Of a stretch of 32,704 bases of DNA, positions 1 through 32,704 are shown piece after piece (position 1 is the first letter of the stretch; each line of letters begins with the position of its first letter). The notes beneath the pieces were generated by a model that had not been told where the DNA came from, ran no database searches, and saw nothing but the letters and a program-made list of their open reading frames with translations. Source of the stretch: a virus. Both the position numbers and the translations under genes were made by a program. The DNA lies in the IMG/VR virus record IMGVR_UViG_3300009605_000068, positions 1 through 32,704 of that record; one strand, 5' to 3'.

Positions 1-2565
1 GCAGGGATCCGTGGTGGAGCGGACGCCAAGACCGCTGGCGCTTCAATCAGGCCCGCGTATCTTCGTATGGAAAACCCCGTTGACAGCTCAAAGCCGCCGC
101 CAGAGGAGCTTAGGGCGGCCCTGGTTGAGAGGCTTGGAAAAGATATTACAGAGGCAGAAGCACGAGTTAGGCCGGACGGGATCAAAGTATTCGGTGAAAA
201 AGATCTTAGCAGAGCCAGAGAGGTTCTAGAGCTTCTATCGGACGGCCCCAAACTTTCTAAATGGGTTGAAGCTGACAACGCTAAACATCCAAACTCGCCT
301 GGGTGGGTAAATCTTTTCGCCGGTCAATCATGGATGGTTGCTGACGAGACGAAGAACATTATCACCGACACTGCAATACATGAAACGATCCGAACAATGG
401 GCTACGACGGCATTATCGGCAAGAGTGTTATGAAGCCGTTCGAGGCTGAATACGTTGTTTTCAGCAAAGATCAAGTAATCTCAAAGTTCGATGCCTCAGC
501 CGATAAGGCCAAAGCGGTGGCCACAGAAGCGGCAGAAAAGACACGAGAAGCCGCACACAAATCACTGGTGGTAGCAGAGGGTAGATTTGGTAGGTATATG
601 AAGTCCCTGCAAGACGGTAAGATAGAGCTTATCGGTAACGGGAAGTACCGCGTAAAAGAGACTGACGAGATCTTTGACATTATTTCTTTCAAGGACAAGC
701 GCACAGATAAGTTTAAGTTTGTTGGCGAGTACAGTGAAGATCTTGAGAAGGCTATCATTTCTGATAATATCCTGCACGGAAGAACACATGTCGATTCATT
801 CCGTAGCGTTACATCTAGCCAACTACCTGTTGAATATGCCGGGCCTAGAACAAGCTCGTACTATGTGTCTGAAAGTATAGCCTCGCTTGTCAGGCAGATT
901 AACCAGCCGCTATATGACAGTCAGTATAAGGCGATCAATACCTTCTGGAAAGGCTACGACCAGATGGTGCAGTTCTTTAAGATCCCCATGCTTGCTATGT
1001 GGGGCGCGACATGGCAACGCAACGCCATTGGCAATGTGACCCAGGGCGTTCTAAGGGCCGGGATGAGCTTGTTCCATCCAGAGAACTTCAGGGACATGAG
1101 CAGGATTTGGCGGTACGCCATGGCTCAGTCTAAGGTTGGTAGCTGGAAAGGCGTCTCGCCAGAAAAGATCAAAAAACTTGGCCGGATGGAGATCAAAGCT
1201 CTTGGAGACAATCACAGAGGCAGGCCAACTACAGTAGCGGAACTTTACAACGAGATGGGGCAACGTGGAGTTCTGTCAGGCATGTGGACAGATGAGATTG
1301 ATCAGACATTCTCAACTACACAAGGCCCTCTAGGCAAATACCTTGTGTCTAAGCTGCCTGAAAATATGCAGGCAGAGGCCGCCGCGAGAATGCCAGGCGC
1401 AGCAATGGGTGGCGCAATCGGCGCAGGCATAGGCGGCCCGTTCGTAGGCCTGCCGGTAGGTATGGCGATTGGTGCGCTGCTGGGGAACCACGCAGCCAAG
1501 ATGAATTGGGCTTTCAAGGCTGGAGAGGCTGTATCTGAAATGCCAACACGTGTGATGCTTGGCTTGTCAGTATACAAAGAAACTGGCAGCCTTATGGCAA
1601 TGGGTGACGATGTAAGGTTCTACCTGCACGATTACTCTAACCTGTCTACGTTTGAAAAGAAGTATCTTCGTAGGGCGATGCCGTTCTACAACTTCTTTAA
1701 GATGGCCACAAGAACAGTCGGTACAGCGGCGTTCGAGGAACCTGCTAGAGTTATGCTGCCGCATAAGATATTCACAAATCAGAATATGGCAGGCACGATG
1801 AACCCGTTTGGTTCACCGCAAGACAACCCTATTATGCCGGAAGAGTACCCAGACTATCAGCACGATCAGTTGAAGTTTATGGGCAGGGAGATTATTGACG
1901 AAAAGACAGGGGAGCTTGCTCCGTGGATTAAGGCTGGGTTCGCATTGCCGATGCAGGAAGTTGGTCACATGTTTGATGCAGTAATGCCTGGCGGCAAATC
2001 AGGCGTTGCTATGGTTTCTCGCGGCCCGTTTGTTGTCAGCAGCATGATCGAGTATGCCTTCAATTACGACACATTCAGGCTTGGTAAAATCAAGCCGGAT
2101 CTGCCAGGCGAAAGGACTAAATGGACTAATGGCAAACCATTCAAGGGTGCCCCTGATTGGATGAAAGAGCTTATAGATTATCAAACCTACGATAATGGAA
2201 CATCATCTGTAGATCCGACTGTTGCATGGTTGCTTGGCGAGACAAATGTTTCCCGCTTTACAAACATTGCCAAGCAAGTCTGGAAGGCCGACGAGGAAGA
2301 AGCAAAGAACTTTAACTACAGGGCTCTCTCAAAAGCAGTCATGGCATGGACGCACTACAGGTACGACCCTGAAACTCAGACGTACTGGAGCAACAAAGCT
2401 AAGATTGACAAGATGGAAGAGCTGCTTGCTGGCATCGGCAGGCTTAAGTCATACAGACAAACTTACGTTGTTGACCCAGAAACAGGAAAGAGCGTTAAGC
2501 GAACACGAAGCCAAGGCTCTGCACCTATCCCCTTCACATTGCCAGATCCGATCATTGTTAAATAG
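1..2565 (+). CDS. Large polyvalent virion/ejection protein with ART-like domain, 3' part
   Basis: The reading frame is open from base 1, so the true start lies upstream and only the last 854 or so codons are seen; the ATG at 67 is internal. The first 150 residues contain AYLRMENPVD, then GYDGIIG and EYVVFSKDQVIS, the pattern of ADP-ribosyltransferase-like (ART-PolyVal) domains in phage polyvalent proteins. Further on, QRNAIGNVTQGVL resembles large-polyvalent-protein C-terminal domains. Counting from the ATG at 67, residues 443-475 form a Gly/Ala-rich glycine-zipper stretch that could insert in a membrane. Such proteins are usually packaged and injected with the DNA. Its place at the end of the virion block agrees. 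The ART assignment is by motif only, and catalytic residues upstream of the window cannot be seen. Confidence 0.7.
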   Translation, partial: AGIRGGADAKTAGASIRPAYLRMENPVDSSKPPPEELRAALVERLGKDITEAEARVRPDGIKVFGEKDLSRAREVLELLSDGPKLSKWVEADNAKHPNSPGWVNLFAGQSWMVADETKNIITDTAIHETIRTMGYDGIIGKSVMKPFEAEYVVFSKDQVISKFDASADKAKAVATEAAEKTREAAHKSLVVAEGRFGRYMKSLQDGKIELIGNGKYRVKETDEIFDIISFKDKRTDKFKFVGEYSEDLEKAIISDNILHGRTHVDSFRSVTSSQLPVEYAGPRTSSYYVSESIASLVRQINQPLYDSQYKAINTFWKGYDQMVQFFKIPMLAMWGATWQRNAIGNVTQGVLRAGMSLFHPENFRDMSRIWRYAMAQSKVGSWKGVSPEKIKKLGRMEIKALGDNHRGRPTTVAELYNEMGQRGVLSGMWTDEIDQTFSTTQGPLGKYLVSKLPENMQAEAAARMPGAAMGGAIGAGIGGPFVGLPVGMAIGALLGNHAAKMNWAFKAGEAVSEMPTRVMLGLSVYKETGSLMAMGDDVRFYLHDYSNLSTFEKKYLRRAMPFYNFFKMATRTVGTAAFEEPARVMLPHKIFTNQNMAGTMNPFGSPQDNPIMPEEYPDYQHDQLKFMGREIIDEKTGELAPWIKAGFALPMQEVGHMFDAVMPGGKSGVAMVSRGPFVVSSMIEYAFNYDTFRLGKIKPDLPGERTKWTNGKPFKGAPDWMKELIDYQTYDNGTSSVDPTVAWLLGETNVSRFTNIAKQVWKADEEEAKNFNYRALSKAVMAWTHYRYDPETQTYWSNKAKIDKMEELLAGIGRLKSYRQTYVVDPETGKSVKRTRSQGSAPIPFTLPDPIIVK

Positions 2566-2576
2566 GAGAGCCGGAC

Positions 2577-2963
2577 ATGGGACTAATTCATTCACAACTA
2601 CTAACCGTTACAACCGGTGTGTCCAGTACACTTACACGGTTCAAGTTTCAAGGTGATTATGGACAACAGGGAACCATTAACAGTCTGGAGCTTAATTTTG
2701 ATACTCTCGCTGGTGGTGCTAATTCAATCGCTAAGCTGACACTAAGCTGGGTCAATGCAGACAGCCGGTATCTGGTAAACAAAGAGACCACGCTTACGTT
2801 GGACATTGACGCCGACACAGCCACTACCGGCTCTTACGAACTGTCTGTTAACAAAGAGTTCAATGGGATCCCAGCGGGAGCCACAGGTATCTGGCTTGGC
2901 GTTGCGCTTAATGCAGGCACGGCTAACCTTAACGCTTTCCTGCATGTACGAGGGCACGCATAA
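2577..2963 (+). CDS. Small virion-associated protein, unknown
   Basis: 128 aa, starting at ATG 2577 behind GGAG in taggagagccgg. The protein is rich in Thr, Asn, Ser and Gly, with alternating hydrophobic residues and no signal peptide or membrane segment, as in beta-rich phage decoration or head-completion proteins. Its TAA overlaps the ATG of the next gene by one base (TAATG), so the two are translationally coupled. It lies between the ejection-type protein and the PKD-domain protein, which suggests a virion role. I do not recognise a family. Confidence 0.7.
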   Translation: MGLIHSQLLTVTTGVSSTLTRFKFQGDYGQQGTINSLELNFDTLAGGANSIAKLTLSWVNADSRYLVNKETTLTLDIDADTATTGSYELSVNKEFNGIPAGATGIWLGVALNAGTANLNAFLHVRGHA

Positions 2964-3964
2964 TGGGCGCTCGTAGATGGAGAAGAGCCACAATAGGTAA
3001 GCAGTGGGGTGTTTCCTCTGCCCCAGCAATACCTGTAGCTGATGCAGATGCGGATCAGGCATGCGACGGTAGGCCGACGATTACTCTTGATGGTAGTGGC
3101 TCTGAGGCTGGAGCTACGTTCGCCTGGCTGCTTACGAATCCGTCTGGCGACAATGTTACGAGTCTATTGTCATCGTCTACAGCACGGTCTCCTACATTCA
3201 AACCACAAGATATTCCCGGTCTGTACTCTGCAAAGGTTGCAGTAACAAAGGGCGGCCTTACATCCCATGACTCGTGCAATGTCACGGTCGGTATCTACGG
3301 CGGGCAGTTCATACGCCTGGTTCAAAGCGAAGCGGACAGCACATATGATTCTGGTAACTACACTAGTACGGCCTGGGGTGATACCGATGGTTGGACGACT
3401 ATGGTTCTTGGCGCCAAGTCTGGCTCCATCTTAAACCCCACCGATTCCCAGGTTAAATGGTTTACATCGAGTGTCACAGATTGGGATAAGATTCAGACAG
3501 TAGAGTTCCGCATTACGTTTAAGCATGACTTTGTTCAGCCCGTGTCTGGGCGTCAATGCTACGCGGGTATTATTCTTAGCCCGACTAACAACCCGGCAGA
3601 TGGCGGGCTTGTTCACGTTGCGTTCCGCACTGACGATAGCACACCTATGGATGCATCTCGGATCTCTCAAAGAGCCGGAACTCAAAGCTGGTCTTGGGGA
3701 TCTACGGCGACTGGCGCTGATACCATGTACGGCGCGCTTACTGTCCGGCTTGGCGTTGGCCGCATTGTGCAGGTACAGACGGGTAAATGGCTGAGCAGCA
3801 CTGACGGGTCGTTCAACTCTGAAATCTGGTCGTCTGTTGGTCTTAACCTGGACGGGTTCCCGCTACACATTGGCATGTTTGTAGGCCGAGCAGCCGTGAA
3901 TGTTGACGACCAAACTATGAAGTTCAAAGTTTATTACAGAGTTAACCTGAAGGAAGATCTATAA
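2963..3964 (+). CDS. PKD/Ig-like domain protein, likely spike or fibre
   Basis: 333 aa. After a basic N-terminus, residues 20-110 fit a PKD/Ig-like domain: ITLDGSGSEAGATFAWLL, then GLYSAKVAVTKGG and a DSCNVTV end, the usual PKD order of DGSGS, a W strand and the Y.V.LTVT-type strand. Residues 112-333 are a beta-rich region with many Trp, Gly and Thr residues that could be a lectin-like or jelly-roll receptor-binding domain. It is coupled by one-base overlaps to the genes on both sides. Role inferred: a tail spike or fibre, or a head fibre that contacts the cell surface. The C-terminal domain is unassigned. Confidence 0.65.
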   Translation: MGARRWRRATIGKQWGVSSAPAIPVADADADQACDGRPTITLDGSGSEAGATFAWLLTNPSGDNVTSLLSSSTARSPTFKPQDIPGLYSAKVAVTKGGLTSHDSCNVTVGIYGGQFIRLVQSEADSTYDSGNYTSTAWGDTDGWTTMVLGAKSGSILNPTDSQVKWFTSSVTDWDKIQTVEFRITFKHDFVQPVSGRQCYAGIILSPTNNPADGGLVHVAFRTDDSTPMDASRISQRAGTQSWSWGSTATGADTMYGALTVRLGVGRIVQVQTGKWLSSTDGSFNSEIWSSVGLNLDGFPLHIGMFVGRAAVNVDDQTMKFKVYYRVNLKEDL

Positions 3965-4308
3965 TGGCTACTGCGTCAATCGTGTTTTTTACACAGGCCG
4001 GAGACAGGGGGCCTGTTGTCTGGATCGACAATCGTGGCAGTGAGTCTTCTTTGGAGACAGATCTTGATGAAGCGTTCAATACGTTCACACCTGATCTTTC
4101 TAAGCCAGGCCGCATCGCAGGACAAATCCTATCATGGTACGAAGTGAATAAATCTACCGTGAAGGCGGAATGTAGGATAGAGGCAGATTGGGATTCTTCT
4201 ACGCATATCAATATGGATTGCGCGGCACCGGACGGATCTGGCAGACCTTCTGCAAAGACACTGATCCCTGCAAGCGGCGATGAAACAGATTTCGTCTACG
4301 GCGGATAA
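3964..4308 (+). CDS. Hypothetical protein in virion/lysis block
   Basis: 114 aa, starting at the ATG that shares one base with the preceding TAA. It is a soluble, acidic, beta-type sequence (VFFTQAGDRGPVVWIDNRGS near the start) with no membrane segment. It ends two bases before the next ATG. Its position between the fibre-like protein and the holin pair suggests a small tail-fibre accessory or a late protein, but I recognise no family. Confidence 0.65.
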   Translation: MATASIVFFTQAGDRGPVVWIDNRGSESSLETDLDEAFNTFTPDLSKPGRIAGQILSWYEVNKSTVKAECRIEADWDSSTHINMDCAAPDGSGRPSAKTLIPASGDETDFVYGG

Positions 4309-4309
4309 A

Positions 4310-4522
4310 ATGACTGAGTGGGAACTTTCTGTGGCGCTTGCCGCGCTGTGGCTTCCAGTCACAGCGTCAATAATTGGCATGGCGCTAAAGTTTGGATCGC
4401 TTACAAACTCAGTTCAGCAAATGAAAGAACAAATGGCACAAGATTCAGAGACGCTAAATGATATAGTAATAAGAGTCACTAAGATAGAGGTACTTGTAGA
4501 TGGACAAATTAAAAAGCCGTAA
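4310..4522 (+). CDS. Small membrane protein with coiled coil, holin-associated
   Basis: 70 aa from ATG 4310. An in-frame ATG at 4280 would overlap the upstream gene by 29 nt and is less likely. Residues 5-27 form one hydrophobic segment, followed by SLTNSVQQMKEQMAQDSETL, a heptad-like helix, and a short basic end. This is the layout of XhlA-type haemolysin/holin partner proteins and of i-spanin-like phage proteins. Its 3' end overlaps the next gene by 23 nt. The lysis role is inferred from topology and neighbour. Confidence 0.6.
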   Translation: MTEWELSVALAALWLPVTASIIGMALKFGSLTNSVQQMKEQMAQDSETLNDIVIRVTKIEVLVDGQIKKP

Positions 4523-4685
4523 GTTTTGGTTCGCGCTCATTGGTGCGTTGCTTCCGATCATAGCACAACTCCTTACTGACAGCGTAGAGCTTGGAGAAGC
4601 ACTAACACTGTCAGCAGGAATCATTGTTGCTTACATCTGGGGACAGGCATACACAGATGGTCAAAGCCAGGTGTCGGGAGACTAA
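4500..4685 (+). CDS. Putative holin
   Basis: 61 aa. A short positive N-terminus (MDKLKSRKFW) precedes two hydrophobic segments, about residues 9-26 and 35-49, separated by an acidic turn, then a polar tail with TDGQSQ. This two-span small protein fits class II holins, which open the inner membrane at the end of infection. It overlaps the preceding coiled-coil membrane gene by 23 nt. Its TAA overlaps the stop codon of the opposite-strand gene, so the two operons meet with no room for a terminator. No endolysin lies next to it; candidate cell-wall enzymes are at 25 kb. Confidence 0.65.
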   Translation: MDKLKSRKFWFALIGALLPIIAQLLTDSVELGEALTLSAGIIVAYIWGQAYTDGQSQVSGD

Positions 4686-5524
4686 CTTTGTTTGTTTGGA
4701 TCACCAGACAGCATAGACATTAGTTCCGCAGGACTCCGGTAGGTTTTCTGCGGAGGCGCTGCTTCGCCAAAGTCCTCTGGGATGCTGGCGAGCGGCGTTT
4801 TTTTGTTTAGCCCGAAGTCAGGTGTCTCGTTCCCAAGAAACGCCGCTTCACTTGGAGTCAGGTGCCTAGCTGGCCCGTCTCTACTTATAACCACTGTACT
4901 AATCATATGCTTTAGTTGTTGTGGCAGCTTGTCTTTGAACTTAACTCGGTGCTGCACCTTGACTCTTGCTAGCTTCTCAGCTATTTTAGTTTTGTCACTA
5001 CTGTCCAGACCTTCCCATGTCTCTGTTATATATGCAGCGACCTCTGTAGTTAGAACCTGCTTCACTGGCTCAGCGTCGTCGTTTAGTTTGTATGGAAGAT
5101 TCTTGTTCACCTCGGCAGTTTTCAGTAGCGTCGTTAGCGGGTTCTCTTCAGCGACGGCTATAGGCTGGGGGTCATGGGCTGGCCTCTCGACGCCCTCTGT
5201 CCCTGGGGCTTCTCTCGGGGTGCCCTGGGCTGGCTGAGCCGCTAGACCGAGGCTGGCGGCTGGCTCAGGGGCCTCTATGGCTGGTCCCTGAGCCGTTAAT
5301 GGCAGCAGCCCTTGCCCTACCGGGGCCGGCTCTGGCTGGCTGGCGATCAGCGTTCCAGATACGGCCTTGGTCGCGGCTGTCATCAGGTCGCTAAGCACCG
5401 TGGCGCTATTGTTTTTGATGTTCTTTAGTTGCTCCTCGTTAGCGAAGAAACTAATTCCAGTGCCAACAATTTCAAATACATTGCGGCCATTAAGCTCACC
5501 GAGCAGACTAACTTTGATCAGCAT
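4682..5524 (-). CDS. Pro/Ala-rich hypothetical protein
   Basis: 280 aa, last gene of the minus-strand replication operon. The N-terminal 60 residues look folded. Residues 62-130 are a disordered Pro/Ala/Gln linker (PAQGTPREAPGTEG), and the C-terminal half is charged and helical. It starts at ATG 5524, 17 nt inside the nuclease gene, with only a weak GGA upstream. No catalytic motif was seen. Being at the distal end next to a VRR-NUC nuclease, it may be a DNA-processing accessory, but that is a guess. Confidence 0.65.
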   Translation of the reverse strand: MLIKVSLLGELNGRNVFEIVGTGISFFANEEQLKNIKNNSATVLSDLMTAATKAVSGTLIASQPEPAPVGQGLLPLTAQGPAIEAPEPAASLGLAAQPAQGTPREAPGTEGVERPAHDPQPIAVAEENPLTTLLKTAEVNKNLPYKLNDDAEPVKQVLTTEVAAYITETWEGLDSSDKTKIAEKLARVKVQHRVKFKDKLPQQLKHMISTVVISRDGPARHLTPSEAAFLGNETPDFGLNKKTPLASIPEDFGEAAPPQKTYRSPAELMSMLSGDPNKQS

Positions 5525-5966
5525 TTTTTAATCCAAATAGTTTGATTAGTAGTAATGAAGATAGAAACGTGCAGTCAATTATATTAAAACTCCTGCCCTC
5601 CCTTGTAACTGTTTTCTCGCCGGCCTTGATCCAAGTGCCCTTGGCTCTATATGTGAACGGCGAATCTGCCTTAACCCAATAGTATTCATCCTCTTCTTTA
5701 TTCCATACACAGTACAGCCCTATTCCACCTGCCCTTATTATATCCCGTAGATGTAGTTGCTGCGCCTCTGTTGGCCTGCCTCTCCACATCTTGCATTCAA
5801 TGGCAACGAATGTTCCATGTATGCAGGCTATAATATCAGGCACTCCCGGTGCTGAGTATCTGTCGCCGTGTATCTTTAGCGAATAAACAAACTGCCCTGG
5901 TAGAAGAAACTGTAAACTCATTCTCAGCTTCTTCTGTAGCAGCGACTCTTTCTGTGTCTTAGCCAA
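5508..5966 (-). CDS. VRR-NUC domain nuclease
   Basis: 152 aa. The best start is TTG 5966: AAGGGAGG lies 5 nt upstream and the start overlaps the methyltransferase stop by 8 nt. The alternative TTG at 6008 has no ribosome site. The sequence shows SLKIHGDRYSAPGVPDIIA around residue 43, then VAIECKMWRGRPTEAQQ at about residues 53-65. This is the PD-(D/E)xK core of VRR-NUC proteins: the Asp of PGVPD, the E-x-K of IECK and the following Gln. These are metal-dependent nucleases, often acting on branched DNA. In a phage it may resolve junctions or nick DNA during recombination or packaging. The family call is strong; the substrate is inferred. Confidence 0.85.
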   Translation of the reverse strand: MAKTQKESLLQKKLRMSLQFLLPGQFVYSLKIHGDRYSAPGVPDIIACIHGTFVAIECKMWRGRPTEAQQLHLRDIIRAGGIGLYCVWNKEEDEYYWVKADSPFTYRAKGTWIKAGEKTVTREGRSFNIIDCTFLSSLLLIKLFGLKNADQS

Positions 5967-7365
5967 AGAGTCCTCCCTTAACCCGCTTGGTTTCAGCTTC
6001 AAGATCAAAGTTTGCTATTATCAGTTCATCGCGCTCACCTCTTCTTTCCTTTGTTTTGCCAACAGTATAGTTTACACTCCTGTTGACACAGTGAAACTTC
6101 TTGCCGTACAGTTCATATAACCTATCAGTAGATGAGTTTGTCTGGATAAACTTGTTGCCGTTGTCATCTATCTCGCAGCATTTTTCGTACAGCTTCTCAT
6201 GCATGTCCCAGCCAAACCCCAAGTCTTTTCCGTTGGCGGATCTGTAGCCCTCTGTCTGATCATACGGAGGGTCCATGTAAAAGAACACGCCGTCATGGTA
6301 GACAGTCTGGTCAAGCTCTTTGTTGCAAACATTTATCAGATGGAATGCGTCATCGTTTCTCATGTCAACATGCTTGAGCCGCTTGGCTACCTGCTCGAAC
6401 TTGCCCTTGTCTGCCGTTAATCTTGCCGGGCTAGTCACGCTGCCTGCATATCCGCGACCAATACCGTTAAATGTGAGCCTGGCAACGACGTAGAAAGCTG
6501 CGGCTCTTTGCAGTCCTGTAAGTTCTCCGGCCTTAAGCTGGTCCCTGAAAGAATACATCAACTCTTTGGAGGTAGGCATTGCGTTTACCATGTCGGCTAG
6601 CTTGTCTGGCCAGAACGTAACATACCTGAAGAAGTTAATAACCTCTGCGTCAGCATCGTTGATGATCTCGATCTTTGATGTAGACCTTTTCCAAAGCAAT
6701 ACCTTGAATGATCCGCCGAAGGGTTCAACATAAGTGTGATGCTTTGGAAATCGCTCGACAAGCCAGCCGCGTAGCTTGCTCTTAGCTCCGAGCCTGGGGA
6801 TAACAGAATCTAATTGCTCGTGTGACCACGCCTTCTGTTCTTCTGTTATTCCTGGTGCCCAGGGAAACTCCCATACAGTAGTAGACTCCTCGCGCTTTAC
6901 CCAGGCTGCCTCTTTTAGAGCGGCAGCGATAGCCGCTTCATCTCCAGCAGGTGCTCCAGCGAACCATCTGAAGTCGCTTTCCTCCACTGGTCGTATGTCG
7001 GCATCATCGCTTTCTTCTGCTTCCCGTGGTAGCTGATCAGATCCATTATCCACCCCTTGTACTTGTCTTGCAGTATCGGCTTTATCCAGCATGGGTGGCA
7101 CAGGAATATCCCGCCGTCCATGTTCATCATCACCACGTTCTGCCTGCTGCACCTCTTGCACTTTCTGTGCAGTTCTTGGTGGGACAGGTAGTAGCCCTTC
7201 TTGTCTATCTTCGTGCTTGTTTGTAGTGGAACTTTGTACGCTGTTAGCAGGCTGTATGTCTCCTCCATTTTCACAACTATCTTCGTTGGCTCCGCTGGCT
7301 TCGGGAGCAGGCTGTACGTTTCTTTTATTACGAGGCGGAAAGAGTGTGTCAAAGAGGTCATCCAT
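5959..7365 (-). CDS. dam: D12-class N6-adenine DNA methyltransferase (Dam-like)
   Basis: 468 aa as the longest frame. The catalytic part begins near residue 190: AKSKLRGWLVERFP, then YVEPFGGSF at about residue 217 (motif I, SAM binding), FNGIGRGYAGSV, and MDPPYDQTEGY at about residue 365 (motif IV DPPY catalytic tetrad). These mark the D12/Dam family, which methylates adenine, typically in GATC; the target is not proven. The first 140 residues are low-complexity, Asp/Glu/Gln/Pro-rich and unlike the family. They lie entirely over a second open frame with a zinc ribbon (6915-7361). The ribosome site GGAAGG is only 3 nt from ATG 7365, which is too close, and no good in-frame start lies just before the core. 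The N-terminus is therefore uncertain. Confidence 0.85.
   Translation of the reverse strand: MDDLFDTLFPPRNKRNVQPAPEASGANEDSCENGGDIQPANSVQSSTTNKHEDRQEGLLPVPPRTAQKVQEVQQAERGDDEHGRRDIPVPPMLDKADTARQVQGVDNGSDQLPREAEESDDADIRPVEESDFRWFAGAPAGDEAAIAAALKEAAWVKREESTTVWEFPWAPGITEEQKAWSHEQLDSVIPRLGAKSKLRGWLVERFPKHHTYVEPFGGSFKVLLWKRSTSKIEIINDADAEVINFFRYVTFWPDKLADMVNAMPTSKELMYSFRDQLKAGELTGLQRAAAFYVVARLTFNGIGRGYAGSVTSPARLTADKGKFEQVAKRLKHVDMRNDDAFHLINVCNKELDQTVYHDGVFFYMDPPYDQTEGYRSANGKDLGFGWDMHEKLYEKCCEIDDNGNKFIQTNSSTDRLYELYGKKFHCVNRSVNYTVGKTKERRGERDELIIANFDLEAETKRVKGGLFG
6915..7361 (-). CDS. Zinc-ribbon protein overprinted on methyltransferase N-terminus
   Basis: 148 aa in the frame one base away from the methyltransferase frame. 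ATG 7361 overlaps the stop of the primase-helicase gene as ATGA, the junction type used repeatedly in this genome, and GGAAGG lies 7 nt upstream, an ideal spacing. The product has HRKCKRC then IFLCHPCW, a Cx2C-x17-Cx2C zinc ribbon at about residues 69-91, and a basic helical C-terminus (YDQWRKATSDG). Codons in this frame are rich in CTG, AAG, TAC and CAC. It ends with TAA at 6915, inside the methyltransferase gene. I judge this the better-supported product of the first 447 nt; a -1 shift near its end would lead into the methyltransferase frame. Confidence 0.6.
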   Translation of the reverse strand: MTSLTHSFRLVIKETYSLLPKPAEPTKIVVKMEETYSLLTAYKVPLQTSTKIDKKGYYLSHQELHRKCKRCSRQNVVMMNMDGGIFLCHPCWIKPILQDKYKGWIMDLISYHGKQKKAMMPTYDQWRKATSDGSLEHLLEMKRLSLPL

Positions 7366-10300
7366 TTTCCTTCCGTTTGTTTACATATTCTGATATTAGT
7401 TCTGGCAGCTCATCCTCTACCGGCACAAAGAAACTTCCATGCCTTCTGACAAGACAGTATTCTAGCTGAGCAAGAAACTTAAACTTAGCAGCATTGACGT
7501 TGCCAAAGATAAAGTTAAGATCCTCTTGCCCCCACCTGTCTGACGTTGAGAGAATACGTAGCTTGCGCCAATCGTCTACGGCGTCGAATAGTTCTATAAT
7601 ATCATCTGGAAGAACGCCGGCCTTAACAGATGCGTTGCGGATATAGCCACCATATACAGAAGTATACAGGCTGTGTGCTACATCTATGTGTTCGTTCTTT
7701 GCAATGACGCCGCCGGTATCTTTATCGTAGCTGTAACACATAGACGCAATGGCTATTGCTACCCTGCCAACCTTGAACTTCGCCTCTGCCGGCGCGATAA
7801 GTGACAGCTTTCCTAGTTCGTCTGACAATTTCTGTGAGATTCTCAGCAGATACTTGGGGTCTTCAAACCTAATCGTGTCTTTGTTGAGAGCCCACGTCCA
7901 CTTCAGGTGGTACCGCGCAAGTTCTCTCACGTATCTGTGCTCTACCTCTGGTGCATGGAAACTATTTAGTATAGTCTTATCTCTGACGGTCTTGGCAGCG
8001 AAGAGGAAATCAATACGCGCCAGGTCTTGCGGAGTTCCTACCACTTCAATCGCAGCATCTAGAGGTGTTGCGTATGCGGCCAGCTTCTTTCTGCCTCGTG
8101 GGTTGCACAATGTTAGGTATCTGACAAACGCCTTAGTCTTTCTGACACCGGAGTTAGTAATTCTTTCTGCAATACCAGAAGACTTTTGATTTGTCAGTCC
8201 ACCCATAACCTCATAGCTTAACTTATTGTACTCGTCGAGTATAACAACGCCGCCGTGGCTGGTAGGTATAAGGCCCCACGTAAACACACGGCTGGAACCT
8301 ATGTCTGCGTTGCCTCCAATGAGACCCACGAACGTAGTGTTAGCACCACAGTCTGCGTATCTGCCTGCACCAAAGTGAACGGTCAAGTCCTTTGCCATAG
8401 TTGACTTACCTACCCGTGTCGGACCTAGTATCATTACTTCCGGGCACACCTTGTGGCATAGGTACTGTCCTATCTTAAACTGGAACGGCATGAACCAGCT
8501 CATCCACTCCACCATTATCATTGTATTCTGGCCGTACTTGTAGAGAACATGGTCTCTCAGGTCACGCACCGTGCGCCATATGACCTCGCTGTGTGTAGCA
8601 CAGTCAGTCCATAAGGCTGTGCGTAGTTCCTCGTGCTTCTCGTGGCTAAACTTATACGAGAACACGTCACCGTCGAGCGGGTCTGCACCAGTGGCAGCCA
8701 TGGTAAACTTATTATCCCGTGGGTCGCCTACTATTTTGCCCCTAGCCCTGTACGCTACGTTCTCCTTGATTGTCTCACCACCAGATATGTAGTATATCCT
8801 GTGATGCCTGTATACAGATTCGCTGAAGTCCTCGTTAATGTCCACGGTGGGAACAGTGACCAGCTTCTCTACTGTAGCGTATTTGATTTTCAGCTTAGGC
8901 TTTCCGCAACTTGAAGGTATACCTATTCTCATCTTGACTTCTTTCTGTAGCCGAGACTTCTGCATTCCTGTTAGGTCAACCACGCTTTCGGAGCTAAGGG
9001 TTTCTTTGCGTGAGAACCCACATGCCGGCAGGACACAAGACTTGCACTTAGGTATTGCGCTGGCCTGCCCCGCTTTACATGTAGCTTCTACACTTGTGGG
9101 CACAGCATATGGCGTGTCGCCCCTGCCCGATATGAGAACCGGAACGTGTACGTAACTGTTTAGCCTTGCCCCTTCCGTCAAACCAGTAAACGATATTGCT
9201 TTGTATACAATCTCCTTGCTAGAATCAACTACCTTTTCCTTTACTATCTCACGCTCTATCTTCTCCCATGTAATAGCAGCAAGGGCTTCGATGTTCCAGT
9301 CGTTGATCTTTAGGTAGTCTGTTATATCACCGCTGCTTGGCAGCCCTTCTTTCGGCAGGCTACCAACAGATACATTCGTGCCATTATTGGCGAGAACTTT
9401 AGCAACGTTCATGGCTCCGCGCACGCCGGCATCGTCAATGTCATATACTACCTTGACATTCCTGCCCACGAATAGATCTATTAGATCATTTGCGTAGCTG
9501 CCTTCTCCGCATGTGAAGGTAACCGCGTTGAACCCTAGCTGTGTAAGCAGTAGTGCTTTGAGTTCACCACCGACAATCCAAATGTCTCCATCTTTATCTA
9601 GGTTCTGCATTGGATAAATGTATACGGAGTTGTGCCCTCGCACACCTATCACCTTGCCGCCGCCTTTATCCCATACTGCCTTCCAGCCTCCGGTGTCGCC
9701 TGGGTTGCGAACCTCTGCCGGCCTTCTATTTACAGACTCCTCTCCTTTATGCCAGCTACAATGGTAGCGCATAATGTCATGCTTCCTGACGTTGATTAGT
9801 TCGTCAGGGGTAAGAGACTCCTTGTCAACCCATAGCCTCTTGACTGGAACTGGAATGAACAGCCTAGTTGACTGCATAGACCAGCCCAGCCCCCAATTAC
9901 TTATGGTTGTTTGAGACAGCCCATAGTTAGACTTCAACCATTCCAGTATGAACGCACCCTTCTTTGAGAATATGTCCTTCGATGGTGAAAAGATAATCTG
10001 CTTAGACTTGCGCTTGCCTATTATCTCTCGCTTCTTTGTCTTGTGCTTTCTGCCAGAAGACTTAGCAACTGACACCGACGCCTCTACATCTATGCCGTAC
10101 TTGCGGCAGAAGTAAAGCAGCACCTCCCCGAACCTATCTGTCGGCAGGCCCTTAACATCCATATACATCTGGAAGAAGTCACCGCGCACGTTACATGTGT
10201 GGCACTTAAAGTATCCGTTGGGACCTATGGTCAGTGATGCATTGTTGTCGTCGTTTGCATGCGCTTCCTTTCTGTAGCATTTATACCTCTTGCCTCCCTG

Positions 10301-10375
10301 CGCTCTACCAAGAAGATCAGACGTTTCTTGTTTAAGGTCTATGGTATCTAGAAGGCGCTGCTTGTCTATTGCCAT
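7358..10375 (-). CDS. Primase-helicase: CHC2 zinc finger, Toprim, MCM-like AAA+
   Basis: 1005 aa. The N-terminal CHC2-type zinc site lies at residues 31-63 (CYRKEAH then FKCHTCNVRGDFF). The Toprim core has VGGELKALLL at about residue 272 and VVYDIDDAG at about 312, with its Glu and DxD metal ligands. A four-Cys cluster (CKAGQ...CKSCVLPAC, about 435-450) sits in a region resembling the MCM N-terminal OB/zinc domain. The C-terminal AAA+ part has GPTRVGKST (Walker A, about 652), VVILDEYNKL (Walker B, about 712), CNPRG (sensor 1) and LARIDFLF (arginine-finger region), in the order of MCM helicases. It would unwind the fork and lay RNA primers as one polypeptide. Its start overlaps the upstream stop by 10 nt behind GGAGG. 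Confidence 0.85.
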   Translation of the reverse strand: MAIDKQRLLDTIDLKQETSDLLGRAQGGKRYKCYRKEAHANDDNNASLTIGPNGYFKCHTCNVRGDFFQMYMDVKGLPTDRFGEVLLYFCRKYGIDVEASVSVAKSSGRKHKTKKREIIGKRKSKQIIFSPSKDIFSKKGAFILEWLKSNYGLSQTTISNWGLGWSMQSTRLFIPVPVKRLWVDKESLTPDELINVRKHDIMRYHCSWHKGEESVNRRPAEVRNPGDTGGWKAVWDKGGGKVIGVRGHNSVYIYPMQNLDKDGDIWIVGGELKALLLTQLGFNAVTFTCGEGSYANDLIDLFVGRNVKVVYDIDDAGVRGAMNVAKVLANNGTNVSVGSLPKEGLPSSGDITDYLKINDWNIEALAAITWEKIEREIVKEKVVDSSKEIVYKAISFTGLTEGARLNSYVHVPVLISGRGDTPYAVPTSVEATCKAGQASAIPKCKSCVLPACGFSRKETLSSESVVDLTGMQKSRLQKEVKMRIGIPSSCGKPKLKIKYATVEKLVTVPTVDINEDFSESVYRHHRIYYISGGETIKENVAYRARGKIVGDPRDNKFTMAATGADPLDGDVFSYKFSHEKHEELRTALWTDCATHSEVIWRTVRDLRDHVLYKYGQNTMIMVEWMSWFMPFQFKIGQYLCHKVCPEVMILGPTRVGKSTMAKDLTVHFGAGRYADCGANTTFVGLIGGNADIGSSRVFTWGLIPTSHGGVVILDEYNKLSYEVMGGLTNQKSSGIAERITNSGVRKTKAFVRYLTLCNPRGRKKLAAYATPLDAAIEVVGTPQDLARIDFLFAAKTVRDKTILNSFHAPEVEHRYVRELARYHLKWTWALNKDTIRFEDPKYLLRISQKLSDELGKLSLIAPAEAKFKVGRVAIAIASMCYSYDKDTGGVIAKNEHIDVAHSLYTSVYGGYIRNASVKAGVLPDDIIELFDAVDDWRKLRILSTSDRWGQEDLNFIFGNVNAAKFKFLAQLEYCLVRRHGSFFVPVEDELPELISEYVNKRKENG

Positions 10376-10635
10376 AAGTTCCAGACCTCCCCCATAAACA
10401 CGGGGATGTTGAACTTATCTTCGTACTTCTTAGCGTATCTCTTTGCGTCGGCGTGCATCATGTTCTCGTGCAGCGCCAGAACTGTTAGAGCATCTGAGTC
10501 TTTGAAGTTATTGAAAACAAACTCAAGCTCATACTCAGTCACCTCGGTCACAAACTTTATCTTGTTGGATCCGATTAAAGTTTGCAGCCTCTCTATAAAC
10601 TTAGCCGACATTGTACCAGATATAATAAAGATCAT
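10366..10635 (-). CDS. Small hypothetical protein in replication operon
   Basis: 89 aa from ATG 10635, which overlaps the upstream stop as ATGA with GGAGAAAAA just before it; a longer frame to 10692 would overlap too far. The sequence starts MIFIISGTMSAKFIERLQ and continues with alternating strands and helices (KFVTEVTEYELEFV, DALTVLALHENMMHADAKRY), reminiscent of the small Rossmann-like DUF2493/SLOG-type fold. No catalytic site was recognised. It sits directly before the primase-helicase and is coupled to it. Confidence 0.65.
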   Translation of the reverse strand: MIFIISGTMSAKFIERLQTLIGSNKIKFVTEVTEYELEFVFNNFKDSDALTVLALHENMMHADAKRYAKKYEDKFNIPVFMGEVWNLWQ

Positions 10636-11015
10636 TTTTTCTCCATAAGGTTGAACATAAAATCTTGCATAGCTCTTATGTCTACTTTCCAATCTTCCCT
10701 GCCTGCGTCTTTAACTGTGCATGGTCCCTTCCTTGTATAGTATTTGTCTCCTACTTTTTCTACTCTGATTTGTGTGGAGTAAGCAACTGGCCCCCTATCA
10801 CCTCGCGGCCACAGCCTAGCGTTAGCCGCTGCAATCCATAGGTAAGGGAGAAACGCAGACATACTTCCATAGACAGAACCATCTGCGTCCATGATACAGA
10901 AGTACATGCCCTTGTCGTCGTGCGCTATGTGTATGCTCAGCTCTGCTTCTTCATCGAAAAATGTGTCGTAAGTTTTCAGGGACAGGGCATATTCTATTTG
11001 CTTCGTTGAGAGCAT
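10632..11015 (-). CDS. Hypothetical protein in replication operon
   Basis: 127 aa, ATG 11015 with GAGGT five bases upstream. It is a mixed alpha/beta sequence with FFDEEAELSIHIAHDDKGMYFC and a C-terminal helix (VDIRAMQDFMFNLMEKK). There is no membrane segment or metal motif. The first 65 nt overlap the 3' end of the preceding zinc-binding gene in another frame, and its stop overlaps the next start as ATGA. Function unknown. Confidence 0.65.
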   Translation of the reverse strand: MLSTKQIEYALSLKTYDTFFDEEAELSIHIAHDDKGMYFCIMDADGSVYGSMSAFLPYLWIAAANARLWPRGDRGPVAYSTQIRVEKVGDKYYTRKGPCTVKDAGREDWKVDIRAMQDFMFNLMEKK

Positions 11016-11145
11016 CGTTTACCTCGCAGTTTTCTGCGTGTCCTCTGTGAACGAACTGGCGACAGCACACGCATTGCATGTGATCGTCTCTGTGGTACTT
11101 GCGAAGAAGGTTAATAAGTTTAACCTCTAAGTTAGTTGCGTGCAT
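10951..11145 (-). CDS. Small zinc-finger protein
   Basis: 64 aa. HMQCVCCRQFVHRGHAENCEV gives a Cx2C-x8-H-x3-C type site, the C..C....GH..DC pattern common in small phage proteins. A helix (VNDALNEANRI) follows. The start ATG 11145 is preceded by AGGCGGA. The last 65 nt overlap the next gene. It may bind nucleic acid or be structural; the role is unknown. Confidence 0.6.
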   Translation of the reverse strand: MHATNLEVKLINLLRKYHRDDHMQCVCCRQFVHRGHAENCEVNDALNEANRICPVPENLRHIFR

Positions 11146-11160
11146 CTATCCGCCTGGTGT

Positions 11161-11190
11161 GCCGCGCCCTTGCTTGCGCTAGGGCGCGGC
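11161..11190. terminator. Perfect 10-bp GC hairpin between operon genes
   Basis: GCCGCGCCCT and AGGGCGCGGC pair perfectly around a 10-nt loop, in the only clear gap between the SSB-like gene and the genes after it. No T-run follows on either strand, so a classic intrinsic terminator is doubtful. It could be an attenuator, an RNA-stability hairpin at the 3' end of the SSB-like message, or a protein site. Confidence 0.45.
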
Positions 11191-11212
11191 TGGTTTAGGT
11201 CCACCCATGTTC

Positions 11213-12145
11213 CTAGAAAGGAACATCCGATACTGTAAACGATTCACCTTGCTCGTTCAGTTCGATTGTAGTATTAGCAGCCGCGACTTCTGCTCTGTCC
11301 TCAGTGAACAGTGAGATTACCTTGTCCCTATCTGCCTTGAGTGACAGCAGCACATCCTTCTCAGGATACCCTGCAAGCTCGGCATCCAGCACGCTCCACT
11401 GAATGCTACCGTTCTCCTTAAGCTCAGCGCCGAGGTTCCATACAATCCTGCTAAGAGGAATGTTTCTGCTGACTGCGGCAGTAGCCATTTTACGTACAGT
11501 CTTAATACTGGTAGCACTAAGGTTCATCAGCACGATAGGAGAGGACGGGTCATACGAGAAGATCCCGATGCTGTCACCAGTAGGCAGGCGCACCTGCTGA
11601 GTCTCGTCAACGATACGCAGCGCAAGGATCCTGCCTTCCTTGCATGCCTTGCCTGCATCTCCAGGCGTACCGTCCCATAGGCCGGTGCTTCCGAAGTTGC
11701 TGAACCTGCACTCGGCACAGTGGACGTTCACTTGCTGGTCTTCTGACAACTCCTCGCTAGCATACGGCGACGGTAGTTCCTCGTTGCCGCTAACAATCCA
11801 TCGACCTACACCAAGATCATTATTGCGGTTGAAGGTGGACACCTTGACCACGCCCGTACTGCATACAGGAATGTTGGCATCCTCGCCACCTTGTCCTTCT
11901 GGCTGCCACAAGGTTCTGCGTGCCCCACACCACACCACAATAGCGGTGACTCGACGGCGTGTGAAGATAGTATCTTCACCAAGGGTACACTTCATGTCTT
12001 TAGTGCCGTCTCTCGGCAGCACCATACGAGGCATCAGCTCTAGAGGATTAACCTCGCCAGCAAGTTCTTCTATCTCGTCCGACGCACCGTTGGTAAGCGA
12101 TGCGATGTAGTTCTCATCATACTTTACAATATCAGTATCAGACAT
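11213..12145 (-). CDS. SSB-like ssDNA-binding protein with zinc cysteines
   Basis: 310 aa. It ends in an acidic-tip-like tail, ESFTVSDVPF, resembling the DDIPF tail by which single-stranded DNA-binding proteins recruit partners. In the middle, VHCAECRFSNFGS (about residue 143) and KACKEGR (about 167) form a Cx2C...C pattern seen in phage SSB-like proteins. The N-terminal part is beta-rich and could be an OB fold. It lies between the nuclease/helicase genes and the primase-helicase. It overlaps the upstream gene by 8 nt (ATGTCTGA). The family call rests on tail, Cys pattern and context; fold prediction would decide. Confidence 0.6.
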   Translation of the reverse strand: MSDTDIVKYDENYIASLTNGASDEIEELAGEVNPLELMPRMVLPRDGTKDMKCTLGEDTIFTRRRVTAIVVWCGARRTLWQPEGQGGEDANIPVCSTGVVKVSTFNRNNDLGVGRWIVSGNEELPSPYASEELSEDQQVNVHCAECRFSNFGSTGLWDGTPGDAGKACKEGRILALRIVDETQQVRLPTGDSIGIFSYDPSSPIVLMNLSATSIKTVRKMATAAVSRNIPLSRIVWNLGAELKENGSIQWSVLDAELAGYPEKDVLLSLKADRDKVISLFTEDRAEVAAANTTIELNEQGESFTVSDVPF

Positions 12146-12437
12146 TATTCATAGTCTCCATCAGAGTGTGTAGTTCTTCCGCATCCAGTTCGGCTAGTCT
12201 TTCCTGAATGCTTCTCCTTATTGTGTCTAGGTTGTCTCCGTAGGTAAAGGTTGAAACATAAATGCTAACGTTGATTGGCAAATCATCTGCCCCTGCCTCG
12301 TCGTTCACCAGCTCTACTATTGCTGTCCTCATACTATCTACTAACTTCTCCTGATTAATGTTGTTTACTTCTCCTTCGTGCTTGACCACTATCTTAGCTG
12401 TTGCTTTCAGGACTGACTCTGCTTCAAATACTGCCAT
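12138..12437 (-). CDS. Small acidic hypothetical protein
   Basis: 99 aa, ATG 12437 with GGAG upstream (ataaggagcaacac). It is acidic and mostly helical at both ends with a beta centre (INVSIYVSTFTYGD). No motif was seen. Its end overlaps the SSB-like gene by 8 nt, suggesting a partner or assembly factor of that protein, which is inference only. Confidence 0.65.
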   Translation of the reverse strand: MAVFEAESVLKATAKIVVKHEGEVNNINQEKLVDSMRTAIVELVNDEAGADDLPINVSIYVSTFTYGDNLDTIRRSIQERLAELDAEELHTLMETMNNV

Positions 12438-12452
12438 GTGTTGCTCCTTATT

Positions 12453-12635
12453 TTACTCGCACGAGTCTATGAAAACCGATGGATCAAACTCCTTGTCAAC
12501 ATCTAGGCATTCAGCAATGGCGTTCCTGTACTTTGCTGGCCAGTCCTGTAGGGCGTAGCCCCACAGGATCAGCAGCCTGCTTGCCTGCTTTGACGTTCTA
12601 TCTCTCGACGCTTCCGACCCTTTATTTTCAGGCAC
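12453..12635 (-). CDS. Small hypothetical protein
   Basis: About 60 aa. The start is one of two adjacent GTG codons (12638 or 12635) behind a strong GGAGGTGA; the second has better spacing. It is a helical protein (SKQASRLLILWGYALQDW, then AIAECLDVDKEFDPSVF). It begins 11 nt after the stop of the Cas4-like nuclease. No recognised family. Confidence 0.6.
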   Translation of the reverse strand: MPENKGSEASRDRTSKQASRLLILWGYALQDWPAKYRNAIAECLDVDKEFDPSVFIDSCE

Positions 12636-12646
12636 CACTCACCTCC

Positions 12647-13612
12647 TTATTTTAGATAGTCTGGTACATACGTGCTGTCCTGATCGCCCAAGCATTCGTT
12701 CGAGAACGGACACTTAGGACAACTGATCTTTCCAAAGACATTAGGATAAGCCCTAAGATTTATCTTCGCCATGATCATTTGCAGCCACATGTGCAGGTCT
12801 TCCTCGTACCTACGCACCGCCTTGTGGCTGCATGCTGACGTTACGATAGGAATGCCCCGAGCCCTGCCAGCTTTCGCACCACTCAGGTACGGTATTAGAT
12901 TGGCTGGGTATATGATAGAGTACTGTGTAATGTCTTCAATCTTTGCAACGTGCTTGCTGCGCACAGCAAGCCAGTGGTAGTGGCTCATCTGTGGGTGGAA
13001 CTTTACCTGGTCACTTGTCATACTCTGCTTGGTAATTCCTTTGCCGGCAAGCAACCTGCCCCACATGCCAGAAGTTTTGTAGTCTGCGATAGCCAGATTG
13101 CCGTCCCTGGTTTTCATCAGGAGATCTAGCGTGCCAACGTGCGGCCCGTATAAGTCCTCGTATCGTAGCTTCAGTTCGCTGCGCACAATCTCGAAGCCAG
13201 CCACCACCTTGATAAACTGGAATGTATCCTGTGCAATCTCACCTAGTGTCTTGCCACAGAACGCATCGCGACGTGTAAACTCTACACACCATGAGCTAAT
13301 GTCAGCCGGCGTGGCTTCGTATGTGTCGTTAGGGTGCAGCATCATCACGTCTCTGAACATATCTTCCCAGAAGGTATTGGTCAGTGTGTCGTTTGACCAT
13401 TGCTTCGAGCAATCGTTGTTAAAGCAATCCTCCATCGCAAGGTGGAAGACAGAACCAAGCAGCATGTAGTTGCTTGCCTTGCGTGATACTCCAGTCACTC
13501 TGTCATTTACGTTGTAGAAGAACTTAGCAGGGCACTCTCGGTATCTTGCTAGGTCGGTGTAGTGTATCTCATCTAGTGGATACCTTACTACGCTTGATGT
13601 AGTTGTACTCAT
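12647..13612 (-). CDS. Cas4/RecB-like PD-(D/E)xK exonuclease with Fe-S cysteines
   Basis: 321 aa from ATG 13612; a GTG two codons earlier is possible. It has the order expected for Cas4/AddB-type nucleases: a first Cys at about residue 28 (RYRECPAKFFY), GSVFHLAMED, then GTLDLLMKT (about 161) and LAIADYKTSG (about 178), giving the D and D-x-K active site. Near the C-terminus SCPKCPFSNECLG supplies three more Cys for a [4Fe-4S] cluster. It should cut DNA ends with a metal ion, probably as a 5'-3' or end-resecting exonuclease in recombination. It lies with an SNF2 helicase and SSB-like protein, a likely recombination module. Not a CRISPR gene: no array or other cas genes are seen. Confidence 0.85.
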   Translation of the reverse strand: MSTTTSSVVRYPLDEIHYTDLARYRECPAKFFYNVNDRVTGVSRKASNYMLLGSVFHLAMEDCFNNDCSKQWSNDTLTNTFWEDMFRDVMMLHPNDTYEATPADISSWCVEFTRRDAFCGKTLGEIAQDTFQFIKVVAGFEIVRSELKLRYEDLYGPHVGTLDLLMKTRDGNLAIADYKTSGMWGRLLAGKGITKQSMTSDQVKFHPQMSHYHWLAVRSKHVAKIEDITQYSIIYPANLIPYLSGAKAGRARGIPIVTSACSHKAVRRYEEDLHMWLQMIMAKINLRAYPNVFGKISCPKCPFSNECLGDQDSTYVPDYLK

Positions 13613-13901
13613 GGGCACATACCATTGCTAGAAGTTGTTGTGGTAGATTCGCGTTGCTTGAGTTTGTGTATCTGTTCATGCTTCTGATTATCATCTTACG
13701 GTACATCCTTGTGCCCCACCTCTCTCTTGATAGAAACCATTTACCAAGGTTGTCCAGGTACATATCAAGTTGTGCAGCGGAGTCAATCGAACGTTTCAGT
13801 AGAGAGTAGAGCACAGTTAGTTGTACTTCGTCAAGTGCTTTGAAGTTTAGATACAAGTCCCTGTCGAACTTCTCACTCGTCGGCGCTGACTTATGCGGCA
13901 T
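13569..13901 (-). CDS. Hypothetical protein between SNF2 helicase and nuclease
   Basis: 110 aa from ATG 13901, which overlaps the helicase stop by 11 nt. The longer frame to 14000 would lie deep inside the helicase gene. The sequence is basic and helical (KALDEVQLTVLYSLLKRSIDSA, RMYRKMIIRSMNRY). Its end overlaps the nuclease start by 44 nt. A small helical partner of the helicase or nuclease is plausible; no family recognised. Confidence 0.6.
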   Translation of the reverse strand: MPHKSAPTSEKFDRDLYLNFKALDEVQLTVLYSLLKRSIDSAAQLDMYLDNLGKWFLSRERWGTRMYRKMIIRSMNRYTNSSNANLPQQLLAMVCAHEYNYIKRSKVSTR

Positions 13902-16668
13902 CGCTGTCGTCCAGCTTTTCCTTACTGCCTGGACTGTCAGCTCCCATGCTAGCGACGACGTTCGCGATAGAGAGTGCGTGTCTTGTTGCATTGGCATCAT
14001 CTTTGTTGCCCTCCAGTTTGTTGATAAGCAATGTTGCAGTCAAAGGCAACTGCAACTTCTCTGCTTCTTTCACCTTTATGCTATTAACAGTGGCGAGATA
14101 CCTAGCCGCTGCTTTCTTAATGTCTTTCTCTGTCAGCTTCTTAGGTGGCGGCGGTAGGTTCAACTGGTACCTAGCCTCGTAGTCAGCAGCATCGAAGAAG
14201 TCATCTAGTTCCTGCTTCTCTGTCAGGTCCATCTCGTCGAATAGATTAACGTATCCGTTCCTCTCAGCATCCTTGAGCAACGTGGCCTGAACTTTATTCT
14301 TACCACGCAGCGCCTTGACAATCTGCATCTCAATACTGCCCTGGACTGCCAAGATGTATACCATTGTAGCGATGGACTTCTGGGTAACAGGGTCGGTGCC
14401 TACTGCCCTGTCCTGCGATTGCTTCCAAGAACCTAGCGACCAGCTTGGCTGCATATACACGATGGATGGATAGGTACCCATCCCTTTCTTGACCGCTTCG
14501 ATTCTGTTTAGCGTGATCCCTCTGGCCTGCATTGTCTTACAGATGAAGACTCTAACTTGCCCGCTATTGAACATCTTAATCTGTCGCTGTCGTTCTTCCG
14601 GGCTAAACGTCTGGCCTTTCAGCGCCCTCGTGCTTGCGTACTTAATGCCCTCACTGTCGAGCATCTCCTTAAGCCTGTCTTCTGACTCACTGAACTCACA
14701 GTAGCAGATGAGTGGCTGGCCAGGGTTCCCCTTCAGGAATGTCCTAACCCATACTGCCTTGGGGTCTAGCTGGTGCCTTCGTCGTTTATATTCTCCGCTC
14801 TCCGGCACTACTTCGTACTTGTCATACCCTGCTGCTGCCTCTCTCAAGTGACCGTATGTCACGAGGATGCAGTTCTTCACCAACTGAATGTCACCGGAGT
14901 CCTCGACTTGGTACCCGTCGATGATTCTCTTGGTGCTCTTGAACATTTCTTCTGTCGGTGGAAGGGCGATGTACCTAAAGTTCTTATCCTTGCCGGCGAA
15001 CTGATCGCCCTCGCTTCGGATGTACCTCATTGCCGAGCCGGCGAGGAACAACTCGAATGCCTGAACCATATTCTTCTTAAGATACAGGCGTCTGTCGTCA
15101 CCGACGAACATAAACTTATCAAAGAATCTCTCAATGCTTGAGCCAAAGGTAACACCTCTGTCTACCGCAAACTGTTGCGGCCATATATCAGCAGGCCCTT
15201 GCTCCATCGGTGTACCGTTAAGTGCAAAGACGAACTCAGGGTGCTCGCACAAGTCGATAGCCGCCCTGGTTCTCTGTGCCTGGAAGTTCTTGATAGCAGA
15301 TGTTTCATCCATCACCACCATGATAGACTCCATGTCCCACGTTGCCTGCATTAGAGGCAACCTGTTCCGTAGAGATTCGTAGCTAATGATGTAAGCATCG
15401 TACTCGTCATCGTCGAACGCTAGCGTGTCTTCATCTTTTCCGTTGTCGCATGCGTAGATGTTGAACCCCTGCTTCTCTAGCTCGCCGTACCATGGGTCGT
15501 ACATGTTAGTGACCGGACAGACGACGACTAGCCTATCAATGAGCCCTTCTATCAGCGCCCTCTTGGCTAGGGCTATACCTACCAGGGTCTTGCCGAGCCT
15601 CATGTCTAGCCACAGCCCTAGGCGCTTGTACTTCCATGCTACCTCAGCGCATATCTTCTGGTGTGAGTACAGCCTGTACCCTGCGTTGATGTAGCTGTTC
15701 CAGTGCTCGCCTATCTTTGATACTTTCGGAGTGAAGGGCCAGTCATCCTCCTCTGTGTACGAGTACCTGTGTAGGTTCTTGTCATCATACAGCCTGGTCT
15801 TCAGTCTCCATTGGAAACTCTGAGCGATGATGCCTTGCTTCTCTCTGAGTTCGCGGATCATCTTCCATGCTTCCAGCTTGATCTCCATCGGCTGATCTGT
15901 ATCTTCAATGATAGCTACCAGGTTCGGATGCGTTGCCGGTGCTATGTGCTTCTGGCCAAAGTTGCCGAGGGTAATCGTAGCCTTATGGTTCGCACCCTCG
16001 AATATCTTTTTGAACTCAGTGACTCTACCGTCAAGGTTCGTCAGCCACTTACCACCTACAATCTGTCCTTTGTTCAGGGCAAGGTGGCACGTCCACTTGT
16101 TGTTTCCTAGCGGTACAAGTTCTCCTGCCTCTCTCGTGCGCTGCTTCATGTCAGGGAACGTAGTCGCTGGCCAGTGGCGCATCGTTACTTTCTTAACTTT
16201 GTCTAACTGAGTAGTATAGTATGTGTAGCTATACCCTGCCTGCGTTACCGGAGAGCAGTCCTTCAGGTCAGACATACCCTGGGCGTGGTATTGGTAGTTG
16301 AAGGGGAACTCTACCCTGAAGAAGTGCGAGGTTACTGATACAATCTTGGCTCGCAGCACCTTAGTCAGTTCGGCGTGGATAACTTCTCTCCAGCCAACCA
16401 TACCCATCGCCTCGAACCATCGCCAGCCCAACGTGAACAGTCTTGGGTTGTCGCAGATGATCCGCTCTACGTCTTCTGGAGTTAGATCCTCTTTGGTGCT
16501 GTTGTACCAGCGAGTGTTCTTAATCTCATTAAGAAGTTCCGCTGCCTTGATCTTGTCTACTGCCTCTGTGTGTACGTGGAACCTAGCGGCCACGTCTTCG
16601 TCCGACTTGTGATGCTCGCATATACCACGAGTGTGTGACCTCCTCCGGCATAGAATGCAAAGTGCCAT
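13891..16668 (-). CDS. SNF2-family DEAD-like helicase/ATPase
   Basis: 925 aa. The N-terminus has a Cys/His cluster (CILCRRRSHTRGICEHH), probably zinc-binding. After a phage-specific region of about 330 residues come the superfamily 2 motifs: RLYSHQKICAE (Q-like), LDMRLGKTLVGIAL (motif I, about 356), VVMDETSAIKN (motif II, about 456), ALNGTPMEQGPADIW (motif III, about 485), ARGITLNRIE and WSLGSWKQSQDRAVGTD (motif VI, about 752). Motif II is DETS rather than DEAH. Motif VI lacks the usual second arginine (RAVGTD where RxHRxGQ is common). It likely remodels DNA or removes proteins during phage recombination or replication. GAGG lies before ATG 16668. Confidence 0.85.
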   Translation of the reverse strand: MALCILCRRRSHTRGICEHHKSDEDVAARFHVHTEAVDKIKAAELLNEIKNTRWYNSTKEDLTPEDVERIICDNPRLFTLGWRWFEAMGMVGWREVIHAELTKVLRAKIVSVTSHFFRVEFPFNYQYHAQGMSDLKDCSPVTQAGYSYTYYTTQLDKVKKVTMRHWPATTFPDMKQRTREAGELVPLGNNKWTCHLALNKGQIVGGKWLTNLDGRVTEFKKIFEGANHKATITLGNFGQKHIAPATHPNLVAIIEDTDQPMEIKLEAWKMIRELREKQGIIAQSFQWRLKTRLYDDKNLHRYSYTEEDDWPFTPKVSKIGEHWNSYINAGYRLYSHQKICAEVAWKYKRLGLWLDMRLGKTLVGIALAKRALIEGLIDRLVVVCPVTNMYDPWYGELEKQGFNIYACDNGKDEDTLAFDDDEYDAYIISYESLRNRLPLMQATWDMESIMVVMDETSAIKNFQAQRTRAAIDLCEHPEFVFALNGTPMEQGPADIWPQQFAVDRGVTFGSSIERFFDKFMFVGDDRRLYLKKNMVQAFELFLAGSAMRYIRSEGDQFAGKDKNFRYIALPPTEEMFKSTKRIIDGYQVEDSGDIQLVKNCILVTYGHLREAAAGYDKYEVVPESGEYKRRRHQLDPKAVWVRTFLKGNPGQPLICYCEFSESEDRLKEMLDSEGIKYASTRALKGQTFSPEERQRQIKMFNSGQVRVFICKTMQARGITLNRIEAVKKGMGTYPSIVYMQPSWSLGSWKQSQDRAVGTDPVTQKSIATMVYILAVQGSIEMQIVKALRGKNKVQATLLKDAERNGYVNLFDEMDLTEKQELDDFFDAADYEARYQLNLPPPPKKLTEKDIKKAAARYLATVNSIKVKEAEKLQLPLTATLLINKLEGNKDDANATRHALSIANVVASMGADSPGSKEKLDDSDAA

Positions 16669-16707
16669 GTGTCTACCTCTGTTGTTGAAGAACCCTTGCG
16701 GGTATTA

Positions 16708-17193
16708 TCAGGGCTGTGCCCATATTGGAAGCTCGATACTATACGTGATAGCATACTCTCTGCAAGTATCTATACCAAGAACCGGCGGCTCTCTGTCGTG
16801 TGATACTGCATCGCTTGATAGTACAAAGTGCCACACTTTCAGAAGCGTAGCTCTATCCTTTGTGACTTTCATCTTAGTCGGGTTCACTGAGAGGCACGCT
16901 TGCTTGGCGCGCATGTCTCTCACTTCCGCCAGTAGTTTGTTCGTCATGTACAGTGTCGGCGCTAGCTTGTACTCTATCTTCCTGATACGAGTGCGTAGCT
17001 GGTGCGACATGACCGACAGCTTTTGTTCACGTTCTGCCAGGGACAGCCTCGTGTCCGCATATACTGAACGTGGGTCGGGCACGTACTCTTCCCGTTGCCG
17101 AGAGCGAACTCCACAGTGCCAGAAGGTGGGTTGCGTGCCTTCGATGCCGGTACCAACTGCGGTACCGCATACTGAACAAGTGTATTCTTGCAT
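16708..17193 (-). CDS. Cys-rich hypothetical protein
   Basis: 161 aa from ATG 17193; an upstream TTG at 17274 would add 27 residues but has no ribosome site. The start YTCSVCGTAVGTG and WHCGVRSR supply Cx2C...C, perhaps half of a zinc site. A long charged coiled-coil-like stretch follows (SLAEREQKLSVMSHQLRTRIRK), then a mixed C-terminal region. It immediately precedes the SNF2 helicase. Function unknown. Confidence 0.6.
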   Translation of the reverse strand: MQEYTCSVCGTAVGTGIEGTQPTFWHCGVRSRQREEYVPDPRSVYADTRLSLAEREQKLSVMSHQLRTRIRKIEYKLAPTLYMTNKLLAEVRDMRAKQACLSVNPTKMKVTKDRATLLKVWHFVLSSDAVSHDREPPVLGIDTCREYAITYSIELPIWAQP

Positions 17194-17313
17194 TACGTTC
17201 TCAATGTGAAGAACCCAGCGTCGTATCCGAGGCAGGGTATTATGAGTGGGGTCGGTCAGTTTTGAGAGGCGCAACTTGACCAGGTAGCGCGGCCGGGGCA
17301 GGCCAGATGCTTA

Positions 17314-17961
17314 TCAGGCCCCGTTCTCTGGTGCTGTCTCGGGTGCTGTCTCGGGTGCGACCTCTTCCTTCTTAGGGGCCGTGCCGTTCTTGCTGGGCGC
17401 ATTGTGATCAATACGCATAACAAGAGAGAGTGGGCATTCCTTTCCAGACTGAGCGTGCTTGTACTTCGCAACACGCACGCCGAGGTTCGCCTTGCCAGTA
17501 GCGCGGAAGAACTCATCCACGGTATCCAGCCCTGCTGCCTCTGGATGCTTGGCCTGCACTGCCTCGCGGTTCTCAGTCCACCATTGCTGGAGGGCCAAGT
17601 ATGCCGCGGGGAACATCTCGTCGCGCACCTGATTGTACCACGCCTTCTGACGTGCAGGTGTCTTGGAGATCTTGCAGGTGTCACGAACCGCAGACTTCTC
17701 TACGGCTCCAGTCTGCACCAGCATTCCCACAAGGGCCAGGATTTGTTCCGGTCCTTGCCCGACAAGCATGCTGTACATGCCATGCATTTCTGCATTGGCT
17801 GCAAGCTGCTTCAGCATTCCGAAGTACATCGGATTGGTATTGGCCTGATCAACATGAGAAGCAAAGACGCTCTCTGCAATTTGGCCGGATTCAACACGGC
17901 TGAAAAACAGAAGGTCTTTCAGCTCAGCGGAGACACTATCGTAATTGCCAGTAATAGGCAT
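17314..17961 (-). CDS. Hypothetical protein, first gene after operator-like leader
   Basis: 215 aa, ATG 17961 with AAGGAA upstream. Mostly helical (LKDLLFFSRVESGQIAE, MFPAAYLALQQWWTENREAV), ending in a disordered tail with repeated ETAP units encoded by a 12-nt tandem DNA repeat near 17330-17360. No motif was recognised. It follows a leader with two palindromes (17998-18038), so it is likely the first gene of the replication operon and may be made in quantity. Confidence 0.7.
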   Translation of the reverse strand: MPITGNYDSVSAELKDLLFFSRVESGQIAESVFASHVDQANTNPMYFGMLKQLAANAEMHGMYSMLVGQGPEQILALVGMLVQTGAVEKSAVRDTCKISKTPARQKAWYNQVRDEMFPAAYLALQQWWTENREAVQAKHPEAAGLDTVDEFFRATGKANLGVRVAKYKHAQSGKECPLSLVMRIDHNAPSKNGTAPKKEEVAPETAPETAPENGA

Positions 17962-17997
17962 AACGGGTTCCTTTCGTTTGGTTTGCTGTCATTGGTT

Positions 17998-18038
17998 GTT
18001 AGCCTATATAGACTAACGGATTGACCAGGATCGGTCAA
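17998..18038. promoter_or_regulatory. Two palindromes upstream of the replication operon (operator-like)
   Basis: GTTAGcCTATATAGaCTAAC at 17998-18017 is a 20-base palindrome with one mismatched pair, centred on TATA. TTGACC-N6-GGTCAA at 18021-18038 is a perfect 6-bp inverted repeat. On the minus strand TATATA would be a -10 box for the 17961 gene, although no good -35 sits 17 nt before it. A similar element, GTTGAC-GG-GTCAAC, is at 21920-21933 in front of the other minus-strand operon. This looks like a promoter/operator for a dimeric repressor; the binder is unknown. Confidence 0.5.
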
Positions 18039-18061
18039 GGTTTTTCTTTGATCTATTTTCC

Positions 18062-18412
18062 TTAGTCATTACGGGGTGTTACACCTCCCTTGCCGGCTCG
18101 ATCCATCTCGGCGTAGAAGGCAGGCCCATAGGTCACACTGTATACCCTATCTGCCTGCCTGATTGCGTTCAGGTCTGCCACTGTTAGCTGCCTGTATAGT
18201 TCATGCTCGTCTCCCTGCCAGTTGACGTGATCGAAGGTCGCATGTAGAAAGTCTATCATGTTAGCCGCTTCGGTAAATGTTTTCGGTGCCATTCTGACCG
18301 TCATATCTCCTTCGCCACGGAAGTCTATCGTGTGGTGTACTACCTGATAGTACCCTGCACGCTTCCTGATCCGCAGCCCCTTCAACGGGGGCGCGTAGCT
18401 TTTCTCGTTCAT
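18062..18412 (-). CDS. Hypothetical early protein
   Basis: 116 aa from ATG 18412, with GGAGG six bases upstream; the ATG at 18436 is less favoured because it lies inside the preceding micro-gene. It has a basic N-terminal part (KGLRIRKRAGYYQVVHH) and helical C-terminal part (TFTEAANMIDFLHATFDHV). Last gene of the early small-gene operon before the operator-like leader. No family recognised. Confidence 0.65.
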   Translation of the reverse strand: MNEKSYAPPLKGLRIRKRAGYYQVVHHTIDFRGEGDMTVRMAPKTFTEAANMIDFLHATFDHVNWQGDEHELYRQLTVADLNAIRQADRVYSVTYGPAFYAEMDRAGKGGVTPRND

Positions 18413-18413
18413 G

Positions 18414-18494
18414 CTATCCTCCATAGCAGTTGACAACCGCTGCTATAATAACGGCGATTGGTATTAGCACTATCAGTATGTCTATGTCTTTCAT
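18414..18494 (-). CDS. 26-aa single-span membrane micropeptide
   Basis: A short frame of 26 codons, starting MKDIDILIVLIPIAVII and ending in VNCYGG. Almost the whole peptide is one hydrophobic membrane segment with an acidic N-terminus. ATG 18494 overlaps the stop of the upstream gene as ATGA, and its stop is followed one base later by the ATG of the next gene, whose GGAGG lies inside its last codons. Such coupling on both sides is strong evidence that it is translated. It may modulate a host membrane protein. Confidence 0.6.
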   Translation of the reverse strand: MKDIDILIVLIPIAVIIAAVVNCYGG

Positions 18495-18685
18495 TTCAAC
18501 ACCGGCATGCAGCGTGTGACTACCACTAACGTGCCCTCTCTGCCAGTGCCAACAAGAATGTCAGTATCACGTGCGAAGCAGAAGGAGATCTCCTCCTCCG
18601 TGGCTGTCTCTACTAAGAGCCAACCGTTCTCTGACTGGTCAACGGTGCCAATGACACCGATGAGAATGTGTAGTAGTGCGTTCAT
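18491..18685 (-). CDS. Hypothetical early protein
   Basis: 64 aa, ATG 18685 sharing one base with the upstream TAA. The N-terminus is hydrophobic (LLHILIGVIGTV), followed by a small beta-rich domain with FCFARDTDILVGTG that resembles an SH3-like barrel. No motif was recognised. Its stop overlaps the membrane micropeptide start. Confidence 0.6.
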   Translation of the reverse strand: MNALLHILIGVIGTVDQSENGWLLVETATEEEISFCFARDTDILVGTGREGTLVVVTRCMPVLK

Positions 18686-18879
18686 TAGTCACCTTCTCTT
18701 AGTAAGAACCATAGCCCAAACTTGTCTGATTCTGTCACCACCTCTTCCAGCTCGTATCGGTTCTCAGGTTGCAGGTTGCGTAGGTGTTCGAGTTCAGCCG
18801 TAGCCTCGTCGTGCTCCATAGGCTGCTCAGGTTCCGTGACTGCTGGGATCCATGCTCGGATCCTGTATCGTTTGTTCAT
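18685..18879 (-). CDS. Hypothetical early protein
   Basis: 64 aa, acidic. ATG 18879 overlaps the preceding stop as ATGA behind GGGAGGAAG. It reads as a strand (RYRIRAWIPAV), a long acidic helix, then a final strand (FGLWFLLREGD). No family recognised; coupled on both sides. Confidence 0.6.
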   Translation of the reverse strand: MNKRYRIRAWIPAVTEPEQPMEHDEATAELEHLRNLQPENRYELEEVVTESDKFGLWFLLREGD

Positions 18880-19121
18880 TCTTCCTCCCGTTGTGCAGAG
18901 ATCGCTGCCTCCGCTGGTGATACTGTTCCGTTGCGAACCATGCTGCCTAACACTTGAGCTAACGCGCCACCGATAACCATCGGTATCAGGTCTTCGAGTA
19001 GGCCCATGCTGTCAGCCAGTTGCAGGATTGTCTCCTTACTGAAGGTCTCGTCGCCTTCTCTGAGTGTCTCGCCTCTGTACATCATCGCCAGCCCGTCAAG
19101 TTCCGCTTGTCTTTTGTTCAT
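18876..19121 (-). CDS. Hypothetical early protein
   Basis: 81 aa from ATG 19121, preceded by GGGAGGAAGA and overlapping the upstream stop as ATGA; an ATG at 19175 is internal to the upstream gene. Helical, with LLEDLIPMVIGGALAQVLGSM as a possible amphipathic or membrane helix, and a REEE tail that encodes the next ribosome site. Function unknown. Confidence 0.6.
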   Translation of the reverse strand: MNKRQAELDGLAMMYRGETLREGDETFSKETILQLADSMGLLEDLIPMVIGGALAQVLGSMVRNGTVSPAEAAISAQREEE

Positions 19122-19528
19122 TCTTCCTCCCATAGATTCCACTGTGGGATCTGTGGTAGTTTCTTGTGCTCCCATGCCTCTGCACCGTCGTACTCTTTAC
19201 GTTCCAGCCAACTCCCATCGGCTAGCCACACTGTGCCGAAGAGATACTGTGTGCCGTAGCCACTGTCGTAGTCTACATTCAATGCACGGGAGAACTCTCT
19301 CCACTCATCAGGTGTATAGCCCTCGTAGAGCGTAGCATCTACCTTTGCTGGGGACTCGTTACTGTATTGTGAGCAATACAGTGTCCAATCGCTCGACAGC
19401 ATACGTATGCGTGCTGCTTTGATGAGCTGGCGTAGCCCGCTATGCGCGCACGTTCCTGGGCGTTGGTCGTATGGTACCGCCTCGGATACTGACGACATTA
19501 GTTCGCTGAATGCGTTTGTAATATCCAT
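19118..19528 (-). CDS. Hypothetical early protein
   Basis: 136 aa, ATG 19528 with GGAGG upstream. Helical first half, then GTVWLADGSWLERKEYDGAEAWEHKKLPQIP, a pattern I have seen as typical of small uncharacterised phage proteins. The WEEE end carries the next gene's Shine-Dalgarno. A small perfect hairpin lies at 19546-19564 just upstream. No assigned function. Confidence 0.65.
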   Translation of the reverse strand: MDITNAFSELMSSVSEAVPYDQRPGTCAHSGLRQLIKAARIRMLSSDWTLYCSQYSNESPAKVDATLYEGYTPDEWREFSRALNVDYDSGYGTQYLFGTVWLADGSWLERKEYDGAEAWEHKKLPQIPQWNLWEEE

Positions 19529-19545
19529 CTATGCCTCCATTAGTA

Positions 19546-19564
19546 AACCCTGCCTTCCAGGGTT
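19546..19564. promoter_or_regulatory. Small hairpin in early-operon gap
   Basis: AACCCTG-CCTTC-CAGGGTT, a perfect 7-bp stem with a 5-nt loop, fills the one real gap (69 nt) of the early operon, between the genes ending at 19598 and starting at 19528. It could be an mRNA processing or stability element. No T-run follows. Confidence 0.35.
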
Positions 19565-19597
19565 CGGTTAAACTCTGCGAGTAGTCTATTGTTCCAT

Positions 19598-19828
19598 CTA
19601 TGTCTCCCTGTCTGGTGGTAGTTCCTCGTGCTCCAGGCACGCTAACGCCTTGCCTACCTTGTATGCGTTGTCGAACTGGATAGCATCCAGTGACGTGGCT
19701 GAGCGCACCTCTTGTAGTGCGTCGTAGAGGGTAAGGTACGTGTCGTCCGGGTCGCCGGTTAGGTGTGCCTTATACAAGGCGGATACAAGGCGTATTATCC
19801 TTGTAGTTTCGAGGAGGAAATCAGCCAT
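19598..19828 (-). CDS. Hypothetical early protein
   Basis: 76 aa, ATG 19828 directly after the upstream stop, behind aggaggcatag. All-helical, acidic (TTRIIRLVSALYKAHLTG, ALQEVRSATSLDAIQF). No motif. Position in a coupled run of small genes suggests an early host-takeover function, not specified. Confidence 0.65.
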   Translation of the reverse strand: MADFLLETTRIIRLVSALYKAHLTGDPDDTYLTLYDALQEVRSATSLDAIQFDNAYKVGKALACLEHEELPPDRET

Positions 19829-20158
19829 CTATGCCTCCTGTTGTAGTGCTGGGTGTCCTTCTTCTACGACGTAGATTGAAAAGTGTACGCAATCGTTGGG
19901 TACTGACAACTCGAACAGGTCTCGGTACTGGAATACATTGACGTGCTTAGTGTCGCCACGTGCTGCAACCCAATCGAGGACTTGCGCATGGTCTTCAGGT
20001 CTACAGCACCATGCTACCCAGCTCTCTCCGTTCCGTGCCTTGCCCCATCCTGACATGAACGTATCGTGTGCCAGAATCGCCATGGTGTGCGTCTGGTAGT
20101 GCTGCGCTTCCATTCGGTTCTCTACTTCTACTCGTCTGCCGTCGATGTTTTCCAGCAT
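19829..20158 (-). CDS. Hypothetical early protein
   Basis: 109 aa from ATG 20158, one base overlap with the preceding TAA and GGAGGAGA upstream; in-frame codons up to 20197 are inside the upstream gene. Alpha/beta with HYQTHTMAILAHDTFMSGWG, WVAWCCRPEDHAQVLDWV and a final VHFSIYVVEEGHP. No known family. Confidence 0.65.
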   Translation of the reverse strand: MLENIDGRRVEVENRMEAQHYQTHTMAILAHDTFMSGWGKARNGESWVAWCCRPEDHAQVLDWVAARGDTKHVNVFQYRDLFELSVPNDCVHFSIYVVEEGHPALQQEA

Positions 20159-20439
20159 TATCTCTCCTCCATGCATTCGTTGTACTCGTGCTGACACAGA
20201 ACGTGCTCGTGCATCTCGTCTTCAATGTCCTGCCAACGTTTCTCCAGTAGTTCTATCACTGTGCCGTGCACTGTGTCAAGGTCGAACGTTAGGCCATCCA
20301 TAAAGTTCTTAACAGCTTCCCGCCGTGCTTGGGTAACGGCGTAGCCCGCGTCTTTCATTCGGTACGCTGTGCCGTCGTTCTGTGCCAGCAGTAGAAGTTC
20401 AGACAGCAGGTCTTGCTGTCTCGCGGTTAGGTCTTTCAT
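20158..20439 (-). CDS. Hypothetical early protein, helical
   Basis: 93 aa from ATG 20439, just after the upstream stop. The much longer frame to 20640 lies over the upstream gene and is rejected. Entirely helical and charged (KDLTARQQDLLSELLLLAQN, ARREAVKNFMDGL, EKRWQDIEDEMHEHV). A Cys/His pair near the end (HVLCQHEYNEC) might bind metal. Function unknown. Confidence 0.6.
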   Translation of the reverse strand: MKDLTARQQDLLSELLLLAQNDGTAYRMKDAGYAVTQARREAVKNFMDGLTFDLDTVHGTVIELLEKRWQDIEDEMHEHVLCQHEYNECMEER

Positions 20440-20440
20440 T

Positions 20441-20806
20441 TTAGTACCCCGCCTTTTCTGCTTCGTAGTCTCGTTGTGTTGTGTTCTCTTCCTGCCAGTC
20501 AGGTAGGAGAAATGGTGCGTTGTCTTCGTCCTCTCGGTACTTGTATGGAACATGTACCGCGAGCCTATCAGGCTGGCAGTACTGTACACGTTTAGTGTAC
20601 ATCTTACCGTCGCAGTCCCGAGAACTCGACTCTTGTTCACTGGTTACTACCCCTGTTTCGGGGTCAAGCGTGAAGCACTGGTATTCAAACGAATACCCTT
20701 CATCGGTCGGACCTCCGTAGTCCCAGTCGATTTCCGGTTCATCGGTAGTCAGGTGTATGAACCGGTAGTGATCACGGTCCCATACGTAGAACTTTGCGTC
20801 TTTCAT
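20441..20806 (-). CDS. Hypothetical early protein
   Basis: 121 aa, acidic, rich in Tyr, Asp and Glu (VWDRDHYRFIHLTTDEPE, then DWDYGGPTDEGYSFEYQ). ATG 20806 overlaps the upstream stop as ATGA behind GGAGGAAG. Beta-rich, possibly a DNA-mimic-type acidic protein, but this is only a composition argument. Confidence 0.6.
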   Translation of the reverse strand: MKDAKFYVWDRDHYRFIHLTTDEPEIDWDYGGPTDEGYSFEYQCFTLDPETGVVTSEQESSSRDCDGKMYTKRVQYCQPDRLAVHVPYKYREDEDNAPFLLPDWQEENTTQRDYEAEKAGY

Positions 20807-21132
20807 TCTTCCTCCTCGGACAGTGGAAGTGTGGTGGTTAGTTCGTTAGTGGCCACAAAGAGGATAAACTCTGACACCTCGTCTGGTGTCAGCCATCCGT
20901 CTACCTGTCCTCCGTCCTGAAAGACGTGCATATCACCCTCGGAGTTCCACGCGGCTACCTCGGCTGTCTTGGAAGACCACACAGCCCGGATCATTGGGGC
21001 GGTCACCGACGCTTTGTACCTCGCTTCGCAGTAGTTCGTAGGCCCCCACTGAACGGAAACTGTATTCCCGTTGGCGAAGGTGATAGCGAATCCTTTGTTC
21101 GCGCTCGTGCTTAGCTTCGCATCATTAGTCAT
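20803..21132 (-). CDS. Hypothetical early protein
   Basis: 109 aa, ATG 21132 overlapping the upstream stop as ATGA with GGAGA before it. Beta-rich N-terminal half (GFAITFANGNTVSVQWGP), a helix near WLTPDEVSEFILFVATNEL, and an EEEE tail that encodes the next ribosome site. Unknown function; similar small proteins with FANGNTVSVQWG are common in phages. Confidence 0.65.
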   Translation of the reverse strand: MTNDAKLSTSANKGFAITFANGNTVSVQWGPTNYCEARYKASVTAPMIRAVWSSKTAEVAAWNSEGDMHVFQDGGQVDGWLTPDEVSEFILFVATNELTTTLPLSEEEE

Positions 21133-21392
21133 GCTGTCTCCGTCGTAGTGTTCCTACAGTATAGCCGTTGGCCCTTGCTGATGATGTAGCAGGTTCCGTG
21201 ATTGCTGTGGCAGGTTTCGTGCCAGTAACAGTACACTCGGTAGAGCCTGTCGTTGTACCGAGTTTTATATTGGGTTGTCAGCTTCGAACCGTAGCCCGAT
21301 GCCGTTTGCCTTTCCCCTTTCAGGTGATAGTGCAGCGGGAAGTACTCAAGTACCCCGTTGTCTATGTATCGCCTCACTCGCTCTTCGTTCAT
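21129..21392 (-). CDS. Hypothetical early protein
   Basis: 87 aa from ATG 21392 behind ataggaggaacc. The ATG at 21458 would overlap the membrane micropeptide and is rejected. Basic and Tyr/Arg-rich (RVRRYIDNGVLEYFPLHYH, YCYWHETCHSNHGTCY) with several Cys and His that could bind zinc. No family recognised. Confidence 0.6.
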   Translation of the reverse strand: MNEERVRRYIDNGVLEYFPLHYHLKGERQTASGYGSKLTTQYKTRYNDRLYRVYCYWHETCHSNHGTCYIISKGQRLYCRNTTTETA

Positions 21393-21400
21393 GGTTCCTC

Positions 21401-21484
21401 CTATGGAACTACCAGTGTGAGTGCTACGGTAACATACCCTGCCATTACTATCCAGCAAAGTATATCAAATAGGTCTACTTTCAT
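21401..21484 (-). CDS. 27-aa single-span membrane micropeptide
   Basis: A frame of 27 codons beginning MKVDLFDILCWIVMAG and continuing VTVALTLVVP. It is one membrane-spanning segment with an acidic N-terminal side. ATG 21484 overlaps the upstream stop as ATGA, and the downstream gene's AGGAGG starts at its stop codon. Same size, layout and MK-D start as the micropeptide at 18414-18494. Probably a translated host-membrane effector or regulator. Confidence 0.6.
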   Translation of the reverse strand: MKVDLFDILCWIVMAGYVTVALTLVVP

Positions 21485-21882
21485 TCTTCTACCTCCGTGC
21501 ATTGGCTGCACTTGCAGGGGTGCGTGATCTTGACTTGCTTGATGCTACGGTAGTTCCCGTAGCCAACATCCAGCCACAGATATTGGCAGTCCGGTCCGTG
21601 TACCTTCGAGGTTCCGTACCATGCCTCCGCGATTACATCGTGTGCGAAGGGGATGAACTCGCCAGGCATGTAGCAGGTAAGCTCATCTACACCGCCCCAT
21701 TGGGCGGTCTCGCTCTGAACACCGTTGTGATACTCGTACCGCCGGATAGCTACCGTGTCGGGACGGTAGCACTCGCGACTTTTGACGAGCACGAGTGCGA
21801 ACCGCGCTACCGGATCTTTACGGTGCGCGTTGATGTCTCGCACCAACTCGTTGATGTTTACTAACAGGTCGCTGTTATACAT
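21481..21882 (-). CDS. Hypothetical early protein, first gene of early operon
   Basis: 133 aa, ATG 21882 with AAAGGGACG upstream. N-terminal helix (LLVNINELVRDINAHRKD), central beta region, and a Cys-rich end (HPCKCSQCTEVEE) with CxCxxC that may bind metal. It is the first gene after the large non-coding region and so the likely start of the early transcript. No assigned function. Confidence 0.65.
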   Translation of the reverse strand: MYNSDLLVNINELVRDINAHRKDPVARFALVLVKSRECYRPDTVAIRRYEYHNGVQSETAQWGGVDELTCYMPGEFIPFAHDVIAEAWYGTSKVHGPDCQYLWLDVGYGNYRSIKQVKITHPCKCSQCTEVEE

Positions 21883-22069
21883 GCGTTCGTCCCTTTGTTT
21901 ACGGTTCGGATAACCTTGGGTTGACGGGTCAACAGCGGCCCCTGTGATTTCAAGGACTTAGCTATCAGTGTGATCTCCAGAATTGGAGAGGACCCCTTTT
22001 TAACCTATCGTGATAATAGAGAATATCTATTGATCTCTATAGGTTAGTTAGTTTATCCCGTTTTTTGGA

Positions 22070-22161
22070 CCAACCGACCTAACCTGGTTTCGAGGGTAGC
22101 CCTTGCGACCCCCTTGGAAGGGGTCTAACAGGCTACCCAGCCCCTCGGTAGGGTCGGTTGG
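22070..22161. other. Nested three-stem element, possible structured RNA
   Basis: Three perfect inverted repeats nest in each other. CCAACCGACC (22070-22079) pairs with GGTCGGTTGG (22152-22161). GGGTAGCC (22094-22101) pairs with GGCTACCC (22131-22138). GACCCC (22107-22112) pairs with GGGGTC (22120-22125). Together they give a 92-nt rod with two internal loops. Nested perfect stems of 10, 8 and 6 bp suggest selection for a folded RNA or cruciform. It does not fit a tRNA. Confidence 0.55.
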
Positions 22162-22287
22162 GGTATCCGTTGGGATAAGAGCGCAACCCCCCGGTATCAG
22201 GCATGTCTGCCTGTTTACCTCGCGACCCTCGATTTTATGGGGTCGCTGTCTGTGAGATCCACAGTCGGGGGTAACCCCCCGAGATTA

Positions 22288-22650
22288 CTATCGCAGTCCC
22301 ATGGCCTTCCTGGCCATGTCTCGCAGGTTGCCAGCCCACTGGCCTCGCAACCTAACGGTCAGAAGAACGCCCTTTCGACGTGCCTGAACCACGGCCACTC
22401 GTTCGAGTGGCGTCTCCCACTTTACGGAGAACCGCACCTTGGGGGTCTGGGTTTTACCCCATGCCCGGATCCGGGTAAGCTGTTTCTTGTCACTGTCCGT
22501 CAATGACGGGCGCTGCTTGCGCTGCTTGAGCCGGTAGTTACCAGCTACGTCAAGAGTGCGCCCCGTGGAACCACCTATCGGTTGGGGCTCTCTACTACGG
22601 GCGCCCCCACGTCTACCGTGCCCTATCGGGCGTGTGCGTCGTCTTCGCAT
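22288..22650 (-). CDS. Possible small basic DNA/RNA-binding protein
   Basis: 120 aa from ATG 22650 with only a weak GGGG upstream. Strongly basic: MRRRRTRPIGHGRRGG at the start, then NYRLKQRKQRPS and a plausible folded part (VRFSVKWETPLERVAVVQARRK). This would fit a nucleic-acid-binding regulator. Against it, three perfect palindromes (22300-22318, 22395-22410, 22464-22475) lie inside it as part of the hairpin chain, so the frame may be open by chance. Confidence 0.4.
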   Translation of the reverse strand: MRRRRTRPIGHGRRGGARSREPQPIGGSTGRTLDVAGNYRLKQRKQRPSLTDSDKKQLTRIRAWGKTQTPKVRFSVKWETPLERVAVVQARRKGVLLTVRLRGQWAGNLRDMARKAMGLR

Positions 22651-22883
22651 TATTACCCCACGATGAACCACGTCGGCGGAATAGCCGACGGGGTACCCCG
22701 TGGGGTGGACCTTTGGTGCACGTTATCGGCCGACGCTGACATTCCCCGGATCATTGACTCCCTTGTCGATTGTCTCGACTCAGGGAACCTACACTATGGA
22801 TTAGTCCGTTCGTCTTCCTATGCTGCTGCCGCAGCATGTCCCGAGTGGCGCTCTAGTTGCTATTACCACTCGGCGTGCTCTTT

Positions 22884-22918
22884 CAGTGCGATCGGAGGTC
22901 CGATCCTACCTCGCACTG
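22884..22918. repeat. Double hairpin: nested 8-bp and 7-bp perfect stems
   Basis: CAGTGCGA (22884-22891) pairs with TCGCACTG (22911-22918), and inside it GATCGGA-GG-TCCGATC (22890-22905) is a perfect stem. The two stems overlap by two bases, so they could be alternative folds. It is the most elaborate member of the local hairpin chain (22672-22952). Confidence 0.5.
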
Positions 22919-23460
22919 TGGCTATACGTGACCTGTCTTCAAGTTCGGTCACTACAATCTCCGCCAGTAGCCGGTTGCGCGGCAGCGTAAGATTTAGCCT
23001 ATGTTATCAATTTCACAACGAACGGCCCCTTCTCATTGGCCGGCACTTGATTGCACCATGCGGTCGTCAACCGCTATAGCGCACGGATCTGCTTTATCGC
23101 CTACTGCGCGGATTTTTATCCCTGCCACGTCGAGACGTGACTCCCCGGCTAATTTCAGTCACCGGCCTACGGCTCCCTTATTACTTTCAGGCCGCTTTGG
23201 CCATACGGGGACACAGCTTATTAAGACTGTTCTACCCCTTTGCATACGGATTTCGTATTTTGCAGATCTTCATTGATCTTTTGATATGGGTGCGGACAAG
23301 CCGCGTTGAATGTTTCGCTACTTCCTCCTCGGTTGGAGCGTTTCGGATTTTCCAGGGCCGGGGGATCCGACCGATGAGCTACAGTAAGGTGGTTTGATTT
23401 TGGATTGCAAGAAATCTTTTTCGCCAGGTCTGAGAATTATCAACGATATTCTGCGAAACG

Positions 23461-23480
23461 GTAGGAAGAACCTACTTTTT
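23461..23480 (+). terminator. Weak terminator-like hairpin with T-run
   Basis: GTAGG-AAGAA-CCTAC is followed directly by TTTTT. The stem is only 5 bp, so termination would be weak, but it is the one place in the non-coding region where a hairpin abuts a T-run on the plus strand. It could end a plus-strand RNA made from the hairpin chain. Confidence 0.3.
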
Positions 23481-23518
23481 CGAGAAATGAAGAATCGTGA
23501 TCTTTTCTCGGAACTCGA

Positions 23519-23555
23519 CCGCCTGGTAGCCACCCTGGCGGTGATCACCAGGCGG
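23519..23555. repeat. 9-bp inverted repeat beside the TGTAGTC palindromes
   Basis: CCGCCTGGT (23519-23527) pairs with ACCAGGCGG (23547-23555), with a smaller CACC/GGTG stem within. It abuts the first TGTAGTC palindrome without a gap, so it probably belongs to the same control or origin element. Confidence 0.5.
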
Positions 23556-23626
23556 TGTAGTCACTCGACTACATGCCTGTAGTCACCCGACTACAGCAGA
23601 ACCAGGGGCCTACTACACCTGTAGTA
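23556..23626. repeat. Three TGTAGTC palindromes (iteron- or operator-like)
   Basis: TGTAGTC-ACTC-GACTACA at 23556-23573 and TGTAGTC-ACCC-GACTACA at 23578-23595 are the same site apart from one loop base, with starts 22 bp apart (two helical turns). A third, TACTACA-CC-TGTAGTA at 23611-23626, has the half-sites inverted. Spaced perfect palindromes of this kind are typical binding sites for a dimeric initiator or repressor. Confidence 0.6.
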
Positions 23627-23675
23627 TTTCCGGATTTCTCAGTGGAACCAAGGGGTTAGCCGCCGACCCATGTCA

Positions 23676-23698
23676 GGGCGGACAGATTTTGTCCGCCC
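23676..23698. repeat. 9-bp perfect hairpin
   Basis: GGGCGGACA-GATTT-TGTCCGCCC. It lies between the TGTAGTC palindromes and the hexamer array. No T-run follows on either strand, so a terminator role is not supported. Confidence 0.45.
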
Positions 23699-23773
23699 CG
23701 GGGCAGCAGCCGAAAGACCAGGGAGAACCTGCACTATCGGCGGATCCGGGGATCTCAGCTGACGATTTTGGCC

Positions 23774-24000
23774 GATTTTGATTTTGACTTTGACTTTCAT
23801 TTTCAACATCGCGACGCGAGAACAAGAGGAACGCGCTCGCGTTGCACGAAACGTGCCAGCCCTAACTGACTTTGACTTTCATTTTCATTTTCAAGATCGA
23901 TTTTGATTTTGACTTTCATTTTCAAGATCGCGTCCAATTGATATTGACTTTGACTTTCATTTTCGTTTCCAATTGACTTTGATTTTCATTTTCAATTGAA
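23774..24000. repeat. Hexamer repeat array, A/T-rich, strand-asymmetric
   Basis: Five blocks of the unit TTGAYTTTGAYTTTCATTTT with six-base periodicity (GATTTT, GACTTT, CATTTT) at about 23774-23806, 23866-23898, 23899-23930, 23942-23968 and 23971-24000. Most blocks end in TTTTCAA, often followed by GATC or CATC. The T-rich strand holds almost no purine pairs. The first block is separated from the rest by a GC-rich spacer with two small hairpins (AACGCG-CT-CGCGTT, GCACG-AAA-CGTGC). This resembles a DNA-unwinding element next to iterons. No spacer/repeat alternation of CRISPR type. Confidence 0.65.
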
Positions 24001-24161
24001 AAAAGGCCTGCGAACGACCCCACTACCAATATCACAAAATTATTGTGCTGGAACCGCATCGCGTTCTGCGAATCCCATTCACCCCTATAGGCCCCCAGCC
24101 GCCACGTTGCTATCTATGACCCCCTCTAAGTCCCCGTAATCACTAAGGAAAATTGATTAGC

Positions 24162-24190
24162 TTGACACGACTACTGCGCCGCGCTAGACT
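24162..24190 (+). promoter_or_regulatory. Sigma70-like promoter for the rightward (late) operon
   Basis: TTGACA at 24162-24167, exactly 17 bases, then TAGACT at 24185-24190. The -35 is consensus and the -10 keeps T, A and the final T. Transcription would start near 24197, before the first plus-strand gene at 24225. It is the best host-type promoter seen in the window. Confidence 0.6.
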
Positions 24191-24224
24191 ACTCTTACTA
24201 ACGCGCACGCGAGGCTCTAGGAAA

Positions 24225-24713
24225 ATGCCACTTTTTGCATACCAGAGGAGAGCTACATTATCTGCGTTCCAGATTATATCTCTCATCATCAATAGGCGCA
24301 GAATTGACATAAATGGCAAACTCTCCCACGTAGAAGCTGCAAAAAAGCTCGCAGAATCAGTTTCTACACGTGATTTTTCCGGCGCAATGCTCAGATTGCA
24401 CTACAGAATCTCCAAACTTTTGGAATGGGACGGACTTTTACACGAGTTGGACCAGCAAATTGGAAGAGAAGACGATGATGAGTTCCAGGAGTTCGTCAAA
24501 ACTGTCATCCCAGACTATCTAAACTTCTTCGGTATTGACAAAATTAGTGACAAAACTAGCCGCCCAAACGGCAAGGAGTCAGATAATCCTCCCGTATCTG
24601 ATAAAACTCCTACAGGGGGAACCACCAGCGCTGGTGTCAAGGCTATGACGGATGATGATTTTTGGTTTGGCGATCGAAAGTCGAGTCCCGAGCAGAGTTC
24701 GGAGCCACTCTAA
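24225..24713 (+). CDS. Hypothetical protein, first rightward gene
   Basis: 162 aa from ATG 24225. An upstream TTG at 24153 is excluded because it lies before the predicted transcription start. GAGG is 10 nt upstream and AGGA closer. Helical and basic N-terminal part (YQRRATLSAFQIISLI, VEAAKKLAESV), then an acidic region and a disordered Ser/Thr/Pro tail ending near DDDFWFG. It could be a regulator or DNA-binding packaging factor; no family recognised. Confidence 0.6.
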   Translation: MPLFAYQRRATLSAFQIISLIINRRRIDINGKLSHVEAAKKLAESVSTRDFSGAMLRLHYRISKLLEWDGLLHELDQQIGREDDDEFQEFVKTVIPDYLNFFGIDKISDKTSRPNGKESDNPPVSDKTPTGGTTSAGVKAMTDDDFWFGDRKSSPEQSSEPL

Positions 24714-24714
24714 A

Positions 24715-24987
24715 ATGCTTAAGTATGTCATTTGGGGACACGCTCGCAGCACAAAGGCGTGGGACTGCCATTTCGTGTCTTTGTGCTGCGTTTCCCTACT
24801 CCTTTCCTGTACATGTAAGAAGCCGATAGACCAGAGTTTGCCGGAATGTAGTAGTTTGTCGGTAGGCGAAGAGGCTTTCGGCATTAAAGGTTCGTCCGTT
24901 GACTCGATCAGCACAGGCAGCGCAGTTGTTATTGTGCCGGTTGACAGCGCAGAAGGCGAAATAGACCTAACTTTTGTTTGTAGGTGA
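24715..24987 (+). CDS. Putative small lipoprotein (possible outer spanin)
   Basis: 90 aa from ATG 24715, GGAG 10 nt upstream, two bases after the previous stop. A hydrophobic stretch ends in a lipobox (SLLLSC, Cys at about residue 32), followed by CKKP and a mature part of about 58 residues. A start at GTG, residue 21, would give a shorter signal. Small lipoproteins next to cell-wall enzymes are often outer spanins; no partner inner spanin is adjacent. The 12-bp inverted repeat 24745-24790 lies in the signal region. Confidence 0.5.
   Translation: MLKYVIWGHARSTKAWDCHFVSLCCVSLLLSCTCKKPIDQSLPECSSLSVGEEAFGIKGSSVDSISTGSAVVIVPVDSAEGEIDLTFVCR
24745..24790. repeat. 12-bp perfect inverted repeat in the lipoprotein 5' region
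   Basis: CGCAGCACAAAG (24745-24756) and CTTTGTGCTGCG (24779-24790), separated by 22 nt. It is the longest perfect inverted repeat I found. The outer bases GACACG and CGTGTC add a competing pairing. It may hide the alternative GTG start and so control expression, or be a DNA site near the packaging genes. Confidence 0.6.
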
Positions 24988-25002
24988 CCAGGGAGACATA
25001 GA

Positions 25003-25596
25003 ATGCTGCCGTTCCTGTTGCAAGCTGTAGAGTCCGTAGGGCACACTGTATTTACTAAAGGCAAGTTTAACCTGAATATCGTTGGTATCAGGAATAACAG
25101 ACCCGTGCCTAACGAGTTTGACGACCTTATATGTGTAGTCTACAAAGACGAGTATGACCAGTGGATAACTAATAGCTGGCCTGCCACTACTGATCCTGGG
25201 ATGTACTACTTGAACAACCCCATGAACGTAACTGGCACGGCTATTATGATGCCTGGCCAGTACCGGGGCTCGTACAAAATAGGTATGCACTATACATATG
25301 AGGCTCTCGTACAGCACGGCGGTACTGTGCGTATATGGAGAGACTCTAATAAAGACGATATTCTAGACTACGGAATAGAGGACCAGTCTGAGGGTTACTT
25401 CGGTATAAATATCCATAGGGCTCATGCGGACATTAACACAGATACAGTTGACAGGTGGAGCGCAGGCTGTCAGGTGTTCCAGAAACCAGAAGACTTTGAC
25501 GAGTTTATGAACTTGTGTTACAAAGCTGCTGAGATCTGGGGAAACGGTTTTACGTATACTCTTATTGTGCCGAATAAGTTTCTCATGGAGGCATAA
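25003..25596 (+). CDS. YkuD-like (L,D-transpeptidase fold) cell-wall enzyme
   Basis: 197 aa, ATG 25003 with GGGAG upstream. The C-terminal half has YFGINIHRA (about residue 139) and DRWSAGCQVF (about 153-160), matching the His and S-x-G-C catalytic pattern of YkuD-type L,D-transpeptidase or carboxypeptidase domains. The first half (MLPFLLQAVESVGHTVFTKGKFNLNIVGIR) and GTAIMMPGQYRGSYKIGMHY fit the family's strand region. In a phage it may act as an endolysin-type peptidoglycan enzyme in lysis or entry. No signal peptide is clear. The catalytic residues look intact. Confidence 0.7.
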   Translation: MLPFLLQAVESVGHTVFTKGKFNLNIVGIRNNRPVPNEFDDLICVVYKDEYDQWITNSWPATTDPGMYYLNNPMNVTGTAIMMPGQYRGSYKIGMHYTYEALVQHGGTVRIWRDSNKDDILDYGIEDQSEGYFGINIHRAHADINTDTVDRWSAGCQVFQKPEDFDEFMNLCYKAAEIWGNGFTYTLIVPNKFLMEA

Positions 25597-25661
25597 TGCC
25601 TAAGCCGTACAAGAAGCGAAAGAAGCTCAAGCCTAAGCCGTACAAGAAGCGAAAGAAATGA
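25596..25661 (+). CDS. 21-aa lysine/arginine-rich tandem-repeat micropeptide
   Basis: After Met the peptide is two copies of PKPYKKRKK joined by Leu-Lys, so nearly two thirds of residues are Lys or Arg. At DNA level a perfect 27-nt repeat (25598-25624 and 25631-25657) recurs at 33 nt. GGAGG precedes ATG 25596, which shares one base with the upstream TAA; the stop overlaps the next ATG as ATGA. Coupling on both sides argues it is translated. It may condense or bind nucleic acid, or act on membranes. Confidence 0.6.
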   Translation: MPKPYKKRKKLKPKPYKKRKK

Positions 25662-26227
25662 AAATCGGCTTCAACATTTCTGGCCCTATCGGGGCCGTGG
25701 TCCCTTTCTGTGCTCCGTATGGAAGCGAGGTTGAGTTTTCTACCAGATATGTGTGGGAGGCTGCCTTTGCAGCGGACATGCACGGTTATAAGACTTTTGT
25801 CACATCTGATGGTTCTAATAGATCAAGAGCAACCAGGCAGAACTCAAGACACTTGAATCTCGTTCTTCTTTGCGGCGCGTCAGATAGTGACCACGGTTCC
25901 ATTTACATTTCACACAGGACTTCTGCACTTAACAGAAGGCGTGTGATCAAAGCAGCGGCTATGCTCTCTAGTCTTTCCGCTAGAGAGATCTCCGTAATCG
26001 ACACAGAAGGCGGCTCTGAAGAAGACCTAAGCATGCGTGGCTATAAGGCTTTTTGCTGGCTGGTTAGGCTGCCGTTCACACAGGATTGCAAAAACGCTGG
26101 ACACCAGTTGCTAGCTGCGCTACGGTACGCCTATGACTTACAAGACTCAGATAATGCAAGCGCTGGAAGACTTGGAAGTAACACCGCAGTCGATCGCGGA
26201 ACAACTGGCGCAAGTTATTCGTGGTGA
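25658..26227 (+). CDS. Divergent amidase_3-like protein
   Basis: 189 aa, ATG 25658 overlapping the upstream stop as ATGA. The order resembles N-acetylmuramoyl-L-alanine amidase_3 domains: a Glu in YGSEVEFSTRYVWEAA, a TFVTSDGSNRS region like the TR motif, GSIYISHRTS like the S-x-H-x-N zinc motif, and SVIDTEGGSEE like the terminal Glu. The first zinc His (GHGG) is absent; the matching spot reads GPIGAVVPF. It may be an inactive or altered amidase. Assignment is tentative. The last 95 nt overlap the next gene. Confidence 0.5.
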   Translation: MKIGFNISGPIGAVVPFCAPYGSEVEFSTRYVWEAAFAADMHGYKTFVTSDGSNRSRATRQNSRHLNLVLLCGASDSDHGSIYISHRTSALNRRRVIKAAAMLSSLSAREISVIDTEGGSEEDLSMRGYKAFCWLVRLPFTQDCKNAGHQLLAALRYAYDLQDSDNASAGRLGSNTAVDRGTTGASYSW

Positions 26228-26459
26228 AACAATCACAGAAAAGTTCGACGGGAAAGGTAAGCTGACGGCAAAAACAGTCAGGACAGATCCGCAAGATGCT
26301 ATGCGAGGCGCAATGATTTTTGATGCTATACATGGTGGGGAACTTGGGATTGCACCACGTACTTTAGACTTCAAAAGACCAGCAGAAATCGCACACAAGC
26401 GCATGTTGATTGACTCCCGTATTATTGTCAATGCCGCTGAAATGGATGATGAATCTTAG
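26133..26459 (+). CDS. Small terminase-like protein
   Basis: 108 aa. It opens with helix-turn-helix-like segments (QIMQALEDLEVTPQSIAEQLAQVI), then a strand region and DPQDAMRGAMIFDAIHGGELGI, the usual look of phage TerS proteins of about 100-150 residues. It lies directly before, and overlaps, the large terminase. An internal ATG at 26154 is an alternative start; neither has a clear Shine-Dalgarno. TerS would choose the packaging site and load TerL. Confidence 0.6.
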   Translation: MTYKTQIMQALEDLEVTPQSIAEQLAQVIRGETITEKFDGKGKLTAKTVRTDPQDAMRGAMIFDAIHGGELGIAPRTLDFKRPAEIAHKRMLIDSRIIVNAAEMDDES

Positions 26460-28545
26460 CGATGAACTACTAGTAAAAGAAACAGCAAGGCTTCTGTATT
26501 TTGAGCATGAGGCTAAGAGCACGGGTACGTCTGGAGAACAGATAGAGGAGATAGAAGGCCGCATAGAAACTATAAAAGAGTTGCTAGAAATGCAGGGCGT
26601 TGAGATCGATGAAGACTCAATCCGGCAGAGAGCAACTATCGCGTTCCTTGCTCAGACCGGCCTTACCCCCATGGAGGCCGCGAGCGGGTTCTCTACGAAA
26701 GTAGCTAAGGTAAAAAATACCAAGTCTTCTACCGTATCTGTCAAGCGTAGCCCTCCTCCGTCCAAGGTTCCTACAGCCAATCCTACTGACCGGCTTTACT
26801 CAGACTTCCCTTTCTTTTGCAGGATGTGTCTGGAGATTGCTTACCGGCCAGGGCTTAATCCTAATGCGCCTGACGGTGGCTACGGCGCGTTTGTTCTCAA
26901 CGAAGGGCAGCGCAAAGTTGCCGCTGTCATGCTTGACCAATGGCTTAATGATGAGCCTGTTCGTATTATTATACTTAAGTCGAGGCAGCTTGGTATTACT
27001 ACATTGCTAATGGCGTTCTGGTTATGGCTGATTATTCAGAACCCAGGCATTACTGCGATGATCATTATTGATAAAGGGGACCATCTTAATGAGAAAAGAC
27101 AAACATACGTGCGCTGGCTTGAGCGCATGGCAGAGTCATACCCCGGACTGCCTAACATCAATCGTCGCGGCTCAAAAGTTATTGAGCTACAAAACATGTC
27201 AAGAATCCTCTTCGAGTCTGCCGAGGCACCGAACCCAGGAACGTCCGAGCATATCGCAATACTACACTGCTCAGAAAAGCCAAAGTGGCCTCGTGGACGT
27301 GACAGACAAATCGACGCTAGTATCGTTCCAGGTCTGCCAGAGAAGGGACGGACAATCTACGTAGATGAATCTACCGCCGAAGGTGTTAACGGATTCTATC
27401 ATAGGTGGCACAGAATTGTAGAAGGCAAGGCAGAGGCTACGCCTATATTTTTGCCGTGGTTTATTTCTTCAGAGTACCAAACAAAGCCTCCTGAGTCTTG
27501 CTATGATTCCGAGGGCAATTTCATTTATTTAGAAGATGACATCGAAGTATGCGAAACTGATGAAACGGGTAAGATTGTCCTTACTGAGTCTTCTTTTGCT
27601 GGTCTTCACAACCTTACCGATAGTCAGACATACTGGCGCAGGGGTAAGATTAAAAATGCGTTCGCTGGTGACAGGGCTATTTTCGATCAGGAGTACCCAA
27701 CCACTCCGCGCCATGCTTGGCAGATTGTTGGAGGCAAGTTCTTTTCTTTTGACGAGATTGAACGATGCCAAAAAGAATCTGGCGATCCTATTATTTGCGG
27801 CAATCTTGTTGACAGTAATGGTAATGATGATCCTCTAAGACTTCTGCCTTATGGAGAGTATTCGCCCTCTATTATTCCTGTTCCTTATGGATCCCTTCAG
27901 ATTAGAGAAATGCCGAAGGAAGGAGATACATACTATATTGGCGGCGATGTAGCAGAAGGTAAGCAGACTACTACCGCGTCAGGTTCTACAGACTATGACT
28001 ACACTGTCTTCGTTGCCAAAGATGGGCACGGCAGGACAGTGGCGTTGTTTAGGGACAGGATCAAGCCTGAAGAGGCTGCGCTTCCGCTGCTTCTTATGAG
28101 CATAATGTATAACAATGCCCTGGTTAATTGTGAACGCAACGGGCCTGGGCAAGTAGTCTGGTCTATGTTTAGACAGACTGGATACTATAATGTTCATTAC
28201 AGGAAGGGCAAGGGTTCTATCTTGGATCGTGCCTGGGCGTTGACAACTCAGTCTAACAGGCATCCGTTGCTGTATTCCTTGAGGGCGTCATACAGAGAGT
28301 GCCCTGACAGACCATGGTTCAAAGAAACCATACTTGAGATGAATGAGCTTATCATTGACAACAAAGGTAAGATTCAAGCCAGGCGTGGCGCTCACGATGA
28401 TATTATCATTGCAGAGTGCCACTCTTGGAGCATGATTTATGCAGAGAAGGGCGTCGTCCTTCATTCTGAAAAACCAGAAAAACCAGCGCCGAGCGCGTTG
28501 CTGTTTGATGATATTATGTCGTTTAACGGCATAGAGAGGTGGTAA
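26446..28545 (+). CDS. terL: Terminase large subunit
   Basis: About 699 aa; start at ATG 26446 or 26449, overlapping the TerS-like stop by 11-14 nt. Walker A-like IILKSRQLGITTLLMAF (about residue 178), the Walker B/catalytic Glu region HIAILHCSEKPKWPRG, and the coupling region VDESTAEGVNGF are present. The RNase H-like nuclease has GGDVAEGK (about 499), CERNGPGQVVW and HDDIIIAECHSW (about 650), covering the metal-binding acids. It pumps DNA into the prohead and cuts it. An N-terminal acidic helical extension of about 90 residues is longer than in many relatives. Confidence 0.95.
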   Translation: MMNLSDELLVKETARLLYFEHEAKSTGTSGEQIEEIEGRIETIKELLEMQGVEIDEDSIRQRATIAFLAQTGLTPMEAASGFSTKVAKVKNTKSSTVSVKRSPPPSKVPTANPTDRLYSDFPFFCRMCLEIAYRPGLNPNAPDGGYGAFVLNEGQRKVAAVMLDQWLNDEPVRIIILKSRQLGITTLLMAFWLWLIIQNPGITAMIIIDKGDHLNEKRQTYVRWLERMAESYPGLPNINRRGSKVIELQNMSRILFESAEAPNPGTSEHIAILHCSEKPKWPRGRDRQIDASIVPGLPEKGRTIYVDESTAEGVNGFYHRWHRIVEGKAEATPIFLPWFISSEYQTKPPESCYDSEGNFIYLEDDIEVCETDETGKIVLTESSFAGLHNLTDSQTYWRRGKIKNAFAGDRAIFDQEYPTTPRHAWQIVGGKFFSFDEIERCQKESGDPIICGNLVDSNGNDDPLRLLPYGEYSPSIIPVPYGSLQIREMPKEGDTYYIGGDVAEGKQTTTASGSTDYDYTVFVAKDGHGRTVALFRDRIKPEEAALPLLLMSIMYNNALVNCERNGPGQVVWSMFRQTGYYNVHYRKGKGSILDRAWALTTQSNRHPLLYSLRASYRECPDRPWFKETILEMNELIIDNKGKIQARRGAHDDIIIAECHSWSMIYAEKGVVLHSEKPEKPAPSALLFDDIMSFNGIERW

Positions 28546-30434
28546 TGGCTCTTGATGTTAAATCATGGGATGAGCGTCTCCGAAAGGATCTAGAGCATCG
28601 TATGAATAATTTTGATCGCAAGTGGCGAGAGAATAAAAAGATTATTCGGAATGCGGAAGAGGGCAAGCTCAAGGGGAACCTTGTTAAAGAGTTTGTTGAC
28701 GCTATTCAGTCCAGGTTGATTGTAAGAAACCCGGTTGTGAAGGTTTCTTCAGACAGCACAGATTTCTCTAAGAGAGCTGACGATCTAGAAGTTGCAGCTA
28801 ATTCTATTATTCGCGTGACAGAGCTTAGGCATTATCTTACTAGAGCTACTGTTACCGCATGTTGGGGTTCTACTGGATGGATTGAAGTTGGCCATACGAT
28901 GGACCAACATAACTTTGATCCTATGCGTTCTATCCTGTACCGCTCGCCAAATGTAACGGCATTCGAGCAGGCAGAGAACATAGATGTCTACGAGCCAGTG
29001 TCAGAGGAGCAGGCAATGTCAGAGCTTGGCTCCGACATTGACAGCGTTCCTAAGTTTAGCCCCTTCGATGGGCAGAACATCCTGCCAGAAGCAGAAGACG
29101 ATCCGGCACCAGCGTTTGACCCAGAGCTGGGCATGCCATGGCTGAATGAAGTCAGTCCGTTTATGGTTATCGTCCCTAAGAAGAATAAAAACTTTAAGGA
29201 GTTGGACTACGTTGCCAAGCTGGTGCTGTTGTCAAAGCAAGAACTTCGTCTGATTACAAACGTAAACGTAGAGAATGTTAATGTTTCTAACAAGTATAAA
29301 ACACTTCTTGATGAAGTGTCTGGGTCTAAGTATATTGATGACCCTGTTCTCTTGTGCGTTACTCATATCAGGAGGGACAGGAATAACCCTGACTATACTA
29401 ACTGGTACCTGGTGCATGTGCTTGGTCATCCTGACGTTGTTATCAAGTCTGATGGAAACCCTTTTGGTGGATTGATTCCTCTTGTTCCTATTCAGATTTC
29501 ACTTGTGCGAAACGTTTGGGATACAACTATTGTTGACGATATTAAGCAGTATGCTGAATGGTATTCTGCTGGCGTAGAAGCTGTTGGTGACAGGCTATAC
29601 GAGAGTCTTAACCAAAAGGTTCTTACTGGCGCTGGCGCAGCAATGGAAAGCGAGGAGATGCGTAAGCTGCTTAATGCTCGTTATTCTGGCGAGGTTAAAG
29701 TTAATGGAGATCCTGCTACCATTAAGACATGGGACGGGCCGTCTATTAGAGAAGAACAAATGCGACTTCTGGGGTTCTTTCAGAATCTTGCTCAGGGCGC
29801 TTCTGGCGCAAGCGACATTGATCGTGGTGTGGCTGTTAAGAAGATCACAGCAAGACAGACAGAGGCGCTGCTTAACTCTACAGCTCTAAAAGTTGATGGG
29901 ATGCGCGAAGGCATTGCAATGACGGCAAGAGAGATCGTTGTTAAGTTGATGCACTTGGTTGGCACCTTCTCTTTGTATAGGTCAAGGCGCTTTACTTTCG
30001 GCACTAGAGTTGCGTCGCTTGAGCCAGGCGTAAATGACTTTACCACTTCGTACAGCTACAATATAGATGTTCGCGACATGGCCGCGCCAGCAAATGCTGA
30101 GGAACAGCTTATTCTTGTGCAGTTTTTCCGTCTACTTATGATGGACCCAAGCCCGGAAAGGCTGCTTGTTGGTCAGTGGAACTGGAGAGAGCTTGCGGAA
30201 ATGATCCGTGTCCGCTTTGATATGCCGCCCGAGGTGCTACAGCAAGATCAGCCGCTTGCTCCGCTGCCACAGCAAGCGCCTGGAATGGCTGGTGTTTCAG
30301 AAAGTGCTGGACAGCCTGGTGGGCAGATGTTACCGTCTGGTATCGGCGGTCCAGAGCACCCTGAGAGATTCCCTGCGGATCAGGGAACTCCTGACATGAA
30401 CAACCTTATGTCGGGTCTTAGGCAGCTTGGCTAA
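28545..30434 (+). CDS. Portal protein
   Basis: 629 aa from ATG 28545, one base overlap with the TerL stop (TAATG). The N-terminus is helical and charged; the centre has YAEWYSAGVEAVGDRLYESLNQKV (wing/stem helices) and SDIDRGVAVKKITARQTEALL, as in P22-like/SPP1-type portals. The C-terminus is a Pro/Gln/Gly-rich tail of about 70 residues. Position between terminase and scaffold/capsid genes agrees. It forms the ring through which DNA enters and leaves the head. Confidence 0.85.
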   Translation: MALDVKSWDERLRKDLEHRMNNFDRKWRENKKIIRNAEEGKLKGNLVKEFVDAIQSRLIVRNPVVKVSSDSTDFSKRADDLEVAANSIIRVTELRHYLTRATVTACWGSTGWIEVGHTMDQHNFDPMRSILYRSPNVTAFEQAENIDVYEPVSEEQAMSELGSDIDSVPKFSPFDGQNILPEAEDDPAPAFDPELGMPWLNEVSPFMVIVPKKNKNFKELDYVAKLVLLSKQELRLITNVNVENVNVSNKYKTLLDEVSGSKYIDDPVLLCVTHIRRDRNNPDYTNWYLVHVLGHPDVVIKSDGNPFGGLIPLVPIQISLVRNVWDTTIVDDIKQYAEWYSAGVEAVGDRLYESLNQKVLTGAGAAMESEEMRKLLNARYSGEVKVNGDPATIKTWDGPSIREEQMRLLGFFQNLAQGASGASDIDRGVAVKKITARQTEALLNSTALKVDGMREGIAMTAREIVVKLMHLVGTFSLYRSRRFTFGTRVASLEPGVNDFTTSYSYNIDVRDMAAPANAEEQLILVQFFRLLMMDPSPERLLVGQWNWRELAEMIRVRFDMPPEVLQQDQPLAPLPQQAPGMAGVSESAGQPGGQMLPSGIGGPEHPERFPADQGTPDMNNLMSGLRQLG

Positions 30435-30439
30435 AAAAT

Positions 30440-30904
30440 ATGATTTATACTGATATTTGTCAAAAGTGTGGACATGAAGAAGATGACATTAGAAGCGTTG
30501 CTCGCAAAAGAGATCAGCCGGTTGATGATTTTGGTGTAGCAGTTCCTTGTGCTTCTTGCGGCAGTTCTTCTTGGAAAGTTGTTGAGCTTTACGTGCCGAC
30601 TCGTTGTTGGGGGCTAAAGGGAGAGAATGAAAACTTCCCGCTAAAGTCTCATCTTAAAGGTAGCGACGGCAAGCGTATCGTTTTCAACAACAAGAGAGCT
30701 TATGAAGACGCTTTGAGTTCGCGCGGCCTTGCCATTGCTGGCAACAATCCTATTGGCGCACCGCCGGAGGCTAAGGCAACTCCTAGCAAGGCGCTTGAAA
30801 GTCATCCTACATTTAAGAAAATGAAGGATATGGAAAAGAAAGGTTTGATTGATACCAAACCTAAGTTTATCCCAAAAGAAGAGGTAGAAAGTGAGCTTGG
30901 ATAA
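30440..30904 (+). CDS. Zinc-ribbon protein (FmdB-like) of the head module
   Basis: 154 aa, ATG 30440, weak ribosome site. MIYTDICQKCGHEED and PCASCGSSSW give a two-knuckle CxxC zinc ribbon at about residues 7-43, like FmdB-type regulators. A basic disordered C-terminus follows (KATPSKALESHPTFKKMKD). Proteins of this kind sit between portal and scaffold in many phages with unknown role. Its end overlaps the next gene by 14 nt. Confidence 0.75.
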   Translation: MIYTDICQKCGHEEDDIRSVARKRDQPVDDFGVAVPCASCGSSSWKVVELYVPTRCWGLKGENENFPLKSHLKGSDGKRIVFNNKRAYEDALSSRGLAIAGNNPIGAPPEAKATPSKALESHPTFKKMKDMEKKGLIDTKPKFIPKEEVESELG

Positions 30905-31679
30905 CAGTGGTGCTAACGAAGGTGGCGGACTTCAAGAGTCTGCTGGAACTCAAGAATCTTCAACCGTAGAGTCTGGAGGCAGCAATGAGTCAGGTTCTTT
31001 TGATTTCGGGTCTTGGAATGGTTCTCGTGATTCTCTGCCAGATACGCATCATGCAATGTTTGATGCGCTTCAACAGAAGTCTGGCTCAGATCGAGCAACA
31101 GAGACAAACAAGAAACTCCAAGATTATCTGAGAGCGCAGATTTACGAGGCAAGACAGCAAGAGCCAGTTCAGCGGCAATCCGCAGAAGATAGTTCAGAGC
31201 CGCTGACTCGTGACGAAGCGATGCAGCTCTTCCGCAAAGAAGAAGCTGACAAGCGCCAGCGGGGAATTGTTGACGCATTCAGAAGTTCCATGCTAGACAC
31301 TGTTGGCAAGCCACAAAGATACGGCGATGCTACAGTAGCGTTTGCTTCTGAATCTGAAGTAGACGATTTTAGAACGTTTGTTGGTGAGACACTTAATGGT
31401 GGCCTTACCGCACAAGACATGCTCCTGCTGTTTAGGCAGGACGATATTTTCCGGCAGATTGGCGATACTGCTGTGAAAGGATTTGAGCGTAAGCTCAAGA
31501 CTAATAGACCGAGTAATGCTTCTGGCGATAGCGTTGAAACTCGTTCTTCATCGGTTCCCGCCGAATCTGGCTCTGGCAGGCCACAGAAGAGTAGGGCACC
31601 TCGCACAGCGGAGTTGTTGCAGGCAAACAACCCAGAGCTGTATAACGCTATTCTGAATGGTAAAACTTCACTATTTTAG
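30891..31679 (+). CDS. Capsid assembly scaffold-like protein
   Basis: 262 aa from GTG 30891, with GAGG six bases upstream; the start overlaps the previous gene by 14 nt. Acidic low-complexity N-terminus (Gly/Ser/Glu), then long helices with many Gln, Glu and Arg (EAMQLFRKEEADKRQRGIVD), and a basic Ser-rich C-terminus. Size, composition and position just before the major capsid gene fit a scaffold protein. No protease motif was seen. Confidence 0.7.
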   Translation: MSLDNSGANEGGGLQESAGTQESSTVESGGSNESGSFDFGSWNGSRDSLPDTHHAMFDALQQKSGSDRATETNKKLQDYLRAQIYEARQQEPVQRQSAEDSSEPLTRDEAMQLFRKEEADKRQRGIVDAFRSSMLDTVGKPQRYGDATVAFASESEVDDFRTFVGETLNGGLTAQDMLLLFRQDDIFRQIGDTAVKGFERKLKTNRPSNASGDSVETRSSSVPAESGSGRPQKSRAPRTAELLQANNPELYNAILNGKTSLF

Positions 31680-31688
31680 AGGTAAATT

Positions 31689-32704
31689 ATGGGTGTCCGC
31701 ACCACATATACAGAGCAGTTCGATCTTATTCGGACTATCGAAGACCGGTCTAAGAAGCTCGTCGCTCAGGAACTTAAGAAGAGTTACCTGTACCGTCGGT
31801 TTATTCAGACCGCTCAAGTTATTAATTGCTACGATGTAAAAGAAGTCCCGCTCTATCTTGGCCCGCCGACTATGGGCAAGTGGATGAGTCGTGGCGATCT
31901 TTTGCCTGACGCTAGCGCGTCCAGCGCGGCCTTGTCGTATTGGACCAACCGTTACATCGCAACGCCTCTAGGCTTCGATGTTTTCGATCTTTGGGAGAAC
32001 GAGGGTAACCCCCAAGCTCTCTTTGATCTGGTTGATTTCAAGACGATGGAGTCTGCTGTTTCCCAGAAGCGTGCGCTTTCTAGTGCAATCTTCAACGGTC
32101 TCGGCGGTTCGCAGCCTGACGGTCTTGGTACTATCATCGAAACGCTTGCTCCTGCATCGCAGACGCAAACTGTCGGTGGTGTCGCTAAGGCTACGAAGGC
32201 TTGGTGGCGGAACCAGTATGTTCAGCTCACCACGAACTTTGGTACCGTCGCTGCTGGGACGAACCTCCCCGCAGGGATCCTTGCGCTTCTCCAGCTTATT
32301 GACGCATGCACTATCGGGACGATGGTCCCGAGCGATATCGTGACCACTAAGGCCACGTTCGCTAATGTGCGCCGCGCCATGCTTGAGATGAGCACGCCGT
32401 ATCACGTCATTACTGATCGGCTGGATGCACAGTACGGTGTCCGCTCGTTCATGTTTGACGGTCATTGGATTAGTTGGGATCCCAACTGCCCCACTGACGA
32501 AGTGTACTGCCTGCACATCGAAGAGAAGTTCGAGTCCGAGCGGACTGGTGGCCAGGATAATGTTAAGGTTGACGGGGATATTGAGGAAGTTGCAACTGAC
32601 AACGTTCTTGATCTCAACGGCGGCCTCTTCATGATCGTCAACCCGAATGTTCGTAGTCGTGCGCTTGCTCCTCGTACTCCATACCGGCAGCTTGCTCAGA
32701 CTCA
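31689..32704 (+). CDS. Major capsid protein, 5' part
   Basis: Open to the window end: 338 codons from ATG 31689, AGAGGT upstream. The product begins MGVRTTYTEQFDLIRTIEDR and contains VPLYLGPPTMGKWMSRGDLL, RYIATPLGFDVFDLWENEG and GLFMIVNPNVRSRALAP, a pattern of large phage capsid subunits; an HK97-type fold is likely, by position and size. Codons are biased to C-ending optimal forms (ATC, CTC, GGT, AAG) more than in portal or terminase genes, as expected for the most abundant virion protein. Confidence 0.8.
   Translation, partial: MGVRTTYTEQFDLIRTIEDRSKKLVAQELKKSYLYRRFIQTAQVINCYDVKEVPLYLGPPTMGKWMSRGDLLPDASASSAALSYWTNRYIATPLGFDVFDLWENEGNPQALFDLVDFKTMESAVSQKRALSSAIFNGLGGSQPDGLGTIIETLAPASQTQTVGGVAKATKAWWRNQYVQLTTNFGTVAAGTNLPAGILALLQLIDACTIGTMVPSDIVTTKATFANVRRAMLEMSTPYHVITDRLDAQYGVRSFMFDGHWISWDPNCPTDEVYCLHIEEKFESERTGGQDNVKVDGDIEEVATDNVLDLNGGLFMIVNPNVRSRALAPRTPYRQLAQT

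Follow-up and report, generated by a model that had tools for sequence, protein, structure and literature searches.

A polybasic micro-ORF overlapping a predicted YkuD-type endolysin gene in a marine-type phage, with a tentative role in lysis

Introduction

The disruptin gp28 of Escherichia phage phiKT is a cationic lysis peptide (Holt et al. 2022, as cited in PMC12819732). Their small size and diversity make disruptins difficult to predict (PMC12819732). Recognisable spanins are absent from 91 of 677 surveyed phages of Gram-negative hosts (PMC6139136).

Polycationic peptides are also attached to endolysins by design. The KRKKRKKRK nonapeptide (PCNP, Artilysins) and C-terminal KRKRK-type or (KR)n tails make endolysins more effective against Gram-negative cells (PMC12170589). 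Such tags are 5-15 residues long, of the K/R type and non-amphipathic; they are engineered fusions that act from outside and serve to get the endolysin across the outer membrane.

Protein J of the microviruses (phiX174 group) is a tiny, highly basic, late protein of ssDNA phages, with an aromatic C-terminal part that binds the capsid. The products of overlapping gene pairs are often partners. Termination-reinitiation couples genes whose overlap is 1-4 nt long and is nearly abolished once the genes are separated by ~20 nt (PMC10666635).

The locus described here lies in a 32,704-nt stretch, IMG/VR virus record IMGVR_UViG_3300009605_000068, which was analysed whole and is called the window. It encodes a terminase large subunit (TerL) and a portal, as a tailed dsDNA phage does, and its source is a marine-type phage. 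The features discussed are collected in Table 1.

Table 1. Features of the micro-ORF locus, the dispersed lysis candidates and the corresponding slot in a sister clade (window coordinates unless a relative is named).
Feature	Position	Strand	Remarks
Polybasic micro-ORF	25596..25661	+	21 codons, MPKPYKKRKKLKPKPYKKRKK then stop
27-nt perfect repeat, copy 1	25598..25624	+	codes PKPYKKRKK
27-nt perfect repeat, copy 2	25631..25657	+	start-to-start 33 nt = 11 codons
GGAGG, Shine-Dalgarno-like	25587..25591	+	4 nt before micro-ORF ATG
Predicted endolysin of the YkuD fold (L,D-transpeptidase/carboxypeptidase-like), upstream gene, 197 aa	25003..25596	+	PHROG endolysin 2e-16, fold match
Downstream gene, 189 aa, no family match	25658..26227	+	start overlaps micro-ORF stop (ATGA)
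Conserved 108-aa gene directly before TerL	26133..26459	+	position of small terminase subunit
Terminase large subunit (TerL)	26449..28545	+	also query for relatives
61-aa holin	4500..4685	+	PHROG holin
80-aa ORF, one transmembrane segment + coiled coil	4280..4522	+	holin- or i-spanin-like
90-aa putative lipoprotein, SLLLSC lipobox	24715..24987	+	possible o-spanin
Conserved 31-aa ORF directly after endolysin, sister clade	L011:4567-4662, L091:2462-2557, L092:2039-2134		

The polybasic micro-ORF

The micro-ORF peptide, MPKPYKKRKKLKPKPYKKRKK, has a net charge of +13, with 62% K/R and no acidic residues. The original prediction of a 21-aa poly-basic frame, made of two PKPYKKRKK units on a perfect 27-nt repeat, was reproduced in full by translation and a repeat search. 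Both copies are in frame and are joined by an LK linker, and the entire ORF is interspersed with Lys codons and with CGA/CGT for Arg. The repeat is the sole direct-repeat family within 1.8 kb around the micro-ORF, has no further copy elsewhere in the window with up to three mismatches allowed, and was reproduced in 0 of 100 shuffles. In-frame duplications of this sort are common in low-complexity peptides, and the repeat is unremarkable by itself. Disruption by frameshifts, raised earlier as a sign against a gene, is seen in none of the three contigs of the window phage.

The predicted overlaps with both neighbours are present. The start shares 1 nt with the stop of the 197-aa enzyme gene (TAATG), and the stop shares 4 nt with the start of the 189-aa ORF (ATGA). 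A good ribosome site had also been claimed; GGAGG provides one here, but a relative with a micro-ORF of its own, L003, has GGTTG in its place, with no Shine-Dalgarno-like match.

No family in PHROGs or Pfam matches the peptide, and degenerate DNA pattern searches gave matches only in the same phage. A tblastn search of the peptide against phages gave no match, with the low-complexity filter as the likely cause.

The upstream enzyme

The upstream enzyme matches PHROG endolysins as well as PHROG families of unknown function. Its AlphaFold2 model (pLDDT 94.5) was aligned with YkuD-fold enzymes in 44 of the 45 rows given by VIA-align, with Z up to 9.1. Foldseek against the PDB alone missed the YkuD fold, which VIA-align detected on the same candidates. 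H138 and S153-A-G-C156 (SxGC) are invariant in a 36-member alignment of the enzyme. At L092:1470-2036 and L093:2542-3108, SAGC is replaced by SAAC and the catalytic cysteine is retained.

The enzyme is like members of the YkuD family (Pgp2, Csd6, Bd1075, DpaA, LdtMt2) in its predicted fold and H...SxGC motif. It differs from them in that Z is 6-9 at 10-17% identity, and the phage proteins form a family of their own (PHROG 3000/33083) with no Pfam match. Judged by the model, it is a predicted YkuD-fold enzyme with the catalytic His and SxGC.

In relatives, the enzyme gene directly precedes ORFs that are holin-like or combine a transmembrane (TM) segment with a coiled coil, and this placement makes it a probable lysis gene. 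In the window phage, it most likely serves as the endolysin. Its net charge is -10, opposite to that of the micro-ORF peptide. The L051 enzyme (L051:1659-2300) carries a fused polybasic C-terminal tail of +7, GEPTQRPTKKTKRTKKVKS, a single case among ~55 distinct C-termini.

A member of the same enzyme family is found in Pseudoalteromonas phage ACA1 (L084, Peduoviridae; 2465-3085), between the tail tube and tail assembly chaperone genes. From this position, members of the family may also act as tail-borne wall enzymes.

Downstream genes and dispersed lysis candidates

The 189-aa protein has no match in PHROGs or Pfam, and its AlphaFold2 model has a pLDDT of 37. Amidase_3 was considered on a topology similar by eye and was rejected, as hhalign gave a probability of 0.2% against three Amidase_3 domains. 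The window has no profile match to Amidase_3 (PF01520), a family marked by GHGG/E/SIHANA zinc-ligand motifs. The 108-aa gene is unrecognised by Pfam and PHROGs.

The holin gene closes another late-strand block, ~20 kb away from the endolysin-like gene, and its product is 50% identical to that of an ORF that immediately follows the same enzyme in L023. With the genes this far apart, the phage has no compact lysis cassette, and on gene content the lysis genes appear split. The lysis-like cluster of the original prediction therefore keeps one endolysin-like neighbour, but the other is unrecognisable and the holin is at 4500-4685. Similarly, the suggested help for neighbouring cell-wall enzymes is plausible in the case of one, given its YkuD fold; the plural is unsupported because the downstream protein matches no family.

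The putative lipoprotein was not found outside the window phage among the relatives searched. Together with the TM and coiled-coil ORF, it may form a separated spanin pair; as the record does not cover the full genome, spanins cannot be called absent. Between the divergent early and late blocks, 23770-24000 is noncoding, with degenerate 23-35-nt repeats rich in TTTTGACTTTCATTTTCA, and is a possible regulatory or origin region.

Relatives and the slot behind the enzyme

Queries for relatives were the upstream enzyme, TerL and the 108-aa and 189-aa genes. The two IMG/VR contigs L001 and L002/L074 are the same phage at 99.9% identity, with an identical micro-ORF, and are too close to the window phage to be informative on selection. 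L003/L004 make up one separate lineage, with identities of 64% for the enzyme, 43% for the 189-aa gene, 73% for the 108-aa gene and 78% for TerL. In the same slot, this lineage has a 12-aa frame, MPKRKVKSKKKY, that overlaps both neighbours (TAATG start, TAGTG stop).

The micro-ORFs of the two lineages share only MPK, charge and linkage. The window version has 21 codons and two basic blocks; that of L003/L004 has 12 codons and one. The copy-number change suggested earlier is consistent with this difference in length, but the peptides cannot be aligned past MPK and simple gain of a unit is unsupported. With a shorter version kept in the corresponding slot of the second lineage, positive charge seems to be the selected property, and the exact sequence less so.

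L030 (TerL 69-70%) has neither the micro-ORF nor the 189-aa gene between the enzyme and 108-aa genes, which are ~115 nt apart. The frame, whose loss from relatives had been set as a test of the prediction, thus occurs in L003/L004 and is absent from L030, these being the two nearest other lineages. Both the micro-ORF and the 189-aa gene are present in the window and L003/L004 lineages, and both are missing from L030. On this comparison the basic frame and its two overlaps appear kept across one deep split and lost together with the 189-aa gene in another; support for conservation comes from two lineages. The frame, both overlaps, charge conservation and the identity of the neighbouring enzyme are backed by sequence and comparison. 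The overlaps, kept in relatives, suggest a coupled small gene.

More distant relatives (L011, L091, L092 and L093; TerL 41-45%) fill the slot with a conserved 31-aa ORF, a 57-aa basic ORF and an 86-90-aa TM and coiled-coil ORF. In L011, L091 and L092, the 31-aa ORF places a basic patch behind a hydrophobic stretch, e.g., MKLFLIFLRLATAIINKLPGRRKKCLPEGEE, and ends in PEGEE/EEGEE. It is a candidate tiny lysis protein. The slot behind the enzyme appears from these genomes to be a variable small-gene site.

Chance and base composition

Among 229 ATG ORFs of 10-40 codons on both strands of the window, the micro-ORF alone reaches a K+R fraction of at least 0.55, and none of 200 simulated windows (first-order Markov) contains an ORF that does so. 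With the bases of one repeat unit shuffled, a net charge as high was obtained in only 0.2% of open frames, and in 0.016% for the L003 version. A/G richness alone is therefore insufficient to explain the charge. Mini-ORFs that overlap long ORFs at both ends were also scanned for in ~0.53 Mb of related and own sequence, on both strands. This gave 12 matches (two nested), of which those of the window and L003 are basic (K+R at least 0.5) and all others are at or below 0.17.

A reading as an RNA element was dropped, as the window and L003 fold no better than shuffles (z -0.5, +0.2, +0.4) and Rfam gave no match. A -1 frameshift fusion of enzyme and peptide was also set aside: the peptide is in the -1 frame, yet no slippery X XXY YYZ heptamer was seen by eye in the open stretch. 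No RNA or DNA element accounts better for the micro-ORF, which is likely to code for protein. The earlier view of a real overlapping small gene is borne out by the same slot, both overlaps and the same charge in an independent lineage. The micro-ORF is likely a real, charge-conserved gene, below the size of usual annotation.

Comparison with known systems

Like the micro-ORF, phiKT gp28 (JN882298) is a gene for a short cationic peptide directly after an endolysin gene and overlapping its stop, in a short-tailed phage. Carrying its charge of +13 directly behind an endolysin-like gene, the micro-ORF has the disruptin trait of a short cationic peptide in the lysis region. The two share no sequence similarity: gp28 has 56 aa and 20% K/R, compared with 21 aa and 62% K/R. 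The hydrophobic moment (best 18-residue) is 0.68 for gp28 and 0.27 for the micro-ORF peptide, and the hydrophobic fractions are 0.45 and 0.19. These moments speak against membrane permeabilisation by an amphipathic mechanism, one of the functions first suggested. The peptide is not filed as a disruptin because it does not have the amphipathic helix (LL-37-like) of that group (PMC12819732).

The peptide is closer in character to the polycationic endolysin tags, being short, of the K/R type and non-amphipathic, but it is encoded by a separate natural ORF. The L051 tail is a natural in-frame counterpart of these tags, in the same enzyme family as the upstream gene. Protein J is matched in being tiny, highly basic and late. 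The micro-ORF peptide differs from the J type in belonging to a dsDNA tailed phage, in having no aromatic C-terminal part and in its gene neighbourhood.

Proposed role and alternatives

Our tentative reading, held at less than even confidence, is that the micro-ORF is a microgene for a polycation, coupled in translation to its neighbours and helping lysis beside a YkuD-type endolysin. We infer translation and release of the peptide, a membrane target and an effect on lysis. Ribosomes ending the endolysin would reinitiate at TAATG, produce a polycation of 12-21 residues and then reinitiate at the next gene, and this coupling would fix the ratio of peptide to endolysin. Exiting through the holin together with the enzyme, the peptide would attach electrostatically to the anionic surfaces of the envelope (LPS, phospholipid), to the acidic enzyme, or to both. 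The outer membrane would be loosened, or the enzyme held at the envelope. Such a role is favoured by a separate lineage that keeps frame, overlaps and charge despite another sequence and length, by the nonbasic character of the other bridging mini-ORFs and by the natural polybasic tail of the L051 enzyme. The charge in excess of base composition, the probable lysis role of the enzyme gene, the matching position of phiKT gp28, the benefit that endolysins draw from K/R tags and the 31-aa ORF in the slot of L011, L091 and L092 also count in its favour. Against it, the peptide has no hydrophobic or amphipathic face, and the holin is ~20 kb distant. In addition, the micro-ORF is dispensable to the enzyme, since L030 keeps the enzyme without it.

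The micro-ORF tracks the 189-aa gene better than the endolysin, so a role as a coupling spacer or as a partner of the 189-aa protein is possible. As a spacer, it would be selected for ribosome transit from the endolysin to the 189-aa gene, with the peptide a by-product whose K/R content comes from purine-rich mRNA near the next start. This is rather unlikely, though several observations agree with it. Both junctions overlap in both lineages though lengths differ, the sequence is free to vary, and L030 has lost the micro-ORF and the 189-aa gene alike. Without the micro-ORF, the enzyme and 189-aa genes would be 61 and 37 nt apart in the two lineages, and gaps of ~20 nt already nearly abolish reinitiation (PMC10666635). 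Against a spacer, the other bridging mini-ORFs of these phages are nonbasic, the charge exceeds that of the same bases shuffled, and the Arg and Lys codons run along the whole frame and not only by the next start. Deleting the gap would also be simpler.

Extreme charge and the lack of hydrophobics would equally suit a polycation that condenses or neutralises phage DNA during packaging, or binds RNA. The micro-ORF is three genes ahead of TerL, at the start of the late operon and near the terminase genes, and tiny basic DNA-binding proteins are known in microviruses (protein J). We consider this function unlikely. The micro-ORF goes with the endolysin and 189-aa genes and not with TerL, as L030 has both the 108-aa gene and TerL (69%) but no micro-ORF; the peptide has no aromatic C-terminal anchor of the J type; and dsDNA tailed phages package by a motor and generally do not need such a peptide.

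That the micro-ORF is a chance ORF under no selection is very improbable. It has only 21 codons, and sequence conservation between lineages is limited to MPK, but frame, overlaps and charge recur in two lineages, and the shuffles, simulations and bridging scan all argue for selection. A cis-acting DNA element, with the repeats as a protein-binding site, e.g., pac, and the peptide incidental, is the least credible: the repeat is perfect, its 33-nt spacing is about three helical turns and the terminase genes are near, but L003, L030 and L091 have no direct repeat at the corresponding site, L003 keeps the basic frame all the same, and the repeat preserves the reading frame.

The lysis-assisting reading can be extended, as a speculation to which we give little credence. 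A YkuD endolysin and a co-translated, charge-only, non-amphipathic micropeptide would breach the envelope, either in place of spanins or in addition to them, as a natural trans-acting counterpart of the engineered polycationic tags. The lysine amines might serve as L,D-transpeptidase acceptors, with cross-links exchanged onto the soluble peptide.

Implications

Annotation pipelines with length cut-offs miss this class of gene entirely. Should the micro-ORF prove to be no more than a coupling spacer, it would illustrate neatly how a spacer evolves when its frame and overlaps are constrained. A charge-only micropeptide tied to an endolysin through gene overlaps, if true, would broaden the range of features to search for.
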